Source: Bacteroidota bacterium
Lineage (GTDB): Bacteria > Bacteroidota > Bacteroidia > Palsa-965
DNA length: 64,000 nucleotides
Assembly (NCBI GenBank): GCA_016194975.1
Contig: JACQAM010000019.1
Location: forward strand, 1 to 64,000
Direction of reading: 5' to 3'
The notes beneath the pieces are model-generated. The model saw nothing but the letters and a program-made list of their open reading frames with translations, was not told where the DNA came from and searched no databases. Shown piece by piece: positions 1-64,000 of this stretch (the stretch's first letter is position 1; each line of letters opens with the position of its first letter). Both the position numbers and the translations under genes were made by a program.

Positions 1-1
1 G

Positions 2-130
2 ATTTGGAGTGAAGCAACGATGAATGAAATAGAAATTGTTTCAGATAATTTTCCCGGCGGAATTTATTTGTTGCAAGTAAAAAGTAAAGACGGCAAAATT
101 ATCTGCAGTAAAAAAATGGTCAAACAATGA
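2..130 (+). CDS. C-terminal end of a secreted protein with a T9SS type A sorting tail (partial)
   Basis: The window opens inside this gene; 42 codons remain before a TGA. The residues FPGGIYLLQVKSKDGK followed by a lysine-rich end (KKMVKQ) match the last strands of the Por secretion-system tail, which targets proteins to the T9SS and is removed at the cell surface. Nothing can be said about the missing N-terminal part. A second, similar tail follows at once in another frame, so this end region looks rearranged. Family call is by motif only. Confidence 0.6.
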   Translation: MWSEATMNEIEIVSDNFPGGIYLLQVKSKDGKIICSKKMVKQ

Positions 131-320
131 TCGTGTTACGCTAAAAGCAACGGAGGAACCGGGCAATATTGTTTTCAACGAGATCAACGATGCGGAAACC
201 GAAAAAGGAAATTACCAGCTTCCGTTCAACGGAGAAAATCTTTCCAACGGAATTTATTTCTGCATCCTGGAAGTGAATGGTAAAATTTCGACAACACAGA
301 AAATAGTGCTGATGAAATAA
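126..320 (+). pseudogene. Remnant of a second T9SS type A sorting tail, no start codon
   Basis: About 64 codons are open up to the TAA at 320, in a different frame from the preceding tail and overlapping its stop. The reading contains ENLSNGIYFCILEVNGK and ends KIVLMK, the usual finish of a Por secretion tail. No plausible start codon or signal peptide exists in this frame, so it is a leftover C-terminus of a deleted or frameshifted gene. A frameshift joining it to the upstream fragment is less likely, because both pieces already contain the terminal GIY strand. Confidence 0.5.
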
Positions 321-337
321 AAATAAAAAAAAAATTA

Positions 338-355
338 TCCTGATAGCTATCGGGA
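338..355. repeat. Near-palindrome TCCTGATAGCTATCGGGA
   Basis: An 18-base near-perfect palindrome follows the T9SS tail remnant, with one G-T type mismatch across the dyad. It could form a short hairpin, but no T-run follows, so it is not a convincing intrinsic terminator. A comparable palindrome (ATCCCGATTGCAATCGGGAT) lies at 52663-52682. Confidence 0.4.
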
Positions 356-375
356 CAAAACCCGAAACTCCAATC

Positions 376-1668
376 TTATCTCACCAGTGTCAGGAATCCG
401 TGCTGATCATATTTCACTCCGTCTATTCCCGTTGCAAAAATGAGGTAGTAGTACGTTCCGTCAGATGCAGCTTTCCCATTCGTTTTTCCGTCCCATCCTT
501 TTGTCACATCATTTCCCGAATACATTTTTATTCCCCAGCGATCATAAATTTCAATGGAATAGTAAGTGATATTTTTTTCATTCATTAAAAAAAGATCATT
601 CACACCATCACCATTCGGAGTGAAAACATTCGGAACAGTGAATGCACTCGCATCAGCAGGCGGCGGTGGCGGCGGTGGCGGTGGAGGAGGTGGTGGTGCT
701 GTAACACAACAGTTGGCTGCTACGGTGTCCGGCGTGTATTCCCAGAGATCATTTTCATAAGATCCTGATTCATTTTGCCCGTACGCGAGGTATCCTTTGC
801 AATTAATATTCACTGCTGTGAGTTCATCGCGATTCACACCACCTATCGAAGGCCCTTGTGTCCACGAATTGGAAGCCACATCATAAATCCAGATATCATT
901 TGCATAAGTTCCTGAAGATTGTGATTCGCCTGCAACAAGATATCCTTTGCAACCAATTGCAAATCCTGCGGCATCCACGCGTCCGTCCGGAATATTTGCG
1001 AGCTGCGTCCACGTATCAGTTGCCTGGTTCCATTCCCAGAGATCACTCAACCATCCGGCACTTCCATCATAACCGGAAACAACATAACCTTTATTACTGA
1101 TAGAAAATCCAACTGCTTCTGATCTGGCAGGGCCGGCAAGCGGAGTTTTTTGCGTCCATGAATTTGTTACCTGATCATATTCCCAGAGATCATTCATCAC
1201 CGCACTGAATCCCGCACCCAATCCTGTACACACGTATCCGCGTGTGCCGATGCTCCAGTCGACAGCACTTGCGCGCGGTGTTCCGGGAAATGCAGCGATC
1301 GCCGTCCAGAGATTAGTTGAAGGATCGTAAGAATAAAAATCGGATAGCGGATTGTTGGTATTATCGTATCCTAATCCAACATAACCGAGATTGCCAATAG
1401 AAAATCCGCTTGGTATCCATCTTCCCGGGCCCGGACAATTTGCTTTTTGAGTCCACACATCAGTGGAAGGATCGTATTCCCACGCATCGCTTACCGCATT
1501 TCCGAAACCAGAACTCGCACCGCAACAGAAATATCCTTTCGTGCCGATGCTGAATGAAGTAGGATAATCTTTCCCCGGCCCCGGAAAATTCGCTTTCTGA
1601 ATCCAGGTGTTCTGAGAAAAAATTACGGGAGAAATAAAAAGGAAAAACAGAAAAAAATATTTCTTCAT
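376..1668 (-). CDS. Secreted kelch-repeat beta-propeller protein with T9SS type B sorting domain
   Basis: The 430-aa protein begins with a signal peptide (MKKYFFLFFLFISPVIFSQ). Residues about 20-320 hold six kelch-type repeats, each with a W-T-Q strand, an SIG-x-x-GY core and a D-x-WEYDP strand, consistent with a six-bladed propeller. A run of about 13 prolines then links to a gliding-motility-associated (type B) C-terminal domain, recognised by VFTPNGDGVND, IYDRWG and GWDGK. It is expected to be exported by the T9SS and held at or released from the surface. Ligand unknown. Propellers of this kind often bind carbohydrate or protein, but nothing here shows which. Confidence 0.85.
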   Translation of the reverse strand: MKKYFFLFFLFISPVIFSQNTWIQKANFPGPGKDYPTSFSIGTKGYFCCGASSGFGNAVSDAWEYDPSTDVWTQKANCPGPGRWIPSGFSIGNLGYVGLGYDNTNNPLSDFYSYDPSTNLWTAIAAFPGTPRASAVDWSIGTRGYVCTGLGAGFSAVMNDLWEYDQVTNSWTQKTPLAGPARSEAVGFSISNKGYVVSGYDGSAGWLSDLWEWNQATDTWTQLANIPDGRVDAAGFAIGCKGYLVAGESQSSGTYANDIWIYDVASNSWTQGPSIGGVNRDELTAVNINCKGYLAYGQNESGSYENDLWEYTPDTVAANCCVTAPPPPPPPPPPPPPADASAFTVPNVFTPNGDGVNDLFLMNEKNITYYSIEIYDRWGIKMYSGNDVTKGWDGKTNGKAASDGTYYYLIFATGIDGVKYDQHGFLTLVR

Positions 1669-1752
1669 GATTTTTTTTGTTGTGGGGATGAAGAAATGAT
1701 CGTGATTGCTATTACAAGATAGTGAATATTTGATGGCGATTTATGACAAATA

Positions 1753-1932
1753 GGTAGTGGGTCAGTTTGAAATTTTTGATATTTCTTTGAGCCTTTGTGA
1801 CTTTGTGGCCTCGTAAGTATTTTCCAGATAAAAATTGTTTTGTTATCCATGAAATTTCGCGATGCCACAAAGACACAATGGCACTAAGTTTCAAACTGAA
1901 AATATTGTCAAAATCCAAACTGATACACTACC
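1753..1932. repeat. Imperfect long inverted repeat in the 1669-1995 intergenic gap
   Basis: The 327-base gap between the kelch gene and the RidA gene holds no convincing gene. Its main content is an imperfect inverted repeat: the left arm 1753-1813 starts GGTAGTGGGTCAGTTTG and ends CTTTGTGGCCTCG; the right arm 1860-1932 is its approximate reverse complement and carries about 12 extra bases. The arms are 46 bases apart. A related half-site (AAACTGAnnCACTACCGA) recurs at 5642-5659. It resembles a non-coding dispersed element; no transposase is nearby. Confidence 0.55.
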
Positions 1933-1995
1933 GACAAATAACAAACGATCAGCGATTCGTATATTCGTCCTGAACTTGTTCGTAATTTGTAACCA

Positions 1996-2466
1996 ATGAA
2001 ACACACCGCATTTTATCTCACCGCTCTTCTCGCGATCAGCGCATTGCTTTACCTGAATTTTTTCAGGAATAAAAAAAATGATGTGCCGGTAAATGTCATC
2101 TCAACGGATTCAGCGCCGAAACCTATCGGTCCCTATTCGCAGGCGATAAGAAAAGGGAATGCAGTTTTTGTTTCCGGGCAGGTAGGTATTGATCCGTCGA
2201 ATGGAAAACCGGATACAAGTGATATTTCGTCGGAAACAAAACGCGCGATGGAAAATATTAAGGCGATTCTTTCTTCTTCGCATCTCACGATGAATGATAT
2301 TGCGAAAACTACTATCTATCTCACCAACGTCGGGAATTTTAAAACAGTGAATGAAGTGTACGCTTCTTATTTCGGGAAGGGGCCGTTTCCTGCGCGCGAA
2401 ACAGTGGGCGTTGCTGCATTGCCCAAAGGAATGCATATTGAGATCAGTGTGATCGCGGTGAAATAA
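1996..2466 (+). CDS. RidA (YjgF/UK114) family protein with N-terminal membrane anchor
   Basis: Residues about 36-156 form a complete RidA domain. KPIGPYSQAI opens it, FVSGQ and the TTIYLTNVGNF core are present, and PARETVGVAALP carries the arginine that binds the substrate carboxylate in active members. RidA enzymes hydrolyse reactive enamine/imine intermediates such as 2-aminoacrylate. The odd part is the first 23 residues (MKHTAFYLTALLAISALLYL), a hydrophobic segment absent from cytosolic RidA, so this copy is probably exported or membrane-tethered. The next gene starts 10 bases downstream on the same strand, suggesting one transcript. Confidence 0.85.
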   Translation: MKHTAFYLTALLAISALLYLNFFRNKKNDVPVNVISTDSAPKPIGPYSQAIRKGNAVFVSGQVGIDPSNGKPDTSDISSETKRAMENIKAILSSSHLTMNDIAKTTIYLTNVGNFKTVNEVYASYFGKGPFPARETVGVAALPKGMHIEISVIAVK

Positions 2467-2476
2467 ATTCTTTGCG

Positions 2477-2962
2477 ATGAAATCGGCAACTGTCAATGAA
2501 TTGAAAAAAGAACTTGCGGAACTGGAGCCCGGCGATGTTGTGGAACTCTGCCTTCGTCTTGCGCGATTCAAAAAAGAAAATAAAGAATTACTCACGTATC
2601 TCATTTACGAATCGCATGACCTGCGCGCATACCTTACAGAAGTGAAAGCTGAAATGGACCGGCAGTTTACTGAAATGAACCGCTCCAATCTTTATCTCAC
2701 CAAAAAAAGCCTTCGTGCAATTCTCCGGAGCAATAATAAATTCATCCGCTACGTCGGGAAAAAAGAAGCGGAGGCCGAGATTCTTATTTATTTTATTGCG
2801 TGTATTAAAAAGAATGGAATTCCCATTTACGACACCACGAAACTTTCCAATCTGTATTCAACGCAACTCGAAAAGATCAGGAAAGTAATTTCGGAACTGG
2901 AAGAAGATCTTCAGTATGATCTCACGCGCGAATTGGAAAATTGGGTGATCGCGAAAAAATGA
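2477..2962 (+). CDS. Conserved-looking hypothetical helical protein
   Basis: 161 aa, predominantly helical and charged, without signal peptide or membrane segment, so probably cytosolic. I do not recognise a family. The N-terminal part has a heptad-like pattern (VNELKKELAELEPGDVVE); the middle is basic (LTKKSLRAILRSNNKFIRY). It lies 10 bases behind the RidA gene and its stop codon abuts the stop of the convergent propeller gene with no base between. The codon pattern resembles its neighbours and the reading frame is clean, which supports a real gene. Confidence 0.7.
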   Translation: MKSATVNELKKELAELEPGDVVELCLRLARFKKENKELLTYLIYESHDLRAYLTEVKAEMDRQFTEMNRSNLYLTKKSLRAILRSNNKFIRYVGKKEAEAEILIYFIACIKKNGIPIYDTTKLSNLYSTQLEKIRKVISELEEDLQYDLTRELENWVIAKK

Positions 2963-4642
2963 TCAGTCGGTACTGATGATCTTTTTACAAAGTGTTCTGT
3001 CCTCTTCATCTGTCAGTATCAGCAAATAAACTCCTGCCGGAAGTTTGTCGATACGGAATTGAGTTTGGCCTGCTACAGATTCTTCGAGAATTAATTTTCC
3101 TGCAACATCTGTAACGCGAATTTCTTTCGGACGGAATGCGGGATCTGTTTCAATTTTAAATTCACCGGAAGATGGATTGGGAAAAACAGAAAAATAATTT
3201 TCGCCCGAAGAAGGAGCAACCTGTGTCGTGAGATTCATCTGCGTAATAAAAATATCTTCATATCCTGCAGAAACTAAATTATGCACGCCGGGGCCCGGAT
3301 CAAAATCTGCTGTGGAATCAAAATATCCTGTGGCGGTCACCACTCCGTTCATATCCACCGTAACAGAATTTCCTACATCGATAGCAGTGCCTCCCGCTTT
3401 TTTTGCCCACACCAGGTTTCCGGATGCATCGAGTACCTGAACAAAAATATCTTCCACGCCGGAAGAAGTGAGAAAAAAAGTTCCTGCACCCGGATCGAAA
3501 TCAGAATTGTTTTTGAAAAATCCGGTGAGGTAAACATTTCCCGTTGCATCCGTAATAATATTTTTTCCTTCATCTTCAAGATTTCCGCCTTCCCGTTTTG
3601 CCCAAATGAAATTAGTGGCAGTGTCTAACTTGAGAATGAAAATATCGCTCGTGCCGAGTGAAGACAGAACATAACTTCCGCTGTTCGGATCAAAATCACA
3701 ACTCTGGTAAAAATAGCCCGTCACATAAAGATGTCCTGCGTTATCGAGCACAATTGAATTTCCTTCATTGTAACTGCTGTTGCCTACTTTTCTCACCCAC
3801 ACAAAATTTCCCATCGGATCAAGTTTCTCAATGAAAATTGTCCAATTAGCAGTGGAAGAGGTAAAAGTAGAGCTGGGGCCCGGATCAAAATCGCAGGGTG
3901 TGCTTGTAAAAAATCCGGTGATGTAAGAATATCCATTGGCATCCACCGCAATTCCCTGTCCCTGTTCGCCGGTTGAACCTCCCATCTGGTCGGCCCACAA
4001 AAAAATTCCATTCGCATCGAGCTTCTGAACAAAAATATCGCTTCCGGCAGGAGTAAGATTATCCGTTCCCGAACCCGGATCAAAATCGGCAGTGCTGTTG
4101 AAGAAACCTGTAGTGAAAACATTTCCTGATCCATCGACAGCGATCGAGTAAGCTTCATTCCACTGCGCACCGATAATTCCTTTCGCCCATAAAAAATTCC
4201 CCAGCGGATTTAATTTCATCACAAACGTGTTAATGAACCCGGGACAAGTCATGTTATAAACTCCGGGGCCCGGATCGAAATCTGTAGTGAGTTGAAATCC
4301 TCCTGTCAGATAAATATTTCCATTTGCATCAAGCGTTATTTCATCCACATTATAGATCTGCCACACTTTTACCCAGAGAAAATTTCCATTCGCATCTAAC
4401 TTCTGCAAATACATTCCGCCATATTGAAATGGCACGGTGTACACACCGGGGCCCGGATCAAAATCGATCGTGTCATAAAAAATTCCCGCCGAATAAATAT
4501 TCCCAAATGCATCAGAAGCAATGGAATTTCCCTTGTCGCCATCGTGACTCCCCATCTGGTCGGTCCAGCCGGGCGATTGTGCGCGAAGAAAAAAAGTGGA
4601 AAGAAAAAAAGTGGAGAGAGAAAAAAAAAATTTAAATTTCAT
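2963..4642 (-). CDS. Secreted SBBP-type beta-propeller protein with T9SS type A tail
   Basis: 559 aa with a signal peptide ending at LRAQ. Seven repeats of about 60 residues follow, each containing a GN-x-Y/F-x-T/A-G strand, a DFDPGPG-like turn and a LDANGNFLW strand; seven DFDP motifs can be counted, which would fit a seven-bladed propeller. Residues about 475-559 (YFSVFPNPSSGEF to LCKKIISTD) are a Por secretion tail. The repeats show at DNA level as recurring GGCCCGGATC blocks. Expected to be a surface or secreted protein delivered by the T9SS; ligand unknown. Confidence 0.85.
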   Translation of the reverse strand: MKFKFFFSLSTFFLSTFFLRAQSPGWTDQMGSHDGDKGNSIASDAFGNIYSAGIFYDTIDFDPGPGVYTVPFQYGGMYLQKLDANGNFLWVKVWQIYNVDEITLDANGNIYLTGGFQLTTDFDPGPGVYNMTCPGFINTFVMKLNPLGNFLWAKGIIGAQWNEAYSIAVDGSGNVFTTGFFNSTADFDPGSGTDNLTPAGSDIFVQKLDANGIFLWADQMGGSTGEQGQGIAVDANGYSYITGFFTSTPCDFDPGPSSTFTSSTANWTIFIEKLDPMGNFVWVRKVGNSSYNEGNSIVLDNAGHLYVTGYFYQSCDFDPNSGSYVLSSLGTSDIFILKLDTATNFIWAKREGGNLEDEGKNIITDATGNVYLTGFFKNNSDFDPGAGTFFLTSSGVEDIFVQVLDASGNLVWAKKAGGTAIDVGNSVTVDMNGVVTATGYFDSTADFDPGPGVHNLVSAGYEDIFITQMNLTTQVAPSSGENYFSVFPNPSSGEFKIETDPAFRPKEIRVTDVAGKLILEESVAGQTQFRIDKLPAGVYLLILTDEEDRTLCKKIISTD

Positions 4643-4668
4643 GATGATTGTTTTTTAGAAGTCAATGC

Positions 4669-5397
4669 TCATTGGGGAACGCGAATTCCTTTTGCAAGAT
4701 AATTGAAATCGTGCGGGGCATTGACACCGTTGCCTAAACCGGTTTCTGTATAAATAATGAGCAGCGCATATTTTCCATTGGGGCTGAACCACAAACCGGT
4801 CGGCTGAATATCAAGCGCGCGGATATGCGGATCATTGATGTGAACGGAATCGCCGGGCGTAACGATCGTCGCAGTCATTCCTTCGAAAAAACGGTTATCA
4901 TCTTTTGCGGGAGCCAGGGTGTATTCAATGCTCCACGTCGAATTATTTTTCATAATAGGAAAATCAACATAGTTGATCGTGTCGCTGCAATTGATGTGGA
5001 ATTTTTTCAGCAGCGGTTGAATGCTGTCTTTATCACGTTCCCAGAATGCCGGAACCTGTTTTTCATCCAGCAGGTTTGTTCCATCCATATTTTCAAACCA
5101 TTTTCCGGCAAGGGTATCTTTCATTGCATCATAAACCACCACACCGAATTTGCAGGAGGAACGATGCTCTCCCCAAACGAGATAAGCTGCTTTTCCATCT
5201 GGCGACCATCCAATAGGATGAAAATTTTCTACGTAAGGCGAATTGTAAACTGCAAAATTATAATCGGGATCGCGTTCTGAATTCGGAATAGACGGACTCA
5301 GTTTTGCAATATCCACACGTTTCGGAAATGCGCATTGGGAATGCAACATCGGAGTTGCGCTGAAAAAAATAAAAAATAAAATAATTATACGGTTCAT
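4669..5397 (-). CDS. Secreted hypothetical protein
   Basis: The frame is open from 5481, but the start is placed at 5397 because MNRIIILFFIFFSATPMLHS is a proper signal peptide and the upstream 28 residues are not. The mature part of about 220 aa has propeller-like stretches (IGWSPDGKAAYLVWGE, LWFSPNGKYALLIIYTETG), reminiscent of WD40/PD40-type strands, and three cysteines. No family is recognised. It follows the SBBP gene's start by 26 bases on the same strand, so the two are probably transcribed together with this gene first. Confidence 0.65.
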   Translation of the reverse strand: MNRIIILFFIFFSATPMLHSQCAFPKRVDIAKLSPSIPNSERDPDYNFAVYNSPYVENFHPIGWSPDGKAAYLVWGEHRSSCKFGVVVYDAMKDTLAGKWFENMDGTNLLDEKQVPAFWERDKDSIQPLLKKFHINCSDTINYVDFPIMKNNSTWSIEYTLAPAKDDNRFFEGMTATIVTPGDSVHINDPHIRALDIQPTGLWFSPNGKYALLIIYTETGLGNGVNAPHDFNYLAKGIRVPQ

Positions 5398-5443
5398 TTC
5401 TTTTCGGGAAAGCTTTGTTAATTTAATCCCTGTAAATATCGGG

Positions 5444-5632
5444 ATGAATTTACGCAAAACAATTCTTGAAGAACATTCCAAAAATCAGACCATGAAGATC
5501 GTGAAGTGGGTGGGAAACGACCGGGAAAGATTTTCGGAACTCATGAAAATATTTCTCAGGTACGAATACCGCCTCACGCAGCGCGCGGGCTGGCCCATGA
5601 GCTATTGCGTACGAAGGCGCGAAGTTGAATAG
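5444..5632 (+). pseudogene. 5' fragment of a HEAT-repeat-like conserved gene, truncated
   Basis: The first about 55 codons (MNLRKTILEEHSKNQ, then IVKWVGNDRERFSELMKIF and AGWPMSYCV) look like the conserved N-terminus of a cytosolic helical-repeat protein found in many Bacteroidota, which from memory is normally nearer 200 aa. Here the frame runs into unrelated sequence (RRREVE) and stops. The junction near 5611-5630 carries a 14-base string, GCGCGAAGTTGAAT, that recurs inside another intergenic repeat at 13069-13082. The likely explanation is deletion or recombination at a dispersed repeat. Family identification is from memory. Confidence 0.5.
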
Positions 5633-5641
5633 GAAAGCAAC

Positions 5642-5659
5642 AAACTGAGCCACTACCGA
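5642..5659. repeat. Copy of the AAACTGAnnCACTACCGA half-site
   Basis: This 18-base stretch matches 1917-1934 at 16 of 18 positions, and its reverse complement resembles the left arm beginning at 1753. It sits a few bases beyond the truncated HEAT-like gene, which suggests the repeat family took part in the truncation. Confidence 0.4.
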
Positions 5660-5724
5660 TTTTTCCTTGAGTGCCATAAATTCATTTTCACTTCGTAACT
5701 TGTTTCACTATTAAGATCAGGATC

Positions 5725-6732
5725 ATGAAAAAAATGCATCATCTTACTACGGCCGGCATTGGTCTTGGCGCCGCTTCGGTCGCCACTTTATTTTCCGGTT
5801 ACACGTCCATCGCGAGCGCACTCGCACTCGTTGCGTATTTTTTTACACTGTCTGAAGTTCCGAAGCTGAGTTCATGGTACCAGTTCGTCATGCTCGCGAT
5901 ACTGGGGCCGATTCTCGGTTACACACTCGATCACGGGCATGCACGTTTTCCTTTTTTCACTGTGATCATTTTTATTACTGCTATTCTTCCGTTGTTCCGT
6001 CTTATTTTTTACAAAGCAATGTTGCACACAAAATTACTTTGGGCAGAACCACCGCTGATCCTGCTGTGTATTGGCGCTTATGTTTGCGTGAATATTTTTT
6101 ATCCGCAGGGATGGCAGGCCTGGTTTTATCCTGTTCTTCCAATGGCGTTCACTGCGCACCTCGTATCGGTTTTTGTAATTGAAGGAAGGAGCATGAAAAA
6201 GATCAAGGAAAAACAAGGTGATACACGCGTGGGATCTCCGGCTCCTGATTTTGAATTGCAGGATCAGACTGGAAATGTGGTGCGACTTTCCGATCTGAAA
6301 GAAAAACGTTCGGTGCTTTTACTTTTTATCCGTGGCGATTGGTGTCCCGCGTGTCACATGATGTTGCGCACGTACGGGAAAAGCAGTGCGAAGCTGCGCG
6401 AAAAAAATATTTTATTGCTTGGTATTGGCCCCGATGATATGGGAACAAATAAAGCGATGGCAGAAAAATTAGGAATTGAATTCCGCATTCTTGCCGATCC
6501 CGGCCAAAAAACTTCCATTGCATACGGAACGCATATTGAAAAAGAATCTGTTCCATTCCAGGGACGTTCGGGTTACGAAGAAGGACTTCCCATGCCTTCT
6601 ACTTTTCTCATTTGCGATAATGGAATTATCCGTTACCGTTCGCGCGCTGATAACGCGGGAGAATTTTTAAATCCCGAAATTATTTTTGATGTGCTGGAAA
6701 AGATCGGGGTAAAAAGCGGCGGTGGACGGTAA
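5725..6732 (+). CDS. Membrane protein with C-terminal peroxiredoxin/thioredoxin-like domain
   Basis: 335 aa. Residues 1-155 form about five or six transmembrane helices. After a short basic linker (MKKIKEKQGD), residues 165-330 are an AhpC/TSA-type redoxin domain: SPAPDFELQDQTG, then RGDWCPACHMMLRTY with a CxxC redox motif, then LADPGQK and a PMPSTFLI cis-proline loop. It likely reduces peroxides or disulfides at the membrane. The fusion of a polytopic domain to a redoxin suggests electron or thiol input through the membrane, but this is inference. It stands alone between a damaged gene and an intergenic repeat. Confidence 0.75.
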   Translation: MKKMHHLTTAGIGLGAASVATLFSGYTSIASALALVAYFFTLSEVPKLSSWYQFVMLAILGPILGYTLDHGHARFPFFTVIIFITAILPLFRLIFYKAMLHTKLLWAEPPLILLCIGAYVCVNIFYPQGWQAWFYPVLPMAFTAHLVSVFVIEGRSMKKIKEKQGDTRVGSPAPDFELQDQTGNVVRLSDLKEKRSVLLLFIRGDWCPACHMMLRTYGKSSAKLREKNILLLGIGPDDMGTNKAMAEKLGIEFRILADPGQKTSIAYGTHIEKESVPFQGRSGYEEGLPMPSTFLICDNGIIRYRSRADNAGEFLNPEIIFDVLEKIGVKSGGGR

Positions 6733-6778
6733 GCAGTAAGCAGTAGTAATCTATGTGTAATCAGTGGCAATATTATTT
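6727..6778. repeat. Dispersed intergenic repeat (GTAAGCAGTAAGCAG / AATCAGTGGCAAT)
   Basis: The segment just after the redoxin stop contains GTAAGCAGTAAGCAG followed by AATCTATGTGTAATCAGTGGCAATATT. The same word order appears three times in tandem at 47591-47880, and partial copies lie at 35020-35059 and 51319-51363. It has no coding potential and is probably one of the small interspersed repeats common in intergenic DNA of this phylum. Confidence 0.55.
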
Positions 6779-6821
6779 GCCATATATTGAAGAATGTTTT
6801 TGTAAAGAAAAAGTGCAGCGC

Positions 6822-8090
6822 TTAATTAAAATCCACAAAGTGATTCGTGAAGCTGATGGTCATCGTATCCCATTGCGAAAAAATATCTTCACCCACTATT
6901 CCATAATAATCTTCAAATGCTTCCACCACGCCGCTCGTTTGCACAGAAGCGCGTTTCAGTTCATTGCCCGCTGTTCCTATGTGATAGCGCACGTGCGTGA
7001 GCAGGAGAATGGAAACTTTCTGAACGCCGCCTGCTCCGCCCACAGCAGACTTTCCTTCTTTCACATTTTTAAGTGAATCGGAATAATGATTCTGAAAATT
7101 TCCGTCGAAAATAGTAGCCGCCGCTCCGGTGTCAAAAATATAAGCGTGTTCTTCTCCGAAAATTTTCATATTCACAAAAGGAGTATTTCCATTCATCCCG
7201 AGATTATGAAAAGAAGAAGTGGTTAATGTATAGGGAGAAAAAATGTGCCCATTCTTTTTTATTTGGATCTCGCCGAGCTGCGCGATCACGGGAAAGCCAA
7301 CGATCCCTTTTATTTTATAGAGTCCGCCGGCGAAGCGCAGATTTTTGTCGGGCATGACAATAAATACCACGTGATGAAAAGTTACGTTTCCGAATTTCAA
7401 TTCATCGGCCACGCCTAATTCCGCGCCCACATTTTTTTTCGAAGAAGAAGTAACACCGAAACTGGCATCGAGAATTTTCACATGCATGCGCGCAGCTTCC
7501 GATTCTGAAATGGTGGAAAGATTGGCGCCGCTGTCCACAATGAATTTTCCTTTCACACCGTTCAATTCCACATTTATTCGCAGCAATCCCGCGAGATCGC
7601 GTGTGTACATCATGTCGAGATCGCCGTTGCGGATCATTTCCTGCGGAGCCACATCGGCGAGCGCTTTTACCATTCCATCTCCGTTTCTGATATCTTCCAT
7701 AGTTGTTGTATCGATCACGTTTGCATATTTGGTTTCAATAACAACAGCATCTTTCGCCGCCTGCGCATAATTGAATAGACGAAGAGAATTTCCGAAATGC
7801 AGCAGCACCAGTTGCGAAGCCAGCGAATCATCGGGATGAAATTCTTTTTGATTCAACAGTTGATCGATAAAATAATTTGAAGTAGCAGCATTTCCGAACC
7901 AGGAATGATAATAAGCGCCGAAATAATAATGATCCTCCTGGCCGAGCGAAGCAGAATCTTTTTCATACGCCAGCATGAACCCGAAAAAATCATTTTTCTC
8001 AACGTGGGTTTTCATTTTTGTGTCTGAAGGAAATTCTGCTGAGAGGAGAAAGGGAATGGCGAGGAAAAGGGAGAGGAGGAGATTTCTCAT
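6822..8090 (-). CDS. Secreted retropepsin-like aspartyl protease
   Basis: 422 aa with a signal peptide (MRNLLLSLFLAIPFLLSA). Two aspartyl-protease motifs are visible: FIVDSGANLSTIS near residue 185 and YIFDTGAAATIFDG near 310, each the D-S/T-G-A active-site loop. Bacterial proteins with two such half-domains act as periplasmic or surface peptidases. The N-terminal 130 residues are helical and resemble tetratricopeptide-like packing, perhaps for substrate or partner binding. It is transcribed away from the redoxin gene and ends beside the dispersed repeat. Confidence 0.8.
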   Translation of the reverse strand: MRNLLLSLFLAIPFLLSAEFPSDTKMKTHVEKNDFFGFMLAYEKDSASLGQEDHYYFGAYYHSWFGNAATSNYFIDQLLNQKEFHPDDSLASQLVLLHFGNSLRLFNYAQAAKDAVVIETKYANVIDTTTMEDIRNGDGMVKALADVAPQEMIRNGDLDMMYTRDLAGLLRINVELNGVKGKFIVDSGANLSTISESEAARMHVKILDASFGVTSSSKKNVGAELGVADELKFGNVTFHHVVFIVMPDKNLRFAGGLYKIKGIVGFPVIAQLGEIQIKKNGHIFSPYTLTTSSFHNLGMNGNTPFVNMKIFGEEHAYIFDTGAAATIFDGNFQNHYSDSLKNVKEGKSAVGGAGGVQKVSILLLTHVRYHIGTAGNELKRASVQTSGVVEAFEDYYGIVGEDIFSQWDTMTISFTNHFVDFN

Positions 8091-8151
8091 TTTAAAATGT
8101 TTTATGCTTAATGTTACATCCCGCTCGATCAGCGGCTGACCGATCTAAGAA

Positions 8152-8562
8152 TCAGTTTGAGAATAATTGGTCGGGACTGATTGCTTTAATTTGACTCTTT
8201 TTGTAGTCTCTGAGATTTCTGGTAATTATGAATTTTATTTTGTCAACTGTCAATGCACTGTGGTGTTGAACAGCGTCCTCAAAGTCATTGAAGTCTGAGT
8301 TCAGTGCGTGGCGCAGGATTTTTTCTGTTACGGGTATGACTTGTAAGTAGTCAAGTAAGTCAGTTAGGAGCGACCTTGCTTTATTGTCGTCAACATTTTT
8401 GCAAAGAATATAGTATGCTGTAGTCACTGAATTGCTTGACGTGTAAAGTCTAAACTGGCCATTATGTGTCCCCACGAAGATTTGAGCGGCAAACTTTGAG
8501 AACGGCTTTCTGTCACCCAGGAAGTCCAGAATAATATCGGTGTCAAGAAAAATATCTGTCAT
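8152..8562 (-). CDS. PIN-domain ribonuclease toxin (VapC-like)
   Basis: 136 aa. The start MTDIFLDTDIILDFLGDRKP carries the first conserved PIN aspartates, and NDFEDAVQHHSAL supplies the second acidic cluster (E/D before a helix). The C-terminal region with FIITRNLRDY gives the conserved N/R-D pair. PIN toxins cleave tRNA or rRNA. Its start overlaps the stop of the upstream antitoxin gene by four bases (ATGA), the usual TA arrangement, so translation is probably coupled. Base composition is more AT-rich than the flanking genes, which suggests acquisition. Confidence 0.8.
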   Translation of the reverse strand: MTDIFLDTDIILDFLGDRKPFSKFAAQIFVGTHNGQFRLYTSSNSVTTAYYILCKNVDDNKARSLLTDLLDYLQVIPVTEKILRHALNSDFNDFEDAVQHHSALTVDKIKFIITRNLRDYKKSQIKAISPDQLFSN

Positions 8563-8813
8563 TTTTTGTCTTTTGAGGAAAGAATTTTTCTGATTTCTTT
8601 TTTGTGGTTAAGTCCTCTCGGAATATGTGCAGATCCGAAAAGGCACCTGAGTTTTGGAGGCAATTGAGATGAATCGGATTCCTTGTCCGATTGCACTAAG
8701 GTCTCCAGATAAGATTCAATAAGGTCTGAAAGACTTCGCCCAGTCTTGCTGGCATAGTCCTTTGCTCTTTGAATAACAGCCTTTTCAATAGATAATGTCA
8801 ATTTGGAGGTCAT
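8559..8813 (-). CDS. Antitoxin of the PIN toxin pair (ribbon-helix-helix, DUF6364-like)
   Basis: 84 aa. The N-terminus MTSKLTLSIEKAVIQRAKDY with TGRSLSDLIESYLETL is the strand-helix-helix pattern of ribbon-helix-helix antitoxins of the DUF6364 type. The C-terminal half (residues 45-84, rich in K and S) would wrap the PIN toxin. The start codon lies inside a perfect inverted-repeat operator, which fits autorepression by this protein. Confidence 0.75.
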   Translation of the reverse strand: MTSKLTLSIEKAVIQRAKDYASKTGRSLSDLIESYLETLVQSDKESDSSQLPPKLRCLFGSAHIPRGLNHKKEIRKILSSKDKK

Positions 8814-8844
8814 GTACGTATGATTTTTTCAAAGATACGTACAT
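8812..8844 (-). promoter_or_regulatory. Operator and promoter of the PIN/antitoxin operon
   Basis: ATGTACGTAT (8812-8821) and its exact reverse complement ATACGTACAT (8835-8844) flank a 13-base spacer. Read on the minus strand, TATCTTTG (8837 to 8830) is a perfect TAnnTTTG -7 element inside this structure, and the antitoxin start codon at 8813 sits in the near arm. Binding of the RHH antitoxin would block both RNA polymerase and the start codon. Confidence 0.75.
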
Positions 8845-8919
8845 TTATTTGAAACTCGAAACACGGCTTGCAGGTAACGATTGGCAGTCTCGAACTAAAC
8901 TAAGCCGCGAAGAAATTTC

Positions 8920-9426
8920 TCAATCGAGATACACCGCATCTTTTCCTTCGGCGAGTTCTACAGAAATATGTTCCTGCATGGTGGTGGCGAGCGAGAGCCC
9001 CACAAAATTTGTCTTCACCGGGAAACGATTATGATCGCGATCAACGAGTACAAGTGTGAGTACCGACTTCACAGGAAACTCAAGAAAAAATTTTACGCCG
9101 TACATGAGCGTGCGGCCTGAATTGGAAACATCATCGATCACCACAATTGTTTTTCCGCTGAGATCGGAAATACTTCCGCCTTTGATGGTTGGTTTTGAAA
9201 GCGGGTTCTCTTTGTCAATGCAGAGTTCGATGAGCGTGATCTTCATTGGAGAAATGGAAAGCAGAACTGTTTCTATTTTTTTTGCGATCACAAATCCGCT
9301 CGAAGCAATTCCTGCAATGATAATTTCTTTCTCTTCATAACATTGTTCAAACAATTGCCACGCCAGGCGATTGATGCGCTGGCCGATTTGTTTTGAATTG
9401 AGGACGAGTGTTTTTTCCCTGCTCAT
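8920..9426 (-). CDS. Phosphoribosyltransferase family protein (PyrR/Hpt-like)
   Basis: 168 aa. VVIDDVSNSGRTLMYG near residue 95 is the PRPP-binding loop of type I phosphoribosyltransferases, and GIASSGFVIAKKI provides the pyrophosphate-loop region. The spacing and VLVDRDHNRFPVKTNFVGLSLATT (the hood region that carries the base-specific residues) resemble the PyrR-type proteins of Bacteroidota. The substrate could be uracil, hypoxanthine or a regulatory ligand; the sequence alone does not decide. No pyrimidine or purine genes adjoin it, so context does not help. Confidence 0.75.
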   Translation of the reverse strand: MSREKTLVLNSKQIGQRINRLAWQLFEQCYEEKEIIIAGIASSGFVIAKKIETVLLSISPMKITLIELCIDKENPLSKPTIKGGSISDLSGKTIVVIDDVSNSGRTLMYGVKFFLEFPVKSVLTLVLVDRDHNRFPVKTNFVGLSLATTMQEHISVELAEGKDAVYLD

Positions 9427-9443
9427 AAATTTCTCCTGGTTGT

Positions 9444-9499
9444 GTCGGGTGTTACACCCGACTCCGCTTGGTCATCCTGAGCGCGAGTCGAAGGATAAC
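9444..9499. repeat. Intergenic hairpin plus TGAGC..GTCGAAGG repeat
   Basis: GTCGGGTG-TTA-CACCCGAC (9444-9462) is a perfect 8-bp stem with a three-base loop. Directly after it, TCATCCTGAGCGCGAGTCGA (from 9472) belongs to a widespread interspersed motif of the form CCTGAGC-x-GTCGAAGG. A divergent relative occurs at about 20369-20386. Neither has a T-run on the relevant strand, so they are repeats rather than clear terminators. Confidence 0.5.
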
Positions 9500-9517
9500 C
9501 CGACGCTACTTCGTTTT

Positions 9518-12500
9518 TTATTTTATCAGTGAAACGTGGCCGATGAATTTATGTTTCTTGTCAAACACATCAATCACACTTGCTTTCCAGACGTACACAT
9601 CTTGCTGGCAGATCTTTCCGCTTTTTCCCTGCACAGTTCCATCCCACGGATGATTGATATCGTCGGTATAGTAAATAAGATTTCCCCACCGATCGAAGAT
9701 CCACATCTCGTATTTTTTTATTCCCTCACCCACGCCGGTGAATACGTCATTGATACCATCACCGTTCGGTGTAAATGCATTCGGGAAATAAATAGAATAC
9801 TCCGGATCGATGCAAACCTGCAGCGTATCGGAATCCGGACAGTTATTCGCATTATTAGCAATGAGAATAACATCATAACATCCGGGCTGCTCATTCGGAA
9901 ACTGATAAACAGGATTCTCCACGAATGAACTGTCGAGATTTCCGAAATACCACGTCCATGAATTTGGATTTCCGGTGGAGAGATCGGTGAACGTGATATT
10001 CGTTTCAAAAATATTTGTCGGTTGTGGCGATGCAGAAAAATCTGCATTCACATTCTGGCTCACACAAACATAATTTGGCATCGTTAAAGTTCCCACGCAG
10101 TTGTTTGCATCCGTAACCGTAAGCGTCACATTGTAACATCCCGGAAGATTGTAAAGTGCATTCACATTCGGCCCGCAATTGGTAGAAGTAATTGTATTGC
10201 CGAAATCCCAGAGACAACTTGTGCTGCCTGCTGTATTGTTGGTGAACGTAACTGCGAGCGGAGCACAGCCGGTGAGCGGAGTTCCGGAGAATGTAACAAC
10301 AGGAGGAGGACTCACACTCACTGTTACAAAAGCAGAATCATTCGGAGTAGTGCATCCATCAGAAAGTATCACCGTGTAAGTTGTATTCACTGCAGGTGAA
10401 ACAGAAGCAGTAGAAGTATTTCCGGCAGTTCCCGCTGGCAACCAGGTGTAGGTGTAAGGCCCGCCATTTCCACCGGTACCAACTGCAGTGAGTGTAGAAT
10501 TTCCTCCTGTGCAAATTGAAGTTGGATTCGCAGTGAGTGTTACGTTGAGTGGAGGATGAACAGTTACTGTTACGTTTACGATTGGCCCCGGACATCCGTT
10601 ACCATCGCTCACTTGCACAGTATAAACTGTTGTTACCACCGGAGAAACTGTTACGCTCGCAGTGGTGCCCGTGCCCGCAGGTGTCCACGTGTAGGTGTAA
10701 CCCGCGCCTGTGCCACCGCCTGCAACTGCAGTGAGTGTTGATGATTGCCCGATGCAAATTACAGATGGATTTGCAGATGCAGTTGTTGTTACTGCAGGTG
10801 GTGATGTAACAACAATTGTTTGCGATCCTGAACAGTTACTTGCATCGGCATAATTCACAGTGTAAGTTCCTGCGCAAAGATTCGTTGCTGTTTGTGTAGT
10901 TTGATTTGCTGCATTCGCTCCCCACTGAAAAGTGTAAGGGCCAGTTCCGCCGCTTACGGTGCACGTTGCAGTTCCATCACACGCGCCTGCGCAAGATTCA
11001 TTTGTATTCGTAACTGTAGCGGTAAGATTTCCGGGAGAACCTTGAACAGTAATGGAAATATTTGCAAGGCAACCATTCGCATCAGTAACAAGAACGTTGT
11101 AAGTTCCCTGCGCAAGATTATTCATCGTATTCGATCCTGCAACGTTGTTCGCAGTTTGAATCACATTGTTCAATGCATCGGTCCACACAAAATCATAAGG
11201 GCCAACTCCTCCTTGCGGAGTTACTGTTGCAGAACCATTCGACTGGCTGCAACTTGCGTTGGTTGAACTCACGAGCAATTGCAATTGTGTTGGCTGTGTG
11301 ATGTTCACTGTTCCTGTTGTAACACAATTATTATTTACATCGGTAACAGTAACGGTATAAGTTCCTGCAGTAAGATTATTCACCGAGTTCGCACCTGCTT
11401 GTCCATTTGCAGTTTGAATAACAGTGTTGGAAGAATTCACCCAGCTGAAATTAAATGGGCCGGTTCCAACAGGAGTTGCAGTTGCAGAACCGTTGTTGCC
11501 ACCGAAGCAGAGAATATTTGTTTGAGTCATTTGCGGTGGCGCACAACAATTCAATGTTGCGTTGAATTGATAAACAGGATCATTCGAACATGCGACGTTG
11601 GTCCAGTTTCCTGTTTCACCATCGCCATACGTATCGATGTTCACACTGAGATCGGCTCCTGTTGCAGCAGGCGGACAGTTTTGCGCAGTGATCGTCCAGC
11701 AAAAAGTCCAGTTCACATTTCCCTGGCAATCGTCGCCGAAATTATTCGAAGGATTTCCATCAGGACCACCTTGCACAATATCACCATCGAAGAAAAATCC
11801 ATTTTCATTTCCATTCGGTGTTGGAATATTATTGAACCATTGCCACACTCCGGGTCCGCCATCGCAGGTTGCAGCGCCGGTAAGATTAGTAAGCGTTGCC
11901 ATGTTCCAACCATTTCCGAACAGCGGAACAACACCGTGCAGCCAATTTGTATTCTGCTGATCCCATTGCGTGATCGTGTAACAGAAAGTTACTGTTGTTC
12001 CACCCTGGTAAGTTCCATTTACAGGAAGAGGATTCACAGTGAGATTTGAAGAGAGCAAACAATCAGCGCAACTATTCTGATTCTGTAAAGTCATATTGAA
12101 ATTTCCCTGATCGCCGGGACTTCCTCCACTTACTTGTATGTAATACGTTTGACCGATCACCATCTGATCGATCGTGCAACTCAACGTATTTCCGGAACCA
12201 ATGCAACATCCGCGCCCGATGAGCCCGCCGCAACTTCCCTGGTAAACTGCAATGTTCGGATTGGAAATTCCGCCGGTGATATTAATGTTCACAGCGTTTC
12301 CGTTATTTACAAATGAATACCAAACATCTGTAGCAGGATTCGCCATCGGTGTTGTATTCGTGGGTTGACAATTGATGAGCGTTACGTAAGGAGTTTCCGT
12401 TTGCGAACCGATGTTCGTGAGATTGTTGAAAGTGGAAACGGTACCGAGTCCGCTTGGGCATGCGGCAGGAGCGCCGAGTGTGCCTAGCGATTGCGCGCCG

Positions 12501-12589
12501 AAACAATCGTCATTCGAAAGTTGCGCGAAAGTTTTTTCTGTAAAACCGGTTAGGCCGGCAACGAGAAGAAGGAGGTAGATCTTTTTCAT
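9518..12589 (-). CDS. Large secreted SprB/PKD-repeat protein with T9SS type B sorting domain
   Basis: 1023 aa, signal peptide at 1-22. Residues 25-170 have the pattern of a bacterial pre-peptidase-like domain (DVWYSFVNNG, YYIQVSGG). A mid region contains several SprB-type repeats of about 80 residues, each with CFGGNNGSATATPVGG-like starts and a TYTVTVTDxNxC strand. Ig/PKD-like domains follow (CAPLAVTFTNNT, WDFGN). The last 90 residues hold FPNAFTPNGDGIND, IFDRWGNLIYY and PWDG, the type B gliding-motility C-terminal domain. Likely a surface adhesin or gliding-associated filament, exported by the T9SS. It starts 5 bases after the stop of a small secreted protein, so the two are co-transcribed. 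Confidence 0.85.
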   Translation of the reverse strand: MKKIYLLLLVAGLTGFTEKTFAQLSNDDCFGAQSLGTLGAPAACPSGLGTVSTFNNLTNIGSQTETPYVTLINCQPTNTTPMANPATDVWYSFVNNGNAVNINITGGISNPNIAVYQGSCGGLIGRGCCIGSGNTLSCTIDQMVIGQTYYIQVSGGSPGDQGNFNMTLQNQNSCADCLLSSNLTVNPLPVNGTYQGGTTVTFCYTITQWDQQNTNWLHGVVPLFGNGWNMATLTNLTGAATCDGGPGVWQWFNNIPTPNGNENGFFFDGDIVQGGPDGNPSNNFGDDCQGNVNWTFCWTITAQNCPPAATGADLSVNIDTYGDGETGNWTNVACSNDPVYQFNATLNCCAPPQMTQTNILCFGGNNGSATATPVGTGPFNFSWVNSSNTVIQTANGQAGANSVNNLTAGTYTVTVTDVNNNCVTTGTVNITQPTQLQLLVSSTNASCSQSNGSATVTPQGGVGPYDFVWTDALNNVIQTANNVAGSNTMNNLAQGTYNVLVTDANGCLANISITVQGSPGNLTATVTNTNESCAGACDGTATCTVSGGTGPYTFQWGANAANQTTQTATNLCAGTYTVNYADASNCSGSQTIVVTSPPAVTTTASANPSVICIGQSSTLTAVAGGGTGAGYTYTWTPAGTGTTASVTVSPVVTTVYTVQVSDGNGCPGPIVNVTVTVHPPLNVTLTANPTSICTGGNSTLTAVGTGGNGGPYTYTWLPAGTAGNTSTASVSPAVNTTYTVILSDGCTTPNDSAFVTVSVSPPPVVTFSGTPLTGCAPLAVTFTNNTAGSTSCLWDFGNTITSTNCGPNVNALYNLPGCYNVTLTVTDANNCVGTLTMPNYVCVSQNVNADFSASPQPTNIFETNITFTDLSTGNPNSWTWYFGNLDSSFVENPVYQFPNEQPGCYDVILIANNANNCPDSDTLQVCIDPEYSIYFPNAFTPNGDGINDVFTGVGEGIKKYEMWIFDRWGNLIYYTDDINHPWDGTVQGKSGKICQQDVYVWKASVIDVFDKKHKFIGHVSLIK

Positions 12590-12594
12590 GCCGG

Positions 12595-12948
12595 TTATTT
12601 GTATTTGATTCGGGTTTGTACTTCGAGAATTGTTCCGTCGCTTGCTAATTTGAAAATAGGTTTCGTGTCAAACTCAGGATCTTTTTCACGAATGCGATCA
12701 GACTTGTAAGGAATATTCAGCGCATCCAGTTCATTCGAAGAAAGCAATTCCACATTCAATCCGCTTTCGAAATGCATCACGTAACGTTTGTCGTGATAAC
12801 GATAATGATCAAGTTCGGCTTTACTCAATGCAAGATTATAATCATCGATGTTGGAAACCGTATTTGGATTTGTAAAAACCCATGACCGGGGGTCGGTCAT
12901 CGAAAACATCGGAAGAGAGAGAAGCAGGATAACGAGAAATCGTTTCAT
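12595..12948 (-). CDS. Small secreted hypothetical protein
   Basis: 117 aa with a signal peptide (MKRFLVILLLSLPMFSM). The mature part is charged and has no cysteine or membrane segment. I do not recognise the family. It precedes the large SprB/PKD-type gene by 5 bases and may be needed with it, for instance as a partner or chaperone, but that is only suggested by position. Confidence 0.6.
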   Translation of the reverse strand: MKRFLVILLLSLPMFSMTDPRSWVFTNPNTVSNIDDYNLALSKAELDHYRYHDKRYVMHFESGLNVELLSSNELDALNIPYKSDRIREKDPEFDTKPIFKLASDGTILEVQTRIKYK

Positions 12949-13056
12949 GTTCAGTGGTTTAGGTAGGTAAAAAGCAGCCCTAAGTTAAGAAAATTGAGTG
13001 ATTTTCCAAATGAGAAGTTGTGGTTGCCAGTGTTTGTTTGAAAAATTCTTTGCACC

Positions 13057-13105
13057 CCGCCTGCCAATGCGCGAAGTTGAATCGCGTAAGAATAAACAGG
13101 CAGGC
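13057..13105. repeat. Inverted repeat GCCTGCC...GGCAGGC
   Basis: GCCTGCC (13059-13065) and GGCAGGC (13099-13105) can pair around a 33-base loop. The loop contains GCGCGAAGTTGAAT, also present at the break of the truncated gene at 5617-5630. The preceding CCCCGCCTGCCA is shared with the hairpins inside the tandem repeat at 47591-47880, so this is another member of the interspersed set. It follows the small secreted gene's promoter region and precedes the next gene's stop. Confidence 0.45.
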
Positions 13106-13121
13106 CACCGGTGTATCAGAA

Positions 13122-13871
13122 TCAATTCGTGAACACCAGCCAATTACTTTGCCTTGAAGTGCGGAGTAATGAGGTTCCGAGAATTTTTATTTCACCGTTT
13201 TTTTTATCGCGATACCAACCTTCATCCCAGTCGCCCATATCGGTGTAAATGGCATCACACACTTTCATCACCATAAGATCGTGCGCGAATTCTTCGAGTG
13301 TGAGCGCTTTGTCTGATTCCACCATCGCGATTTTTCCGTTCTGAAAAATAACGATTGCTCTGCGTTGAAATAAACTCTGATCGCGATGGAAAGGAAGGGG
13401 AAGAGAATCTCTGACCAATTGAATTTGCTGAAAAAAAGAATTTTTTCCTTCAATCAGTTGCGCGACGAGTGAATCGGTGATCGCTTTTCCATCGTTGGTT
13501 CCCATGATCGAAACTTTTTCATTGCTAATGAGAAGCGCGCCGCCAAGATTATGATTTATTTTATTGCCGTTGTGAATTTTTCCATTGGCAATAAAAAGTC
13601 CATCGATGCTGTCGTCTTCAAGCCGTGTGAATGCTGCGGGAATACAAAGTTTCACAGCCGTATCCTTTTTTGTAGGGCGATGATCGCGCAATTCTATTTT
13701 CAAATTCCCTTTGAAAAAAAGAGAATAGCAGGAATGATCGCCGCAGAATTTTTCAGGAAAAAAATCACGCGTGGTGTCTGCTGAATTTTTCGCGGTTTGT
13801 TTCCCCGGATTTTCTCCACAGGAAACGAACCACAACAGAAAAATTAAAAAACTAATTGGAACGGCCCGCAT
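13122..13871 (-). CDS. Lipoprotein with phosphodiester-glycosidase-like domain
   Basis: 249 aa. The lipobox LWFVSC-G near residue 20 marks a lipoprotein. The body has features of the NAGPA/phosphodiester glycosidase fold: GLFIANGKIHN, the R-x-AIVIFQNGKIAMVES strand pair, LEEFAHDLM helix, an aspartate-glycine turn (TDMGDWDEGW) and a final SNWLVF strand. Such enzymes release GlcNAc from phosphodiesters or act on exopolysaccharide. Assignment is by pattern and only moderate. Its first 20 bases overlap the end of the upstream glycosyltransferase gene, so it belongs to the envelope operon that comes down from 18.3 kb. Confidence 0.55.
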   Translation of the reverse strand: MRAVPISFLIFLLWFVSCGENPGKQTAKNSADTTRDFFPEKFCGDHSCYSLFFKGNLKIELRDHRPTKKDTAVKLCIPAAFTRLEDDSIDGLFIANGKIHNGNKINHNLGGALLISNEKVSIMGTNDGKAITDSLVAQLIEGKNSFFQQIQLVRDSLPLPFHRDQSLFQRRAIVIFQNGKIAMVESDKALTLEEFAHDLMVMKVCDAIYTDMGDWDEGWYRDKKNGEIKILGTSLLRTSRQSNWLVFTN

Positions 13872-15030
13872 CTGAAATTACTTTCCCGAGCAAGTTACAG
13901 CATTGTTCCCAATTGAATTTTTCATGAACGAGCTGGTAGCCATTCTCAGCAAGCCGTTCTCCTTTTTCCGGGTGATCGAGCAGCAGGCAGATCGCGTTCA
14001 CAAATTGTTCCGGCGAATCGGCAACGAGTATCTGCCGGTCGGGAACTGCTCCTACCGCGTTGTTGGAAAGCGTAGTGGTGATGCAGGGAATTTTCATGGC
14101 CATCGCTTCCAGAATTTTATTCTGCATCCCGATGCTCGACAACATGGGAGCGACAAGAATTTTTGATCTTGAAAAATTTTCACGCACATCTTCCACCCAG
14201 CCGGTGACGATCACTTTTTCTGAACGCAATGCGAGTACTTCATTCGAAGGTGAAGCGCCGGAAATAATGAGGCGCGCATCGGGTTTGCTTTTCCACAAAA
14301 GTGGAAGAATATTTTTTACAATGTAAATTACGCTTTCCACATTCGGCGGGTAATTCATATTACCATTGAAAATAAGTTCGAATTCTTTTTTAGCAGCAAC
14401 GGGTTTGAAATAATCGGTATCCACTCCGTTAGGGATCACAGCCACTTTGTTTTTTTCTGTCACCGGCAATAATTCACGATCCTGTTGCGAAATGATGCAA
14501 TGTCCTTTGAAAGCGGCGAAAATATTTTTTTCATAACGCAGCAACCGTTTCCATTCCATCCGGAAAACCGGGCGCCTTACAAATCCTACTTTATCGATCC
14601 TTCTTTCTACGCCTTTCGAAAAAACATCCATGTAATCGATGGTGGCCGGAATATTGCGGTGAGCACGGATGTATTCTGCGGTACGGATGAGCTGGCAGAA
14701 GATACGGTCGGGTTTGTGTTTTAATACAACCGCATTGAATTTTCTTTTTGCTTTTCCAGAAGTGAAGTAAGCCACCTGCAGCGGTATGCCGGAGAAAAGA
14801 CCGGCGACGAGATTGAAAAACAGCCGGAACTTTGAATGATCCGTGATGTGCACCTCTTTGCAGAATTTATGGAGTTCGGTCAGCGCATCTTTGTGCAGCG
14901 GTGTATCATTCACACAACACAGGATGATTTCGTGATTCTTTGCCAGTTGTTTCAATTGATGATACACCCGGAGTTTGTCGCCTTTTTCCAGCGGCCACGG
15001 AACGCGCGATGTGAAGCAGAGGATCTTCAT
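13852..15030 (-). CDS. Group 1 glycosyltransferase, TIGR03087-like (PEP-CTERM/exopolysaccharide type)
   Basis: 392 aa. The N-terminus MKILCFTSRVPWPLEKGDKLR and the block FCQLIRTAEYIR are typical of the TIGR03087 sugar transferases. The C-terminal Rossmann half contains LIFNGNMNYPPNVESV and a nucleotide-sugar loop region PMLSSIGMQNKILEAMAMK, with the E-x7-E-like pattern of GT4 enzymes. It presumably adds a sugar to an envelope glycan. Its start overlaps the upstream GT gene by four bases (ATGA). Confidence 0.8.
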   Translation of the reverse strand: MKILCFTSRVPWPLEKGDKLRVYHQLKQLAKNHEIILCCVNDTPLHKDALTELHKFCKEVHITDHSKFRLFFNLVAGLFSGIPLQVAYFTSGKAKRKFNAVVLKHKPDRIFCQLIRTAEYIRAHRNIPATIDYMDVFSKGVERRIDKVGFVRRPVFRMEWKRLLRYEKNIFAAFKGHCIISQQDRELLPVTEKNKVAVIPNGVDTDYFKPVAAKKEFELIFNGNMNYPPNVESVIYIVKNILPLLWKSKPDARLIISGASPSNEVLALRSEKVIVTGWVEDVRENFSRSKILVAPMLSSIGMQNKILEAMAMKIPCITTTLSNNAVGAVPDRQILVADSPEQFVNAICLLLDHPEKGERLAENGYQLVHEKFNWEQCCNLLGKVISDAGRSN

Positions 15031-16220
15031 CGGAGAATTTGCGAATAGAATTCAACTAATTTACCGGTGACTGAAGCGAGTCCGAATTCTTTTTCTGCCA
15101 TGCGTGATGCATTGGCGCCGATCGTGTTCTTCATTTCCGGTTGGTTGAGCAAAGCTATGATTCCTTCTGAAAAATCACGGGCAGAATCTGCGATCACTGC
15201 ATTCACTCCATGCATCATGCCGGTTCCTTCTGCGCCAACGGGAGTGGTAACGATGGCTTTTCCGCGCATCATCGCCTCCACAATTTTTATTTTGAGCCCG
15301 CCGCCGCTGTGCAGAGGAACTACCATCACGGAATGATCTCCCATGAATTTTACGGAGTCATTCACTTCACCGTGATTAAAAATATTTTTTCCGAAAAAAC
15401 GTTTTTCATTTTTCACGAGCCCTTTGCCGGCGAAATGAAATTCTGCGCCTGGAATTTTTTCAAGCACCAAAGGCCAGCATTCGTGAATGAACCAGTCCAC
15501 GGCATGAATATTCGGTTCCCAGTCCATTGCGCCAATATGAAAAACGGAATTCTTTTTTTCTGCGTCCTTCCCGGCATGCTTATCCTTTTTCATTCCGAAC
15601 GGAATGGTACACAACTTTGTCCCGGTCATGGAAGAAAAAACTTTTTCGTCTTCAGAAGAAATCGGAACGATGCCGTCGACGAGAGAAAAAGTTTTCCGCT
15701 CGGCGGTTTCCATTTTTTTCGCGAGTGAGCGGAACCATTTTTTTTTCAGCCCGTCTTTTTCTTCCTCTGCGCGCTTGCGCCAGAGCAGGTGTTCCGCGTT
15801 ATGCGCGCGCAAAATGATTTTCGCTTCAGAATTTTTCTTTATCACAGAAATGTACGGACTCATGTAAACACTTTCCAGTTGCACGATGTCGAATTTTTCA
15901 TTGTGCAGGATATGTTTTATTTTATTTTCAACTTCCTTCGAATAAAATCTTGAAATGTTGAGTGAATCGGAAGAAAAAATATTCCGCAATGCAGCAGCAG
16001 GTTTTACAGCAGTATCGATGAATGAAAATTCAAAACCGGTTTGCTGTAAATAATCTGCCGGAATTTTTTCCTGCTGAAAAGGATGTTTTTGCGTAACGAT
16101 TGAAAAAATTTTCACCTGTATTCCGGCATCGAGCAACCCCTGCGTTATCGCGTGCATGGCAAGACATCCGCCATCAACAGCGGGCAGGGGAGGTTTATTA
16201 CAGAGTTGCAGAACACGCAT
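15027..16220 (-). CDS. Glycosyltransferase family 4 enzyme
   Basis: 397 aa. The N-terminal domain opens with MRVLQLCNKPPLPAVDGGCL, a GT-B donor-side start; LRAHNAEHLLWRKR lies mid-way. The C-terminal domain has FHIGAMDWEPNIHAVDWF, FAGKG and a GGGLKIKIVEAMMRGKAIVTT loop, the E-x7-E region binding the nucleotide sugar. Likely a retaining transferase in surface polysaccharide or O-glycan synthesis. It lies 2 bases after the LptF/G-type gene and overlaps the next GT by 4 bases, so the cluster is one transcript. Confidence 0.85.
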   Translation of the reverse strand: MRVLQLCNKPPLPAVDGGCLAMHAITQGLLDAGIQVKIFSIVTQKHPFQQEKIPADYLQQTGFEFSFIDTAVKPAAALRNIFSSDSLNISRFYSKEVENKIKHILHNEKFDIVQLESVYMSPYISVIKKNSEAKIILRAHNAEHLLWRKRAEEEKDGLKKKWFRSLAKKMETAERKTFSLVDGIVPISSEDEKVFSSMTGTKLCTIPFGMKKDKHAGKDAEKKNSVFHIGAMDWEPNIHAVDWFIHECWPLVLEKIPGAEFHFAGKGLVKNEKRFFGKNIFNHGEVNDSVKFMGDHSVMVVPLHSGGGLKIKIVEAMMRGKAIVTTPVGAEGTGMMHGVNAVIADSARDFSEGIIALLNQPEMKNTIGANASRMAEKEFGLASVTGKLVEFYSQILR

Positions 16221-16222
16221 TG

Positions 16223-17764
16223 TTATTCCGGTTTTGGAAAATCATCACTTTCAATTTCCACTACTTCACTCCCGATTCTTTTTTTTCTGAAACCCGGAAT
16301 CCGCCTGCCGATATTTATGATCGTTCTTGTAATTGCGCCGGGATCGAACATATCAGAATCCGCAGTTGCTTTTCTTGTGAGCCATATTCCAAGCGGAATG
16401 AAACAAATGCAACCGAGCCACATTCCGAATTCAGGAGGAACATTTCCTTCTTTGGAAAGTTTTTCGCCAATGATACTCAGCACCCAGAAAATAATGAATG
16501 CGATAACGGAGATCACCACCGGCATGCCGAGTCCGCCCTTGCGGATAATCGCGCCCAGCGGTGCGCCAATGAAGAACATGAGGAGACAAGCGAAAGAGTA
16601 CGTGAATTTTCTCCAGAATTCTATCTGGTAACGAAGGATCTCTTTTTTGTCGGCGTCGAGTTCATTGATCTTCGATTCAACAGAACTTTTCACATTCGTC
16701 GCTGAATTTATCGCGACCTCGTAAATTTTTTTCTTTTCTGCTTTAGTCGATCCGTCGAGCACATTTCCATTGGAGAAATTTGTTTTTGCTGTATCCGCTT
16801 CGCGGCAGAATTTATCGGTGCGCATGAAATAACCGCTCTTCATCGAACCGTAAAAATCATCACGATGTTCGCCCATTCTCCTGTACATGGTGTCGATATA
16901 TTTTACGAGCTGATCGCCGCTGAGCATCTGCTGATTCTCTTTGAAAAGATCTTCGTTCGTGCGATTGAGTTTGAAAGCAGAAAGATCAAGACGCAGCACC
17001 TGGTCTTTAAAAGCAGTGCGCATGAACGGGTGCGTGATCCCTGAACGTTCCTGATTGGTAATATCCTTGTACGTATTGCCGTGAAATAATTCTATGAGCA
17101 GGTAATGTTTATCTTCTGTCTGCGACATCTTTCCGCTATCAGCAACTGTGAGCGCGGTATTGCCATAACCTTCGCTCTGATCGTAGATCATTACGCCATA
17201 AAGTCCTTTTCCGTCTTTTGATTTTTGCTGTACGCGAATGGTATATCCTTCTATCTGGTTGTAGAAAACGCCATCGGGAATACTCAACTCCGGTTTCTGA
17301 TTCTGGATATCATAAAGCGTAGAAAGCATTTTCAGGTTGGTGTAGGGAAGAAGATAATCGGAGAATGCAAACGCACCGATCGTGACGATCACTGTGAAAA
17401 TAATGAGTGGCCGCATAACGCGCAGGAGTGAGAGGCCGGAAGATTTCAGCGAAGCGAGTTCATAATGTTCTGCAAGATTTCCGAATGTCATCAGCGAAGA
17501 AAGCAGCACCGCCATTGGTAATGCAAGCGGCACCATGGACAGTGCAGCGTATGAAAAAAGTTCCGAGAGTGTTTTCCAGTCAAGCCCTTTACCGACGAGT
17601 TCATCCACCCACTTCCACAAAAACTGCATGAAGAGAATGAACACCGAGATCACGAAGGTCATCGCGAATGGCGGCAAATAACTTTTTAATGTAAAACGGG
17701 TGAGCGTTTTCAATGAAGTAAAGATAAGACGTGCGGGTTTATTTACACTCCCAACTTTTCCCAA
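16223..17764 (-). CDS. LptF/LptG (YjgP/YjgQ) family lipopolysaccharide-export permease
   Basis: 513 aa. N-terminal helices (residues about 20-130) and C-terminal helices (residues about 385-480) flank a periplasmic beta-jellyroll region, the LptF/G plan. The stretch WKTLSELFSYAALSMVPLALPMAVLL and the C-terminal GAPLGAIIRKGGLGMPVVIS match the family's two conserved membrane segments. It would form the inner-membrane part of the Lpt ABC exporter with LptB and the second subunit, neither of which is in the window. An insertion of about 120 residues rich in K/N in the periplasmic part is longer than in enteric proteins. Confidence 0.85.
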   Translation of the reverse strand: MGKVGSVNKPARLIFTSLKTLTRFTLKSYLPPFAMTFVISVFILFMQFLWKWVDELVGKGLDWKTLSELFSYAALSMVPLALPMAVLLSSLMTFGNLAEHYELASLKSSGLSLLRVMRPLIIFTVIVTIGAFAFSDYLLPYTNLKMLSTLYDIQNQKPELSIPDGVFYNQIEGYTIRVQQKSKDGKGLYGVMIYDQSEGYGNTALTVADSGKMSQTEDKHYLLIELFHGNTYKDITNQERSGITHPFMRTAFKDQVLRLDLSAFKLNRTNEDLFKENQQMLSGDQLVKYIDTMYRRMGEHRDDFYGSMKSGYFMRTDKFCREADTAKTNFSNGNVLDGSTKAEKKKIYEVAINSATNVKSSVESKINELDADKKEILRYQIEFWRKFTYSFACLLMFFIGAPLGAIIRKGGLGMPVVISVIAFIIFWVLSIIGEKLSKEGNVPPEFGMWLGCICFIPLGIWLTRKATADSDMFDPGAITRTIINIGRRIPGFRKKRIGSEVVEIESDDFPKPE

Positions 17765-17788
17765 TAAAAAAATATTTTCCGCCGGCGA

Positions 17789-18307
17789 TCAGAAGCTTTT
17801 GATCTTTTGAAAGATCATTTCAAGAAGAGCGGATTGTTCTGATTTTTTCTTCGTTGTTTTTTCCAGCAGTGTTATAGAACGTTCCAACTGTTCTTTATTA
17901 AAAGGTCCGTTCATATTTTCCACGATCACGGTCATGCTCTCGATGCAATCGCTGTAATTTCCGTCGGTGGCAATGTGAACGAAGAGTTCAAGATGTTCGC
18001 TGAAATCGAGACCGGTTTCCCAGCAGGTGCGGACGAGTGCAGCGCGATGCCTGAAAAATTCACGCAGTGAAAGAATACCGATGAGTAATTGTTGCGCTTT
18101 TCCATCACGAAGAATTCGCAGAACATCTTCACGTGTTTCTTTCAGGTTGGGATCGGTGAGTTGTGCAACAAGAGACGACACTAATTGCTGATCTACTTTT
18201 CCGTTGTTTGTTTTTACAATATGGGCAGGAACTTTCCCGAAATAAGCGCTGCTGAAATTTTCTGATTCGTGAAAAAAAGGTTCGGATGTGTTTGTGCCTT
18301 CACTCAT
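17789..18307 (-). CDS. Hypothetical HEAT-like helical protein
   Basis: 172 aa, soluble, mostly helical. Two repeats of helix-turn-helix type are suggested by DPNLKETREDVLRILRD and GILSLREFFRHRAALVRTCWE. It contains no catalytic motif I recognise. It sits 24 bases upstream of the LptF/G permease on the same strand, so it is probably part of that operon. Function not assigned. Confidence 0.6.
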   Translation of the reverse strand: MSEGTNTSEPFFHESENFSSAYFGKVPAHIVKTNNGKVDQQLVSSLVAQLTDPNLKETREDVLRILRDGKAQQLLIGILSLREFFRHRAALVRTCWETGLDFSEHLELFVHIATDGNYSDCIESMTVIVENMNGPFNKEQLERSITLLEKTTKKKSEQSALLEMIFQKIKSF

Positions 18308-18351
18308 TTTGCAAATGGATTTTGAGATTTGAAATTTTGAAATTCGTAACG

Positions 18352-19002
18352 TTATCGTTCTCCGAAAATCGAACTTCCCACCCTGATCATCGAACTTCCT
18401 TCTTTCACGGCAATTTTCCAGTCGCTGCTCATTCCTATGGAAAGAATGATAAATGATGAATGATGAATGATGAATTGATCGAAGAGGTGTTTTAAGGATC
18501 GGAATTCCGCTCGAACCTGTTCATGATCTTCTGTATTGCTCGCCATTCCCATCAATCCTTTTATTTCCACGTTCGGATATTTATTTTCAGGATCTGAATT
18601 CAGGAGAGCGGTTGCTTCTTCGGCGGAAAATCCGAATTTGGTTTCTTCCTTCGCGATGAAGATCTGCAGCAAGACCGGGATGATACGGTTATTTTTTTTT
18701 GCCTGTTTATCGATCTCAGCGAGTAATTTTTCACTGTCCACAGAATGAATGAGGTGAATGAAAGGTGCGATGAATTTCACTTTGTTCGATTGCAAATGGC
18801 CGATGAGATGCCAGCGAATATCCTTCGGCAGTGAGTTGTATTTGGGCACAACCTCCTGTACTTTATTCTCACCAAAGTCGCGCTGGCCCGCATCATACGC
18901 CTGCATGATCTCCGCCACTGATTTTGTTTTACTAACGGCAACTAAGGTCACTTCTATTGGAAGGGAATGCTTTAATTGAAGGATATTTTCTTTGATGGAC
19001 AT
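18352..19002 (-). CDS. YggS/PROSC family pyridoxal-phosphate homeostasis protein
   Basis: 216 aa from MSIKENILQL; the longer open frame to 19059 would overlap the upstream gene and is not used. The PLP lysine lies in VTLVAVSKTKSV, followed by DFGENKVQEV and WHLIGHLQSNKVK, all diagnostic. The C-terminal IGMSSDWKIAV and IRVGSSIFG bind phosphate. It buffers PLP rather than catalysing a reaction. Odd: an 8-base microsatellite at 18444-18475 adds an FIIHHSSFII stretch just before LSIGMSSD, where family members normally have no insert. It follows DUF1015 by 2 bases. Confidence 0.9.
   Translation of the reverse strand: MSIKENILQLKHSLPIEVTLVAVSKTKSVAEIMQAYDAGQRDFGENKVQEVVPKYNSLPKDIRWHLIGHLQSNKVKFIAPFIHLIHSVDSEKLLAEIDKQAKKNNRIIPVLLQIFIAKEETKFGFSAEEATALLNSDPENKYPNVEIKGLMGMASNTEDHEQVRAEFRSLKHLFDQFIIHHSSFIILSIGMSSDWKIAVKEGSSMIRVGSSIFGER
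18444..18475 (-). repeat. In-frame microsatellite (ATGATGAA units) inside the YggS gene
   Basis: Units of AATGATGA-type sequence repeat about four times with small variations. Translated on the coding strand they give FIIHHSSFII. Because the unit is eight bases, gain or loss of single units would shift the frame; the present number keeps it open. The site is just upstream of the conserved IGMSSD motif. Confidence 0.6.
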
Positions 19003-19004
19003 TT

Positions 19005-20252
19005 TCACTCCGATAGGGAAAATACGACAAGCCCGCTCCTCATCTTTGGTTCTATCCATGTTGTTTTAGGCGGCATGATGTTTCCACTGTCGGCAATGCG
19101 TTTCAGTTCTTCCATCTGCACGGGATATAATCCGAAAGCAACTTTGAATTTCCAGTGGTCCACCTGGTTCCTTAATTCTTCTGCGCCTTTTATTCCCGAA
19201 ACAAAACCAATGCGCGGATCTGTTTTCAGATCTGAAATGCCGAGAACAGGGGAGAGAATAAGTGTTGTGAGTAAATGTGCGTCCAGCGACTGAACAGGTT
19301 CTTCATCTTTTGCGCGGCCGCTTTTCATTTTAAGTTCGAACCATTTTCCCCCGAGGTACATGGAGAAAATATGTTTGGATGAAGGAACAAAAATTTTATT
19401 GCCATGATCAGCAATATCAAAATCTTTTCTGAGTGCATCCATGAACTGCGATTCAGAAAGTCCGTTCAGATCACGAACGACGCGGTTGAAATCAAAAATT
19501 TTCAGTTGCGATTCAGGAAAAAAAATACCGAGATAATAATTCCACGGCTCTTGCCCGGAGTAACCCGGATTTTTTTCTCTTCGTGATCTGCCGAGTAATG
19601 CAGAAGAAGCGGAACGATGATGTCCGTCGGCAATGTAAACGGACGAAACATTTTCGAATTCTTTTTTCAATTGCTTCACCTGTTGTTCCTCATCGATCAC
19701 CCACAACTGGTGATGCACACGATCGGTAGTGGTAAAATCGTACTCGGCACGTTCTGCAGTTTTATCAGCAATGATTTTATCAATCCCTTTTTCGTCGGGA
19801 TAACAGAAGAGAACCGGTTCAGCATTGAAATCGCAAACGTCGAGATACTCCATTAATTTTTTTTCCCGCTCCGTCAGCGTTTGTTCATGAATACGGATCG
19901 TGCCGTTCATGTAATCTTCAATGCTCGTGCACGCAATAACGCCGGTGTAAGTATTTCCGAGTTTTTCCTGGCGATAAACATAGAAGCAGGGTTTTTCATC
20001 GTGAAGAAAAATTCCCTCCTCAATAAATTCCGCGTATTGATCCCTGATCTTTTTCAGACGGTCATTTGACCCGGGCTTTGTTCGTTTTCCGTCTTTGAAA
20101 TCGGGATGAATGACGTGGAGAAATGTGTAAGGATTTGATTTTAATTTTTCATGAAGATCATTTCTCGAATAATTATCGACCGAACGTGAAGCCACCAAAC
20201 CCACTTTGTCGCGTGTTGGACGAATTCCTTTGAATGGAATAACTGTTGCCAT
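19005..20252 (-). CDS. DUF1015 family protein
   Basis: 415 aa. The family signatures are present: ATVIPFKGIRPTRDKVGLVA at the N-terminus, NPYTFLHVIHPDF, and YIADGHHRSASSALL near residue 205. DUF1015 proteins are cytosolic and often lie near serA/serC in this phylum; their reaction is not established, though kinase-like roles have been proposed for relatives. Its stop is 2 bases from the YggS start. Upstream, a repeat-rich gap of 144 bases separates it from serA. Confidence 0.85.
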   Translation of the reverse strand: MATVIPFKGIRPTRDKVGLVASRSVDNYSRNDLHEKLKSNPYTFLHVIHPDFKDGKRTKPGSNDRLKKIRDQYAEFIEEGIFLHDEKPCFYVYRQEKLGNTYTGVIACTSIEDYMNGTIRIHEQTLTEREKKLMEYLDVCDFNAEPVLFCYPDEKGIDKIIADKTAERAEYDFTTTDRVHHQLWVIDEEQQVKQLKKEFENVSSVYIADGHHRSASSALLGRSRREKNPGYSGQEPWNYYLGIFFPESQLKIFDFNRVVRDLNGLSESQFMDALRKDFDIADHGNKIFVPSSKHIFSMYLGGKWFELKMKSGRAKDEEPVQSLDAHLLTTLILSPVLGISDLKTDPRIGFVSGIKGAEELRNQVDHWKFKVAFGLYPVQMEELKRIADSGNIMPPKTTWIEPKMRSGLVVFSLSE

Positions 20253-20260
20253 CGTTCAGT

Positions 20261-20392
20261 TGTCGGTTACTTGTGTTTGTTTCTTGGTTACTTGTGTTTG
20301 TTTGTTGGTTGCTTGTGTTGCATTGTTTCTTGGTTGCCTGACTAACTTGTCAGACTGAACCCTGAGCTTGTCGAATGGGTCGAAGGCTGCTT
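20261..20392. repeat. Short tandem repeats and a GTCGAA-type repeat between DUF1015 and serA
   Basis: Units close to GGTTACTTGTGTTTGTTTCTT recur about four times between 20265 and 20338 with a period of about 20-23 bases and growing divergence. They are followed by CCCTGAGCTTGTCGAATGGG (20370 on), a member of the TGAGC..GTCGAA interspersed family also seen at 9472. No gene or terminator is evident here. Confidence 0.55.
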
Positions 20393-20396
20393 GAGA

Positions 20397-21344
20397 TCAG
20401 GAAAGCGCTATGATAATTTTTTCTGCCAATTCCACGCCAATTCTTTCCTGCGCTTCTTCAGTCGCAGCGCCGATATGCGGTGTCAATGAAATTTTTTCGT
20501 GCGTGAGAATTTCTTTCATCGGTTTCGGTTCGTTCACAAAAACATCGAGACAGGCGTGTGCAATTTTTCCTGAATTCAAAGCTTCGATCAGGTCATGCTC
20601 TTCGATCACTCCGCCACGTGATGCGTTGATGAGGATCACACCTTTCTTCATCATTGAAATTTCTTTTTCTGTGATCACTTTTCCACCTGGAACATGCAGC
20701 GAAATAAAATCAGATTGTTCAAGTACATGATCGAAAGTTGTTGTAGTAATTTTTACGCGCACGGGAGAAACAGAATAAATATCAAGTTCTATCAGCGCTT
20801 CTTCCAGGTAAGGATCATGCGCAACGATCTTCATTCCCAATCCCAACCCGATCTTAGCAACGGACTGACCGATCCTTCCGAAGCCGACAATGCCGAGCGT
20901 TTTTCCTTTTAACTCAATTCCTTTCGAATATTTTTTCTTCAGCGCGTCGAATTCTGTATTTCCCTTCGCAGGCATTTGCCGGTTTGAATCGTAAAGAAAA
21001 CGCACGGCGCCGAAGAGATGTGCGAAAACAAGTTCAGCAACAGAATGCGAAGAAGCTGCCGGCGTATTGATCACTTCTATGTTTTTGCTTTTTGCATATT
21101 CCACATCGATGTTGTCCATTCCCACACCACCGCGCGCGATCACTTTCAATTCGGGGCAGGCGTCGATCAGATCTTTGCGCACCTTCGTTGCAGAACGAAC
21201 CGTGAGCGCAGCATATTTTTTTTCATTGATCGTCTCAGAAAGTTTTTCCTGCGGAACTTTTTCTGTGACCACTTCAAATCCTGCTTTCTCCAGCAGTTCT
21301 TTTCCTTTTGCGTCGATGCCGTCGTTGGCGAGAATTTTTTTCAT
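20397..21344 (-). CDS. serA: D-3-phosphoglycerate dehydrogenase (SerA-type), short form
   Basis: 315 aa. The NAD-binding Rossmann motif is TLGIVGFGRIGQSVAKIG (residues about 145-163), with HDPY just after. Catalytic Arg lies in NASRGGVIEEHDL, Glu in FVNEPKPM and His in LTPHIGAATEEAQ. It lacks the C-terminal ACT domain, as in short SerA forms. It starts the serine pathway (3-phosphoglycerate to phosphohydroxypyruvate) and pairs with serC upstream. Its first about 45 codons are duplicated at 22080-22244 with a HEPN/MNT pair between, so it now depends on read-through of, or a promoter within, that cassette. Confidence 0.9.
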   Translation of the reverse strand: MKKILANDGIDAKGKELLEKAGFEVVTEKVPQEKLSETINEKKYAALTVRSATKVRKDLIDACPELKVIARGGVGMDNIDVEYAKSKNIEVINTPAASSHSVAELVFAHLFGAVRFLYDSNRQMPAKGNTEFDALKKKYSKGIELKGKTLGIVGFGRIGQSVAKIGLGLGMKIVAHDPYLEEALIELDIYSVSPVRVKITTTTFDHVLEQSDFISLHVPGGKVITEKEISMMKKGVILINASRGGVIEEHDLIEALNSGKIAHACLDVFVNEPKPMKEILTHEKISLTPHIGAATEEAQERIGVELAEKIIIALS

Positions 21345-21364
21345 AGTAAATTATTAGCTGAGAA

Positions 21365-21751
21365 TTATTCAAAGCTGATTTTGCTTCGTACAAGGTCCCT
21401 TATTTTTTCAGTTATTTGAAGATAGACCATAGCCTGCGAATGATCGGGTGCGATCGCTTCATCGGGATAACGTATGTCAACGGCAAAATCATTAATATTT
21501 TTCAAGTCGATGCCTCTGAAATCAGGATCAAAATGCCCGCATTTCTCAAGTAGAAATTCGCAATCATGAGTTTTTTCAATGTCCTGAGAGTTGTAAAAGA
21601 GATAAGCTTTGAGATATTTTTCAACGGATTGCTGACATAAAAAGCAGGGAACATCTAACACCAAAGGATTGTGTTCAAAAAGAACTTGCGCTGAAGAAAA
21701 GTCGTGTTCCACTTTTTCAAGCCAGGATAAAATATGCTCTTTCTTATTCAT
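21365..21751 (-). CDS. HEPN-domain protein, probable RNase toxin of an MNT/HEPN pair
   Basis: 128 aa helical protein. CFLCQQSVEKYLKAYLFY is the conserved second helix of HEPN (PF05168-type) domains, KTHDCEFLLEKC follows, and VDIRYPDEAIAP carries the RYP motif typical of the family. HEPN proteins in such pairs are RNases or RNA-binding toxins controlled by the minimal nucleotidyltransferase next door. It lies 1 base after the MNT stop and 20 bases before serA. Base composition is AT-richer than serA. Confidence 0.8.
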   Translation of the reverse strand: MNKKEHILSWLEKVEHDFSSAQVLFEHNPLVLDVPCFLCQQSVEKYLKAYLFYNSQDIEKTHDCEFLLEKCGHFDPDFRGIDLKNINDFAVDIRYPDEAIAPDHSQAMVYLQITEKIRDLVRSKISFE

Positions 21752-21752
21752 T

Positions 21753-22070
21753 TTATAATTCTATAGCTTCACGAATCGCGTAACGAATGATGTGGCCATG
21801 TAATTCCTTTTTGCTGTCAACTTCCTCCTCGCTGTCAACTAAAACATCAACGGGAGCATGTAACGCATAAACAAGGGCGCGATTAAGTTTTCCTCTCCAG
21901 GTAAATTTTTCATGAGGTTTAAAATTTTCTTTTGTGATAACCAACACATCGTAATCGCTGCTTTTGTTAAAGTCTCCTCTTGCATGCGAACCGAAAAGCA
22001 AAACTCTGGCGTCGGGCAGCAACGATAGTACCGTTGATTTTATGAGTTGAGCAACTTCAGCGTTTGCCAT
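21753..22070 (-). CDS. MNT-domain minimal nucleotidyltransferase, probable antitoxin
   Basis: 105 aa. VLLFGSHARGDFNKSSDYDV contains the GSx10DxD signature of minimal nucleotidyltransferases. In the characterised MntA/HepT systems the MNT protein AMPylates the HEPN toxin and neutralises it; whether this one does is inference. The C-terminal part ends RYAIREAIEL. The gene begins 9 bases after the end of a serA 5' remnant and is followed at 1 base by the HEPN gene. Confidence 0.85.
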   Translation of the reverse strand: MANAEVAQLIKSTVLSLLPDARVLLFGSHARGDFNKSSDYDVLVITKENFKPHEKFTWRGKLNRALVYALHAPVDVLVDSEEEVDSKKELHGHIIRYAIREAIEL

Positions 22071-22079
22071 AAGACGAAA

Positions 22080-22244
22080 TTAAAATTTAATTACGGATAT
22101 GAATTCGGAATATTTATTTGTGTTGATCGCTTCCGCCAATTTATTCTGCGGAACTTTTTCTGTTTCTACTTCAAAGCAGGCTTTCTCCAGGAGTTCTTTT
22201 CCTTTTGCGTCGATGCCGTCGTTGGCTAATATTTTCTTTGACAT
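22080..22244 (-). pseudogene. serA 5' remnant (54 codons)
   Basis: Read on the minus strand, this starts ATG and gives MSKKILANDGIDAKGKELLE, then KACFEVETEKVPQNKLAEAI, and soon departs into NTNKYSEFISVIKF and a TAA. It aligns with the first about 44 residues of the intact SerA with one extra serine. Over an 81-base block (C-T-G-C-G-G-A-A-C to G-T-T-G-G-C on the plus strand) I count 7 mismatches, mostly in two clusters. It still has its start codon and lies directly downstream of serC, so it probably marks the original position of serA. Confidence 0.85.
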
Positions 22245-22326
22245 AAAAATGGTTATTGGTCATTGGTTCTTCGATCTTGTCATGAATGGAATAATACCTA
22301 ATGACAACTGCGCAATGACAATTTTA

Positions 22327-23421
22327 TTACGCAAACTTTTTTTCAAAATCCATCATCACCTGCACGAGCGCTTTCACACTGTCGAGCGTGAGTGCGTTGT
22401 ACAGTGATGCGCGGTATCCACCCACATCGCGATGGCCGCGCAGTTGAGAGATGCCTGCATCTTTCCACATCTTGTCGAATTCCGGTTCGAGTTCGGGACG
22501 TGTCATCACGAAAGTTACATTCATCCGCGAGCGATCTGTTTTGTCGAGCACTGTTCCGGCGAATAAACAATTGCGGTCGATCTCACCGTACATCATATTC
22601 GCTTTGTCATTATTTATTTTATCGATCCAGGAAAGTCCGCCGTTTTGTTTCAGCCATTTCAATGTGAGCATGCAAACGTAGATCGGGAAAACGGGAGGCG
22701 TGTTTGCCATTGATCCGCCTTTGATGTGCGCCTGGTAATCGAGCATGCTCAGCATTTTTCTCCCGGTTTTTCCGAGAATATCTTCACGCACAGCAATCAT
22801 TGTTGCACCAGCCGGCCCCATATTTTTTTGTGCACCTGCGTAAATGAGTGAGAATTGATTCCCGTCAACAGGCCCGCTGAAAATATCGGATGACATGTCC
22901 ACTACAACCGGAATATTTGTTTTCGGAAAAGATTTCATTTCTGTTCCGTAGATCGTGTTGTTCGAAGTGATGTGGAGATAATCGGCGTCACCGGGAATTT
23001 CATAATTCTTCGGAACGTAAGCGAATTTTTTGTCTTCGGAAGATGCGATCACTTTTGTATTGCCAACGATCTTCGCTTCCCTGATCGCTTTTCCCGCCCA
23101 CACACCCGTGTTCACATACGCCGCATACCCATCGGTGCGCAGGAGATTGTAAGGCACCATCGCAAATTGCATGCTTGCTCCTCCACCGAGATAAAGTACC
23201 TGCCAGCCATTTCCGAGCCCGAGCAATTCTTTCACGAGTTCACGCGATTCGTCCATTACTTTTTCAAAATTTTTCGAGCGATGAGAAATTTCGAGCAGGG
23301 AAAGATTCAGGTTGTCGAAATTGAGAACAGCTTCAGCAGCTTGTTTGATCACATCGGCCGGAAGAATTCCCGGGCCTGGACTGAAATTGTGGATTTTTTT
23401 CACGAGTGTTGAAGTAGACAT
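22327..23421 (-). CDS. serC: Phosphoserine aminotransferase
   Basis: 364 aa, full family length. HNFSPGPGILP at the N-terminus, LYLGGGASMQFAMVP for phosphate binding, and SLIYAGAQKNMGPAGATMI with the PLP lysine in AQKN are all characteristic of SerC. The C-terminal RGHRDVGGYRASLYNAL binds substrate. It converts 3-phosphohydroxypyruvate to phosphoserine with glutamate, acting right after SerA. A TAnnTTTG promoter lies 24 bases upstream of its start; it heads an operon running through the serA remnant, MNT, HEPN and serA. Confidence 0.95.
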   Translation of the reverse strand: MSTSTLVKKIHNFSPGPGILPADVIKQAAEAVLNFDNLNLSLLEISHRSKNFEKVMDESRELVKELLGLGNGWQVLYLGGGASMQFAMVPYNLLRTDGYAAYVNTGVWAGKAIREAKIVGNTKVIASSEDKKFAYVPKNYEIPGDADYLHITSNNTIYGTEMKSFPKTNIPVVVDMSSDIFSGPVDGNQFSLIYAGAQKNMGPAGATMIAVREDILGKTGRKMLSMLDYQAHIKGGSMANTPPVFPIYVCMLTLKWLKQNGGLSWIDKINNDKANMMYGEIDRNCLFAGTVLDKTDRSRMNVTFVMTRPELEPEFDKMWKDAGISQLRGHRDVGGYRASLYNALTLDSVKALVQVMMDFEKKFA

Positions 23422-23444
23422 GATTTGCCGGTATTTTTCATTGG

Positions 23445-23452
23445 CAAAGTTA
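23445..23452 (-). promoter_or_regulatory. Predicted -7 element for serC
   Basis: The plus-strand CAAAGTTA reads TAACTTTG on the minus strand, a perfect TAnnTTTG Bacteroidota -7 element. Transcription would begin some 17 bases before the serC start codon at 23421. Confidence 0.5.
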
Positions 23453-23522
23453 CTATTTAAGTCGGGTTGCGGGACGGATTTTTCTCAAATCTTCATTCAC
23501 AAATAAGAAGTAATTTCGGAAC

Positions 23523-23939
23523 ATGAAAATTCTGATCCTCAACGGGCCGAATCTTAATTTATTGGGCAAACGTGAACCGGAAATTTACGGACACGCCGGT
23601 TTCGATGAATTTTTCTCAACGCTCAAAAAAGAATTTCCTGATGTGCAGCTTGAATATTTTCAAAGCAACGTGGAAGGAGAACTCATTAACAAACTTCATG
23701 AAACCGGATTTTCATTCGATGGAATTATTTTCAATCCCGGTGGATACACGCATACTTCTGTAGCGATCGGTGATGCGGTTGCTTCCATAAAAACCCCGGT
23801 GATCGAAGTGCATATTTCAAATGTTTTTGCACGCGAAGAATTCCGCCACACTTCTTTCATTGCGAAACACTGCAAAGGAAGTATAACCGGACTCGGGCTC
23901 AATGGATATCGGCTGGCGATAGAGGCATTTCTTTTCTGA
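23523..23939 (+). CDS. aroQ: Type II 3-dehydroquinate dehydratase
   Basis: 138 aa, normal for the dodecameric type II enzyme. LNGPNLNLLGKREPEIYG contains the catalytic loop arginine and tyrosine; IIFNPGGYTHTSVAIGDA binds the substrate carboxylate; EVHISNVFAREEFRHTSF holds the catalytic histidine and conserved arginine. It makes 3-dehydroshikimate in the shikimate pathway whose last step, aroC, is at 40 kb. It is divergent from serC. Confidence 0.95.
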   Translation: MKILILNGPNLNLLGKREPEIYGHAGFDEFFSTLKKEFPDVQLEYFQSNVEGELINKLHETGFSFDGIIFNPGGYTHTSVAIGDAVASIKTPVIEVHISNVFAREEFRHTSFIAKHCKGSITGLGLNGYRLAIEAFLF

Positions 23940-23995
23940 TACTTTCATGCGCATAATTTATTTCCGGAAATTCACAATTCAAAACTCACGACTCA

Positions 23996-24003
23996 TAACT
24001 TTG
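23996..24003 (+). promoter_or_regulatory. Predicted -7 element before the NDH-2-like gene
   Basis: TAACTTTG is a perfect TAnnTTTG element only 4 bases before the ATG at 24008. The transcript would be nearly leaderless, or translation may begin at the second ATG at 24014. Confidence 0.5.
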
Positions 24004-24007
24004 CCCA

Positions 24008-25292
24008 ATGGGAATGGATGTTCCTCGAATTTATTTGCAGCGTGTAGTGATCATTGGCGGAGGATTTGCCGGAATTGAACTGGCAAAAGAGTTGCGCGGA
24101 TATTTCCAGGTGGTGATGATAGACCGGAATAATTTTCACACTTTTCAGCCGTTGCTTTACCAGGTGGCGACGGCGGGCATCGAACCCGATTCAATCGTTT
24201 TTCCATTGAGAAAAATTTTCAAGGGAATGAAAAATTTTTATTTCAGGATGGCGGAAGTAACGAGCGTCATTCCCGGAAAAAAATAAAATTGAAACGAACA
24301 TCGGCGAACTGGAATATGATTTTCTTGTAATTGCAACCGGTTCCGATACGAGTTATTTCGGAATGGAAGAATTGCGGATGAAAAGTATGCCGATGAAAAC
24401 GGTGCAGGAAGCGTTGAATCTCCGCAGTTGCATTCTCGAAAATTTTGAAATGGCCGTCACGTGTACAGACCTGCGCGAGCGTGATGCGCTCATGACGTAC
24501 GTGATCGCCGGTGGCGGGCCTACAGGTGTGGAACTCGCGGGCGCACTCGCGGAACTGAAACAACATGTGCTGCCGAATGATTATCCCGAACTCGATTTCA
24601 TGAATATGAATATTCACCTCGTGGATAACGGCGAACGTGTGCTGGGTGCAATGGGAGAACGTTCTTCTGAAAAAGCAAAACAGTATCTCGAAAAAATGGG
24701 AGTGAAAGTCTGGTTGAAAACAAGAGTGACCGGTTACGACGGAAAAAATGTTTTCACAGCATCGGAAAAAAATATTCCATGCTCCACACTTATCTGGGCT
24801 GCGGGCGTAATGGGAAAAATTATCAATGGAATTCCGCCTGATGCTGTTTTGCAAAATGGAAGAATAAAAGTAGACGAATGCAATAAAGTTTCAGGCACAG
24901 AAAATATTTTTGCTTTGGGTGATGTTGCTTTCATGATGCAGGAAAAATTTCCGAAAGGCCATCCGCAGGTTGCGCAGGTTGCGATTCAGCAGGGAATTAA
25001 TCTGGGTAAAAATCTTTGTTCGGGAATGAATGTGGTGCATTGGAAAAAATTCAGTTATCATGACAAAGGTTCGATGGCTACAGTAGGAAGAAATAAAGCG
25101 GTGGTGGAAACGAAGCGGATAAAAACGCAGGGATTTTTTGCATGGCTCATCTGGATGTTCATTCATCTTTTATTCTTGGTGGGTTTCCGCAACAGGATCA
25201 TCGTATTCTTCAACTGGCTCATCAGTTATTTCAATTATGAACGCGGGTTGCGTCTTATTATTCGTCCATTCAAATCAAAAAAAATTGGCTGA
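24008..25292 (+). pseudogene. Type II NADH:quinone oxidoreductase (NDH-2-like), interrupted by one frameshift
   Basis: Two frames make one protein of about 427 aa. The first gives VVIIGGGFAGIELAKEL (FAD-binding) and FQPLLYQVATAGIEPDSI, both typical of NDH-2. It ends at a TAA formed by A7 at 24277-24283. Removing one A restores GKNKIETNIGELEYDFLVIA-type reading into the second frame, which has VIAGGGPTGVELAGALAEL (NADH-binding), FALGDVAFM and a C-terminal amphipathic and membrane-anchoring end. Everything else is intact, so either this is a recent inactivation, a sequencing or assembly error, or a slippage site. NDH-2 passes electrons from NADH to quinone without pumping protons. Confidence 0.8.
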
Positions 25293-25842
25293 GATACTCA
25301 ACATAAGTGAGCGTGCTTCCTATCTTGGAAAAGAGGAAGAGATAAGTATTGTCATTACCGCATCGGGCGACAAAATAAAAACGAGAAATATTTCACTGTT
25401 GCTTGTGTTATGGATCGCCGGGGGAGCAACCATCATTTACGGATATTTCGGAATGACAGATGAAAAATCGAAGATCGTTACATTGGTGTGGCTTGCCTTC
25501 TGGGGATATTTTTTATACATCATGGGAAAATCGGCCATGTGGCAATGGAAAGGAAGAGAGATCATAAAAATAAGATCATCCACTTTGTATTATAAAAAAG
25601 ACATTAATGGAAGAGGATGGGTGCAGAATTATCCGTTGGATGAAATAAAAAAACTGGAAGTGAAAAAAAACAATGCGCCTTCATGGATCAATAAGATCGG
25701 CGGCGATTACTGGAACACAGATTGCGATTCCATTTCATTCATACATGGAGAAAAGGAAATTAATTTCGGATACAAACTTACGGAGCATGAATCGGCGAAG
25801 ATCGTTTCACTCTTGCAGCGCGCCATGAAAAATTCAAAGTGA
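25285..25842 (+). CDS. Small membrane protein of unknown function
   Basis: About 185 aa if it starts at the TTG at 25285, overlapping the end of the oxidoreductase by 8 bases; the frame is open further upstream, but that part is a shadow of the oxidoreductase. Residues about 35-85 contain two membrane helices (ISLLLVLWIAGGATIIYG and IVTLVWLAFWGYFLYIMG). The rest is a soluble domain with YYKKDINGRGWVQNYPLDEI and IGGDYWNTDCDSISF, resembling bacterial PH-like YcxB/YdbT folds, which is only a guess. Start codon uncertain. Confidence 0.55.
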   Translation: MAEILNISERASYLGKEEEISIVITASGDKIKTRNISLLLVLWIAGGATIIYGYFGMTDEKSKIVTLVWLAFWGYFLYIMGKSAMWQWKGREIIKIRSSTLYYKKDINGRGWVQNYPLDEIKKLEVKKNNAPSWINKIGGDYWNTDCDSISFIHGEKEINFGYKLTEHESAKIVSLLQRAMKNSK

Positions 25843-26265
25843 TTTTTCCATCCTGTAATGCTGGATAAGGTTCCACATGATGAACGATTTTTCCATTTGC
25901 CTGTAACCAAGAGCAAGATAAAACGGAACAGCATTCTCTCTCGCCTGCAATATTATTCTTGAGAATTTAAGTCGGCGTGCTTCTTCTTCGAGAAAATCAA
26001 CCAATTTTTTTCCTACACCTTTTCCCTGTTGATCTTCGCGCACGCCCATGAAACGGATTTGTCCCTCTTCTGCAGAATTTTTATGGAGTCGTGCAACGCC
26101 CACCACTTCATCTTTTTCATTCACTGCTATCGCATGGAAAGAAATTTTTTCCAACTCATCTTTTTCAGAACCTTCGGGCTGATCCCATTTTTTTCTAAGC
26201 ACTTCCCAGCGCAGACGGTAATATTTTTTAAAATCTTCTGAGGATTCCGGTTGACGGATGATCAT
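25834..26265 (-). CDS. GNAT family N-acetyltransferase
   Basis: 143 aa. IRFMGVREDQQGKGVGKKLV is the acetyl-CoA pyrophosphate-binding motif A (Q/R-x-x-G-x-G/A), and IILQARENAVPFYLALGYRQ is motif B. It probably acetylates a small amine or protein N-terminus, substrate unknown. Its stop overlaps that of the convergent membrane protein by 9 bases. Confidence 0.85.
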   Translation of the reverse strand: MIIRQPESSEDFKKYYRLRWEVLRKKWDQPEGSEKDELEKISFHAIAVNEKDEVVGVARLHKNSAEEGQIRFMGVREDQQGKGVGKKLVDFLEEEARRLKFSRIILQARENAVPFYLALGYRQMEKSFIMWNLIQHYRMEKSL

Positions 26266-26271
26266 AACAGA

Positions 26272-27204
26272 TCAGAACTTCGAGTGCGTCTTCTTGATCT
26301 TGCCCAACTTGTAATTCACGGTGATGTGCATGAACATATAGGCATCGTTGTGTTTCGAATCGCCTCGTTGCTGGCCAACGCCTGTCGGATCAATTCCGCC
26401 ATTGTCACCAGCAGTGATTGTGTGGTTGGTAGGATTTGCAAAATGAATAGCAGTAGTTGCATTCGATCCGAAATAAGAAGTCAGTAAAGCAGGATCAACA
26501 TACACAGTGCTCACATCGTCAATATAATCGGTGAGGGTGAGTCGTAAGCCGAATTCAATTCCAAGACTGAAACGGCGATTCATTGCATATTTGAATCCAA
26601 GTCCCATTGGAAAACAAACGGAATAATTGGAATACATTGGTAATCCCGGCTTGAGGCCTTCACCTTCCGTTCGCATATCTCTCAGATTGTACCATTGTCC
26701 CTGGTCGAAACCTTTCGGGTTGAAATAAAATCCGCCCACTCCGAGGAATCCATATTCCTGAATATCGATATGTCTCCACCCGTGAATTTTTTTGTAATTG
26801 TAAATATGTCCCGGCCGTTCTTTCGAGAAATAGAATTCTACCTGTCCGGAGAATTCGAAAATGTTTGATTTAAAATTCAGGTTGCGGTTATTGCGGTAAC
26901 GTTCAAGGGTAAGATTATCATCGCCATAAATTTTTCCGTAAACAAAGTTTGCGCGAAAACCAACATAACGGCTTTTCCTGTAACGCAAATGAACTCCGAA
27001 AGAAGGGCGGGTGAGTGAAAGTTCCAGGTCGCGGACAAAATGTGTTCCTATCTGATTGGCTCCACCAAGATCACCGAGAAAATTCGAAGCGCCAAGATCA
27101 ACTCCTGCTTCCCACTTGTAATGCTTATTCCGCTGTGCAAAGCCAATGAGCGGCAACGCCAGCAAACAAATAAATAATACGCGACGGAATAATAGAATTT
27201 TCAT
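26272..27204 (-). CDS. Outer-membrane beta-barrel protein, DUF6089-like
   Basis: 310 aa, signal peptide ending at IGFAQ. The mature chain begins KHYKWEAGVDLGASNFLGDLGG, the DUF6089 start, and alternates short strands with aromatic residues (VGFRANFVYGKIYGD, FEFSGQVEFYFSKE, VCFPMGLGFKYAM) as in barrels. The C-terminal strand AYMFMHITVNYKLGKIKK does not end in Phe. Proteins of this type commonly support T9SS or gliding; none of the PorK-N partners is in the window. A TAAATTTG promoter element lies 17-24 bases upstream. Confidence 0.75.
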   Translation of the reverse strand: MKILLFRRVLFICLLALPLIGFAQRNKHYKWEAGVDLGASNFLGDLGGANQIGTHFVRDLELSLTRPSFGVHLRYRKSRYVGFRANFVYGKIYGDDNLTLERYRNNRNLNFKSNIFEFSGQVEFYFSKERPGHIYNYKKIHGWRHIDIQEYGFLGVGGFYFNPKGFDQGQWYNLRDMRTEGEGLKPGLPMYSNYSVCFPMGLGFKYAMNRRFSLGIEFGLRLTLTDYIDDVSTVYVDPALLTSYFGSNATTAIHFANPTNHTITAGDNGGIDPTGVGQQRGDSKHNDAYMFMHITVNYKLGKIKKTHSKF

Positions 27205-27220
27205 GCAAATAGGGTCAATA

Positions 27221-27228
27221 CAAATTTA
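27221..27228 (-). promoter_or_regulatory. Predicted -7 element for the DUF6089-like gene
   Basis: CAAATTTA on the plus strand reads TAAATTTG on the minus strand and lies 17 bases before the start codon at 27204. Confidence 0.45.
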
Positions 27229-27254
27229 ACGAAAAATGCGGTAAAAACGAATAG

Positions 27255-28340
27255 CTATTCTATAAAAGCTGCACTTTTCAGGGTAAAACCGTATTCATCT
27301 TCGACAAGAAGCCGTGTCGAATCAGTTTGACAGAGCACTTCCCCAATATTGCGCACAAAGGCAAAAGGGATATTTTTTCGTTCAAGTTTTTTTTCAATCT
27401 CGGCGGAAGAGAATTTTTCGATCACAGTTTTCAGTTTTCGGAAAAGTTCATTGCGATTGGCAACGCGCATTTCATTGGTTGAATATTTTTTGTCGGTCAC
27501 CAGCGAATCCATTTCCAGCGAAGTGCACAGTTCACCGAATTGCATTTCATTGCCAATTGCGAGTACCATTATTTTTTTATCCTTCAGGCAAAAAGTTTCT
27601 CCGTATGGGGCAATGTTGGGATGAATGGATCCATTGAGTCCGGGAATTTTTCCGGTTTGAAAATAATTTGTGGCCATATAGGAAAGGGAGATCACAGCTG
27701 TATCATAGAGCGAAACATGAACATAATTTCCGTTGCCGTTTTTTTTCCGATCATAAAGTGCGAGAAGAATTCCTTCCTTGAGTTGGTGCGCGCTCAGGAT
27801 GTCGATCATTGCCAATGGCATTTTAAGAGGGCCGGATTCATGAGTTCCATTCATGCTCATGAATCCTGTTTCTGCCTGTAAGCAGAGATCAAACGCAGGA
27901 CGGGGATCTTTTTTTCCGTATCCTGAAATCTGTGCATAAATGAGTTTTGGGAATTTTTTTTTCAGAGTTGAATAATTCAAACCAAACTTTTTTTCATCGC
28001 CCGGTTTGAAATTCACAAGGATGATATCGGTATCACGAAGTAATTCCTGCAAAATCTTTTTTCCGCTTTTCCCAAGAATGTCAAGCAACAGATTTTGTTT
28101 TCCCTGGTTTGCAGCCCGGTAATAGGCAGAGGGTTTATTATGATCTTCCTCCGGCATTCTCCAGTTGCGGGTTACATCGCCCCCGGTTGCGGGATTTTCG
28201 ATTTTCAGAACATGAGCCCCAAGTTCAGCAAGAAAAGTTCCCACCAAAGGCCCTGCAAGGACACTCGCAAGTTCAAGGACTTTTATCCCTGATAACGGTT
28301 TCTTTTTACCCCCCTGCTTTTTTCGCCTGATAGCCTTCAT
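27255..28340 (-). CDS. CoA-transferase family III (CaiB/BaiF) enzyme
   Basis: 361 aa. LSGIKVLELASVLAGPLVGTFLAELGA is the family start with the CoA-binding loop. FDLCLQAETGFMSMNG carries the catalytic aspartate near residue 162. IHPNIAPYGETFCLKDKKIM and KNIPFAFVRNIGEV follow in order. Family III enzymes transfer CoA between acids or racemise 2-methylacyl-CoAs; the substrate cannot be told from sequence. Its start overlaps the SUI1 gene end by 35 bases; a later start is possible but would cut the basic N-terminus only. Confidence 0.85.
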   Translation of the reverse strand: MKAIRRKKQGGKKKPLSGIKVLELASVLAGPLVGTFLAELGAHVLKIENPATGGDVTRNWRMPEEDHNKPSAYYRAANQGKQNLLLDILGKSGKKILQELLRDTDIILVNFKPGDEKKFGLNYSTLKKKFPKLIYAQISGYGKKDPRPAFDLCLQAETGFMSMNGTHESGPLKMPLAMIDILSAHQLKEGILLALYDRKKNGNGNYVHVSLYDTAVISLSYMATNYFQTGKIPGLNGSIHPNIAPYGETFCLKDKKIMVLAIGNEMQFGELCTSLEMDSLVTDKKYSTNEMRVANRNELFRKLKTVIEKFSSAEIEKKLERKNIPFAFVRNIGEVLCQTDSTRLLVEDEYGFTLKSAAFIE

Positions 28341-28644
28341 GGATCAGAATGTCGAGAATTTTATCGCGGTGATTTCCCTGGATGAGGATCTCATTATTTT
28401 TTACGGAACCGCCTACGCCGCATTTTTGTTTCAGTGATCGTGCTAATTCTTCTATTTCCGGAAAATGATCGGGGAAACCGTTTACGCGGCTCACCATTTT
28501 ACTTCCGCCCAGGCGGTCAAGAAATATTTTGAGAGTGACCTGTTTCTTCGGTGTCGATCCTTCAATGTTTTCATTTTCTTCCACCCTGAAATCGGGATTG
28601 GTGGAATAAACAAAACCTCCGCTCTTATTTTTTTTGCCAGCCAT
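28306..28644 (-). CDS. SUI1/eIF1-like translation factor (YciH type)
   Basis: 112 aa. The SUI1 core spans residues about 35-110: KKQVTLKIFLDRLGGSKMVS, LKQKCGVGGSVKNNEILIQG and HRDKILDILIHEGY. This is the bacterial YciH form, thought to influence start-site selection or ribosome binding. A TAACTTTG element sits 5 bases before the start, so its mRNA would be almost leaderless. The gene overlaps the CoA-transferase downstream by 35 bases. Confidence 0.85.
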   Translation of the reverse strand: MAGKKNKSGGFVYSTNPDFRVEENENIEGSTPKKQVTLKIFLDRLGGSKMVSRVNGFPDHFPEIEELARSLKQKCGVGGSVKNNEILIQGNHRDKILDILIHEGYQAKKAGG

Positions 28645-28648
28645 TATC

Positions 28649-28656
28649 CAAAGTTA
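28649..28656 (-). promoter_or_regulatory. Predicted -7 element for the SUI1 gene
   Basis: CAAAGTTA reads TAACTTTG on the minus strand, only 5 bases upstream of the start codon at 28644. Confidence 0.45.
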
Positions 28657-28670
28657 ACGGGTAAAGAAAA

Positions 28671-28694
28671 ATCCCGGTCGTTGCCAACCGGGAT
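28671..28694 (-). terminator. Intrinsic terminator after the DUF5011-like lipoprotein gene
   Basis: ATCCCGGT (28671-28678) pairs exactly with ACCGGGAT (28687-28694) around an 8-base loop. On the minus strand the stem is followed by TTTTTC, giving a standard terminator 22 bases past the stop at 28717 and insulating the SUI1 promoter. Confidence 0.75.
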
Positions 28695-28716
28695 CTTTGA
28701 AAATAATTGAATAAGC

Positions 28717-29415
28717 TTAGAAATGGGTGTAAGTCTGCACACAGCCATTAGCTGTAGTAGAGTTGGTAATATCATGATCGGTGTAAGTGATGTTGAACAT
28801 GATAGGTGCCGATGTTTGTGTTACGGTTCCATTGCCGCTGAAGTCATGCGAAGAATTGTCCGTTCCAATAGGGTTTTCATTCTGCAAAGGAAGTGTTACA
28901 GTGCTTCCGCTGATGGTGGCATAAACGTTATCGTTATTCTGGTAATCTGCGAAACCAACGAGCGCTGCACTGTAATGTGCAAAATGGATTTTTCCGTTTA
29001 CAGTATTATCAGTAGTAATAGTAATGTTATAATTGAAGGCAGGAATAGTAGGAACCGTGTCATGAACAGAATAGTTACCTGTATACATTTCGGCATCATT
29101 TACAATATGAATAACAACTGCCTGATCGGCTTTGTTACCAGCTGCATCTGAAACGGAATAAGTAAGAGTATAAGTTCCTTTTGTGTTCGGGTCAACTGTT
29201 CCGGTAACGGTGATCGAGGTAGAAATGTCTCCGTCCTGATCATCGGTTGCGGTCGCTGTTGGGTTTGTCCAGGAAGTTCCAAGAGAAGCGGTCTGGTCGT
29301 TTCCACCTGTAACAGTGATAACGGGGGCTGTGGTGTCTGCCTTTTTGCAGGAAGACATGGAAATCACTCCCGCGAGGAATGCGACAGAAGCGATCAAAGT
29401 GAGTTGTTTTTTCAT
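28717..29415 (-). CDS. Lipoprotein with DUF5011/HYR-like Ig domain
   Basis: 232 aa. Lipobox VISMSSC-K at about 23. Residues 30-108 form an Ig-like domain of the DUF5011 type: DTTAPVITVTGGNDQTASLG, TATDDQDGDISTSI and YTLTYSVSDAAGNKADQAV. The C-terminal 120 residues form a second beta-rich domain without known motifs. Probably a surface or periplasmic lipoprotein. It is divergent from the KADS-repeat lipoproteins and has its own terminator. Confidence 0.8.
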   Translation of the reverse strand: MKKQLTLIASVAFLAGVISMSSCKKADTTAPVITVTGGNDQTASLGTSWTNPTATATDDQDGDISTSITVTGTVDPNTKGTYTLTYSVSDAAGNKADQAVVIHIVNDAEMYTGNYSVHDTVPTIPAFNYNITITTDNTVNGKIHFAHYSAALVGFADYQNNDNVYATISGSTVTLPLQNENPIGTDNSSHDFSGNGTVTQTSAPIMFNITYTDHDITNSTTANGCVQTYTHF

Positions 29416-29464
29416 GTTATGGTTTATGGTTTTGAGTTTGATATGCTGTATAGCAAAGTTCGTG

Positions 29465-29472
29465 CAAAAGTA
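29465..29472 (-). promoter_or_regulatory. Predicted -7 element for the DUF5011-like gene
   Basis: CAAAAGTA reads TACTTTTG on the minus strand, a TAnnTTTG match 50 bases before the start at 29415. Confidence 0.4.
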
Positions 29473-29521
29473 GGCGGATATAATATTGAAAGCAAACTTT
29501 TTTTGGTTTTAAAAATTGTTT

Positions 29522-29529
29522 TACATTTG
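29522..29529 (+). promoter_or_regulatory. Predicted promoter of the first KADS lipoprotein gene
   Basis: TACATTTG is a perfect TAnnTTTG element; a TTTG at 29502-29505 stands 16 bases upstream as the -33 element. The leader that follows (CGCCGGTTAACCAAACTC) is nearly identical to that of the next gene. Confidence 0.6.
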
Positions 29530-29560
29530 GCGCCGGTTAACCAAACTCAAACAACCAAAA

Positions 29561-29890
29561 ATGAAAAAAGTACTCTCAATCGCAGCTATGGCTGCTATGA
29601 CCACCTTCGTAATCTCCTGTGGAGATGGTGGCGCTGCTGCAAAAGCAGATTCTACAAAAAAAGCGGATTCCGCTCACGGAGTTTTCGTGACAGACTCCAC
29701 AAACAAAGCTGTAGCTGACAAGAAAAAAGCCGATTCTATGGCAAAAGCTGATGCTGATATGAAAGCTAAAATGGCAGCTGACTCTACCATGAAAGCCGAT
29801 TCAATGGCAAAAGCTGGCAGCAAAAAACCGATGACTCCTAAACAAAAAGAGCACATCGAGAATAAAAAGGCAACAAGCGGACGCGGATAA
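29561..29890 (+). CDS. Small Lys/Ala/Asp/Ser-rich lipoprotein, copy 1
   Basis: 109 aa from the ATG at 29561, chosen because MKKVLSIAAMAAMTTFVISC is a lipoprotein signal with its cysteine at residue 20; the upstream open frame is not used. After GDGG the mature part repeats K-K-A-D-S/T and D-S-M-A-K motifs (KADSTKKADSAHG, KKKADSMAKADADMKAKMA). It is probably an extended or helical periplasmic/outer-membrane lipoprotein, in role perhaps like Lpp, but no known family is recognised. Same promoter and leader as copy 2; terminator at 29911. Confidence 0.75.
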   Translation: MKKVLSIAAMAAMTTFVISCGDGGAAAKADSTKKADSAHGVFVTDSTNKAVADKKKADSMAKADADMKAKMAADSTMKADSMAKAGSKKPMTPKQKEHIENKKATSGRG

Positions 29891-29910
29891 TCCCCGTTCG
29901 TTCCTACCTA

Positions 29911-29937
29911 AAAAGGGGCTTTGGCCCCTTTTTTTTT
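29911..29937 (+). terminator. Intrinsic terminator after KADS copy 1
   Basis: AAAAGGGGC and GGCCCC-TTTT form a 9-bp stem with a TTTG-type loop, followed by a run of nine or more T on the plus strand. Confidence 0.85.
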
Positions 29938-29977
29938 GAAAAAAAACCAGATAAATCACCAACTATATAATTTTTTA

Positions 29978-29985
29978 TATCTTTG
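29978..29985 (+). promoter_or_regulatory. Predicted promoter of KADS copy 2
   Basis: TATCTTTG matches TAnnTTTG exactly. The leader GCCGGTTAACCAAACTC repeats that of copy 1, so the duplication included the promoter. Confidence 0.65.
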
Positions 29986-30015
29986 CCGCCGGTTAACCAA
30001 ACTCTAAAAACCAAA

Positions 30016-30297
30016 ATGAAAAAAGTTCTCTCACTCGTAGCTATTGCTACAATGACATCATTCGTTATCTCTTGTGGAGACAACGGAGAAGCTGCTAAGG
30101 CAGACTCAACCAAAAAAGCTGATTCAGCTCACGGTGTATTTGTAACCGACTCTACTAACAAAGCGGTTGCTGACAAGAAAAAAGCTGATTCAATGGCTAA
30201 AGTTGACGCAGATATGAAAGCTAAAATGTGCGCTGACTCTACCATGAAAGCCGACTCAATGGCTAAAAAAGGTGGCAAAGGTAAAAAAGGAAAATAA
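30016..30297 (+). CDS. Small Lys/Ala/Asp/Ser-rich lipoprotein, copy 2
   Basis: 93 aa from the ATG at 30016. The signal MKKVLSLVAIATMTSFVISC and the mature KADSTKKADSAHGVFVTDST block are almost identical to copy 1. It ends in KKGGKGKKGK instead of the MTPKQKEHIENKK tail, so the copies differ mainly at the C-terminus. It has one extra cysteine (KAKMCADST), absent from copy 1, which could crosslink. A tandem duplication is clear. Confidence 0.75.
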   Translation: MKKVLSLVAIATMTSFVISCGDNGEAAKADSTKKADSAHGVFVTDSTNKAVADKKKADSMAKVDADMKAKMCADSTMKADSMAKKGGKGKKGK

Positions 30298-30340
30298 TCT
30301 GAAGGGCTCTGCCCTAAGATAAATCCGATTTTATTCGGTC

Positions 30341-30370
30341 AAAAAAAAGGGACGATAGGTCCCTTTTTTT
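30341..30370 (+). terminator. Intrinsic terminator after KADS copy 2
   Basis: GGGAC and GTCCC (30349-30353, 30359-30363) with flanking A8 and T7 form a stem that ends in a T-run. Smaller hairpins (AGGGC-TCT-GCCCT and CCGATTTTATTCGG) precede it. Confidence 0.8.
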
Positions 30371-30407
30371 ATGGACTTTAACAACGACCGGAAAAGACCG
30401 AAATCAA

Positions 30408-30415
30408 TATCTTTG
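30408..30415 (+). promoter_or_regulatory. Predicted promoter of KADS copy 3
   Basis: TATCTTTG, a perfect TAnnTTTG, lies 15 bases before the first ATG at 30430, so the leader is very short. Confidence 0.6.
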
Positions 30416-30429
30416 AAGCGTTTCAAAAA

Positions 30430-30696
30430 ATGAAAATGAAAAAAATATTACTACCTATTGCTTTTCTTTGCTTTGTGATCTCTGCATGCGGCGGTGCCGA
30501 TGAAGCTGCAAAAAAAATGCTCGATTCTATGAAAACGGACTCGATCAATAATATTGCGGCAAAGAAAAGAAAAGACGATTCGATTAAACTTGCTGCCTCT
30601 GTCGATAGTTCCAGTAAAGCAGAAAGAATGAAATGGCTTTCAGATTCAACTATGAAAGCGGACTCAATGAAAAAAAACAATAAGAAATCCAAATAA
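30430..30696 (+). CDS. Small Lys/Ser/Asp-rich lipoprotein, diverged copy 3
   Basis: 88 aa (86 if the second ATG at 30436 is used). Signal and lipobox: KKILLPIAFLCFVISAC-G. The mature part keeps the DSMK/KADSMKK words (KMLDSMKTDSIN, DSTMKADSMKKNN) but is otherwise diverged from copies 1 and 2. It appears to be an older paralogue of the same family. Its terminator is shared with the convergent mini-gene at 30739. Confidence 0.7.
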   Translation: MKMKKILLPIAFLCFVISACGGADEAAKKMLDSMKTDSINNIAAKKRKDDSIKLAASVDSSSKAERMKWLSDSTMKADSMKKNNKKSK

Positions 30697-30715
30697 TATT
30701 CTCGTCACAATGAGC

Positions 30716-30739
30716 AAAGGGGCAGCGATGCTCCTTTTT
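30716..30739. terminator. Hairpin terminator between KADS copy 3 and the Cys-rich mini-gene
   Basis: AAAGGGGC (30716-30723) and GCTCCTTT (30730-30737) pair with one G-T pair around AGCGAT. A T-run serves the plus strand; the A-rich opposite side may serve the convergent minus-strand gene. Confidence 0.7.
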
Positions 30740-30864
30740 CATTTGCATTTGCAATCATCACCGCAATCTCCTTTACGCGCAGAATTAAACTGCTTCCGGA
30801 ATCTGAAGAACAGAAAACATGCGGCCAGCAACGCAACAACAATCACTATTACTTTCTCGACCAT
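30739..30864 (-). CDS. 41-aa Cys-rich membrane mini-protein (FeoB-associated-like)
   Basis: Too short for usual ORF cutoffs. Read from the ATG at 30864 it gives MVEKVIVIVVALLAACFLFF, one membrane helix, then RFRKQF, a positively charged stop-transfer, and a cytosolic tail GDCGDDCKCK. This plan, with one helix and a terminal C-G-x-x-C-x-C cluster, matches the FeoB-associated Cys-rich proteins, which usually follow feoB and may handle iron. No feo gene is in the window, so the copy is an orphan. The reading frame ends at TGA within the shared terminator region. Confidence 0.65.
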   Translation of the reverse strand: MVEKVIVIVVALLAACFLFFRFRKQFNSARKGDCGDDCKCK

Positions 30865-30899
30865 AACGTAAAATTACGCGATTCCAATTTTACTTATTC

Positions 30900-32633
30900 A
30901 TGAACACAAACAATATTTCTCCGAATACAATGAACACGGAAGTGAACATCCGCGTTCTCCGCAGAATCATTGTTGCATTTGTGATCATTCTTACCAGCGG
31001 ACTTTTCATTCCGCTCATCAATGTAGACGCCGCGCAATACGGTGAAATTTCCCGCGAGCTGAGCCGGACTTCCGACTGGACACATATTTTTCTCCGCGGG
31101 CAGGATTATCTCGATAAACCTCCATTGCATTTCTGGTTGTCTGCATTAAGTTTCCGCATCTTCGGAATTCACGAGTGGTCGTATAAACTTCCGAGCTTTT
31201 TGTTTTTCATTCTTGCTGTTCATTCGGTGATCCGTATGACGAATATTTTTTACGACCGGAGAACTTCTCTCATCGCCGGATTATTTTTCTGTTCTTCCGC
31301 AACTGCTTTCCTCATGACGAACGATGTGCGTACGGACACGATCGTGGTGGGATGTGTTGCTTTTTCTGTCTGGAAATTACTCGAGTGGAGCCGCGGCCGC
31401 GCATGGACAGATCTTTTCGCGGCTTCGGTCGGGATCGGACTTGCGATGCTTGCAAAAGGGCCAATGGGAATAATTTTTCCGGCGTTCATTCTTGGCGTGC
31501 ATTTTATTTTCAAACGCGAATGGAAAAATATTTTTCGATGGGAATACCTGGTGATGCTATTCGTCATTGCACTCCTTGTTTTTCCGATGTGCAAAGGACT
31601 GTACGAACAATTCGACCTTCATCCGGAAAAAGAAGTCAACGGGCATCAATCGGTTTCCGGCCTGCGGTTCTATTTCTGGACACAATCTTTCGGAAGGATC
31701 ACCGGTGAAAGTGACTGGGGAACGAAATACGATAACGGGGCAACAGCATTTTTTTTCACGCATACATTTCTTTGGACATTCGCCCCGTGGTGCCTGCTTA
31801 CCATCGCGGGGATCGGCACAACTGTTTTCAGTATAATCAGTAAGAGATGCAGTGCATCTTCATTGAAAGAATTTTTTTCCACCGGTGGGTTCCTTCTCCT
31901 GTTTCTTGCTTTGTCCGCATCACGTTACAAACTTCCGCATTACCTGTATGTAACCACACCATTCGCTTCTGTGATAGCGGCCGTTTTTTTCTGTGAAAAA
32001 ATTCTTGAACGGAATAATATTTTATTGCAAAGAGTGATTTCCGTAATTCATTCCATCATCATAGCCGCACTTACGCTGTGCAGTATGTTCCTGCTCTTTT
32101 ATGTTTTTCCCGACGGATCATTCCTGTCAAAAGCGCTCGCTGTTGTTTCGGTTTCTTCTGTTTTTTTCTGTTACTATTTTTCTTTCGGCTTCTGGGAGAA
32201 AAATATGTATCCGCTAATTGCCGCGCTGATGTCTTTTTATCTCGTGCTGAGTTTGCACTTCTATCCCCATTTGCTTCAGTATTCTTCAAGTATTAAAGCA
32301 GGAAAAATAATTGCGCAGAATCGCAAGGGGAGGGAAACTGTTTTTTTTACGGAAGATGCAACGGATTACACACTCGATTTCTATGGGCGGCTTGATGATC
32401 CTCCGCTCATTTATGACCCGGCGCTGGTAAGAAATGAATTGAACAATGGGAAGAAAACTTATCTCTACACTTCGATGAGTGAATTGCCGCAGGTGGAGAA
32501 CGATGGATTAACAATAAAAAAGATAACAGAGTTCGATGATTTCCCTGTGCAGTTTCTTACGGGAAAATTTCTTTCTCCTGCTTCGCGGGGTTCAGTACTG
32601 AGGGAACGCATCCTTCTTGAATTCGGAAAATAA
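30900..32633 (+). CDS. GT39/ArnT-like membrane glycosyltransferase
   Basis: 577 aa with about 10-12 membrane helices. The first loop carries NVDAAQYGEISRELSRT, the D-x-E-like acidic catalytic site of PMT/ArnT enzymes, and LDKPPLHFWLSALSFRIFG is the conserved K-P-P-x-x-x-W block. These enzymes move a sugar from a polyprenyl phosphate to lipid A, protein or glycan. The final 100 residues form a periplasmic domain. It starts at 30900, or at the second ATG at 30930 if the first is not used. Convergent with the patatin-like gene, 4 bases apart. Confidence 0.8.
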   Translation: MNTNNISPNTMNTEVNIRVLRRIIVAFVIILTSGLFIPLINVDAAQYGEISRELSRTSDWTHIFLRGQDYLDKPPLHFWLSALSFRIFGIHEWSYKLPSFLFFILAVHSVIRMTNIFYDRRTSLIAGLFFCSSATAFLMTNDVRTDTIVVGCVAFSVWKLLEWSRGRAWTDLFAASVGIGLAMLAKGPMGIIFPAFILGVHFIFKREWKNIFRWEYLVMLFVIALLVFPMCKGLYEQFDLHPEKEVNGHQSVSGLRFYFWTQSFGRITGESDWGTKYDNGATAFFFTHTFLWTFAPWCLLTIAGIGTTVFSIISKRCSASSLKEFFSTGGFLLLFLALSASRYKLPHYLYVTTPFASVIAAVFFCEKILERNNILLQRVISVIHSIIIAALTLCSMFLLFYVFPDGSFLSKALAVVSVSSVFFCYYFSFGFWEKNMYPLIAALMSFYLVLSLHFYPHLLQYSSSIKAGKIIAQNRKGRETVFFTEDATDYTLDFYGRLDDPPLIYDPALVRNELNNGKKTYLYTSMSELPQVENDGLTIKKITEFDDFPVQFLTGKFLSPASRGSVLRERILLEFGK

Positions 32634-32637
32634 ATTT

Positions 32638-34956
32638 TTACCTGATTTCCGGATCTATCACTCTTTCATCATTCAACAATTCCAGAAGCCTTTTTGCTGA
32701 AGCGTGATTGTCATTCGTACTCATGGAGCCGATCACTTTATTTTTCTCCCGGTTCGTGAGATGCCAGCTCAGCGAGATCACATCAGGCAATTCATTCTTC
32801 AATTCAAAATCGAGCACGTCGATCTTTCCGCCGAACCAGTGTGATGTTTGCGCGATCGCGTAATCGTGATTGTAATCCTGCACGGTAAAAAGATTTCCGT
32901 AAAAACTTCCAAGAGGCCGCGAAAGTGCCTGCATGATCGTTTGCGAATTATTGTCTTCCACGGGACGGACTTTATTCTTGTCACGTGTTTCAACAATGAT
33001 AACGCCCGAAGTATTCTCCGCGATCCATTCCCGGAAATTGTAAAGAAAACGAAACACATTATCGAGCCCGTAATTATCACGCATTCCTGCATCGAAAACT
33101 TCGAGCACGGGATCACTCGGCAATGCAGTGAGCGGGGTGATGTAAGGGAATGTTGCATTCATGCGCAACACACTCATGAAACGAACGCTGTCGGCCGACT
33201 GATCTTTGAAAAATCTTCTGAATTCAATTGCATCCGGTATAAGTTTGTCAGTGACATTCGGCGAATGTGTGGGTTCCGTGAGATAAGAAACACCCTGCGA
33301 AGCAATGATGAGTTTTCTTCCGTCGTTCACAATCGTCGGAGCGAAAACCATCATCGGGATCTTTGCTTCTGCTTCCGGTTTGGTATAATCGCAAAGTGGT
33401 TTTTCAAGAATGCCGCCGGTATTTTCAAGAAAAATATTTTCAAATTCATAAGCCCTGTTCCTGCTGTAAGTTTCTCCATCGTAATCCACGTGCCGCAATG
33501 GAAGGAACCAGTCATTCACCGCAATTGAAAATGCAATAGGATTGAGTACGTCACTCGAAACATTTTTTCGGAAGGAAGGATCGCGGTGATCGAAATTTTC
33601 TCCGTTCTGTTCCCTCAGCCAGATCTCGCGCATGTATGCTGCGCCCAGCATACCGCCTGATGATCCGCAGATGAGCGCAGTGCGCGGAAGAAATTTTCCT
33701 CCCGTCAGACTATCGAGATACTGCATGGTGAAAAAAGTCCAGAAGGTGGAACGCAATCCGCCACCACTGCAACTCATGAGAATCATTTTCGGTTTGTGAA
33801 GTGTGTCGGTTGTATTTTTCTTTTTCCAGTTTTCGAGAATGGCGATAGTGTTGATAGAATCTTGCGTTCTGAATGTTCCGGATTCACCCATGGAAATTAT
33901 TTTCTCATTCGAATAACTTGCCGGTTTCACATGATAATTCATTCCGTATGCAAGCGTACGTTCACCGAGAAGATCGAATTTGTAAGTGAAATTGAGAATA
34001 ATGATGAGCACCACGAAAATGGTATTCGACCAGCCGCGGAACCAGGTCGTGAGTACGCCCGTGAACATGAGATACAAAGTGAAAAGAAGAAATACACTCG
34101 CACTGGCTGGTATCATCAGGAAAGGAATGTTGCGGAAAAATCCGAAGAGCAGCAGTGTAATTATCACAATGAGTTCGAACCAAACCGCTTTCCCGTGATT
34201 CTGCATGAAAACACGATTGAGCAATTCTTTATCGTAATGTTCGAATGGCCGTGCGCGTCTTATTTTCGTTAACCCGGTGAGATAACTTTCCACGTGCCAG
34301 TCGCGTCCTTCTTTTCCGGGTGTTACCGTTTTCCAGCTGAGTTTTTTGCTTAGCGGATCGCGGTTAAGAATGACGCGTTTCGGCTTCGGGCTTTCCATGT
34401 CATTTACCACCAGTCCGTAAAGCGATTGAATGTCCTTACTCGTTCTGAAAAAATAAAACAGTGAACCCAGAATGAAAATGGCATTGCCGCAAATAAATCC
34501 GGCGACGTCGAACAGCACCTGCATTTTCGAAACAGGTTCTTCATGAAGAAATCTGAAAATGAGAATAAGATAAGTAACCTGGAACGCAAGCGGGATCACA
34601 AAATTATTTGTGCAGAAACGGAGAAACGGCCGACTAAGCGTTGCGAGAAATGGGAAACGGAATGCATTATAGATGTAACACGAGATCTGGTATGCCATGA
34701 TGAATCCGCCGCAGGAGAATCCGACCACGAAATAAGAAAAGAAATTCACCTTGCCGATATATTCCGGATCAACGAACAAAAGTGAAATGCCGTAACGCGA
34801 TGCCAACCCGCCGGTAAGAAAACCGAACATCAGCAACCAGAAAATGATCAACACGGGATTTTTCTTGATCTGCACGAGCAGCAATTGCACCGGAAAAAAA
34901 TAAATCGTTCTTCTGATGATGGGATGCCGGTCGATCCATGCGCGAAGGCGGACCAT
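32638..34956 (-). CDS. Polytopic membrane protein with C-terminal patatin-like lipase domain
   Basis: 772 aa. The N-terminal 340 residues contain about eight membrane helices. The soluble part from about 385 has the patatin features: MSCSGGGLRS (oxyanion loop), ALICGSSGGMLG with the G-x-S-x-G nucleophile, and VFDAGMRDNYG with the catalytic aspartate in the D-G/A position. It would be a membrane-anchored acyl hydrolase facing the cytosol or periplasm. A fusion of this size is unusual; patatins are normally soluble or have a barrel. Substrate unknown. Confidence 0.75.
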   Translation of the reverse strand: MVRLRAWIDRHPIIRRTIYFFPVQLLLVQIKKNPVLIIFWLLMFGFLTGGLASRYGISLLFVDPEYIGKVNFFSYFVVGFSCGGFIMAYQISCYIYNAFRFPFLATLSRPFLRFCTNNFVIPLAFQVTYLILIFRFLHEEPVSKMQVLFDVAGFICGNAIFILGSLFYFFRTSKDIQSLYGLVVNDMESPKPKRVILNRDPLSKKLSWKTVTPGKEGRDWHVESYLTGLTKIRRARPFEHYDKELLNRVFMQNHGKAVWFELIVIITLLLFGFFRNIPFLMIPASASVFLLFTLYLMFTGVLTTWFRGWSNTIFVVLIIILNFTYKFDLLGERTLAYGMNYHVKPASYSNEKIISMGESGTFRTQDSINTIAILENWKKKNTTDTLHKPKMILMSCSGGGLRSTFWTFFTMQYLDSLTGGKFLPRTALICGSSGGMLGAAYMREIWLREQNGENFDHRDPSFRKNVSSDVLNPIAFSIAVNDWFLPLRHVDYDGETYSRNRAYEFENIFLENTGGILEKPLCDYTKPEAEAKIPMMVFAPTIVNDGRKLIIASQGVSYLTEPTHSPNVTDKLIPDAIEFRRFFKDQSADSVRFMSVLRMNATFPYITPLTALPSDPVLEVFDAGMRDNYGLDNVFRFLYNFREWIAENTSGVIIVETRDKNKVRPVEDNNSQTIMQALSRPLGSFYGNLFTVQDYNHDYAIAQTSHWFGGKIDVLDFELKNELPDVISLSWHLTNREKNKVIGSMSTNDNHASAKRLLELLNDERVIDPEIR

Positions 34957-35019
34957 AAGTTGTGGGTTCTTACTTATTAAACGTTCTCAGAGGAGAAAAG
35001 TTGTATTTATAGTGTGGTC

Positions 35020-35059
35020 GGTAAGCGGTTTGCAGCAGCGGTAAGCAGAAGTAATTTCT
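35020..35059. repeat. Copy of the GGTAAGCAG-type intergenic repeat
   Basis: GGTAAGCGG, GCAGCAGCGGTAAGCAGAAG and close variants form a short imperfect tandem, related to 6727-6778, 47591-47880 and 51319-51363. The 128-base gap holds nothing else. Confidence 0.45.
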
Positions 35060-35084
35060 TTTAGTTCGGGCGGAGTCAGGAATA

Positions 35085-36761
35085 TTATTTTATTTTTTCA
35101 TTCACGATCCTTAGTATTTCGTTTTCCATGGCAATTGCTTTTTCCTGGATCGCTTTTCCTTTGGAAAGAATTTCAGTTACAAAATTTTTGTCGGCCAATC
35201 CGGCGGCGTTGATCCTCACATTCAGGTACGCGCCCATAACGGATGCACGTGCAGCGAGCGCACCTACGCCTGCGTCTGAAACTGAATTCGGATTTCCGCT
35301 TTCGGCCATTGCTTTGATCACATTCATCGAGTCGAATGAAACTTCCATTACGCGGAACGGAATTTCAGTAGCTGTTCGCGTTGCATCCTGGATTGCTTTT
35401 GTGCGCGCCGATTTTTCTTCTTCTGTTGATTTCGGTAATGCAAATGCATTCATGATGAGGTTGAATGCAGCCGTGTCGCGATCCACTAATTGCAATAATT
35501 CTTTTTTGTATTGCTGTCCTTTCTCCGCCCAATCTGAAAATCCTTTCCAGCGATCGTCCCATCCGCGTTTGTGCGAAGAGAGATTTGCGACCATCGTAGC
35601 GAGTGATGCGCCGAGTGCGCCCATGTACGCCGAAATGGATCCTCCACCGGGAGCAGGACTTTCGCTCGATGTTTCATCAGCGAAATCGGCAAGCGACATG
35701 GAAATAAGTTTTGATGAGGTAGAATTGTTCAGCATGTATTCGATGATTCGTTCATGGGGTTTGAATGGAGCAAGTTCATCAAGACCGAGCGACTTGATCG
35801 CGATCCTGATCAGTTCTTTTTCAGGAACACCGGTGGAACGTTGTTGTTTTTCTAAAAAATATTTTCCGGCGTCGAGTAAACAATTCATCGGGATCAGCCC
35901 CACGATCTCCGATCCGGTTACGCGAATGCCGCGCTCCGTTGCTTTTTTATTCACTTCTTCGAATGCAGCGTGCACCGAAGTGATCTTTGTATTGGTGAGA
36001 TTCATCGAGATCTGCGCAACGCCATATTCTTCAATGAACCATCCGATCGCTTTCACTGATTTCAATGTGCCGGGAATGACGATTGGATTTCCATTGGCAT
36101 CTTTCACATTATTTCCTTTCGCATCTTTCTGTGTTCGTCCTGCCTCGCGCACATCGAACGCGATCGCATTTGCGCGGCGCGTGGAAGTGGTGTTGAGATT
36201 GATGTTGTAAGCGACGAGAAATTCTCTTGCGCCGATCACGGTTGCCCCCCGCTTCGTATCGAATTCAACCGGGCCGAAATCAGGTTTCCATTCCGGCAAT
36301 TTTATTTTTTTGAAAAATCCTTCATACTCGCCGGCGCGGATCACCGAAAGATTATTTCTTTTTTTATCCGCTTGCGCATATTCGTAGAGATAAACGGAAA
36401 TGCCTAATTCTTTTCCAACGCGTTCAGCAAGTTTTTTCGAATACGCCGCAGTTTCTTCCATCGAAATTCCGGAAACAGGAACAAGCGGACAAACATCAGT
36501 AGCACCCATGCGCGGATGTTCTCCTTTGTGTTTGCTCATGTCGATCAACTCACCGGCAATTTTTATGGCGCGGAATGCAGCTTCTACTACAGCGCCGGGC
36601 TCACCCACAAATGTGACAACAGTTCTGTTCGTTGCTTTGCCCGGATCTACGTTCAGCAGGCGAACACCTTCGACACTTTCAATTTTGTCTGTGATCTGTT
36701 TGATGATGTGGAGATCGTTTCCCTCTGAGAAATTAGGAACGCATTCGATTATCCGGTTCAT
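35085..36761 (-). CDS. ftcD: Bifunctional glutamate formimidoyltransferase / formimidoyltetrahydrofolate cyclodeaminase
   Basis: 558 aa, the bifunctional length. IIECVPNFSEGNDLHIIKQI opens the formiminotransferase N-domain; HPRMGATDVCPLVPVSGISM holds its catalytic histidine; residues about 180-300 form the C-subdomain. Residues about 355-550 are the cyclodeaminase, marked by SPAPGGGSISAYMGALGASL. Together they take the formimino group from formiminoglutamate to THF and release ammonia, the last steps of one histidine-degradation route. hutI is two genes upstream on the same strand; hutH and hutU are not in the window. Confidence 0.93.
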   Translation of the reverse strand: MNRIIECVPNFSEGNDLHIIKQITDKIESVEGVRLLNVDPGKATNRTVVTFVGEPGAVVEAAFRAIKIAGELIDMSKHKGEHPRMGATDVCPLVPVSGISMEETAAYSKKLAERVGKELGISVYLYEYAQADKKRNNLSVIRAGEYEGFFKKIKLPEWKPDFGPVEFDTKRGATVIGAREFLVAYNINLNTTSTRRANAIAFDVREAGRTQKDAKGNNVKDANGNPIVIPGTLKSVKAIGWFIEEYGVAQISMNLTNTKITSVHAAFEEVNKKATERGIRVTGSEIVGLIPMNCLLDAGKYFLEKQQRSTGVPEKELIRIAIKSLGLDELAPFKPHERIIEYMLNNSTSSKLISMSLADFADETSSESPAPGGGSISAYMGALGASLATMVANLSSHKRGWDDRWKGFSDWAEKGQQYKKELLQLVDRDTAAFNLIMNAFALPKSTEEEKSARTKAIQDATRTATEIPFRVMEVSFDSMNVIKAMAESGNPNSVSDAGVGALAARASVMGAYLNVRINAAGLADKNFVTEILSKGKAIQEKAIAMENEILRIVNEKIK

Positions 36762-36767
36762 GAGTGA

Positions 36768-38036
36768 TCAGTTTTTTTTATTCAGGATCTTTAATTTATC
36801 AATCAACAAAAATAGTCCGGCTACCGCTAAAAATACCAGGAGAGGTTCGATGATCAAACGATGCCGCGTTTCCACATAGAAAACCGATTGAAAAAGTGAA
36901 AGCCCAACCGGTGCGGAAATTAGAAAAAAAATCCGTCTGCCTGACAAGATGCAGCAAATGATGAAAAGCAAAAGTATCAACCCGAAAACTATTTTGTACA
37001 ACGGGATCAGTTCACGGCAAAAGGCAGGATATTCATTTCCGATATTCTTCCGGAACCACCAGAAATTTTTCAGCTTCACGAAGTACATCGCAGTTACGTG
37101 AGCAGGATCGTTCTTCAGGATGATTAAATATTTATTCATGAAAAATTTGTTCTGTTCCCTCACGGAAAGATGATCGAGCGTATCGAAATCCTTCCCGGTC
37201 ATTGCCGCGTAAAAACTTTTTCCGTTATCAAGATAATTACCGCCTTCAGAATTGTAGAGCGCTCCTTTCCAGAGAATTTTTCCTGTGGCTGAATTGAGCC
37301 CGATTATTTTATCGGTCCTGTAATTCCGGATCAGCAGGGGCATGATGATTAACATTGAAACAAAGAGCACCAGCGAAAAATTAAGTAAGATCTTTTTCAT
37401 TCTGAAATTTTCGAACGAAAGCAATAGAAATGGAAGGATGCAAACAATAAGTGTAGGCCTGTCAAGGATGGAAAGTCCGAATGTAATTGCAAAAAGAAGA
37501 AGATTTTTTATTGTTGCATTTCTGAAAAAAACTGTCGTGAAAAAAAGACAAGCATAAAAAAAGAACATATCTAAAACTAACGGATGAACATTCGCAAATG
37601 AATACCACAGGATAAGCGGGTGAAAAAGTACGACCCCGGCAGGAATTAAAATGAGTTTTTCTTTCCAATGATAAATTCGGTGATCAGCAAAAAATTTATC
37701 AAAGAAGAAATCTGCGGTTTTCCAGGTGAAAAAAGCAGTAACGCCATTCAGCAGGATGTGAAATGCCATCACGATGATGGGATGCAGTCCGAAAATTTTG
37801 TAAAGGAGAAAAACAACGGAATAATAGACCGGGAAAACGAAACTGTGATTATTTTGCCCGTCACTCACGCAGAAGGCCTCGCCCGTCTGCAATTTATTCA
37901 GCGCCATGTAATGATCTTCCCAAACAATGATCCGTGGATGAAGGATGAAAAGAGAAATGAGCTGGACAAAAACGGTAATGGAAATAAAAAAAATAATTTT
38001 TTTTCCGCGCATGAATTCAGGATAGGACTTTGCCAT
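36768..38036 (-). CDS. Polytopic membrane protein, GT39-like
   Basis: 422 aa with about 10 hydrophobic segments. The region IVWEDHYMALNKLQTGEAFC has the acidic residue expected in the first loop of dolichyl-phosphate-mannose-type transferases, and later segments resemble them loosely. The start at 38036 overlaps hutI by 20 bases; the ATG at 38012 would avoid it. It sits between hutI and ftcD on the same strand, with ftcD starting 6 bases on. A glycosyltransferase has no evident place in histidine use, so the linkage may be accidental. Confidence 0.6.
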   Translation of the reverse strand: MAKSYPEFMRGKKIIFFISITVFVQLISLFILHPRIIVWEDHYMALNKLQTGEAFCVSDGQNNHSFVFPVYYSVVFLLYKIFGLHPIIVMAFHILLNGVTAFFTWKTADFFFDKFFADHRIYHWKEKLILIPAGVVLFHPLILWYSFANVHPLVLDMFFFYACLFFTTVFFRNATIKNLLLFAITFGLSILDRPTLIVCILPFLLLSFENFRMKKILLNFSLVLFVSMLIIMPLLIRNYRTDKIIGLNSATGKILWKGALYNSEGGNYLDNGKSFYAAMTGKDFDTLDHLSVREQNKFFMNKYLIILKNDPAHVTAMYFVKLKNFWWFRKNIGNEYPAFCRELIPLYKIVFGLILLLFIICCILSGRRIFFLISAPVGLSLFQSVFYVETRHRLIIEPLLVFLAVAGLFLLIDKLKILNKKN

Positions 38037-39267
38037 TGATAATTACCTGCTCCACCAAATTACTTCCGAATGCATAAGGCAGAAACGCCACTGACGGAAT
38101 TTGTTTTGTGATAACGAAACTTGCAGTTTTTCCAATAGTGATACTTCCATGCGAAGAAGAAATTCCCATGGCATAAGATGAATTGATCGTTGCGGCATTG
38201 ATCGCTTCTTCCGGCGTCATTTTATAATTTATGCAGCACATGCTCATCATCTGCATCATGTTTCCTGATGGACAACTTCCCGGATTGAAATCACTCGCTA
38301 CTGCAACCGGTAATCCTGCGTCGATCATCTTTCGCGCGGGAGGATTGGGGAGGCCAAGAAAATATTGCGCGCCGGGAAGAAGAGTGGGCATCGTGGAAGA
38401 ATTTTTCAGAAGAGAAATTTCTTCTTCGCCAACGTATTCGAGATGATCGACACTGATGGCTCCGCATTTCACACCCGCCTGCACGCCACCCGAATTGCTG
38501 AGTTGATTCGCATGAACTTTCGGGATCATCCCGTATTTTTTTCCGGCTTCAAGAATGCGAACGGATTCTTCTTCGGTGAAATAATTTCTTTCGCAGAAAA
38601 TATCACAATAGTCGGCAAGTTTTTCATTGGCGATCGCAGGCATCATTTCATCAATGATGAGTTTGATGTAACCTTCCTTATTGTTTTTGAATTCCGTGGG
38701 AACCGCATGTGCGCCGAGGAAAGTTGCCTTCACCGGAATTTTTTCAAGCTCTTTCAGCCGCCGTATGACACGCAGCATTTTCAATTCACTTTCCAGGTCG
38801 AGTCCGTAACCGCTTTTAATTTCCACCGCACCGGTTCCGAGTGAAATGATCTCGTCGAATCTTTTCAGCGATTGTGAAAACAATTCATCTTCAGAAGTGG
38901 CGCGTAATTTTTTTGCAGAATTAAGTATTCCTCCACCACGCGCAGCAATTTCTTCATAACTCAATCCGCGTATCCGATCCACAAATTCTCCTTCGCGATC
39001 GCCTGCGTACACGAGATGCGTATGCGAGTCGCACCACGAGGGAAAAACAAAACCTTCATTCGCATCGATCACTTCGAGTTCCGACCAATCTGAAATTCCA
39101 GAAAAATTTTCCATGGTTCCATAGTCGGCGATCTTTCCGTTCTCACACGCGAGCCATGCATTTGCAAGTGAAGGAAGAACAGCCATTTCTTTCCCGGAAA
39201 CTTTTGTCAAAGAAGTTTCGCGCACCTGTACGAGCCGGCCGATATTTTTTACGAGTAATTTTTTCAT
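38017..39267 (-). CDS. hutI: Imidazolonepropionase
   Basis: 416 aa from the ATG at 39267; five upstream residues are not needed. CDSHTHLVYAGDREGEF holds the metal-binding H-x-H, FLGAHAVPTEF and VHANQLSNSGGVQAG supply further ligands, VDHLEYVGEEEI the next histidine, and ASDFNPGSCPSGNMMQ the catalytic aspartate. This amidohydrolase opens 4-imidazolone-5-propionate to formiminoglutamate, the substrate of FtcD encoded nearby. Confidence 0.93.
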   Translation of the reverse strand: MKKLLVKNIGRLVQVRETSLTKVSGKEMAVLPSLANAWLACENGKIADYGTMENFSGISDWSELEVIDANEGFVFPSWCDSHTHLVYAGDREGEFVDRIRGLSYEEIAARGGGILNSAKKLRATSEDELFSQSLKRFDEIISLGTGAVEIKSGYGLDLESELKMLRVIRRLKELEKIPVKATFLGAHAVPTEFKNNKEGYIKLIIDEMMPAIANEKLADYCDIFCERNYFTEEESVRILEAGKKYGMIPKVHANQLSNSGGVQAGVKCGAISVDHLEYVGEEEISLLKNSSTMPTLLPGAQYFLGLPNPPARKMIDAGLPVAVASDFNPGSCPSGNMMQMMSMCCINYKMTPEEAINAATINSSYAMGISSSHGSITIGKTASFVITKQIPSVAFLPYAFGSNLVEQVIINGKVLS

Positions 39268-39368
39268 GGGAATCGGAATCAAAGATGGGAATTCTCAATG
39301 AGATAATTCATCCTGAAATTACAGGGAAAGATCCTGAAAAAAAATTGGTAAAATCCAGCTAAAAAAAA

Positions 39369-40118
39369 TCAATAGCTGATCCACATTTCTTTCTGACTTT
39401 TTTTGTAACGATGTTCTACTCTCCATTCATGCACATCATCTGAAACGCGATCAAGAAAAATAGCGCCGCTCACCGACCAGAACATTCCGTTGTAATCCGT
39501 TTCGAACCGGTGCGGAAAAATATTTTCCAGCTGGCCCTGGAATGCACAGTAACGATAACCGGCGAGAAAATTAATTCCAATCCATCGCGTCGGCTTGAAT
39601 CTTCCTATTGGCGGAAGTTTGAAAGAAAGAGAAAGTCCGGCACCGGTAGGAAGAAAAAATTTCACGGTTCGTGCAAGTTGCTCACTCGTTGCATTGGAAT
39701 AAACAAGAAAAACAGATTTTCCACCGCCCACTTCCACAGGGATACTGAACTCCACGAATTTGAAGCGGAATAAAAACCGTTCGAAATAAGCCGTGCCGAA
39801 ATAGAGATAACGATTGGCATGATACGCCGATTGCCCTGAAGAATCGACAGCGATACTTTTTAATTTATCCTTGAGAAAATAGGCGCCGAAACCAACTTTG
39901 AATTTATCATTGATAAGCACACCTGCCCGTGCACCCCAGATATTCACTTCTTTTTTTCTGATGAAAGAAAAACGCTGATCGAAATCGAATGCGGGTTTAA
40001 AAGTGTTTTTGTGCTTGGGTTGCAATAGCAGAGAGTCCTGTGCATGCAGCGACAATGCCGGTGAGAAAAGAATAAAAAAGCATAAAAAAATAGGGCCCGG
40101 AAATTTCTTCATGTTCAC
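39369..40118 (-). CDS. Outer-membrane barrel-like hypothetical protein
   Basis: 249 aa with a signal peptide ending at LSLHAQ. The mature chain has alternating strands (VGFGAYFLKDKLKSIA, RYLYFGTAYFERFLFRFKF, WIGINFLAGYRYCAF) as in 8-12-stranded barrels. No family is recognised and the C-terminus KKSQKEMWISY lacks the usual final Phe. It is divergent from aroC; the 84 bases between hold only the aroC promoter. Confidence 0.6.
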   Translation of the reverse strand: MNMKKFPGPIFLCFFILFSPALSLHAQDSLLLQPKHKNTFKPAFDFDQRFSFIRKKEVNIWGARAGVLINDKFKVGFGAYFLKDKLKSIAVDSSGQSAYHANRYLYFGTAYFERFLFRFKFVEFSIPVEVGGGKSVFLVYSNATSEQLARTVKFFLPTGAGLSLSFKLPPIGRFKPTRWIGINFLAGYRYCAFQGQLENIFPHRFETDYNGMFWSVSGAIFLDRVSDDVHEWRVEHRYKKSQKEMWISY

Positions 40119-40189
40119 GTTAGACGATCCTGCTGTCGAATGGTTTGAAGTGTTGAATAACTTTTGAAACGGGGCAGTGTGAAAGTAGT

Positions 40190-40197
40190 TATTTTTG
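40190..40197 (+). promoter_or_regulatory. Predicted -7 element of aroC
   Basis: TATTTTTG matches TAnnTTTG and ends 5 bases before the ATG at 40203. This argues for the start at 40203 and against the open frame extending to 40164, and implies a nearly leaderless mRNA. Confidence 0.5.
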
Positions 40198-40202
40198 CAG
40201 GA

Positions 40203-41285
40203 ATGCCCGGCAATTCCATTGGTAAACTTTTCAAATTAACTTCCTTCGGCGAATCGCACGGACCTGCCATTGGCGGAGTGATCGACGGTTGCCCGCCCGG
40301 AATTTCCATTGACAACGGATTCATCCGTTCTGAAATGCGCCGCCGCCGCCCGGGACAATCTCACATTGTTACACAGCGCAAAGAAGAAGATGAAGTGGAA
40401 TTTCTCTCCGGGATCCTCGATGGAAAAACAACCGGAACACCAATAGGATTTATCATCCGCAATCAGGATGCGAAGTCGAAAGATTATGATCTCTTCCGCG
40501 AAATTTACCGCCCGTCGCACGCCGATTTCACTTACGATGCAAAGTATGGTGTTCGTGATCACAAAGGAGGCGGACGTTCTTCTGCGCGCGAAACCGCTGC
40601 GCGCGTAGTGGCGGGTGCGGTGGCAAAATTATTTCTTGCTTCCAATGGAATTTCTGTTGTCGCTTATGTTTCGCAGGTTGGGAAACTGAAACTTGAAAAA
40701 AAATATTTTGAACTCGATCTGTCGTTCGCAGAAAAAAATATTGTGCGCTGTCCCGATCATGATCTCGCCGAAAAAATGATCGCGCTCATTGAGGAAACAA
40801 GAAAGAACGGAGACACAACTGGCGGAGTGGTGGAATGTATTGCAAAAGGAGTTCCTGCCGGAATTGGTGAACCTGTTTTTGATAAACTGCACGCTGATAT
40901 AGGGAAAGCAATGTTGTCGATCAATGCAGTGAAAGGATTTGAATTTGGAAGCGGATTTGCCGGAACAGAAATGTACGGATCAGAACACAATGATATTTTT
41001 ATTCCCGGGAAAGCAGAACGGAAAATAGTAACGGCAACAAATAATTCAGGCGGCATACAGGGAGGAATCAGCAATGGGGAAGATATTTTTTTCCGCGTCG
41101 CATTCAAACCTGTTGCAACCATCATGCAAAAGCAAAGAACTGTTAATACCAAAGGACAGGTTGTGGAAATGATGGGAAAGGGCCGTCATGATCCGTGCGT
41201 GGTGCCGCGCGCGGTCCCGATCGTGGAGGCGATGTGCGCGATCGTACTCATGGATCATGTATTGCGCCAGCGCGCCTTCAAATAA
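40203..41285 (+). CDS. aroC: Chorismate synthase
   Basis: 360 aa. All family blocks are present: [66 protein letters not shown] and [21 protein letters not shown]. It makes chorismate from EPSP with reduced FMN. The last 45 bases before the codons for AFK-stop are repeated exactly at 42546-42590, beyond a two-gene cassette; that distal copy would end TTGN-stop. The present C-terminus therefore looks exchanged by an insertion. Confidence 0.95.
41229..41273 (+). repeat. 45-bp direct repeat, copy inside aroC
   Basis: Encodes the [15 protein letters not shown] part of AroC. Exactly matches 42546-42590 over 45 bases. It bounds the cassette on the aroC side. Confidence 0.95.
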
Positions 41286-41343
41286 TTTTTCCTTTTTTGA
41301 TAAAATCGTTTTAGATTTTAATTATTATCTATTTCATAAGACT

Positions 41344-41351
41344 TATCTTTG
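41344..41351 (+). promoter_or_regulatory. Predicted promoter of the aroC cassette
   Basis: TATCTTTG is a perfect TAnnTTTG, placed only 3 bases before the ATG at 41355. The cassette thus seems to bring its own promoter and to give an almost leaderless transcript. Confidence 0.55.
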
Positions 41352-41354
41352 AAT

Positions 41355-41750
41355 ATGGAGTATGGAGTGATAAAATCTATTAATAAGGATAGAAAAACCG
41401 GGATTATTCTTAATAAGAGGACTGGTTTAGAAGTGCATTTTAATGAACCGCATCTTGTTGAATTGGGACTGACGGTTGGAGATATGGTTGGTTATGTTTA
41501 TTTTCCTTCACCAGTTAAAAAGAAAGTAGCTGGATCTTTATGCGTAGTGACTTATTTGACAAAAAGGAATCTTAAAAGAGCCATTGCAAGAGAATCCGAA
41601 CATCTTTCGGAGGAGTTTTTGAAGTTAATGGGCTACGTTGTGACAGTAAAGGACGGTTGGGTCGTTAAAATAGATGGAGATGGAAATGTTCTTGAAAAAA
41701 TATCCAAAGTGAAAGCTTTAAAGGGTAAGAAAAAGATTATTCTTGATTAA
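41355..41750 (+). CDS. Putative antitoxin with cold-shock/S1-like N-terminal region
   Basis: 131 aa from the ATG at 41355. Residues 1-50 (MEYGVIKSINKDRKTGIILN and VHFNEPHLVELGLTVGDM) follow the G-x-I/V-x-x-G-x-I...V-x-F pattern of OB-fold cold-shock domains, but without the usual aromatic RNP motif. The C-terminus has RAIARESEHLSEEFLKLMGY and VVTVKDGWVVKIDGDGNVLE. I do not recognise the family. It overlaps the P-loop gene by 8 bases, the arrangement of a TA pair, so it may neutralise it. AT-rich compared with aroC. Confidence 0.6.
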   Translation: MEYGVIKSINKDRKTGIILNKRTGLEVHFNEPHLVELGLTVGDMVGYVYFPSPVKKKVAGSLCVVTYLTKRNLKRAIARESEHLSEEFLKLMGYVVTVKDGWVVKIDGDGNVLEKISKVKALKGKKKIILD

Positions 41751-42534
41751 GCAGGTAGAATCACGACGGATGAGAGTCTTTGCAGGACCGAATGGCTCCG
41801 GGAAAAGCACGATCATTAACTCAATCAGGAGTTACCGTGAAAATGAATTTCAAATTGATTTTGGAACGTATGTTAATGCTGATGACATTGCAGTGATGCT
41901 AAGAAAAAACAAGTTTCATTTTAATAAATATAATATTAAAACAACCAAAGAAGAATTCATCAAAATCTCAATTTCTTCAGGGCTTATTAGCGGTAGTAAT
42001 TTTACTTTGTCGCGTTTTCTTTCTTCTTTCAGGTTTTCAGGGAATGGGAAAATCAATTTGCTTAATAAACGGGACGATGAAGCGCTGGCGCAGATACTTG
42101 CAGATTTTTTAAGAAAAAAACTTTTGAGTGATGGCAGAAAGTTTTCTTTTGAAACAGTCTTTTCTCATTCTTCAAAAATAGAAATTATGAAGCATGCAAA
42201 AAATGCCGGGTACAAAATTTACCTCTATTTCGTTTGTACTGAGAGCCCGGAAATTAATATAAGACGAGTCAAAAAAAGAGTAAAGCAAAATGGTCATGAT
42301 GTTCCTGTAGATCGCCTAAAATCAAGATACAATCGCTCCTTGCGGTTTCTTTATGGTGCTTCACAATTGGCATATCAGGCATTCTTTTTTGATAACTCTA
42401 CTGATCAATTACAACCTTACTTTGCACATTTCAAAATTCAAAAAGGAGTTAAATTATGGGATGAGATGGATATTGAAAAAATTCCAATGTGGTTTTATAA
42501 ACATTATTTTGCTAAAGTAAAGAAGAAAAAATAA
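41743..42534 (+). CDS. Zeta-toxin-like P-loop kinase
   Basis: 263 aa from the TTG at 41743 (or 254 from the ATG at 41770). MRVFAGPNGSGKSTIINSIR contains the Walker A motif; FQIDFGTYVNADDIAV has the D-x-I acidic pair after it; RKFSFETVFSHSSKIEIMKH and YLYFVCTESPEINIRRVKKR are the zeta-like sensor and second acidic/arginine blocks. Zeta kinases phosphorylate UDP-N-acetyl sugars or nucleotides. An FSGNGKINLL insertion is present. The pair is bounded by the aroC repeat. Toxicity is not shown by sequence. Confidence 0.7.
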   Translation: MIKQVESRRMRVFAGPNGSGKSTIINSIRSYRENEFQIDFGTYVNADDIAVMLRKNKFHFNKYNIKTTKEEFIKISISSGLISGSNFTLSRFLSSFRFSGNGKINLLNKRDDEALAQILADFLRKKLLSDGRKFSFETVFSHSSKIEIMKHAKNAGYKIYLYFVCTESPEINIRRVKKRVKQNGHDVPVDRLKSRYNRSLRFLYGASQLAYQAFFFDNSTDQLQPYFAHFKIQKGVKLWDEMDIEKIPMWFYKHYFAKVKKKK

Positions 42535-42545
42535 CGATCCATTTT

Positions 42546-42590
42546 GCGATGTGCGCGATCGTACTCATGGATCATGTATTGCGCCAGCGC
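42546..42590 (+). repeat. 45-bp direct repeat, distal copy with old aroC terminus
   Basis: Identical to 41229-41273. It continues in the aroC frame as ACA ACA GGA AAT TAA, that is TTGN-stop, ending at 42605. This is the natural reading if it is the former end of aroC. Confidence 0.95.
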
Positions 42591-42633
42591 ACAACAGGAA
42601 ATTAATTCAGACAAAAATTTTCAAATCAAAATC

Positions 42634-45459
42634 ATGACAGAAGAAATCAAACCGAAAAAGAAAAAGAAAAGCATGCCGAAGAGAATTCTCAAATGGACAG
42701 GAATAACTTTTCTTGCATTGCTCATTACTGCGATCATTCTGCCTTTTATTTTCAAGGATAAGATCATCCAGTATGTGAAAGATGAAGTGAATAAAAATCT
42801 CAACGCTACTGTTACGTTCGGCGATTTCGATCTCACGCTCATCAGCAGTTTTCCGGATTTCCGTTTTACGATCAGGGATGTGAAAGTTGTTGGTAAAAAT
42901 GAATTTGCAAAAGATACGCTGGCAAATATTCCGGAACTGAAACTCGATCTCAATCTCATGAGCGTGATCGCGGGCAGCCGGTACAAAGTGAATTCCATCC
43001 GGCTCACGCATCCGCACATTCACGTGCGTGTGCTCGCGAACGGAAAATCGAATTACGATATAGTGAAAACGGACACGGTTCCAACAAAAGATGCTACGCC
43101 TAAAACGCCTTCGAAATTTAAATTGGCACTGAAAAAAATGGAACTTACCGGCGCCTACATTTCCTACGACGACGCTTCGCTCGGAATGAAAACCGTGATC
43201 GACAATATGAATTATATTCTCGATGGTGATTTTACGCAGGACAATTTCAATATGGATAATGATCTGAACATTGAAAAATTTTCGCTGGACTACGGCGGAA
43301 TGAGTTACCTGAAAAATGTGAAGACCGTTGCTAAAGTTTCACTCGGTATGGATCTCGTGAACTGGAAATTCACTTTTAAAGAAAATGAATTCAACCTGAA
43401 TGATCTTGGTTTGGGGCTCAACGGATTTTTTGCAATGCCGGGAGATGATTACAACATGGATCTCAGTTTCAAAGCAAAGCAAAATGATTTCAAGAATTTT
43501 CTTTCTCTTATTCCCGGTGCGTACACAAAAGATTTTTCAAGCGTGAAAGCATCCGGAAAACTTTCGTTCGACGGATTTCTTAAAGGAACTTACAGTGAGA
43601 AGCAGAATAAAATGCCGGGCTTCGGTTTGAATTTCAATATTACCGATGGAAGTGTGCAATATCCTTCTGTTCCCAAATCCATAAGCGCGATCAATGTCGA
43701 TTGTAAGATCGATGATGCTTCCGGCGTTCCCGATGAAACAAAGATCGATGTGAATAAAATGCATATTGATTTCGGTGGAAACCCGGTGGAAGGAGGATTG
43801 CATGTTTCCACTCCTGTTTCCGATGCGAATCTTGATGGATGGGTGAAATGTCATCTGGACCTTGCTACACTGAAAGATGTGATGCCATTGGAAAAAGATG
43901 ATCAGCTCAATGGAAAAGTAGATGCCGATGTGAAAATGAAAGGAAGAATGTCGCAGATCGAAAAAGAACAGTACGACCAGTTCGATTGCAGCGGAACGCT
44001 CGGTGTGCAGCAAATGATCTACAAAACAAAATCATTGCCGTATGATATTACTATCGATGCGATGAACATGAATTTCACGCCGCAATTCGTTGCTGTGAAT
44101 AAATTCGACGGGAAGATCGGGAAGAATGATATGCATGCTGATGGAAGGATCGACAACCTGCTCACTTATATTTTCAAAGATTCATTGCTGCGCGGAAGTT
44201 TCAATTTCAATTCTTCGATGATGGATCTCAATCAATTCATGGGCGAATCATCTTCTGCAACTCCGGATACGGCTTCCATGGCGGTGATCGATGTTCCGGG
44301 AAATATTGATTTCACATTGAAATCGGCGATCCTGAAATTAATTTACACCGACATCAACATGGATAATGTTTCCGGCATTGTAACGATCAAAGACAAAACC
44401 GTTGATGTGAGCCGGCTCAAAATGAATTTAATGGGAGGATCCATGATGCTTGATGGAAAATATTCCATGTCTGCTTTAACGGATCCTAAAGTGGATCTGC
44501 AGATGGAGATCAGCGATTTTGATATTCAGCAAACGGAAAAATATTTCAACACTGTGGAAAAATTGGTTCCTGTTGCAAAATATACCACCGGAAAATTTTC
44601 TTCGAAGCTGAAGTATGCAAGTGATCTTGATCACAAAATGATGCCGGTAGTCACTTCGATCAACGGCGATGGAACACTCAGCACAAAGCAAGTGGAGGTA
44701 AGCGGGTTCGCTCCGCTGAATAAGCTCGATGACGCGCTCAAGATGAATAAATTTAAAAAAATAACCATCACCGATATCAATAACATCAGTTTCAAGATCG
44801 AGAACGGTCGTGTTACAACACAACCCTTCGATTTCAAGTCCGGTAAATCAACAGGCAAGATCGGCGGATCTACCGGCGTCGATCAATCCATCAATTATGC
44901 AATGGACGTTGCCATTCCAAGAACAGAATTCGGCCCGGCCAATGCAGCGCTCGACGGAATGGTATCTTCGGTAAAAGCAAAAGGAATTCCATTCACGCTC
45001 GGCGATGTGGTGAATGTACAGGCACTCTTCGGCGGAACAGTTACGAATCCAACAGTGAAAACGAATCTGAAAGAAGCCGGCGGGAACCTGATGGATGCAT
45101 TAAAAAATAATATTGTGAATACGGTGACGCAGAAAGCCGACAGTCTGAAAAATGTGGGAGTGAATAAAGCGTGCGAAGAAGCGCAGAAACAATTCGATGA
45201 TGCAAAAGCAAAAGCTGCACAAGTCAAAACCACTTCTTACCAGGCAGCCGACGCAGCGAAAAAAGCTGCTTATGACCAGGCCGATGCATTGGAAAAAAGT
45301 TCATCCAACCCGCTGCAAAAAATTGCCAATAAAAAAGCGGCAGACATTGCGCGTAAAAAAGCCGATGACATTTGCACAAAAGCAAAAACGGATGCCGATA
45401 AAACAGAGGCGGATGCAGTTGCAAGAGCCCAGGCGGAAAAAGATGCCAAATGTAAGTAG
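42634..45459 (+). CDS. AsmA family protein with a Lys/Ala-rich C-terminal helix
   Basis: 941 aa from the ATG at 42634; the frame open upstream to 42544 runs through the aroC repeat and is not used. A basic N-tail (KPKKKKKSMPK) and one membrane helix (WTGITFLALLITAIILPFIF) anchor it. The chain then has the AsmA/TamB-like beta pattern: VTFGDFDLTLISSFPDFRFT, PHIHVRVLANGKSNYD and the C-terminal PFDFKSGKSTGKIGG, PFTLGDVVNVQALFGG. AsmA-like proteins bridge the periplasm for lipid transport. The last about 85 residues are a K/A/D-rich coiled-coil-like tail unusual for the family. Confidence 0.85.
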   Translation: MTEEIKPKKKKKSMPKRILKWTGITFLALLITAIILPFIFKDKIIQYVKDEVNKNLNATVTFGDFDLTLISSFPDFRFTIRDVKVVGKNEFAKDTLANIPELKLDLNLMSVIAGSRYKVNSIRLTHPHIHVRVLANGKSNYDIVKTDTVPTKDATPKTPSKFKLALKKMELTGAYISYDDASLGMKTVIDNMNYILDGDFTQDNFNMDNDLNIEKFSLDYGGMSYLKNVKTVAKVSLGMDLVNWKFTFKENEFNLNDLGLGLNGFFAMPGDDYNMDLSFKAKQNDFKNFLSLIPGAYTKDFSSVKASGKLSFDGFLKGTYSEKQNKMPGFGLNFNITDGSVQYPSVPKSISAINVDCKIDDASGVPDETKIDVNKMHIDFGGNPVEGGLHVSTPVSDANLDGWVKCHLDLATLKDVMPLEKDDQLNGKVDADVKMKGRMSQIEKEQYDQFDCSGTLGVQQMIYKTKSLPYDITIDAMNMNFTPQFVAVNKFDGKIGKNDMHADGRIDNLLTYIFKDSLLRGSFNFNSSMMDLNQFMGESSSATPDTASMAVIDVPGNIDFTLKSAILKLIYTDINMDNVSGIVTIKDKTVDVSRLKMNLMGGSMMLDGKYSMSALTDPKVDLQMEISDFDIQQTEKYFNTVEKLVPVAKYTTGKFSSKLKYASDLDHKMMPVVTSINGDGTLSTKQVEVSGFAPLNKLDDALKMNKFKKITITDINNISFKIENGRVTTQPFDFKSGKSTGKIGGSTGVDQSINYAMDVAIPRTEFGPANAALDGMVSSVKAKGIPFTLGDVVNVQALFGGTVTNPTVKTNLKEAGGNLMDALKNNIVNTVTQKADSLKNVGVNKACEEAQKQFDDAKAKAAQVKTTSYQAADAAKKAAYDQADALEKSSSNPLQKIANKKAADIARKKADDICTKAKTDADKTEADAVARAQAEKDAKCK

Positions 45460-45559
45460 GGAGGAGCATGGAGATTGAACAATGAAAAAGATCTCCGGAC
45501 TCCGAACTCAGGTGTACCTTTTCGGCATAATTTTCGTTATTACATAAACACCAGCGATC

Positions 45560-47590
45560 ATGAACAGCATCTTCCGTTTTATTTTTTTTATTTCCATCGC
45601 ATGCTCGTGCGTGCCTGTGCGCGTGTTTGCACAGGATGAAGCTGCTTCTCCGTGTCCGCCACCTGATGATGAGGATGCGAAAAAGAATTTTGAAAAAGCG
45701 AAAGACAAAAAAAAATATAATTGGGATGAACGCATGGCGTTTCTAAAAACTACGCTCGAAGAAGAACCTACGTGGGCCGATGCAAATTACCAGATGGCGA
45801 AAAATATTATCACCAAAGCAGTTGCTGATGGAAACGAAGGAATTTATCCCGGTGCAATTCCTTATTTAAAAGCAGCGGTCGATGCGTGTCCCGATATCGG
45901 CGCTGAACCTTTTTACCAATTGGGAACGCAGTATTATCTCCAGGAAGATTATCCGAACACAATTATTTATCTAACAAAATATATTAACTACGAAACAGAT
46001 GATCCGAAAAAACTCGGGAAGGATTATGATTTCTTTTCAGGACAGGCGCAGGAAATGTTGCAGTGGTCGAAATTTTATGTCGATGTAAAAACGCATCCGC
46101 ATCCGTTTGATCCCGTTCCGGTAAAAGGGATTTGCACCGATAAAGATGAATATCTCGCCATCGTTTCTCCCGATAATACGCTTGCACTTTACATACGGAA
46201 AGTTCCCATCAGTTCCATGGATCGTGTTTGGGGATCGGCTTCCTACCGCGAAGTTTTTACAGAAAGTAAAAAACAATCGAACGGAGAATTTGATGCGGGA
46301 GAATTTCTCGACGATCCGTTCAATAAAAATCCGAATGAAGGCGGGCCAACACTCACCATCGACAACAAACATCTTTTTTACACGATCACGAAAGATACGC
46401 CCGACGGGCCGAACACAGATATTTACACTTCCGATTTTGTAGATGGTGCGTGGACGGAGATCCGTTCCATTGGAGAAAAAGTGAATGACCCGATCTGGTG
46501 GGATTCGCAACCAACTGTTTCTGCCGATGGAAATACTTTGTATTTCGCGAGCAATCGCCCTGGCGGACAAGGAGGAATCGATATCTGGGTGACGAAAAAA
46601 AATACAGAAGGTGAATGGGGTGTTCCCGTGAATGCAGGGCCGGTGATCAATACGCAATTCGATGAGAAATCTCCATTCATACATTCCGACAGCCAGACAC
46701 TTTATTTTTCTTCGAACGGACATCCCGGTGTAGGCGGGTATGATATTTTTTATTCACGCTCCGATGCAAAAGGAAACTGGCAGACGCCGGTGAATCTCGG
46801 TTTGCCGATCAACACGACCGGCGATGATCTCGGATTTTTTGTGAGTACCGATGGAAAAACAGGATTTTTCTGTTCGAATGCGCAGATCAACGGGCAGGTA
46901 GGAGGGTGGGATGTTTATCAATTTGAATTGTATCCGGAAGCGCGGCCGGAAGCGGTGGTAATTTTAAAAGGAGAATTGAAAGATGATTTCGGAAATCCGC
47001 TCTCAGGAAAAGTAGATGTGGAAGTGAAAGATGTTCAAACGAAAGAAGTGCACCAGGCCGTAGTGGATACAACATCAGGAAGTTTTGCAGCAGCGATCCG
47101 CATTTCTAAAAAAGAAGATTTTGTGATCTCCGTAAAAAAAGACAGCGCTGCTTTCAATTCCACATTGGTGTCAACGAAAGATGGATTCAAGTCGAGTGCG
47201 GTCGATCTCAAACCAATGAACATCGATAAATTAAAAGTGGGCAATGCTTACACGATCAATGACATCAACTTCGCAACAAGTTCTGCGGTGATTGAACCGG
47301 AGTCGATGGTTGTGCTCGAAGAATTTGCCGCGTATTTAAAAGAACATCCTCATATTAAAATAGAAATTGACGGACACACGGATGATGTGGGCGACGATAA
47401 ACAAAATATGGATCTCTCCAATGAAAGAGCGTACGCCGTGTTCGAAGCGCTCACTACAAAATTCGGAGTGCCGCGTTCGCAGATCACCGGTTCACATGGC
47501 TATGGAGAAACGCGCCCGAAAGTTCCAAATGATTCGGATGAACATCGCGCAATGAACCGCAGAACGGAATTTGTGCTGATAGCGCAGTAA
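45560..47590 (+). CDS. OmpA family protein with PD40 repeats and regulatory Ig-like domain
   Basis: 676 aa, signal peptide ending at VFAQ. Residues about 50-150 show TPR-like helices. About 200-430 hold PD40 propeller repeats (ADGNTLYFASNRPGGQGGID, TLYFSSNGHPGVGGYDIFYS). About 460-540 is a carboxypeptidase-regulatory-like domain (ELKDDFGNPLSGKVDVEV). The C-terminal about 110 residues are an OmpA/Pal domain (IKIEIDGHTDDVGD and MNRRTEF) that binds peptidoglycan. Proteins of this plan are frequent near T9SS and gliding modules. It likely links the outer membrane to the wall. Confidence 0.9.
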   Translation: MNSIFRFIFFISIACSCVPVRVFAQDEAASPCPPPDDEDAKKNFEKAKDKKKYNWDERMAFLKTTLEEEPTWADANYQMAKNIITKAVADGNEGIYPGAIPYLKAAVDACPDIGAEPFYQLGTQYYLQEDYPNTIIYLTKYINYETDDPKKLGKDYDFFSGQAQEMLQWSKFYVDVKTHPHPFDPVPVKGICTDKDEYLAIVSPDNTLALYIRKVPISSMDRVWGSASYREVFTESKKQSNGEFDAGEFLDDPFNKNPNEGGPTLTIDNKHLFYTITKDTPDGPNTDIYTSDFVDGAWTEIRSIGEKVNDPIWWDSQPTVSADGNTLYFASNRPGGQGGIDIWVTKKNTEGEWGVPVNAGPVINTQFDEKSPFIHSDSQTLYFSSNGHPGVGGYDIFYSRSDAKGNWQTPVNLGLPINTTGDDLGFFVSTDGKTGFFCSNAQINGQVGGWDVYQFELYPEARPEAVVILKGELKDDFGNPLSGKVDVEVKDVQTKEVHQAVVDTTSGSFAAAIRISKKEDFVISVKKDSAAFNSTLVSTKDGFKSSAVDLKPMNIDKLKVGNAYTINDINFATSSAVIEPESMVVLEEFAAYLKEHPHIKIEIDGHTDDVGDDKQNMDLSNERAYAVFEALTTKFGVPRSQITGSHGYGETRPKVPNDSDEHRAMNRRTEFVLIAQ

Positions 47591-47880
47591 GCAGAAGGCA
47601 GTAAAAATAATCTGTGCGTAATCAGTGAAAATCCCCGCCTGCCAAAGTGCAGGCAAGTGCGCAGGCGGGCAGGAGTGGCAATATTTCTGAGGCAGAAAGC
47701 AGAAGGCAGTAAAAATAATCTGTGCGTAATCAGTGAAAATCCCCGCCTGCCAAAGTGCAGGCAAGTGCGCAGTCGGGCAGGAGTGGCAATTTTTCTTCTG
47801 AATGTGCAGAAGGCAGTAAAAATAATCTGTGCGTAATCAGTGAAAATCAGTGGCAATTTTTCTTCTGAATGTGCAGAATA
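47591..47880. repeat. Three tandem copies of an about 108-bp repeat with internal hairpin
   Basis: Copies start at 47591, 47699 and 47806. Each opens GCAGAAGGCAGTAAAAATAA, continues to a CAGTGAAAATC word and, in copies 1 and 2, a hairpin-forming CCCCGCCTGCCAAAGTGCAG block. Copy 3 lacks the hairpin block. Copy 3 overlaps the last codons of the methyltransferase gene at 47837. A related copy is at 6727. Confidence 0.85.
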
Positions 47881-48478
47881 AAAAATTCTGGATCGTGTTG
47901 AAGGGCGTGTGGTGATCGATGGTAAAACATTTTTCTTTTTCAAATGATGCCGAAAGTAATTCAGTCATTGATCTTTCGGAATATTGTTTCACCGGAAGTC
48001 CGCTGCATTTCTGCGGGCCCTGTTCAGAAAAAGTGGCGACAATGAAATGTCCGCCGGGGCTGATGCATTTCGAAATGGTATTCACATAATTCCTGATCTC
48101 TTCTTCATCCGTTAGAAAATGAAACGCTGCACGATCGTGCCAGAGATCATATTGCTCTTTCGGCCGGCAATTTGCTTCATCACAAACATTCCATTTTATT
48201 CTTGAAGCATTTGCGCCGAGTCGTTTTTTTGTTTTTTCAAGAGCACTTTCCGAAATATCCTGCACGGTAATATTTTCAAATCCCAGTTCAAGCAAATTAT
48301 CTACGAGTAAACTGTCGCCGGCGCCGTTGTCAAATATTTTTGCCGATTTCGGAAGATCCAGTTCTGAAATAAGTGCAAGGGAAGTTTCAGGTTTTTTCTG
48401 GAACCAGCTCACTTCCTTCGGTTGTTTGGACTGGTAGATCTTTTCCCAATGGGATTTTCTGTCTATAGTTGTTTTCAA
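47837..48478 (-). CDS. Class I SAM-dependent methyltransferase
   Basis: 213 aa. Motif I is AKIFDNGAGDSLLVDNLLEL (residues about 45-65); a second acidic strand VQDISESALEKTKKRLGANA and the WHDRAAFHFLTDEEEI block follow. The WEKIYQSKQPKEVSWFQKKP start is that of a family common in this phylum. It closes the seven-gene operon that begins at 51.2 kb, and may methylate a thiol or metalloid; the substrate is not clear. Its final residues (about DFH) lie in the tandem repeat. Confidence 0.8.
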   Translation of the reverse strand: MKTTIDRKSHWEKIYQSKQPKEVSWFQKKPETSLALISELDLPKSAKIFDNGAGDSLLVDNLLELGFENITVQDISESALEKTKKRLGANASRIKWNVCDEANCRPKEQYDLWHDRAAFHFLTDEEEIRNYVNTISKCISPGGHFIVATFSEQGPQKCSGLPVKQYSERSMTELLSASFEKEKCFTIDHHTPFNTIQNFLFCTFRRKIATDFH

Positions 48479-48521
48479 TTCGCCCGAAATAAAAATTCGT
48501 TGTATTCGTAATTCGTAACCA

Positions 48522-48845
48522 TTATTTTGCTTTTTCTCCTGCTAACGGATAACCTGCATCTTCCCATTCCACGAGTCCGCCGGCAAAACGAAATATATAT
48601 TCATATCCCATTGCATCGAGGAGATGATAGAGCAGGATGCTTTTATTACAGGAAAAATCGGTGCAGTAAACAATGATCCTGTCATTTTTTTTCAGCGTAT
48701 TTTCAATTCCTTCCTTCGTGAAGAGATTGAGTGAACCGGGAATATGGCGTGCGCGGAATTTATTTTCTTCCATCGCATTTACAAGACGGAGATCTTCTCC
48801 TGAATCGATCCTTTGCTTGAGTTCTCTGGCGTTGATTGAATTCAT
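48522..48845 (-). CDS. Rhodanese-like sulfurtransferase domain protein
   Basis: 107 aa, a single rhodanese domain. INARELKQRIDSGEDLRLVN and HIPGSLNL are the conserved start; the active-site loop is VYCTDFSCNKSILLYHLL with two cysteines, of which that in SCNKS corresponds to the persulfide carrier. FRFAGGLVEWEDAGYPL closes the fold. It may feed sulfur to the DsrE and TusA proteins of the same operon. It overlaps the anti-sigma-like gene by one base. Confidence 0.85.
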   Translation of the reverse strand: MNSINARELKQRIDSGEDLRLVNAMEENKFRARHIPGSLNLFTKEGIENTLKKNDRIIVYCTDFSCNKSILLYHLLDAMGYEYIFRFAGGLVEWEDAGYPLAGEKAK

Positions 48846-49108
48846 TATTTGCGGATTTTAGATAATATTTTTTCAATAGCAGCTTTAGCCGTTTTATTTT
48901 TTTCAGGTTTTGCTTTCCCGAACGACAGGAGTTTCGATTTCATTATTCGTTCGAATTCAACACGATCGAAACAATGACGGCATCCTTCGATGTGATGAAG
49001 AAGTTCTTCCCTCGCCTTCCCTTTGATATAATTATCAATGAAATCGTTGAAGCGGAGTGCAGCTTCGTCACAATCGATCTCGGCAATTTTCTTTTCAGGA
49101 GTTTTCAT
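48845..49108 (-). CDS. Zinc-finger anti-sigma-like protein
   Basis: 87 aa. HHIEGCRHCFD carries the H-x3-C-x2-C zinc-binding motif of ZAS/zf-HC2 anti-sigma factors, within a helix-rich N-terminal region (FNDFIDNYIKGKAREEL). No membrane helix follows, so it is a soluble, possibly redox-responsive regulator. Its start overlaps the sigma gene stop by four bases (ATGA), so the pair is translationally coupled. Confidence 0.8.
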   Translation of the reverse strand: MKTPEKKIAEIDCDEAALRFNDFIDNYIKGKAREELLHHIEGCRHCFDRVEFERIMKSKLLSFGKAKPEKNKTAKAAIEKILSKIRK

Positions 49109-49776
49109 TTTTCAAATGTTTTTGCGGATGAAAGCTGAATTTCATTTTCCTCTTTACCGCAGGTACAGGTGTAGTTTGATTTTTCTTTTGGTTTTTTCGC
49201 GGTCTTTATTCCGAGTTCTTTTGCATAGAGCCATAATTTTTTCTGCAGGATCATTCTTGCTCTTGAAACACGGCTGCGTACCGTGCCAATGGGAATTACC
49301 AGGATAGAAGAAATTTCTTCGTAAGAGAAATCTTCCATATCGCAAAGAACAATTGCTTCGCGGAATTCTTCCGGCAATTCGTTGATCGCATTTTCAAACT
49401 GTTTTTGCGTGAGCGCACTGATGAATTTTTTCTCGGGATTTCCTTCTTCCACAAAATCGGTTTTCGATAATGCTTCGAATAAGGAGAAATTATTTTCGTT
49501 CTCATCCCGGTCTTCATTCCCGATCTCCACCATTTTTTTTCTCTTCCTGTAATTACTGATGAATTGATTGTTCATAATGCGGAAGAGCCATTGCCGCACC
49601 TTGCCCTGATCTTTCAGCCCGCCGAAATTATCATGAGCTTTAAGAATCGTTTCAGAAACAAGATCATCGGCATCGAAATTATTTTTGCAAAGACTCAACG
49701 CGAATCGCTGCAGTGAAAGATGATTTTCCACTACGAGTTTTGTAAAAAGTTTCTTTTTATTTTCTGATGTACTCAT
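49105..49776 (-). CDS. ECF-type sigma-70 factor with Cys-containing C-terminal tail
   Basis: 223 aa. Region 2 is DADDLVSETILKAHDNFGGL to WLFRIMNNQFISNYRKRKK; region 4 is LPEEFREAIVLCDMEDFSYE then EISSILVIPIGTVRSRVSRA. A further 30 residues after region 4 end in SNYTCTCGKEENEI, with a C-x-C pair that could bind metal or sense redox state. It is upstream of its likely zinc-finger anti-sigma partner and follows the DsrE gene on the same strand. Confidence 0.88.
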   Translation of the reverse strand: MSTSENKKKLFTKLVVENHLSLQRFALSLCKNNFDADDLVSETILKAHDNFGGLKDQGKVRQWLFRIMNNQFISNYRKRKKMVEIGNEDRDENENNFSLFEALSKTDFVEEGNPEKKFISALTQKQFENAINELPEEFREAIVLCDMEDFSYEEISSILVIPIGTVRSRVSRARMILQKKLWLYAKELGIKTAKKPKEKSNYTCTCGKEENEIQLSSAKTFEK

Positions 49777-49809
49777 TGCTAAAATGAAGATACGATATCG
49801 CGGGCGGAT

Positions 49810-50172
49810 TTATATAGTACAGGAAACAGCGCCGCTCAATAATTCTTCCACGAGATTGGCAGCCGTAACGATCTGCGCTCCTTCAATCAGATCGGCTTCG
49901 GTAATGCCGCGCGGTTTTGTACATGCGCCGCACGCCCAGATCCTGCCACCGTTAGCAATGAAAGAAGTGATGATGTCCTGGAGGTTTGCATAACCCTCTT
50001 TTTTTACCTGCGCTGCATAACCCTTCGTTGCTAATCGCACACCTTCGATCGTAAGAAAAACAGTTGCTTTCTGATCGGCGGTTACCGCTACATTTCCAAC
50101 GATGAAAGGAAGAATGGCGCGTTCAGCATCTTCTTTTCCGTAGGTGCAGTGAATCAAAAGTGATTTTGACAT
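49810..50172 (-). CDS. DsrE family sulfur-relay-like protein
   Basis: 120 aa. LLIHCTYGKEDAERAILPFI, then VFLTIEGVRLATKGYAA and the conserved Cys block RIWACGACTKPRGI, the DsrE/DsrF pattern. The C of WACGAC would carry a persulfide. It is one member of a set with the TusA-like and rhodanese proteins, which in known systems hand sulfur from one carrier to another. Confidence 0.85.
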   Translation of the reverse strand: MSKSLLIHCTYGKEDAERAILPFIVGNVAVTADQKATVFLTIEGVRLATKGYAAQVKKEGYANLQDIITSFIANGGRIWACGACTKPRGITEADLIEGAQIVTAANLVEELLSGAVSCTI

Positions 50173-50191
50173 AGTAGAGGTTTTTTTAATT

Positions 50192-50422
50192 TTATTTTTT
50201 CCGAATGAAGAACAATGTATTGTCGGTGTCGATCTCCTGCGTGCCTACGAGCGTGTGGCCTGTGAGCCGGCACCAGGCAGGTACGCCCACGCGCGAAGCC
50301 GGATCATCATTGAAAACGCCGAGCACCTGCTGCGGAAGAATTTCTTTCATCGCAATTTTTATTTCCGGCGTGAGGTTCACGCACGCGAGGCCCTTCGCAT
50401 TTATTTCTTTATCGGCTTTCAT
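50192..50422 (-). CDS. TusA family sulfurtransferase-like protein
   Basis: 76 aa, the usual length. INAKGLACVNLTPEIKIAMK keeps the TusA cysteine, but the family's C-P-x-P motif is replaced by C-V-N-L-T-P. GVPAWCRLTGHTLVGTQEID is the conserved C-x-x-x-G-H end. It probably carries sulfur between the DsrE and other partners, though the changed motif may alter this. It starts 3 bases from the end of the ArsM-like gene. Confidence 0.8.
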   Translation of the reverse strand: MKADKEINAKGLACVNLTPEIKIAMKEILPQQVLGVFNDDPASRVGVPAWCRLTGHTLVGTQEIDTDNTLFFIRKK

Positions 50423-50424
50423 AT

Positions 50425-51210
50425 TTATTTTTTCTGCGCGAATAAAGAAACACTTTTCACGCCGTATTGTTTCGAAGCGCCTTTCGCCGATTTGGAAATG
50501 AATTCGTACGAAGAATTATTCCGCACGAACAGAACTTCCATTCCGCACGTTTCAATGGAAGATTTGTAAGTGTCTTCCTGTCCTGCGCCGCCTATGCACG
50601 AAGCCCAGAGTGTAGAATCGCAGGTGATGTTTTCCGGCAACTGGTGTTCGGTAACGATATCGGCGATCACCATTCTTCCTTTCGGTTTGAGAACGCGTGC
50701 AACTTCTGCAAAAACTTTTTCTTTATCCGGACAAAGATTGATCACTCCGTTGCTGATGATCACATCGAAACTTGCATCAGCAAAAGGAAGTTGTTCGAGG
50801 TAACCTTTCACAAATTCAACATTCGCAAAATTATTTTCATTCGCCAGGCGTTTCGATTTTTCCAATTGTTCATCCGTCATATCGATTCCGGTAACATGTC
50901 CTGTCTTTCCGACTTTAAGTGCAGTAATGAAAAGATCCATTCCCGATCCGCTTCCGAGATCAAGAACTTTTTCGCCTGCTTTGAAATTTGCAAGATCACA
51001 GAAATAACCCACGCCTGCGAATGATTCTATGGAAGCCGCCGGAATTGAATCGAGACATTCCGTTTCATAGCCCAGCTTTTCAGCAAGCCCGCGCCCCATT
51101 TCGAAATGATATTGTCCTTCCGGCTTCAAAGCCACATCACGATACATTTTTTTTACTTTTTCTTCGAGTTCGCCGGAGTTTACTTTTTTAGGGGTGGTGG
51201 TAGGTTCCAT
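50425..51210 (-). CDS. ArsM-like class I SAM methyltransferase
   Basis: 261 aa from the ATG at 51210 (or 270 from 51237). EKVLDLGSGSGMDLFITALK is motif I, then VTGIDMTDEQLEKSKRLANE, and DVIISNGVINLCPDKEKVF. The block ENITCDSTLWASCIGGAGQ has two cysteines in the place where ArsM enzymes bind As(III). It likely methylates arsenite or a related thiophile, but that is inference. It is the first gene of the operon; no ars efflux gene is present. Confidence 0.8.
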   Translation of the reverse strand: MEPTTTPKKVNSGELEEKVKKMYRDVALKPEGQYHFEMGRGLAEKLGYETECLDSIPAASIESFAGVGYFCDLANFKAGEKVLDLGSGSGMDLFITALKVGKTGHVTGIDMTDEQLEKSKRLANENNFANVEFVKGYLEQLPFADASFDVIISNGVINLCPDKEKVFAEVARVLKPKGRMVIADIVTEHQLPENITCDSTLWASCIGGAGQEDTYKSSIETCGMEVLFVRNNSSYEFISKSAKGASKQYGVKSVSLFAQKK

Positions 51211-51318
51211 GGTCGTAAGGTTTTGTGGTTGTTTCACAATTGACGCGCACGGAGCCCGGAAAGTTCCCGGTTAGGAGAAATAAATTTTAAAAGGAGTAAT
51301 AGAAAGCGGGAGTTATTA

Positions 51319-51363
51319 AGCGGCAGCGGTCAGCGGTGGTAAGCAGTATGCAGAAGGCAGCGG
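51319..51363. repeat. Copy of the GGTAAGCAG/GCAGAAGGCAGC repeat in the 51238-51903 gap
   Basis: GCGGCAGCGGTCAGCGGTGG, then TAAGCAGTATGCAGAAGGCA, resemble the repeats at 47591 and 35020. The 666-base gap otherwise holds the uncertain ORF at 51492-51773 and the repressor operators; 51364-51491 shows no feature. Confidence 0.45.
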
Positions 51364-51491
51364 ACAAAGTATGTTTTGCTCCAATGCAAGTGCGTTCTGC
51401 TCTAAATTCTGGCGAAGAAAAAAATCAAACCCTGAACTCCAGACATTCGCACAAATATTCGTAGTTCCGTATCAATTTGTAATTCGCAACA

Positions 51492-51773
51492 CTACGCAGC
51501 AACTTCAAAACCGGGAGAAGAATTTCCGTGGAGCGAGGCATCGTTCTCATTCGGAATTTCTTTCCCGGTCAATTTGTGCCTGCCGCTTTCTAACGGATCA
51601 TTCGCTATACTCGGGCAGGACTTTTGGGAAACGGAAGCACGCTCTTCCGCTTCTTCATTAATATTTTTATCTGCAGAAAATTCTTCGCCACTCTTTATAT
51701 AGAAGGCCATCATGGCCGGTTCTATCAATAAAGAAATGGGCAGAGTGGAGTGGGTGCGTTGCTGGAAGATCAT
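51492..51773 (-). CDS. Uncertain small ORF divergent from the repressor
   Basis: 93 aa beginning MIFQQRTHSTLPISLLIEPA, without signal peptide, known motif or clear codon bias. Its start is 25 bases from the operator arm and it diverges from the S24-type repressor, a common position for a repressor's target. That is the only reason to list it; it may well be a chance frame. Confidence 0.3.
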   Translation of the reverse strand: MIFQQRTHSTLPISLLIEPAMMAFYIKSGEEFSADKNINEEAEERASVSQKSCPSIANDPLESGRHKLTGKEIPNENDASLHGNSSPGFEVAA

Positions 51774-51798
51774 AAGCAGAGGTTTTTAGTTATTAACA

Positions 51799-51852
51799 TT
51801 TACTATATTTTAAGGCCTTTTACTACCTTTCACGCAACAAAAATATAGTAAA
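51799..51852. promoter_or_regulatory. 13-bp inverted repeat, likely repressor operator (outer)
   Basis: TTTACTATATTTT (51799-51811) and AAAATATAGTAAA (51840-51852) are exact reverse complements, 28 bases apart, with a partial copy (TTTTACTACC) between them. The pair covers the divergent promoter region. Confidence 0.6.
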
Positions 51853-51885
51853 ACTTAATATAATCCAAATATTTTTATTAAGTTT
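51851..51885 (+). promoter_or_regulatory. 10-bp inverted repeat over the repressor promoter (inner)
   Basis: AAACTTAATA (51851-51860) and TATTAAGTTT (51876-51885) are exact reverse complements with a 15-base spacer. TAAGTTTG (51879-51886) is a TAnnTTTG -7 element overlapping the right arm, so a bound dimer would block transcription of the repressor gene itself. Confidence 0.65.
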
Positions 51886-51903
51886 GTCCAATAATCGAAA
51901 AAC

Positions 51904-52653
51904 ATGACACTCGCCCAACGAATAAAAATGATCAGGAAACAGTTCGGACTTAGTCAGACAGATTTCGCAGAAAAGATCGACATCACGCAAACTTCACTCT
52001 CGCAAATTGAAGGCGAGAAGAATGGAATTTCTTACGATGTATTCAAAGGCATCATTGAGAAATTTGAAATAGATCCTACCTGGCTCATGGACGGAACAGG
52101 TTCAATGATCAGGACTGAATCTTCCAAAAAGAAAACCGGCGCTATTCCGCTCGTGGTGCAGGTGAATAAAAGTGATGAAGAAGAAAATATTGTGGTCGTC
52201 GATCGTAAAGCTGCTGCCGGCTATTTACAGGGACAGGAAGATCCGGATTACATCTCGAAACTTCCTTCGTTCCGTTTGCCCGGATTTCACGGAAAAACTT
52301 TTCGTGCGTTTGAAATTACCGGCGACAGTATGACTCCGGGAATAAAACCGAAAGATCTCATCGTTGGCGCTTACGTGGATTCCCTGCACGAAGTGAAAAA
52401 AGGTGAAGTGTATATTTCTGTTCTTCATGATGGCTCTATTGTTGCAAAAAGAATTATCCCGATAGGCGGAGATAAATATGAATTCCGTTCCGACAATTCT
52501 ACCTACGAACCTTATTATGTGAATGCAGAAGAGATCGCTCAATTATGGAAAGCAGAAGCGCGCATCACCAAAGAACTTGAAAAACCAAAAGAGCATGATA
52601 AATTTTCCGAGATCGAACAGCGATTGATGCAACTCGAGAAAAAAATGAAATGA
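51904..52653 (+). CDS. XRE-family repressor with S24 (LexA/CI-like) peptidase domain
   Basis: 249 aa. An HTH of the Cro/CI type spans 1-65 (QRIKMIRKQFGLSQTDFAEK). AAAGYLQGQ near 103 supplies an A-G-type cleavage site; FEITGDSMTPGIKPKDLIVG has the S24 serine and SIVAKRIIP the lysine. The C-terminal end is a short coiled coil (FSEIEQRLMQLEKKM). It may be released from DNA by RecA-dependent or other cleavage as in LexA/CI. The nested inverted repeats upstream are the likely targets; no phage genes are near. Confidence 0.85.
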   Translation: MTLAQRIKMIRKQFGLSQTDFAEKIDITQTSLSQIEGEKNGISYDVFKGIIEKFEIDPTWLMDGTGSMIRTESSKKKTGAIPLVVQVNKSDEEENIVVVDRKAAAGYLQGQEDPDYISKLPSFRLPGFHGKTFRAFEITGDSMTPGIKPKDLIVGAYVDSLHEVKKGEVYISVLHDGSIVAKRIIPIGGDKYEFRSDNSTYEPYYVNAEEIAQLWKAEARITKELEKPKEHDKFSEIEQRLMQLEKKMK

Positions 52654-52662
52654 GAGTTGCGA

Positions 52663-52682
52663 ATCCCGATTGCAATCGGGAT
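52663..52682. repeat. Perfect 20-bp palindrome ATCCCGATTGCAATCGGGAT
   Basis: The palindrome follows the repressor stop by 10 bases. It may be a hairpin, but no T-run follows; it resembles other palindromes at 338-355, so it may be one of a repeat family. The rest of 52683-52815 shows no gene. Confidence 0.6.
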
Positions 52683-52815
52683 GAATTACAAATAAAGCGA
52701 ATGCCAAATGGCCAATGACAAAAAATCAGATCGGTAAAGAAAATTTTAATCAACGCCAATAGTTCCTGATCAAAGCTGAACCAACTTTGCATTAACTCAT
52801 AAACCAATATTATTT

Positions 52816-53010
52816 ATGAAGATCTACACCACTCAACTCAAAAAAAGTATCCGCGAAAAACTGGAGTCTATCAACGATACAGAATATCTGGCTTCGCTCG
52901 ATGCCATTCTTACTTATGAAGTGATCTCTCCCGACGGAAAAATGCCGGCAGGAAAAAAAGAAAAAAAATTCTTCCTGAAAAAATTCTGGCCATTCATCCC
53001 GGTCTCTTAG
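52816..53010 (+). CDS. Small basic hypothetical protein
   Basis: 64 aa. The first half (MKIYTTQLKKSIREKLESIN) is helical with an alternating charge pattern; the second half (GKMPAGKKEKKFFLKKFWPF) is strongly basic and ends with aromatics. It resembles small DNA- or partner-binding proteins; no family is recognised. A strong terminator lies 26 bases downstream, which supports a real, monocistronic transcript. Confidence 0.55.
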   Translation: MKIYTTQLKKSIREKLESINDTEYLASLDAILTYEVISPDGKMPAGKKEKKFFLKKFWPFIPVS

Positions 53011-53035
53011 TCGTTAATCTTTCCCCGGTTAACCG

Positions 53036-53082
53036 CCGGCCACTGCTTCCATTGCCATGGTTTTGTAGTGGCCGGTTTTTTT
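53036..53082 (+). terminator. Intrinsic terminator after the small basic gene
   Basis: CCGGCCACT (53036-53044) and AGTGGCCGG (53067-53075) form a perfect 9-bp stem; a run of seven T (53076-53082) follows. The loop is 22 bases. Confidence 0.85.
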
Positions 53083-53187
53083 CTGAGAACGATCATTTTT
53101 ATTTTCCTGACCAGCATCATCTCTTTTACTGAGCGCCATCATAATAATTAATTTCCATCTTCATGAAATTTGGCAAAAACAAATTTT

Positions 53188-53418
53188 ATGGATACTTCTT
53201 CTACCGAACACTACGATTACGCCGAAGAAAAAATCGGGAAAAAACAAAAAAGTACCGGAAAAAAAGCGCTCATCTTTTTCAGTTCAGGCGCATCCATTAT
53301 TTATTTCGCCGCACTTTATTATTGCTACTCCACGGGACATATTATGGAAACTTATGTTGTGGGTGGCGCCATGCTTGTGGTCGGCGCATTTCTCATTCGC
53401 GCTTACCGGGCACTCTGA
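53188..53418 (+). CDS. Small membrane protein of unknown function
   Basis: 76 aa from the ATG at 53188; a TTG at 53170 would add six residues. A soluble basic head (TEHYDYAEEKIGKKQK) is followed by two membrane helices (IFFSSGASIIYFAALYYC and ETYVVGGAMLVVGAFLI). No family is recognised. It converges on the TonB receptor, 9 bases from its end. Confidence 0.6.
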   Translation: MDTSSTEHYDYAEEKIGKKQKSTGKKALIFFSSGASIIYFAALYYCYSTGHIMETYVVGGAMLVVGAFLIRAYRAL

Positions 53419-53427
53419 AAAAAAATT

Positions 53428-55920
53428 TCAGAAACGTACGATCACGCGAACACTGAGTTGCCGGTTCGTGAGATAATTCGGCACCGCATACGTTCTGCCC
53501 GTCACATCTTTTACCCAATAGTAAGAGATCGTGTTCTGCACTTGTAAGAGATTGTAAACTTCCATTCCCACCCACAACGATTTCATGAAATGAAACGGAC
53601 TCGATTGTTTCAACGGTTTACTTTCTTTAATGATCTGGTAAGAAAATCCGATGTCCACACGGCGATAAGGAGGCATACGGAAAATTGCTTTGTAACGTTC
53701 GTGAGTCGGAGGGCCGAACGGAAGTCCGCTTCCGAAAATTAATCCGAGATTCATCTTGCATGATTCCACATGCGGAAGATAATCCTGGAAAAAAAGTGAG
53801 AACGTGAGCAACTGATCGGTCGGGCGCGGAATAAATCCCGGTGTTACTTTAATGCTGTCCACCGGAACATTATTGTAAGTGTATCCCGGAATGATGGTGT
53901 CGCCGTCTGAATTTTTGTAGATGTAATAATAATCGTTGTAAAGATCTTCACGCGTGCGCAGCAAAGAAATATTCACCCACGAATCTACGCCCTTCACAAA
54001 TTCTCCGTTCAATCGCGCGTCGAGCCCGTACGCGTAGCCATGCGAAAGATTCGCTCCGAAATAACGCATGCGCACATCATTCACTTCATACGGAATTAAA
54101 TTGTCGAGATATTTATAATAACCTTCCACGATCAAACGGAACGGGCGTCCCCATGCGAGAAAAGTAACATCAGTTCCGGCAATGGCGTGAACAGAAGTCT
54201 GCGCTTTCACATCACGATGAACAATTCCCTGCAGGTCACGCAACTCTTTATAAAAAGGCGGCTGATCATACAATCCGCCGGCGAGACGGAAAAGAATATT
54301 TCTTTTTTTACTGTTCGGCCTCCATTCTAATTGCGCACGCGGGCTCACGATGAGTTGATTGTTCATGTCCCAGTAATTTCCGCGCACACCGAGCGTGATC
54401 TGCAATTGTGAAGTATCGCGCAGCGTTTTTCTCCAGCGCATTTGCCCATAACCGATGATGCGGTTTGAAAATAATTCTGCGCGGCTTTTGATCACATCCT
54501 GCAGATCAATGGAACTGGTTGGGTAATACGGAATGGAATATCCTGCAGAATCCACATAATTCCATTCGCTGATCTCATCATGAATTCTTTCATTCTGAAA
54601 ACGCAATCCAAAATTCCAGGAAATAGAATCAGTAGTGCGCGAAGTTTTTATTTCTGCATTGTTCACCCACGCGTTCAAATAATTTCTTGCGTGATTGATG
54701 TAAGTTCCAACGCCACGATTGAATGCAACTTGTCCGAATGTAGGTTTTCCGAAATCCGCTTCCAGTTGATCGATGTAGTATTGTCCCTGCACATCGAACT
54801 GTTCCGATTCGTAAGTATTAAAAGAAGAGAGGATGAATTTTGTATTCCAGTGACGACGATCATAATTCAGCGAAACGGCATTGAACAAAGTGTTGAAGCG
54901 ATTGATCTCTTGCCCGTCGAAATAAACAGTGAACTGTAATGCGTTGTTGATCGTACCGAAATCCGTTTGCCGTGTTGAAGGAACAAGATTGTATTTATTC
55001 ACCGCATAATTCCCGAGATAACTGATGGAAAGTTCAGGCGTGATATGATAATTGAGAAACGTTTGCACATCAGTGAAGTTCGTGTGATAATCTCCTTTTG
55101 TTTCCAGCGAACGCAGCAAATATTTATTTGATTTTTCACGAATGCCGATCATCCAGGTGAAACGCGTGTTGTCTGAAATTCCTTCTACTTCCGCACTCGC
55201 ACCGAGCAAACTCATCGAAGCAACACCTGCAAATTTTGTCGGCTCGCGGTAAGTGATGTCAAGTACCGACGCCATCTTATCACCATACTTCGCTTCGAAT
55301 CCTCCTGCAGAAAAATAAATATCGTCGGTCATATCCACATTCACAAAACTCAATCCTTCCTGCTGGCCCGCGCGCGTGAGTAACGGGCGATACACTTCGA
55401 TCCCATTCACATAAACAAGATTCTCATCGAAACTTCCGCCGCGCACCGAATATTGCGTACTCAATTCATTATTCGTATTTGCGCCCACATGCACAAGAAT
55501 ATCTTTCACATCGCCACCTGTTGTAGAAACGATCTCGCGGAATTCCTTCGGTGGAATATGTTCGAAATCGCGGTGCTCTTTAATGATGATCGTTTCGCTC
55601 ACTTTCGGTTGCATCACCACATCGAGATGTTTCGTTTCACCATTTTTCAGAAAGACACTTTCCCTGCGAATGAAATAACCGGAACATACGACGATGATCG
55701 TATCGGTTTTATCAGCAGGAATATTCAGTTTGAAATTTCCCGATGAATCAGTGGTGTAAGAAATATTTGTTCCGAAAACAGAAACAGAAGCGAATTCAAT
55801 TTTTTTTCCCGTAGAATCGGCAACAGTTCCTTTCAGTGTTGCAGTTTGTGCGCGAAGAAAAAACGGGAGAAGGAAAAAAAATAACGAATAGAAAAAATAT
55901 TTTTTTGTCCTGTATTTCAT
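53428..55920 (-). CDS. TonB-dependent receptor with carboxypeptidase-regulatory domain
   Basis: 830 aa from the ATG at 55920; the open frame continues to 56220 over the upstream gene but has no signal peptide. KKYFFYSLFFFLLPFFLRAQ is the signal. Residues about 27-110 form the CarboxypepD_reg-like domain (TLKGTVADSTGKKIEFASVS). The plug starts about 125 with FREIVSTTGGDVKDILVHVG and YSVRGGSFDENLVYVNGIEV. The remaining 580 residues form a 22-strand barrel ending RQLSVRVIVRF with a terminal Phe. Substrate unknown. It lies 23 bases past a second CarboxypepD-type gene. Confidence 0.88.
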   Translation of the reverse strand: MKYRTKKYFFYSLFFFLLPFFLRAQTATLKGTVADSTGKKIEFASVSVFGTNISYTTDSSGNFKLNIPADKTDTIIVVCSGYFIRRESVFLKNGETKHLDVVMQPKVSETIIIKEHRDFEHIPPKEFREIVSTTGGDVKDILVHVGANTNNELSTQYSVRGGSFDENLVYVNGIEVYRPLLTRAGQQEGLSFVNVDMTDDIYFSAGGFEAKYGDKMASVLDITYREPTKFAGVASMSLLGASAEVEGISDNTRFTWMIGIREKSNKYLLRSLETKGDYHTNFTDVQTFLNYHITPELSISYLGNYAVNKYNLVPSTRQTDFGTINNALQFTVYFDGQEINRFNTLFNAVSLNYDRRHWNTKFILSSFNTYESEQFDVQGQYYIDQLEADFGKPTFGQVAFNRGVGTYINHARNYLNAWVNNAEIKTSRTTDSISWNFGLRFQNERIHDEISEWNYVDSAGYSIPYYPTSSIDLQDVIKSRAELFSNRIIGYGQMRWRKTLRDTSQLQITLGVRGNYWDMNNQLIVSPRAQLEWRPNSKKRNILFRLAGGLYDQPPFYKELRDLQGIVHRDVKAQTSVHAIAGTDVTFLAWGRPFRLIVEGYYKYLDNLIPYEVNDVRMRYFGANLSHGYAYGLDARLNGEFVKGVDSWVNISLLRTREDLYNDYYYIYKNSDGDTIIPGYTYNNVPVDSIKVTPGFIPRPTDQLLTFSLFFQDYLPHVESCKMNLGLIFGSGLPFGPPTHERYKAIFRMPPYRRVDIGFSYQIIKESKPLKQSSPFHFMKSLWVGMEVYNLLQVQNTISYYWVKDVTGRTYAVPNYLTNRQLSVRVIVRF

Positions 55921-55943
55921 AAAAAATAAAAAGGACGGAAATT

Positions 55944-56606
55944 TCATTGACGTTTCAGGTCTCCGTTGTGCAGCGCCTGTATGAATCTCGACCAGGCGAT
56001 CGGGTTGAGCAGGTTGTTCGGAGGAAGTCCTCCCGCATAATAATTTTTCTGCGTGCGCATTTGAGTCGCGCTTGCTGCAGCCATTCCTGCGTCGGCAGCG
56101 AGATACATGGTTGAACTGATCTTGTCGGCTTGTGCAAGATTGCTCCGCGCGCGCTCGAGATCGTCCGACGGAACACTGGCAGATAAAAATGCAGTACGGA
56201 ATCTTTCTTTGGATGGCCATGGATAAACGATCGCTTCGCGCAGTAAGATCGTGTCGAGGTATAACGCCTGTACGTGATTGTAATTGTTGCTCAATTCAAA
56301 AGTGTCGGGAACAATAAAAGTTCCCTGCCGGTAACCGAGGCCGAAGAAATCGACAGTATCTCCTTCCTGCACCACCATCGAATAATATCCGTTGGCATTT
56401 CCGAAAACGCCGCGTTCGGTATGCCGCACTACGAGTGCTACAAACGGAAGCGGATTGAGACTGTCTCCATCTACGATCAGGCCTGAGAATTGAATGACTT
56501 TTTTTGTCGTGTCCTTCGCTACAGGATTCTGTGAAAAAATATTTTTTCCCGGAAGCAAAAGAACTGCGACCAAAAGCAGGAGCCGGAATGAAAAAATATT
56601 CTTCAT
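55944..56606 (-). CDS. Secreted protein with carboxypeptidase-regulatory-like domain
   Basis: 220 aa from the ATG at 56606. Signal: MKNIFSFRLLLLVAVLLL to FSQ. Residues about 40-115 are a CarboxypepD_reg-like Ig domain (SGLIVDGDSLNPLPFVALVV, NGYYSMVVQEGDTVDFFGLG). The rest is helical without known motif. It is upstream of the TonB receptor on the same strand and may assist it, for instance in signal transduction or as a partner. Confidence 0.7.
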   Translation of the reverse strand: MKNIFSFRLLLLVAVLLLPGKNIFSQNPVAKDTTKKVIQFSGLIVDGDSLNPLPFVALVVRHTERGVFGNANGYYSMVVQEGDTVDFFGLGYRQGTFIVPDTFELSNNYNHVQALYLDTILLREAIVYPWPSKERFRTAFLSASVPSDDLERARSNLAQADKISSTMYLAADAGMAAASATQMRTQKNYYAGGLPPNNLLNPIAWSRFIQALHNGDLKRQ

Positions 56607-56718
56607 CGCTGACTCAAATTTACTCAAAATAACAGGTCGGACATCAAACGTCATTTGCCACATTTTATTATGAAAGACGTGGATTTTCCCTGATAGTTGT
56701 CAGCTGGAGAATGAAAGA

Positions 56719-57339
56719 TCAGCGGAAATGAAGTGCAGCATAAATTCCGAAAGTGGAACTGTTTCCCGATGGAAAAATTGCAGGGGAGATGTTCATGGAG
56801 AGATCATCATTCACATTGAAACTCATCAGGTGCGCATCCACTGCAGCATCAATAAGATTCAATGTGTAAAGAGCCGTTGCGCCAATGACACAAAGATTGC
56901 GGTAACGTTCGTAATAATTTTTCAATGTTACCAGGTCATCATCCGAATAAGAAGGATAAGGATCGATCGTGTTCGGATCATTGTCATAACGATAAAGTAA
57001 TGCGTGATGATATTTTGTCCATTCACGTTCGTTCCACCAGAATCCATAACCGAGCCCGGCAAATCCTGCATAAATGATCGGCACTTTCCAGTATTTCTTA
57101 TTGTACACCTGCCCGAGTCCCGGCAAACAGGCACTGTAGATCACCGCTTTTTTCGGGGAATGGATCTTTTGTTTGAGAAGAGAATCGTGCGGAAGAGAAT
57201 CGGTGAAAGAAAATGAATTTCCGTAATGAAAATTATTTTTTATTCCAACGGAAAATTGTGCGCGCAGAAAAAACGGAAAAAAAATAACGATCGCCAGTGA
57301 AAAAAAACAGTTCCGGGAATTCAGCGAACGATCGGCCAT
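56719..57339 (-). CDS. DUF5683-family protein
   Basis: 206 aa with a signal peptide (LNSRNCFFSLAIVIFFPFFL). KAVIYSACLPGLGQVYNKKY then WKVPIIYAGFAGLGYGFWW is the DUF5683 signature with two small membrane segments; YTLNLIDAAVDAHLM is the conserved end. The family is common in Bacteroidota and its role is unknown. It follows parB by 11 bases, on the same strand. Confidence 0.85.
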   Translation of the reverse strand: MADRSLNSRNCFFSLAIVIFFPFFLRAQFSVGIKNNFHYGNSFSFTDSLPHDSLLKQKIHSPKKAVIYSACLPGLGQVYNKKYWKVPIIYAGFAGLGYGFWWNEREWTKYHHALLYRYDNDPNTIDPYPSYSDDDLVTLKNYYERYRNLCVIGATALYTLNLIDAAVDAHLMSFNVNDDLSMNISPAIFPSGNSSTFGIYAALHFR

Positions 57340-57350
57340 GAGAAATGGAA

Positions 57351-58250
57351 TTAAACTTCAAGCGCGTCGAGTATCTGCTGGAGTTCCGCTTCAGAAGAGA
57401 AAGGGATCACGATCTTGCCGGCGCCGTCTGTATTGCTTTTCAAAACGATCTTCGCATTGTAGTGTTTCGAAAGAGCTTTGAGTTTGTGCGCATATTTTTC
57501 ATCCATCTCGCCGGTAAGATTCCTGTGCTTGATGCGCGGCTCAATTTTTTTTACATCACGCGCAAGTTCTTCCACATCGCGGACAGAAAGATTTTCATCG
57601 ATCGTGCGATTGTACAATTCCACCATGTCCGATTGTTTTTCCACGTTTACCAGCGCGCGCGCATGCCCCATGGAAATTTTTTTCTCGCGGATACCCAATT
57701 GCACGATCGCCGGTAATTTCAGCAGTCGCAGATAATTGGTAACGGTAGAACGCTGCTTACTCACTTTTTCAGAAAGCTGTTCCTGTGTAAGACTGCATTC
57801 GTCAATGAGCCGTTTGTAGCTGATCGCAATTTCTATCGCGTCAAGATTTTCCCGCTGAATATTTTCAACGAGCGCCATCTCGAGCATCGACTGGTCGTTC
57901 GCTATGCGCACGTACGCGGGAATGTTCGTGATGCCTGCGAGTTGCGTTGCGCGGAAACGGCGCTCACCGGAGATTAATTGGAAACGATCGTATCCCATTT
58001 TGCGAACGGTCACCGGTTGAATGATGCCGTGCTGTTTGATGGAATCTGCAAGTTCATGCAATGCATTTTCTTCGAAGTGTGTTCTCGGCTGAAAAGGATT
58101 CGCTTCGATCTGTGCAACGGGAATATTCGAAACGGCGCCCAGTATCGCTCCCGGCTCCGGAGAAATTTTTGAGTTGGAAGTAATATCGGTACTCGCGCTC
58201 TCGAGGAGTGCGCTCAATCCTTTTCCTAATGCATTTCGTTTTACGCTCAT
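57351..58250 (-). CDS. parB: Chromosome-partitioning protein ParB
   Basis: 299 aa. The N-terminal VAQIEANPFQPRTHFEENAL and ISGERRFRATQLAGI (Arg-rich box 2, CTP-binding) form the ParB/Noc core; LTQEQLSEKVSKQRSTVTNY is the HTH that reads parS. A C-terminal dimer domain follows (NAKIVLKSNTDGAGKIVIPF). It clamps on DNA near the origin and works with ParA. No parS palindrome was found close to it. Confidence 0.93.
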   Translation of the reverse strand: MSVKRNALGKGLSALLESASTDITSNSKISPEPGAILGAVSNIPVAQIEANPFQPRTHFEENALHELADSIKQHGIIQPVTVRKMGYDRFQLISGERRFRATQLAGITNIPAYVRIANDQSMLEMALVENIQRENLDAIEIAISYKRLIDECSLTQEQLSEKVSKQRSTVTNYLRLLKLPAIVQLGIREKKISMGHARALVNVEKQSDMVELYNRTIDENLSVRDVEELARDVKKIEPRIKHRNLTGEMDEKYAHKLKALSKHYNAKIVLKSNTDGAGKIVIPFSSEAELQQILDALEV

Positions 58251-58337
58251 GTTTTTTGTTTTCAGATTGGAGAATGGAGGGAGGAGCCAGGAGATTTTTT
58301 TATTGATTTTCCCGATCTCCTCCCTTCACACTCCATT

Positions 58338-59147
58338 CTATTTCGTGATGTTGATGATCTTTTCTTCGTCGGTGAGACGCGTCATGTTGTTCTTCTGCAG
58401 AATTTCTCTTGCAAGATTTAAATAATTGATCGCGCCTTTGCTTGTTGCGTCGTGCATGATGATGGTTTCTCCGAATGAAGGAGCTTCGCCGAGTTTGGTA
58501 TTGCGCTGAATGATCGTGTCAAACACCATGCTCTGGAAATGTGTTTTCACTTCTTCCACCACCTGGTTGCTCAGCCGCAAACGTATATCGTACATCGTGA
58601 GCAGAATTCCTTCAATGGCAAGTTCCGGATTGAGGCGGCTCTGAACAATTTTTATAGTGTTGAGTAATTTTCCCAATCCTTCGAGTGCAAAATATTCGCA
58701 CTGCACAGGAATGAGAACAGAATCGGCAGCAGTGAGAGAATTTACTGTAACGAGTCCGAGTGAAGGAGAACAATCGACGATAATGAAATCATAAGAATTG
58801 CGAACTTTCTCGAGTGCGTGGCGCATCATCTTCTCTCGATTGGGAAGATTGATCATTTCTATTTCTGCGCCCACAAGATCGATGTGCGCGGGAAGAAGAT
58901 CGAGATTCGGAGTGGAGGTTTGCAGGATGATGTCTTTGGGTTCTCTTCCTTCAATGATGGTTTCGTAAACAGAAGTTTTCACATTCTTCGGATCGAATCC
59001 AACTCCGGAAGTGGAATTCGCCTGCGGATCGGCGTCCACGAGTAAGGTGCGGTATTCCAGGACGGCGAAACTCGCTGCGAGATTGATGGCCGTGGTTGTT
59101 TTTCCCACTCCGCCTTTTTGATTTGCTATTGCAATTATTTTTCCCAT
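58338..59147 (-). CDS. parA: Chromosome-partitioning ATPase ParA
   Basis: 269 aa. AIANQKGGVGKTTTAINLAA contains the deviant Walker A with the signature lysine; LLVDADPQANSTSGVG is the A' region and FIIVDCSPSLGLVTVNSLTA is Walker B. The rest is that of the Soj/ParA chromosomal type, without an extended HTH N-terminus. The parB start lies 87 bases downstream, beyond an imperfect inverted repeat (GGAGGGAGGAG and CTCCTCCC at about 58274-58325). Confidence 0.93.
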   Translation of the reverse strand: MGKIIAIANQKGGVGKTTTAINLAASFAVLEYRTLLVDADPQANSTSGVGFDPKNVKTSVYETIIEGREPKDIILQTSTPNLDLLPAHIDLVGAEIEMINLPNREKMMRHALEKVRNSYDFIIVDCSPSLGLVTVNSLTAADSVLIPVQCEYFALEGLGKLLNTIKIVQSRLNPELAIEGILLTMYDIRLRLSNQVVEEVKTHFQSMVFDTIIQRNTKLGEAPSFGETIIMHDATSKGAINYLNLAREILQKNNMTRLTDEEKIINITK

Positions 59148-59215
59148 AGTTCAATTACAGATTACCAGATTACTGATTACAGATGGGGCGATTTTCATTT
59201 GTAATTTGTGATCTG

Positions 59216-59896
59216 TCATTTTTCAATTGTTTCACCGATCTTCATCAGCGTAAGTTCTTTTCCGGCATCGCTGAATTTTTTCTTCGCCTTTTCGTGGTTG
59301 ATCTTGATGTAACCGAAAGTATCGAAGTGCATGCCGATGATGTTATTGCATTTGATGAAATCGCTTGCGATCATTGCGCTGTCTGCACCCATAGTGAAAT
59401 TGTCGCCGACAGGAAGGAATGCAAAATTTATTTTTTCAATTTCACCAATGAGTTTCATGTCGTAAGTGAGCGCAGTGTCGCCGGAATAATAAAAATTTCC
59501 TTCTTCGCTTTCCACGACGAATCCAACTGGTGCGCCACCGTAAGTTCCGTCGGGCAATGAACTGGAATGGACGGCATTCACACATTTCACTCTTCCGAAA
59601 TCAAAGCGCCATTTGCCGCCGGTATTCATCGGGTGCGTTTTTTCCACGCCTTGCTTCGTCAGCCATTCGGTGATTTCGTAAGAGCCGGCAACTGTTGCGC
59701 CCGTATTTTTTGCAATGGAAACGGTATCGGAAATATGATCGAAGTGGCCGTGCGACTGAAGAATGTAATCTGCTTTTATTTTTTTCGGGTCAATGTGCGA
59801 TGCCAGCGGATTGGCAGCAATGAAAGGATCAAAGAGAAGATGTTCGCCTTTTATTTCCACACCAAAACAGGAATGTCCGTAATACGTGATCTTCAT
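59216..59896 (-). CDS. Metal-dependent hydrolase, UPF0173 (beta-lactamase-fold)
   Basis: 226 aa. LQSHGHFDHISD has the H-x-H-x-D-H metal motif. ITYYGHSCFGVEIKGEHLLF opens the domain; FYYSGDTALTYDM and IGMHFDTFGYIKI give the other ligands. This small metallo-beta-lactamase family has no fixed substrate. It precedes parA on the same strand. Confidence 0.88.
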   Translation of the reverse strand: MKITYYGHSCFGVEIKGEHLLFDPFIAANPLASHIDPKKIKADYILQSHGHFDHISDTVSIAKNTGATVAGSYEITEWLTKQGVEKTHPMNTGGKWRFDFGRVKCVNAVHSSSLPDGTYGGAPVGFVVESEEGNFYYSGDTALTYDMKLIGEIEKINFAFLPVGDNFTMGADSAMIASDFIKCNNIIGMHFDTFGYIKINHEKAKKKFSDAGKELTLMKIGETIEK

Positions 59897-60057
59897 TTTC
59901 TTTTGCGGATGGAACGGGGTTCAGGTAAAATTCTTTACTTCGCACTAACCCGTTTCAATTTCGTTCGAAAGTAGGCAATTTGAATGCGATAAGGGGAAAA
60001 AGAACGAAGGTAGTTTTGAGGAATTTTTAACAGCGTTTGATAACTCTTAACCGGCTG

Positions 60058-60576
60058 ATGATCACAATAATTTCAGGAACGAACAGGAAAGCAAGCAACA
60101 CGAGGATCGTTGCCGGTGAATATGTGCGCGTACTCAATTCATTTCAGTTGAAACACCAGTTGTTTTCACTCGAGGAATTGCCGCGCGATTTTGCTTTTAC
60201 TTATCTCGACGGTTCGCAGACGGAAGAAGTGAAAGCGATCATTGAAAAATATTTTCATCACGCGCAGAAATTTATTTTCATCGTTCCCGAATACCAGGGA
60301 ACATTTCCCGGAATTTTCAAATTGCTCATTGATGCTGTTCCAACACGTGAATTGGCGCACAAAAAAGTGCTGCTTGCCGGCGTTGCCAGTGGAAGAGGAG
60401 GAAATATGCGTGGACTCGATCAACTTACTAATATGCTGCACTATCTCGGCATGACTATTTTTCCGGGACATCTTCCCATCTCGCGTGTCCGCGACATAAG
60501 CAGCGATGGAAAGATTACGGATGAAACTACCCTGAAAAATATAAGAACGCAGGTCGAGAAGTTTGTTGAGTTTTGA
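60058..60576 (+). CDS. NADPH-dependent FMN reductase-family flavoprotein
   Basis: 172 aa from the ATG at 60058. IISGTNRKASNTRIVAGEYV is the flavodoxin-like start that binds FMN phosphate; FIFIVPEYQGTFPGIFKLLI and KVLLAGVASGRGGNMRGLDQ follow. Enzymes of this type reduce FMN, quinones or azo compounds. It converges on the OstA-like gene, 26 bases away. Confidence 0.88.
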   Translation: MITIISGTNRKASNTRIVAGEYVRVLNSFQLKHQLFSLEELPRDFAFTYLDGSQTEEVKAIIEKYFHHAQKFIFIVPEYQGTFPGIFKLLIDAVPTRELAHKKVLLAGVASGRGGNMRGLDQLTNMLHYLGMTIFPGHLPISRVRDISSDGKITDETTLKNIRTQVEKFVEF

Positions 60577-60602
60577 GTTGTATCCAAACACAACCCCATC
60601 TC

Positions 60603-62177
60603 TCACTTCAAAAACAACTCTGCCACCGAAATCGGTTTTTCATTTTCTCTCCAGCGGAATCCTTTCAGCAATGCTTCTTTCGGATCCATCTCATCAGGCG
60701 GGTACATTGTTCCGTCGGGCTTGGAATAAAAACTGATGGAATTTACTTTCTGATCTTCGAGATTGATTCGGAAACTGATGCAGTCCACGCGATTGATGCC
60801 GGTGATGGCGCTGTCCTCTTCAATGTAATATAAAGTCTGCCCGTTGCCCGTTGCGTCGATGCAGTACAATTGATTCTTCCGGAAATAACCGATCATCTTT
60901 TTTGCTTTGATCTGGTTGTAACGCGACGTGTCCACTTTCGAAACAATGAAGGCAAGATTATCCATATTCATCCGCAGAATATTTCCTTTCGAAATAAGAA
61001 TGGAAATTTTTTCCGCAGTGATCTGGTTTTCATCCGACCAGATCACCGGGTCACCGTACAAACGCATCGTGGAATCCATCGACGTCCACCCGAGCGAATC
61101 GCAACGCCCCTGCATATCGGTTTTGTAAAAACGAACGTGATGATAAGCGAGTACCACTCTTCCCGAATCATTGGAAGTCGTATCGCGTTTTTCTGTTTTG
61201 TTTTTTTTCTGGTAAGCTTTCTGTTTCAGCAGCGTTATTGATTTCAAAGTATCAGCATGAAGAAAAAGTGAATCGTCGGTGAAAGACTGGATGTACAGCG
61301 CATGCCCCGTTACCCAGGAAATATTCGTTAGCTCATTGTGTACCGCTAGATCGCCGCGTATCGTTACATCCTGCGAAGTATCCTGTATCTCCACATTCTT
61401 CATCGCCTTTCCTATTCCTGTTTTCCGGTTGTACCAGATGCTGTCTCCTTTCAGCGTCTGGTCGTGCGTAACGATCACCGCATTTTTCTGGAACTGGCAG
61501 ATGTCGGCGTTCGTATCGTAAAATCCATTTTCACAATAGATCGTGTTCGAATTATTAGTAGCAACGATAGTCGTCGGCCCGAGGAAGTAAGCGGTTTTTG
61601 AAACAGGGAAATATTTCAGCGTATCGCATTTCATCGTGTACTCGGGATTATCGAGCAGCACATTTTTTTTGAACGTGAGCATTTTATCTGTGGTGGAATA
61701 AGATCCGATATCGCTGGTGAGCGTATTATTTTCATTCACGATCGTTCCTCCATTGCTGTAGCTTGCCACTTTTGAATTCATATCGTAAGTGATCGCGTCG
61801 GTGGTCAGCGTCATATCATGATCGATCATGATCACATTTCCGGTGAGGTCTGCTTTTCTTGTATTGCCATCGTAATTGAGATGATCACCAAAAATATTTA
61901 TCGAATCACCCTGGTGAATGTGAACGCGGCTGAAAGCTTCGAGTGTATTTTTTTGCAGGAAAAAATGGGAACTGTCGCACGTCATGAGTACGCCCTGGTG
62001 TTCGAACTGCACATTTCCCACGAGGCGCTGGTAACCTTTATTCTTATCGCCGATGAGTTGATCAGCATGTTTCATCTGTACTAATTTTCCGTTCGCCGCA
62101 TTCGGTTGCGCAAAAATTGCAGAAGCAAATCCGCAAAAAATAAAAACGAGAAAAAATAATTTTGTTTTTGTACGCAT
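60603..62177 (-). CDS. OstA/LptA-like organic solvent tolerance protein
   Basis: 524 aa from the ATG at 62177; the open frame to 62216 overlaps purA. Signal peptide: TKLFFLVFIFCGFASAIFAQ. The mature chain has repeating OstA-type strands (ADQLIGDKNKGYQRLVGNVQ, INIFGDHLNYDGNTRKADLT). It would help carry lipopolysaccharide across the periplasm with the Lpt system, as the permease at 16-17.8 kb may also do. It lies downstream of purA. Confidence 0.8.
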   Translation of the reverse strand: MRTKTKLFFLVFIFCGFASAIFAQPNAANGKLVQMKHADQLIGDKNKGYQRLVGNVQFEHQGVLMTCDSSHFFLQKNTLEAFSRVHIHQGDSINIFGDHLNYDGNTRKADLTGNVIMIDHDMTLTTDAITYDMNSKVASYSNGGTIVNENNTLTSDIGSYSTTDKMLTFKKNVLLDNPEYTMKCDTLKYFPVSKTAYFLGPTTIVATNNSNTIYCENGFYDTNADICQFQKNAVIVTHDQTLKGDSIWYNRKTGIGKAMKNVEIQDTSQDVTIRGDLAVHNELTNISWVTGHALYIQSFTDDSLFLHADTLKSITLLKQKAYQKKNKTEKRDTTSNDSGRVVLAYHHVRFYKTDMQGRCDSLGWTSMDSTMRLYGDPVIWSDENQITAEKISILISKGNILRMNMDNLAFIVSKVDTSRYNQIKAKKMIGYFRKNQLYCIDATGNGQTLYYIEEDSAITGINRVDCISFRINLEDQKVNSISFYSKPDGTMYPPDEMDPKEALLKGFRWRENEKPISVAELFLK

Positions 62178-62199
62178 GCGCGCAAGGGATCGGCAAACT

Positions 62200-63480
62200 T
62201 TATGCCCACACCGCATTCCTTAACAAAGTTTGTGTGCGATCGGGGCCAACAGAAACCACGCTTATGGGAACACCGGTTTCGCGTTCGATGAATGCGATGT
62301 AATCATTCAGTTCCAAGGGCATTTCTGCAGCGGAAGTGGTGGTGGTGAGATCACGGCTCCATCCTTTCAGATCAACATAAACCGGTTCCACTTTTTTATT
62401 CACGATATCGAACGGAAGTTTGTCGGTGATCTTTCCGTCAATTTTATAAGCCGTGCAAACACGAATATTTTCAAACGCGCTGAGAATATCCGTCTTCATC
62501 ATCATCAGTTCCGTTACGCCGTTGATCATGATCGCGTACCGCAACGCAGGAAGATCAAGCCATCCGCACCTGCGCGGGCGACCTGTTGTGGATCCGAATT
62601 CTTTCCCGATGTCGCGCATTTTATTTCCATCGTCGTCGAGTAATTCAGTAGGGAAGGGGCCGCTTCCAACGCGCGTACAGTAGGCTTTGAAAATTCCGAT
62701 CACGCCGCCAATCCTTCCCGGCGCTATGCCGAGTCCTGTGCATGCGCCAGCACACATGGTATTCGAAGAGGTGACGTAAGGATAAGTTCCGAAATCAATA
62801 TCAAGCAGCGATCCCTGCGCACCTTCGGCAAGCACACGTTTTCCTTTCGCAAGCATTTCATTGATGTAATGTTCGCTGTCGATGCGCGTAAGTGTTTTCA
62901 GAATTTCAATTCCTTCGAACCACGCGCTCTCGTGCGCACTCACATCCGTATCCGCGCTCATGTAACGCAGCAACTGCTGATGCTTCGCAACGAGTGCATC
63001 ATATTTTTTTCTGAAGTCAGGAGAATCAATATCGCCAACACGCAAACCATTTCTCCCGGTTTTATCCATGTATGCCGGGCCGATTCCTTTCAGCGTAGAA
63101 CCGATCTTCTCTTTTCCTTTGGCTGCTTCAGATGCTTTGTCGAGAAGCGCATGAGTAGGAAGAATAAGATGAGCGCGGCGGGAAACGAGCAAACGTTTGC
63201 TCACATCGACTCCGAGTTTTTTCAGCGCATCAATTTCTTTTTTGAGGATCACCGGATCGATCACCACTCCGTTGCCAATGACATTCACGGTATTTTCGTG
63301 AAAAATTCCGGAAGGGATCGTATGAAGAACATGTTTGATGCCGTTGAACTCAAGTGTATGTCCTGCATTCGGCCCGCCCTGGAAACGCGCTATCACATCA
63401 TATTTCGGTGTGAGCACATCCACGATTTTTCCTTTCCCTTCGTCGCCCCACTGGAGACCGAGTAAAACTTCTGCTTTCAT
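62200..63480 (-). CDS. purA: Adenylosuccinate synthetase
   Basis: 426 aa, full family length. LLGLQWGDEGKGKIVDVLT holds the GTP phosphate loop; FQGGPNAGHTLEF, KGIGPAYMDKTGRNGLRVGD and GSTTGRPRRCGWLDLPAL are the IMP and aspartate sites. It joins IMP and Asp to adenylosuccinate. The STAS gene upstream ends one base before its start, so the two are one transcript, an uncommon partnership. Confidence 0.96.
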   Translation of the reverse strand: MKAEVLLGLQWGDEGKGKIVDVLTPKYDVIARFQGGPNAGHTLEFNGIKHVLHTIPSGIFHENTVNVIGNGVVIDPVILKKEIDALKKLGVDVSKRLLVSRRAHLILPTHALLDKASEAAKGKEKIGSTLKGIGPAYMDKTGRNGLRVGDIDSPDFRKKYDALVAKHQQLLRYMSADTDVSAHESAWFEGIEILKTLTRIDSEHYINEMLAKGKRVLAEGAQGSLLDIDFGTYPYVTSSNTMCAGACTGLGIAPGRIGGVIGIFKAYCTRVGSGPFPTELLDDDGNKMRDIGKEFGSTTGRPRRCGWLDLPALRYAIMINGVTELMMMKTDILSAFENIRVCTAYKIDGKITDKLPFDIVNKKVEPVYVDLKGWSRDLTTTTSAAEMPLELNDYIAFIERETGVPISVVSVGPDRTQTLLRNAVWA

Positions 63481-63481
63481 T

Positions 63482-63829
63482 TTATGATTTGAATTTGGCC
63501 GCAGCTTCTTCTGCTGTTTCCGTAACCGTAAAAACGGAATTGAGTTTAGTGACGAGCAATAATTCCTGGATCTTGCGGGGCACAGCGCAGATCACAAGTT
63601 CTCCGCCGCTTTTGCGCGCCCGAGTGAGAATGTTGATGAGTACATTCAGTCCTGTGCTGTTCATGTAGCGCAATTCGGAAAGTTCAATCGCAACATTATT
63701 CTTTCCTTCTTCCATCAACGCGTAAACGTTGTCGAGGAATTCCTGTGCCTGGTTCCGGTCGATGAGATCGCCGTAGAGTGAGTAGGAGAGGTAAGGTTCT
63801 TTGCTTACCAGTAGATAAGTGAAGCTCAT
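63482..63829 (-). CDS. STAS-domain protein (anti-sigma antagonist-like)
   Basis: 115 aa. The STAS fold is seen in VAIELSELRYMNSTGLNVLINIL, where the S of MNSTG is the residue phosphorylated in SpoIIAA-type antagonists. Such proteins regulate a partner switch by binding an anti-sigma kinase; none is seen in the window. It is located one base upstream of purA. The remaining 171 bases of the window (63830-64000) show no gene. Confidence 0.85.
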   Translation of the reverse strand: MSFTYLLVSKEPYLSYSLYGDLIDRNQAQEFLDNVYALMEEGKNNVAIELSELRYMNSTGLNVLINILTRARKSGGELVICAVPRKIQELLLVTKLNSVFTVTETAEEAAAKFKS

Positions 63830-64000
63830 GAGTTTCGTTTTGATCCTGATTTCATATTCTCACAATTTCCGCCAGACGCAAGTTTACGACATCTTCCGAA
63901 AAAATTGAGCGCATGAGAAGAAATATTGAAATCGAGAAATTGTTCGGTTGTTTTTTTTATCTGCTGTATTCTTGGATCACAGAATTCAAAAACCTTCTGA

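Follow-up and report, generated by a model that had tools for sequence, protein, structure and literature searches.

What three adjacent genes for very small, repetitive lipoproteins might be doing side by side in one genome, and why each of them should have a promoter and a terminator of its own, is the question raised by a locus in a Bacteroidota bacterium (assembly GCA_016194975.1, contig JACQAM010000019.1, positions 1 to 64,000; hereafter "the window"). An earlier note had likened these proteins, built largely of KADS words, to Lpp. Braun lipoprotein Lpp is small, lipid-anchored and helical, and it forms its own transcription unit. Here we computed family membership, sequon enrichment, promoter and leader conservation, synteny, codon bias and purifying selection, and from the sequences we infer glycosylation, location, abundance, helical structure and role of the KADS proteins. 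The reading we favor, and hold to be rather probable, is that the KADS lipoproteins are abundant, periplasm-facing, O-glycosylated helical rods and that an undescribed Bacteroidia family has expanded locally here to three genes.

Three tandem lipoprotein genes with their own promoters and terminators

The three open reading frames encode proteins of 109, 93 and 86 aa (copies 1, 2 and 3; Table 1), each with a signal peptide and a lipobox cysteine (3/3), in agreement with the earlier description of three adjacent lipoprotein genes of 86-109 aa; copy 3 has a second in-frame ATG at position 30430. A TAnnTTTG box and a hairpin with T-run had been assigned to each gene, and we found all three boxes and three stable folds (1, 0 and 2 of 200 shuffled sequences folded as stably as the hairpins of copies 1, 2 and 3, respectively). 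A simple terminator scanner run on the + strand listed only the copy 3 hairpin, we think because the T-runs of the other two get counted into the stem. Since all three genes have their own box and terminator, and the box recurs upstream of 44 of the 46 family genes described below (mostly 36-45 nt before the ATG), the proposal of independent transcription is supported; each KADS gene would be transcribed singly from a sigma-A promoter.

Table 1. Positions of the features discussed, in window coordinates.
Feature	Position	Strand	Remarks
Divergent Ig-like lipoprotein gene (PF16403 match)	28717..29415	-	conserved partner gene
-7 box TACTTTTG of divergent Ig-like gene	29465..29472	-	sequence; like stretch upstream in several relatives
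-7 promoter box TACATTTG of copy 1	29522..29529	+	sequence, pattern
Conserved leader CGGTTAACCAAA of copy 1	29534..29545	+	predicted mRNA 5' end, +1 at ~29534
Copy 1	29561..29890	+	first-gene-type KADS lipoprotein, 109 aa, 6 sequons, C-terminal tail ...IENKKATSGRG
Terminator hairpin with T-run, copy 1	29910..29937	+	fold -15.3 kcal/mol
-7 promoter box TATCTTTG of copy 2	29978..29985	+	sequence, pattern
Conserved leader CGGTTAACCAAA of copy 2	29990..30001	+	predicted mRNA 5' end
Copy 2	30016..30297	+	duplicate of copy 1, 93 aa, 6 sequons, tail GGKGKKGK, extra Cys
Terminator hairpin, copy 2	30342..30370	+	fold -15.9 kcal/mol
-7 promoter box TATCTTTG of copy 3	30408..30415	+	sequence; without GGTTAACC leader
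Copy 3	30436..30696	+	more distant member, 86 aa, 5 sequons
Terminator hairpin, copy 3	30716..30737	+	scanner hit; fold of 30712-30742, -14.1 kcal/mol

Copies 1 and 2 had been called near-identical, which holds for their proteins and for the leader GCCGGTTAACCAAACTC that they have in common, but not for their DNA (81% identity across a 272-nt alignment). Over the first 84 codons we obtained Ks 1.20, Ka 0.063 and Ka/Ks 0.05, therefore the duplication is old and has been under strong purifying selection; the 17-nt leader is identical in the two copies. The C-terminal tails differ, as reported, and copy 2 carries a cysteine (KMCADST, 30225-30240) in addition to the lipidated one. Since mature cysteines are almost missing from the 46 family members, a disulfide dimer of copy 2 is possible. 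Copy 3, described earlier as older, is indeed the more distant member, and it scores best against second-gene proteins of the family (see below), by a difference that is not decisive. One further, single paralogue was found in the organism's genome (4.10 Mb, 28 contigs), at C8:41365.

The KADS lipoproteins form a widespread but patchy family

The impression that no known family is present was borne out: searches of Pfam and NCBIfam gave no match over cut-off for the three window proteins, a PDB sequence search gave no match, and 25 members searched against Pfam produced only two stray hits under 0.01 (DUF7537 and Orbi_VP5). Neither an Rfam nor a tRNA scan of the window gave a hit, and copy 1 alone, used as a query in named genomes, found no relative. 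Literature searches on Bacteroidetes lipoproteins, O-glycoproteomes, DUF5011, Lpp-like proteins and TAnnTTTG leaders, a scope outside which most subscription journals fell, turned up no description of the family.

A profile search for the repeat, which the earlier note had named as a check, did return homologues. With a profile built from 25 members, full-length-type matches at E≤1e-10 were present in about 97 of 295 class genomes, about a third (hand count). The 210 of 295 genomes matched at E≤1e-3 are not relied on, because some weak matches span the signal peptide only (e.g. profile positions 1-26). In a differently drawn phylum sample, 3 of 198 genomes matched at E≤1e-10, the organism's own included, and the family is therefore patchy. 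For the counts that follow, 48 proteins were collected from the best-matching loci only (L001-L069), with identical ones counted once, and two of them were dropped (202 and 193 aa, E ~1e-7); all of the 46 kept members, four of which come from the organism's own genome, have a signal peptide and lipobox cysteine, this being a condition of their selection. These matches indicate that the KADS lipoproteins are a real, widespread and patchy Bacteroidia family, apparently one that is undescribed.

Relatives in taxonomic family f1 carry paired genes of this family. In some of these pairs the product of the first gene carries a Gly/Arg-rich tail (KATSGRG, KATGGRG or the like), and that of the second has KKLIK or KKK at its C-terminus; KATSGRG-type tails also recur outside f1 (loci L055, L056, L066 and L058). 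In the window, copy 1 carries the first-gene tail, and copy 2 is its duplicate with another tail. One divergent tandem member in f44 (L051:1906-2235) has 6 sequons and lacks both the usual signal sequence and a promoter box.

The mature proteins are dense arrays of a predicted O-glycosylation signal

In excerpts of two reports, the Bacteroidota O-glycosylation signal is given as D-(S/T)-(A/I/L/V/M/T), with near-full use of such sites (PMC8729774, PMC12871550). The repeat word KADSM/T/A matches this signal, as judged from sequence. Across the 46 mature members we counted 212 sequons against 13.3 expected by shuffling, an enrichment inflated by the gathering of members with a profile that itself contains DS and so favors sequon-rich proteins. 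With one protein taken from each of nine families the count was 38 against 2.4, each protein exceeding all of its 2000 shuffles. Two checks are independent of the DS-containing profile. First, copies 1, 2 and 3 have 6, 6 and 5 sequons, numbers reached in 0 of 500 shuffles each. Second, in the organism's own genome D[ST][AILVMT] was enriched 2.34-fold in exported ORFs (177 vs 75.6 expected; n = 53 ORFs) and 1.31-fold in cytoplasmic ORFs (82 vs 62.7 expected; n = 83 ORFs), with export called by a crude rule of our own on 169 ORFs, 33 of which fell in neither class. In the same exported ORFs the variant E[ST][AILVMT] was depleted (17 vs 44 expected). Because the other exported proteins of the source organism are enriched for the same signal, it probably uses a general O-glycosylation system.

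The residue following D[ST] in the 46 members is I in 67 cases, T in 49, V in 30, L in 27, A in 24, M in 15, Q and N in 2 each and S in 1, so that 212 of 217 conform to AILVMT; K, E and R, 28% of all residues, never follow D-S/T. This pattern bears on a reading that we consider quite unlikely, namely that the proteins are low-complexity spacers grown by internal duplication, in which the DS words are an unglycosylated by-product of repeat expansion or helix capping. The K/A-rich, low-complexity sequence of variable length would fit such a spacer, and nearly all S/T codons of the sequons (208 of 217) are TCT, TCA or TCG, which is consistent with shared descent. A by-product of repeat growth is, however, at odds with a third residue that can be any of I, T, V, L, A and M but excludes the abundant K, E and R, with the enrichment of the signal and not of its E-variant in the genome's other exported proteins, and with the low Ka/Ks between copies 1 and 2.

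Family members, proteins of less than 125 aa, contain 3.2-9.4 sequons per 100 residues; in the 53 exported ORFs of the organism's own genome the median is 0.83 and the highest value 3.6 per 100 residues. Excerpts of a Prevotella intermedia study report 10, 7 and 7 identified sites in the most heavily glycosylated proteins (PMC10897501). Like the O-glycosylation substrates of B. fragilis, T. forsythia, P. gingivalis and F. johnsoniae, which are exported and often lipoproteins, the KADS proteins have the same signal; they differ in their small size, their sequon density and the lack of a curated family. The mature part would thus be read as an array of O-glycosylation signals on a Lys/Ala/Glu-rich, probably helical backbone.

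Helical periodicity and the comparison with Lpp

AlphaFold2, run on the three window proteins, gave a model with helices at 43-85 and 93-106, whose confidence was low (mean pLDDT 55, three sequences). Distances between pairs of I, L, V or M residues were enriched at 3, 4, 11 and 18 (1.39, 1.46, 1.56 and 1.39) and weakly at 7 (1.16) and 14 (1.11). This spacing is helix-like, and a glycosylated helical rod would fit it, as would a tether. Between the aspartates of successive sequons, the commonest spacing was 6 (57 of 171 intervals) and 7 occurred only once; we therefore rejected the idea of DS words spaced purely in heptads.

The tether in question would be Lpp-like: a helix, anchored by its lipid in the outer membrane, would be joined to peptidoglycan either by an L,D-transpeptidase acting on the C-terminal lysine or non-covalently through a basic tail, and the sequons would be incidental or secondary. 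We regard this tether as unlikely. It would suit a small lipoprotein with strong codon bias (see below), the helical distances, the C-terminal lysine of 30 of the 46 members, copies 2 and 3 among them, and the two matches to the L,D-transpeptidase domain YkuD that exceed the cut-off in the organism's genome, and for members ending in lysine an Lpp-type tether is possible. Copy 1 and other members, however, end in GRG or similar, the D-to-D spacing departs from 7, and a tether leaves unexplained both the third-residue rule and the missing K, E and R after D-S/T. The likeness to Lpp drawn in the earlier note thus stands in part: the KADS proteins are small, lipid-anchored, probably helical and encoded in their own transcription units, and they are unlike Lpp in their sequon array, in having no Lpp family match (Pfam, NCBIfam) and in the absence of a C-terminal lysine from copy 1 and many first-gene members.

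Codon usage and start-codon context point to high expression of copies 1 and 2

Using a codon score trained on 17 ribosomal-protein genes, we found that copies 1 and 2 (0.130 and 0.183) exceed all background ORFs (n = 169 ORFs) and also the ribosomal-protein mean (0.064). Copy 3 has an unremarkable score (-0.019), which counts against our main reading. When 3000 background pieces of 90 codons were scored, 0.1%, 0% and 20% reached the values of copies 1, 2 and 3. Upstream of the start codon, A was present at -3 in 37 and at -6 in 31 of 44 family upstreams; excerpts of an F. johnsoniae study describe A at these two positions as favoring initiation, with -3 a positive determinant (PMC6847099). 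Codon bias and start-codon context are proxies of high expression rather than measurements; codon bias lends indirect support to the proposed abundance of copies 1 and 2, and none to that of copy 3. From copies 1 and 2, a short mRNA starting with (C)GGUUAACCAAA and having an A-rich start-codon context would yield much protein.

A conserved leader lies at the predicted mRNA 5' end

Downstream of the TAnnTTTG box, GGTTAACC was found in 21 of 44 family upstreams, at a box-to-GG offset of 5 (16/21) or 4 (5/21), and its distance to the ATG varied from 16 to 25 (n = 21 genes). In excerpts of work on Flavobacterium psychrophilum the TAnnTTTG box is placed at -12 to -5 (PMC9723704), therefore the GGTTAACC element would be the first transcribed bases, and the leader of copies 1 and 2 is predicted to be a conserved mRNA 5' end, (C)GGTTAACCAAA. 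The CGGTTAACCAAA element contains an 8-bp palindrome at the predicted transcription start. That copy 3 has no GGTTAACC leader counts against our main reading.

In the organism's own genome, TTTG-N(2-8)-GGTTAACC occurs four times, namely at copies 1 and 2, in the reverse reading of the copy 1 leader, and at C3:12026, where no family member is among the ORFs listed. We then scanned the 295 class genomes with a stricter promoter and leader pattern, TANNTTTGNNN{0,2}CGGTTAACC, and examined all of its 36 occurrences (at L223 a lipobox-proper start 44 nt away was counted instead of the longest ORF). Thirty of the 36 lay directly upstream of a same-strand family gene, in taxonomic families f1, f6, f16, f19, f21, f28, f30 and f44, and 6 did not. 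The same pattern read backwards gave 21 occurrences in these genomes (own count); it is therefore the location of the pattern, not its number, that is informative. Second genes in f1 have starts that are related yet different, e.g. CAGTTTTAACCAAAACAACC. No obvious regulator gene was seen near the leader-bearing loci, and the element may act as a DNA operator, as an initiation sequence or as an mRNA end.

A divergent Ig-like lipoprotein gene is a conserved neighbor

The Ig-like gene is divergent from family genes in eight taxonomic families (f1, f6, f16, f19, f21, f28, f44 and f47); it was absent within the examined flanks of seven f41 genomes, two f4, one f45 and two f6 genomes (G130 and G062), and some loci end too near the family gene for this neighbor to be judged. 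Its codon score in the window (0.073) exceeds 99.4% of the background, a ribosomal-protein-like bias. A Bacteroidota surface-export signal next to the lipidated cysteine is given as C-X-K-(D/E)2 in excerpts of PMC5080379. This pattern, which may not be the signal of this lineage, was present in 19 of 33 Ig-like proteins and in none of the 46 family members; the window's Ig-like protein reads C-K-K-A-D, no exact match. The PF16403 Ig-like surface lipoproteins, although conserved neighbors with high codon bias as well, differ in domain and export signal and are a partner rather than a relative. The distribution of the pattern suggests that the KADS lipoproteins and their Ig-like partner may sit on opposite faces of the membrane.

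This evidence also bears on whether the KADS proteins could be a surface-displayed glycoprotein coat working with the Ig-like lipoprotein, which we judge very unlikely. Divergent pairing kept in eight families would be expected of such a coat, but the known export-signal pattern is missing from the whole set of members, and P. gingivalis, in excerpts of PMC8729774, is biased against O-glycosylating its abundant surface proteins.

Other genes adjoin the family more irregularly. A 40-aa Cys-rich membrane protein is encoded at 30739-30861 (- strand) of the window, whose match to FeoB_associated is borderline (26.7 bits against a cut-off of 27), and a similar small gene adjoins family genes in L027 and L032. 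A PMT_2 (ArnT-like) glycosyltransferase gene (30900-32633) adjoins the array in the window and in L024, L025, L028, L030 and L031, not in L026, L027, L029, L032 and L033. Given the sequons, a link of this gene to O-glycosylation was considered, and we do not claim it; some f1 relatives share the synteny and others do not. A dehydrogenase E1 gene of 666 aa (L024:3621-5621 and similar) adjoins family genes in most f1 relatives and also in f47, f19, f28 and one f6 genome, not in the window; among 80 named loci found through this neighbor, a profile match lay within ~6 kb in only 3, and one of these matches was a weak one to a 187-aa protein.

A candidate substrate for general O-glycosylation

In the reading that we favor, of abundant glycosylated rods, the KADS protein would be exported and then lipidated at its cysteine. 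It would remain on the periplasmic side of the membrane, a placement proposed because the surface-export signal is absent, unlike in the Ig-like partner of many relatives. There, the general O-glycosylation system would decorate its sites, and the product would be a glycosylated rod, anchored in the membrane, that fills the periplasm or acts as a spacer in it; the basic C-terminal tail may touch peptidoglycan. We tentatively extend this to a dedicated periplasmic mucin, that is, abundant lipid-anchored rods whose task would be to carry the general O-glycan. Synthesis from the first gene of the array would then depend on a private element, (C)GGTTAACCAAA, acting at the mRNA 5' terminus or as an operator and conserved where transcription begins in at least eight taxonomic families; this extension is a possibility in which we place much less confidence than in the rod itself.

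The function of the phylum-wide Bacteroidota O-glycosylation system is called an open question in excerpts of PMC12871550, and a small protein made of little but glycosylation signals is a natural test substrate for it. The leader is a separate second lead, a predicted conserved mRNA 5' end almost private to one gene family. The KADS family could also bear on what, in these bacteria, replaces a small and abundant lipoprotein of the Lpp kind.
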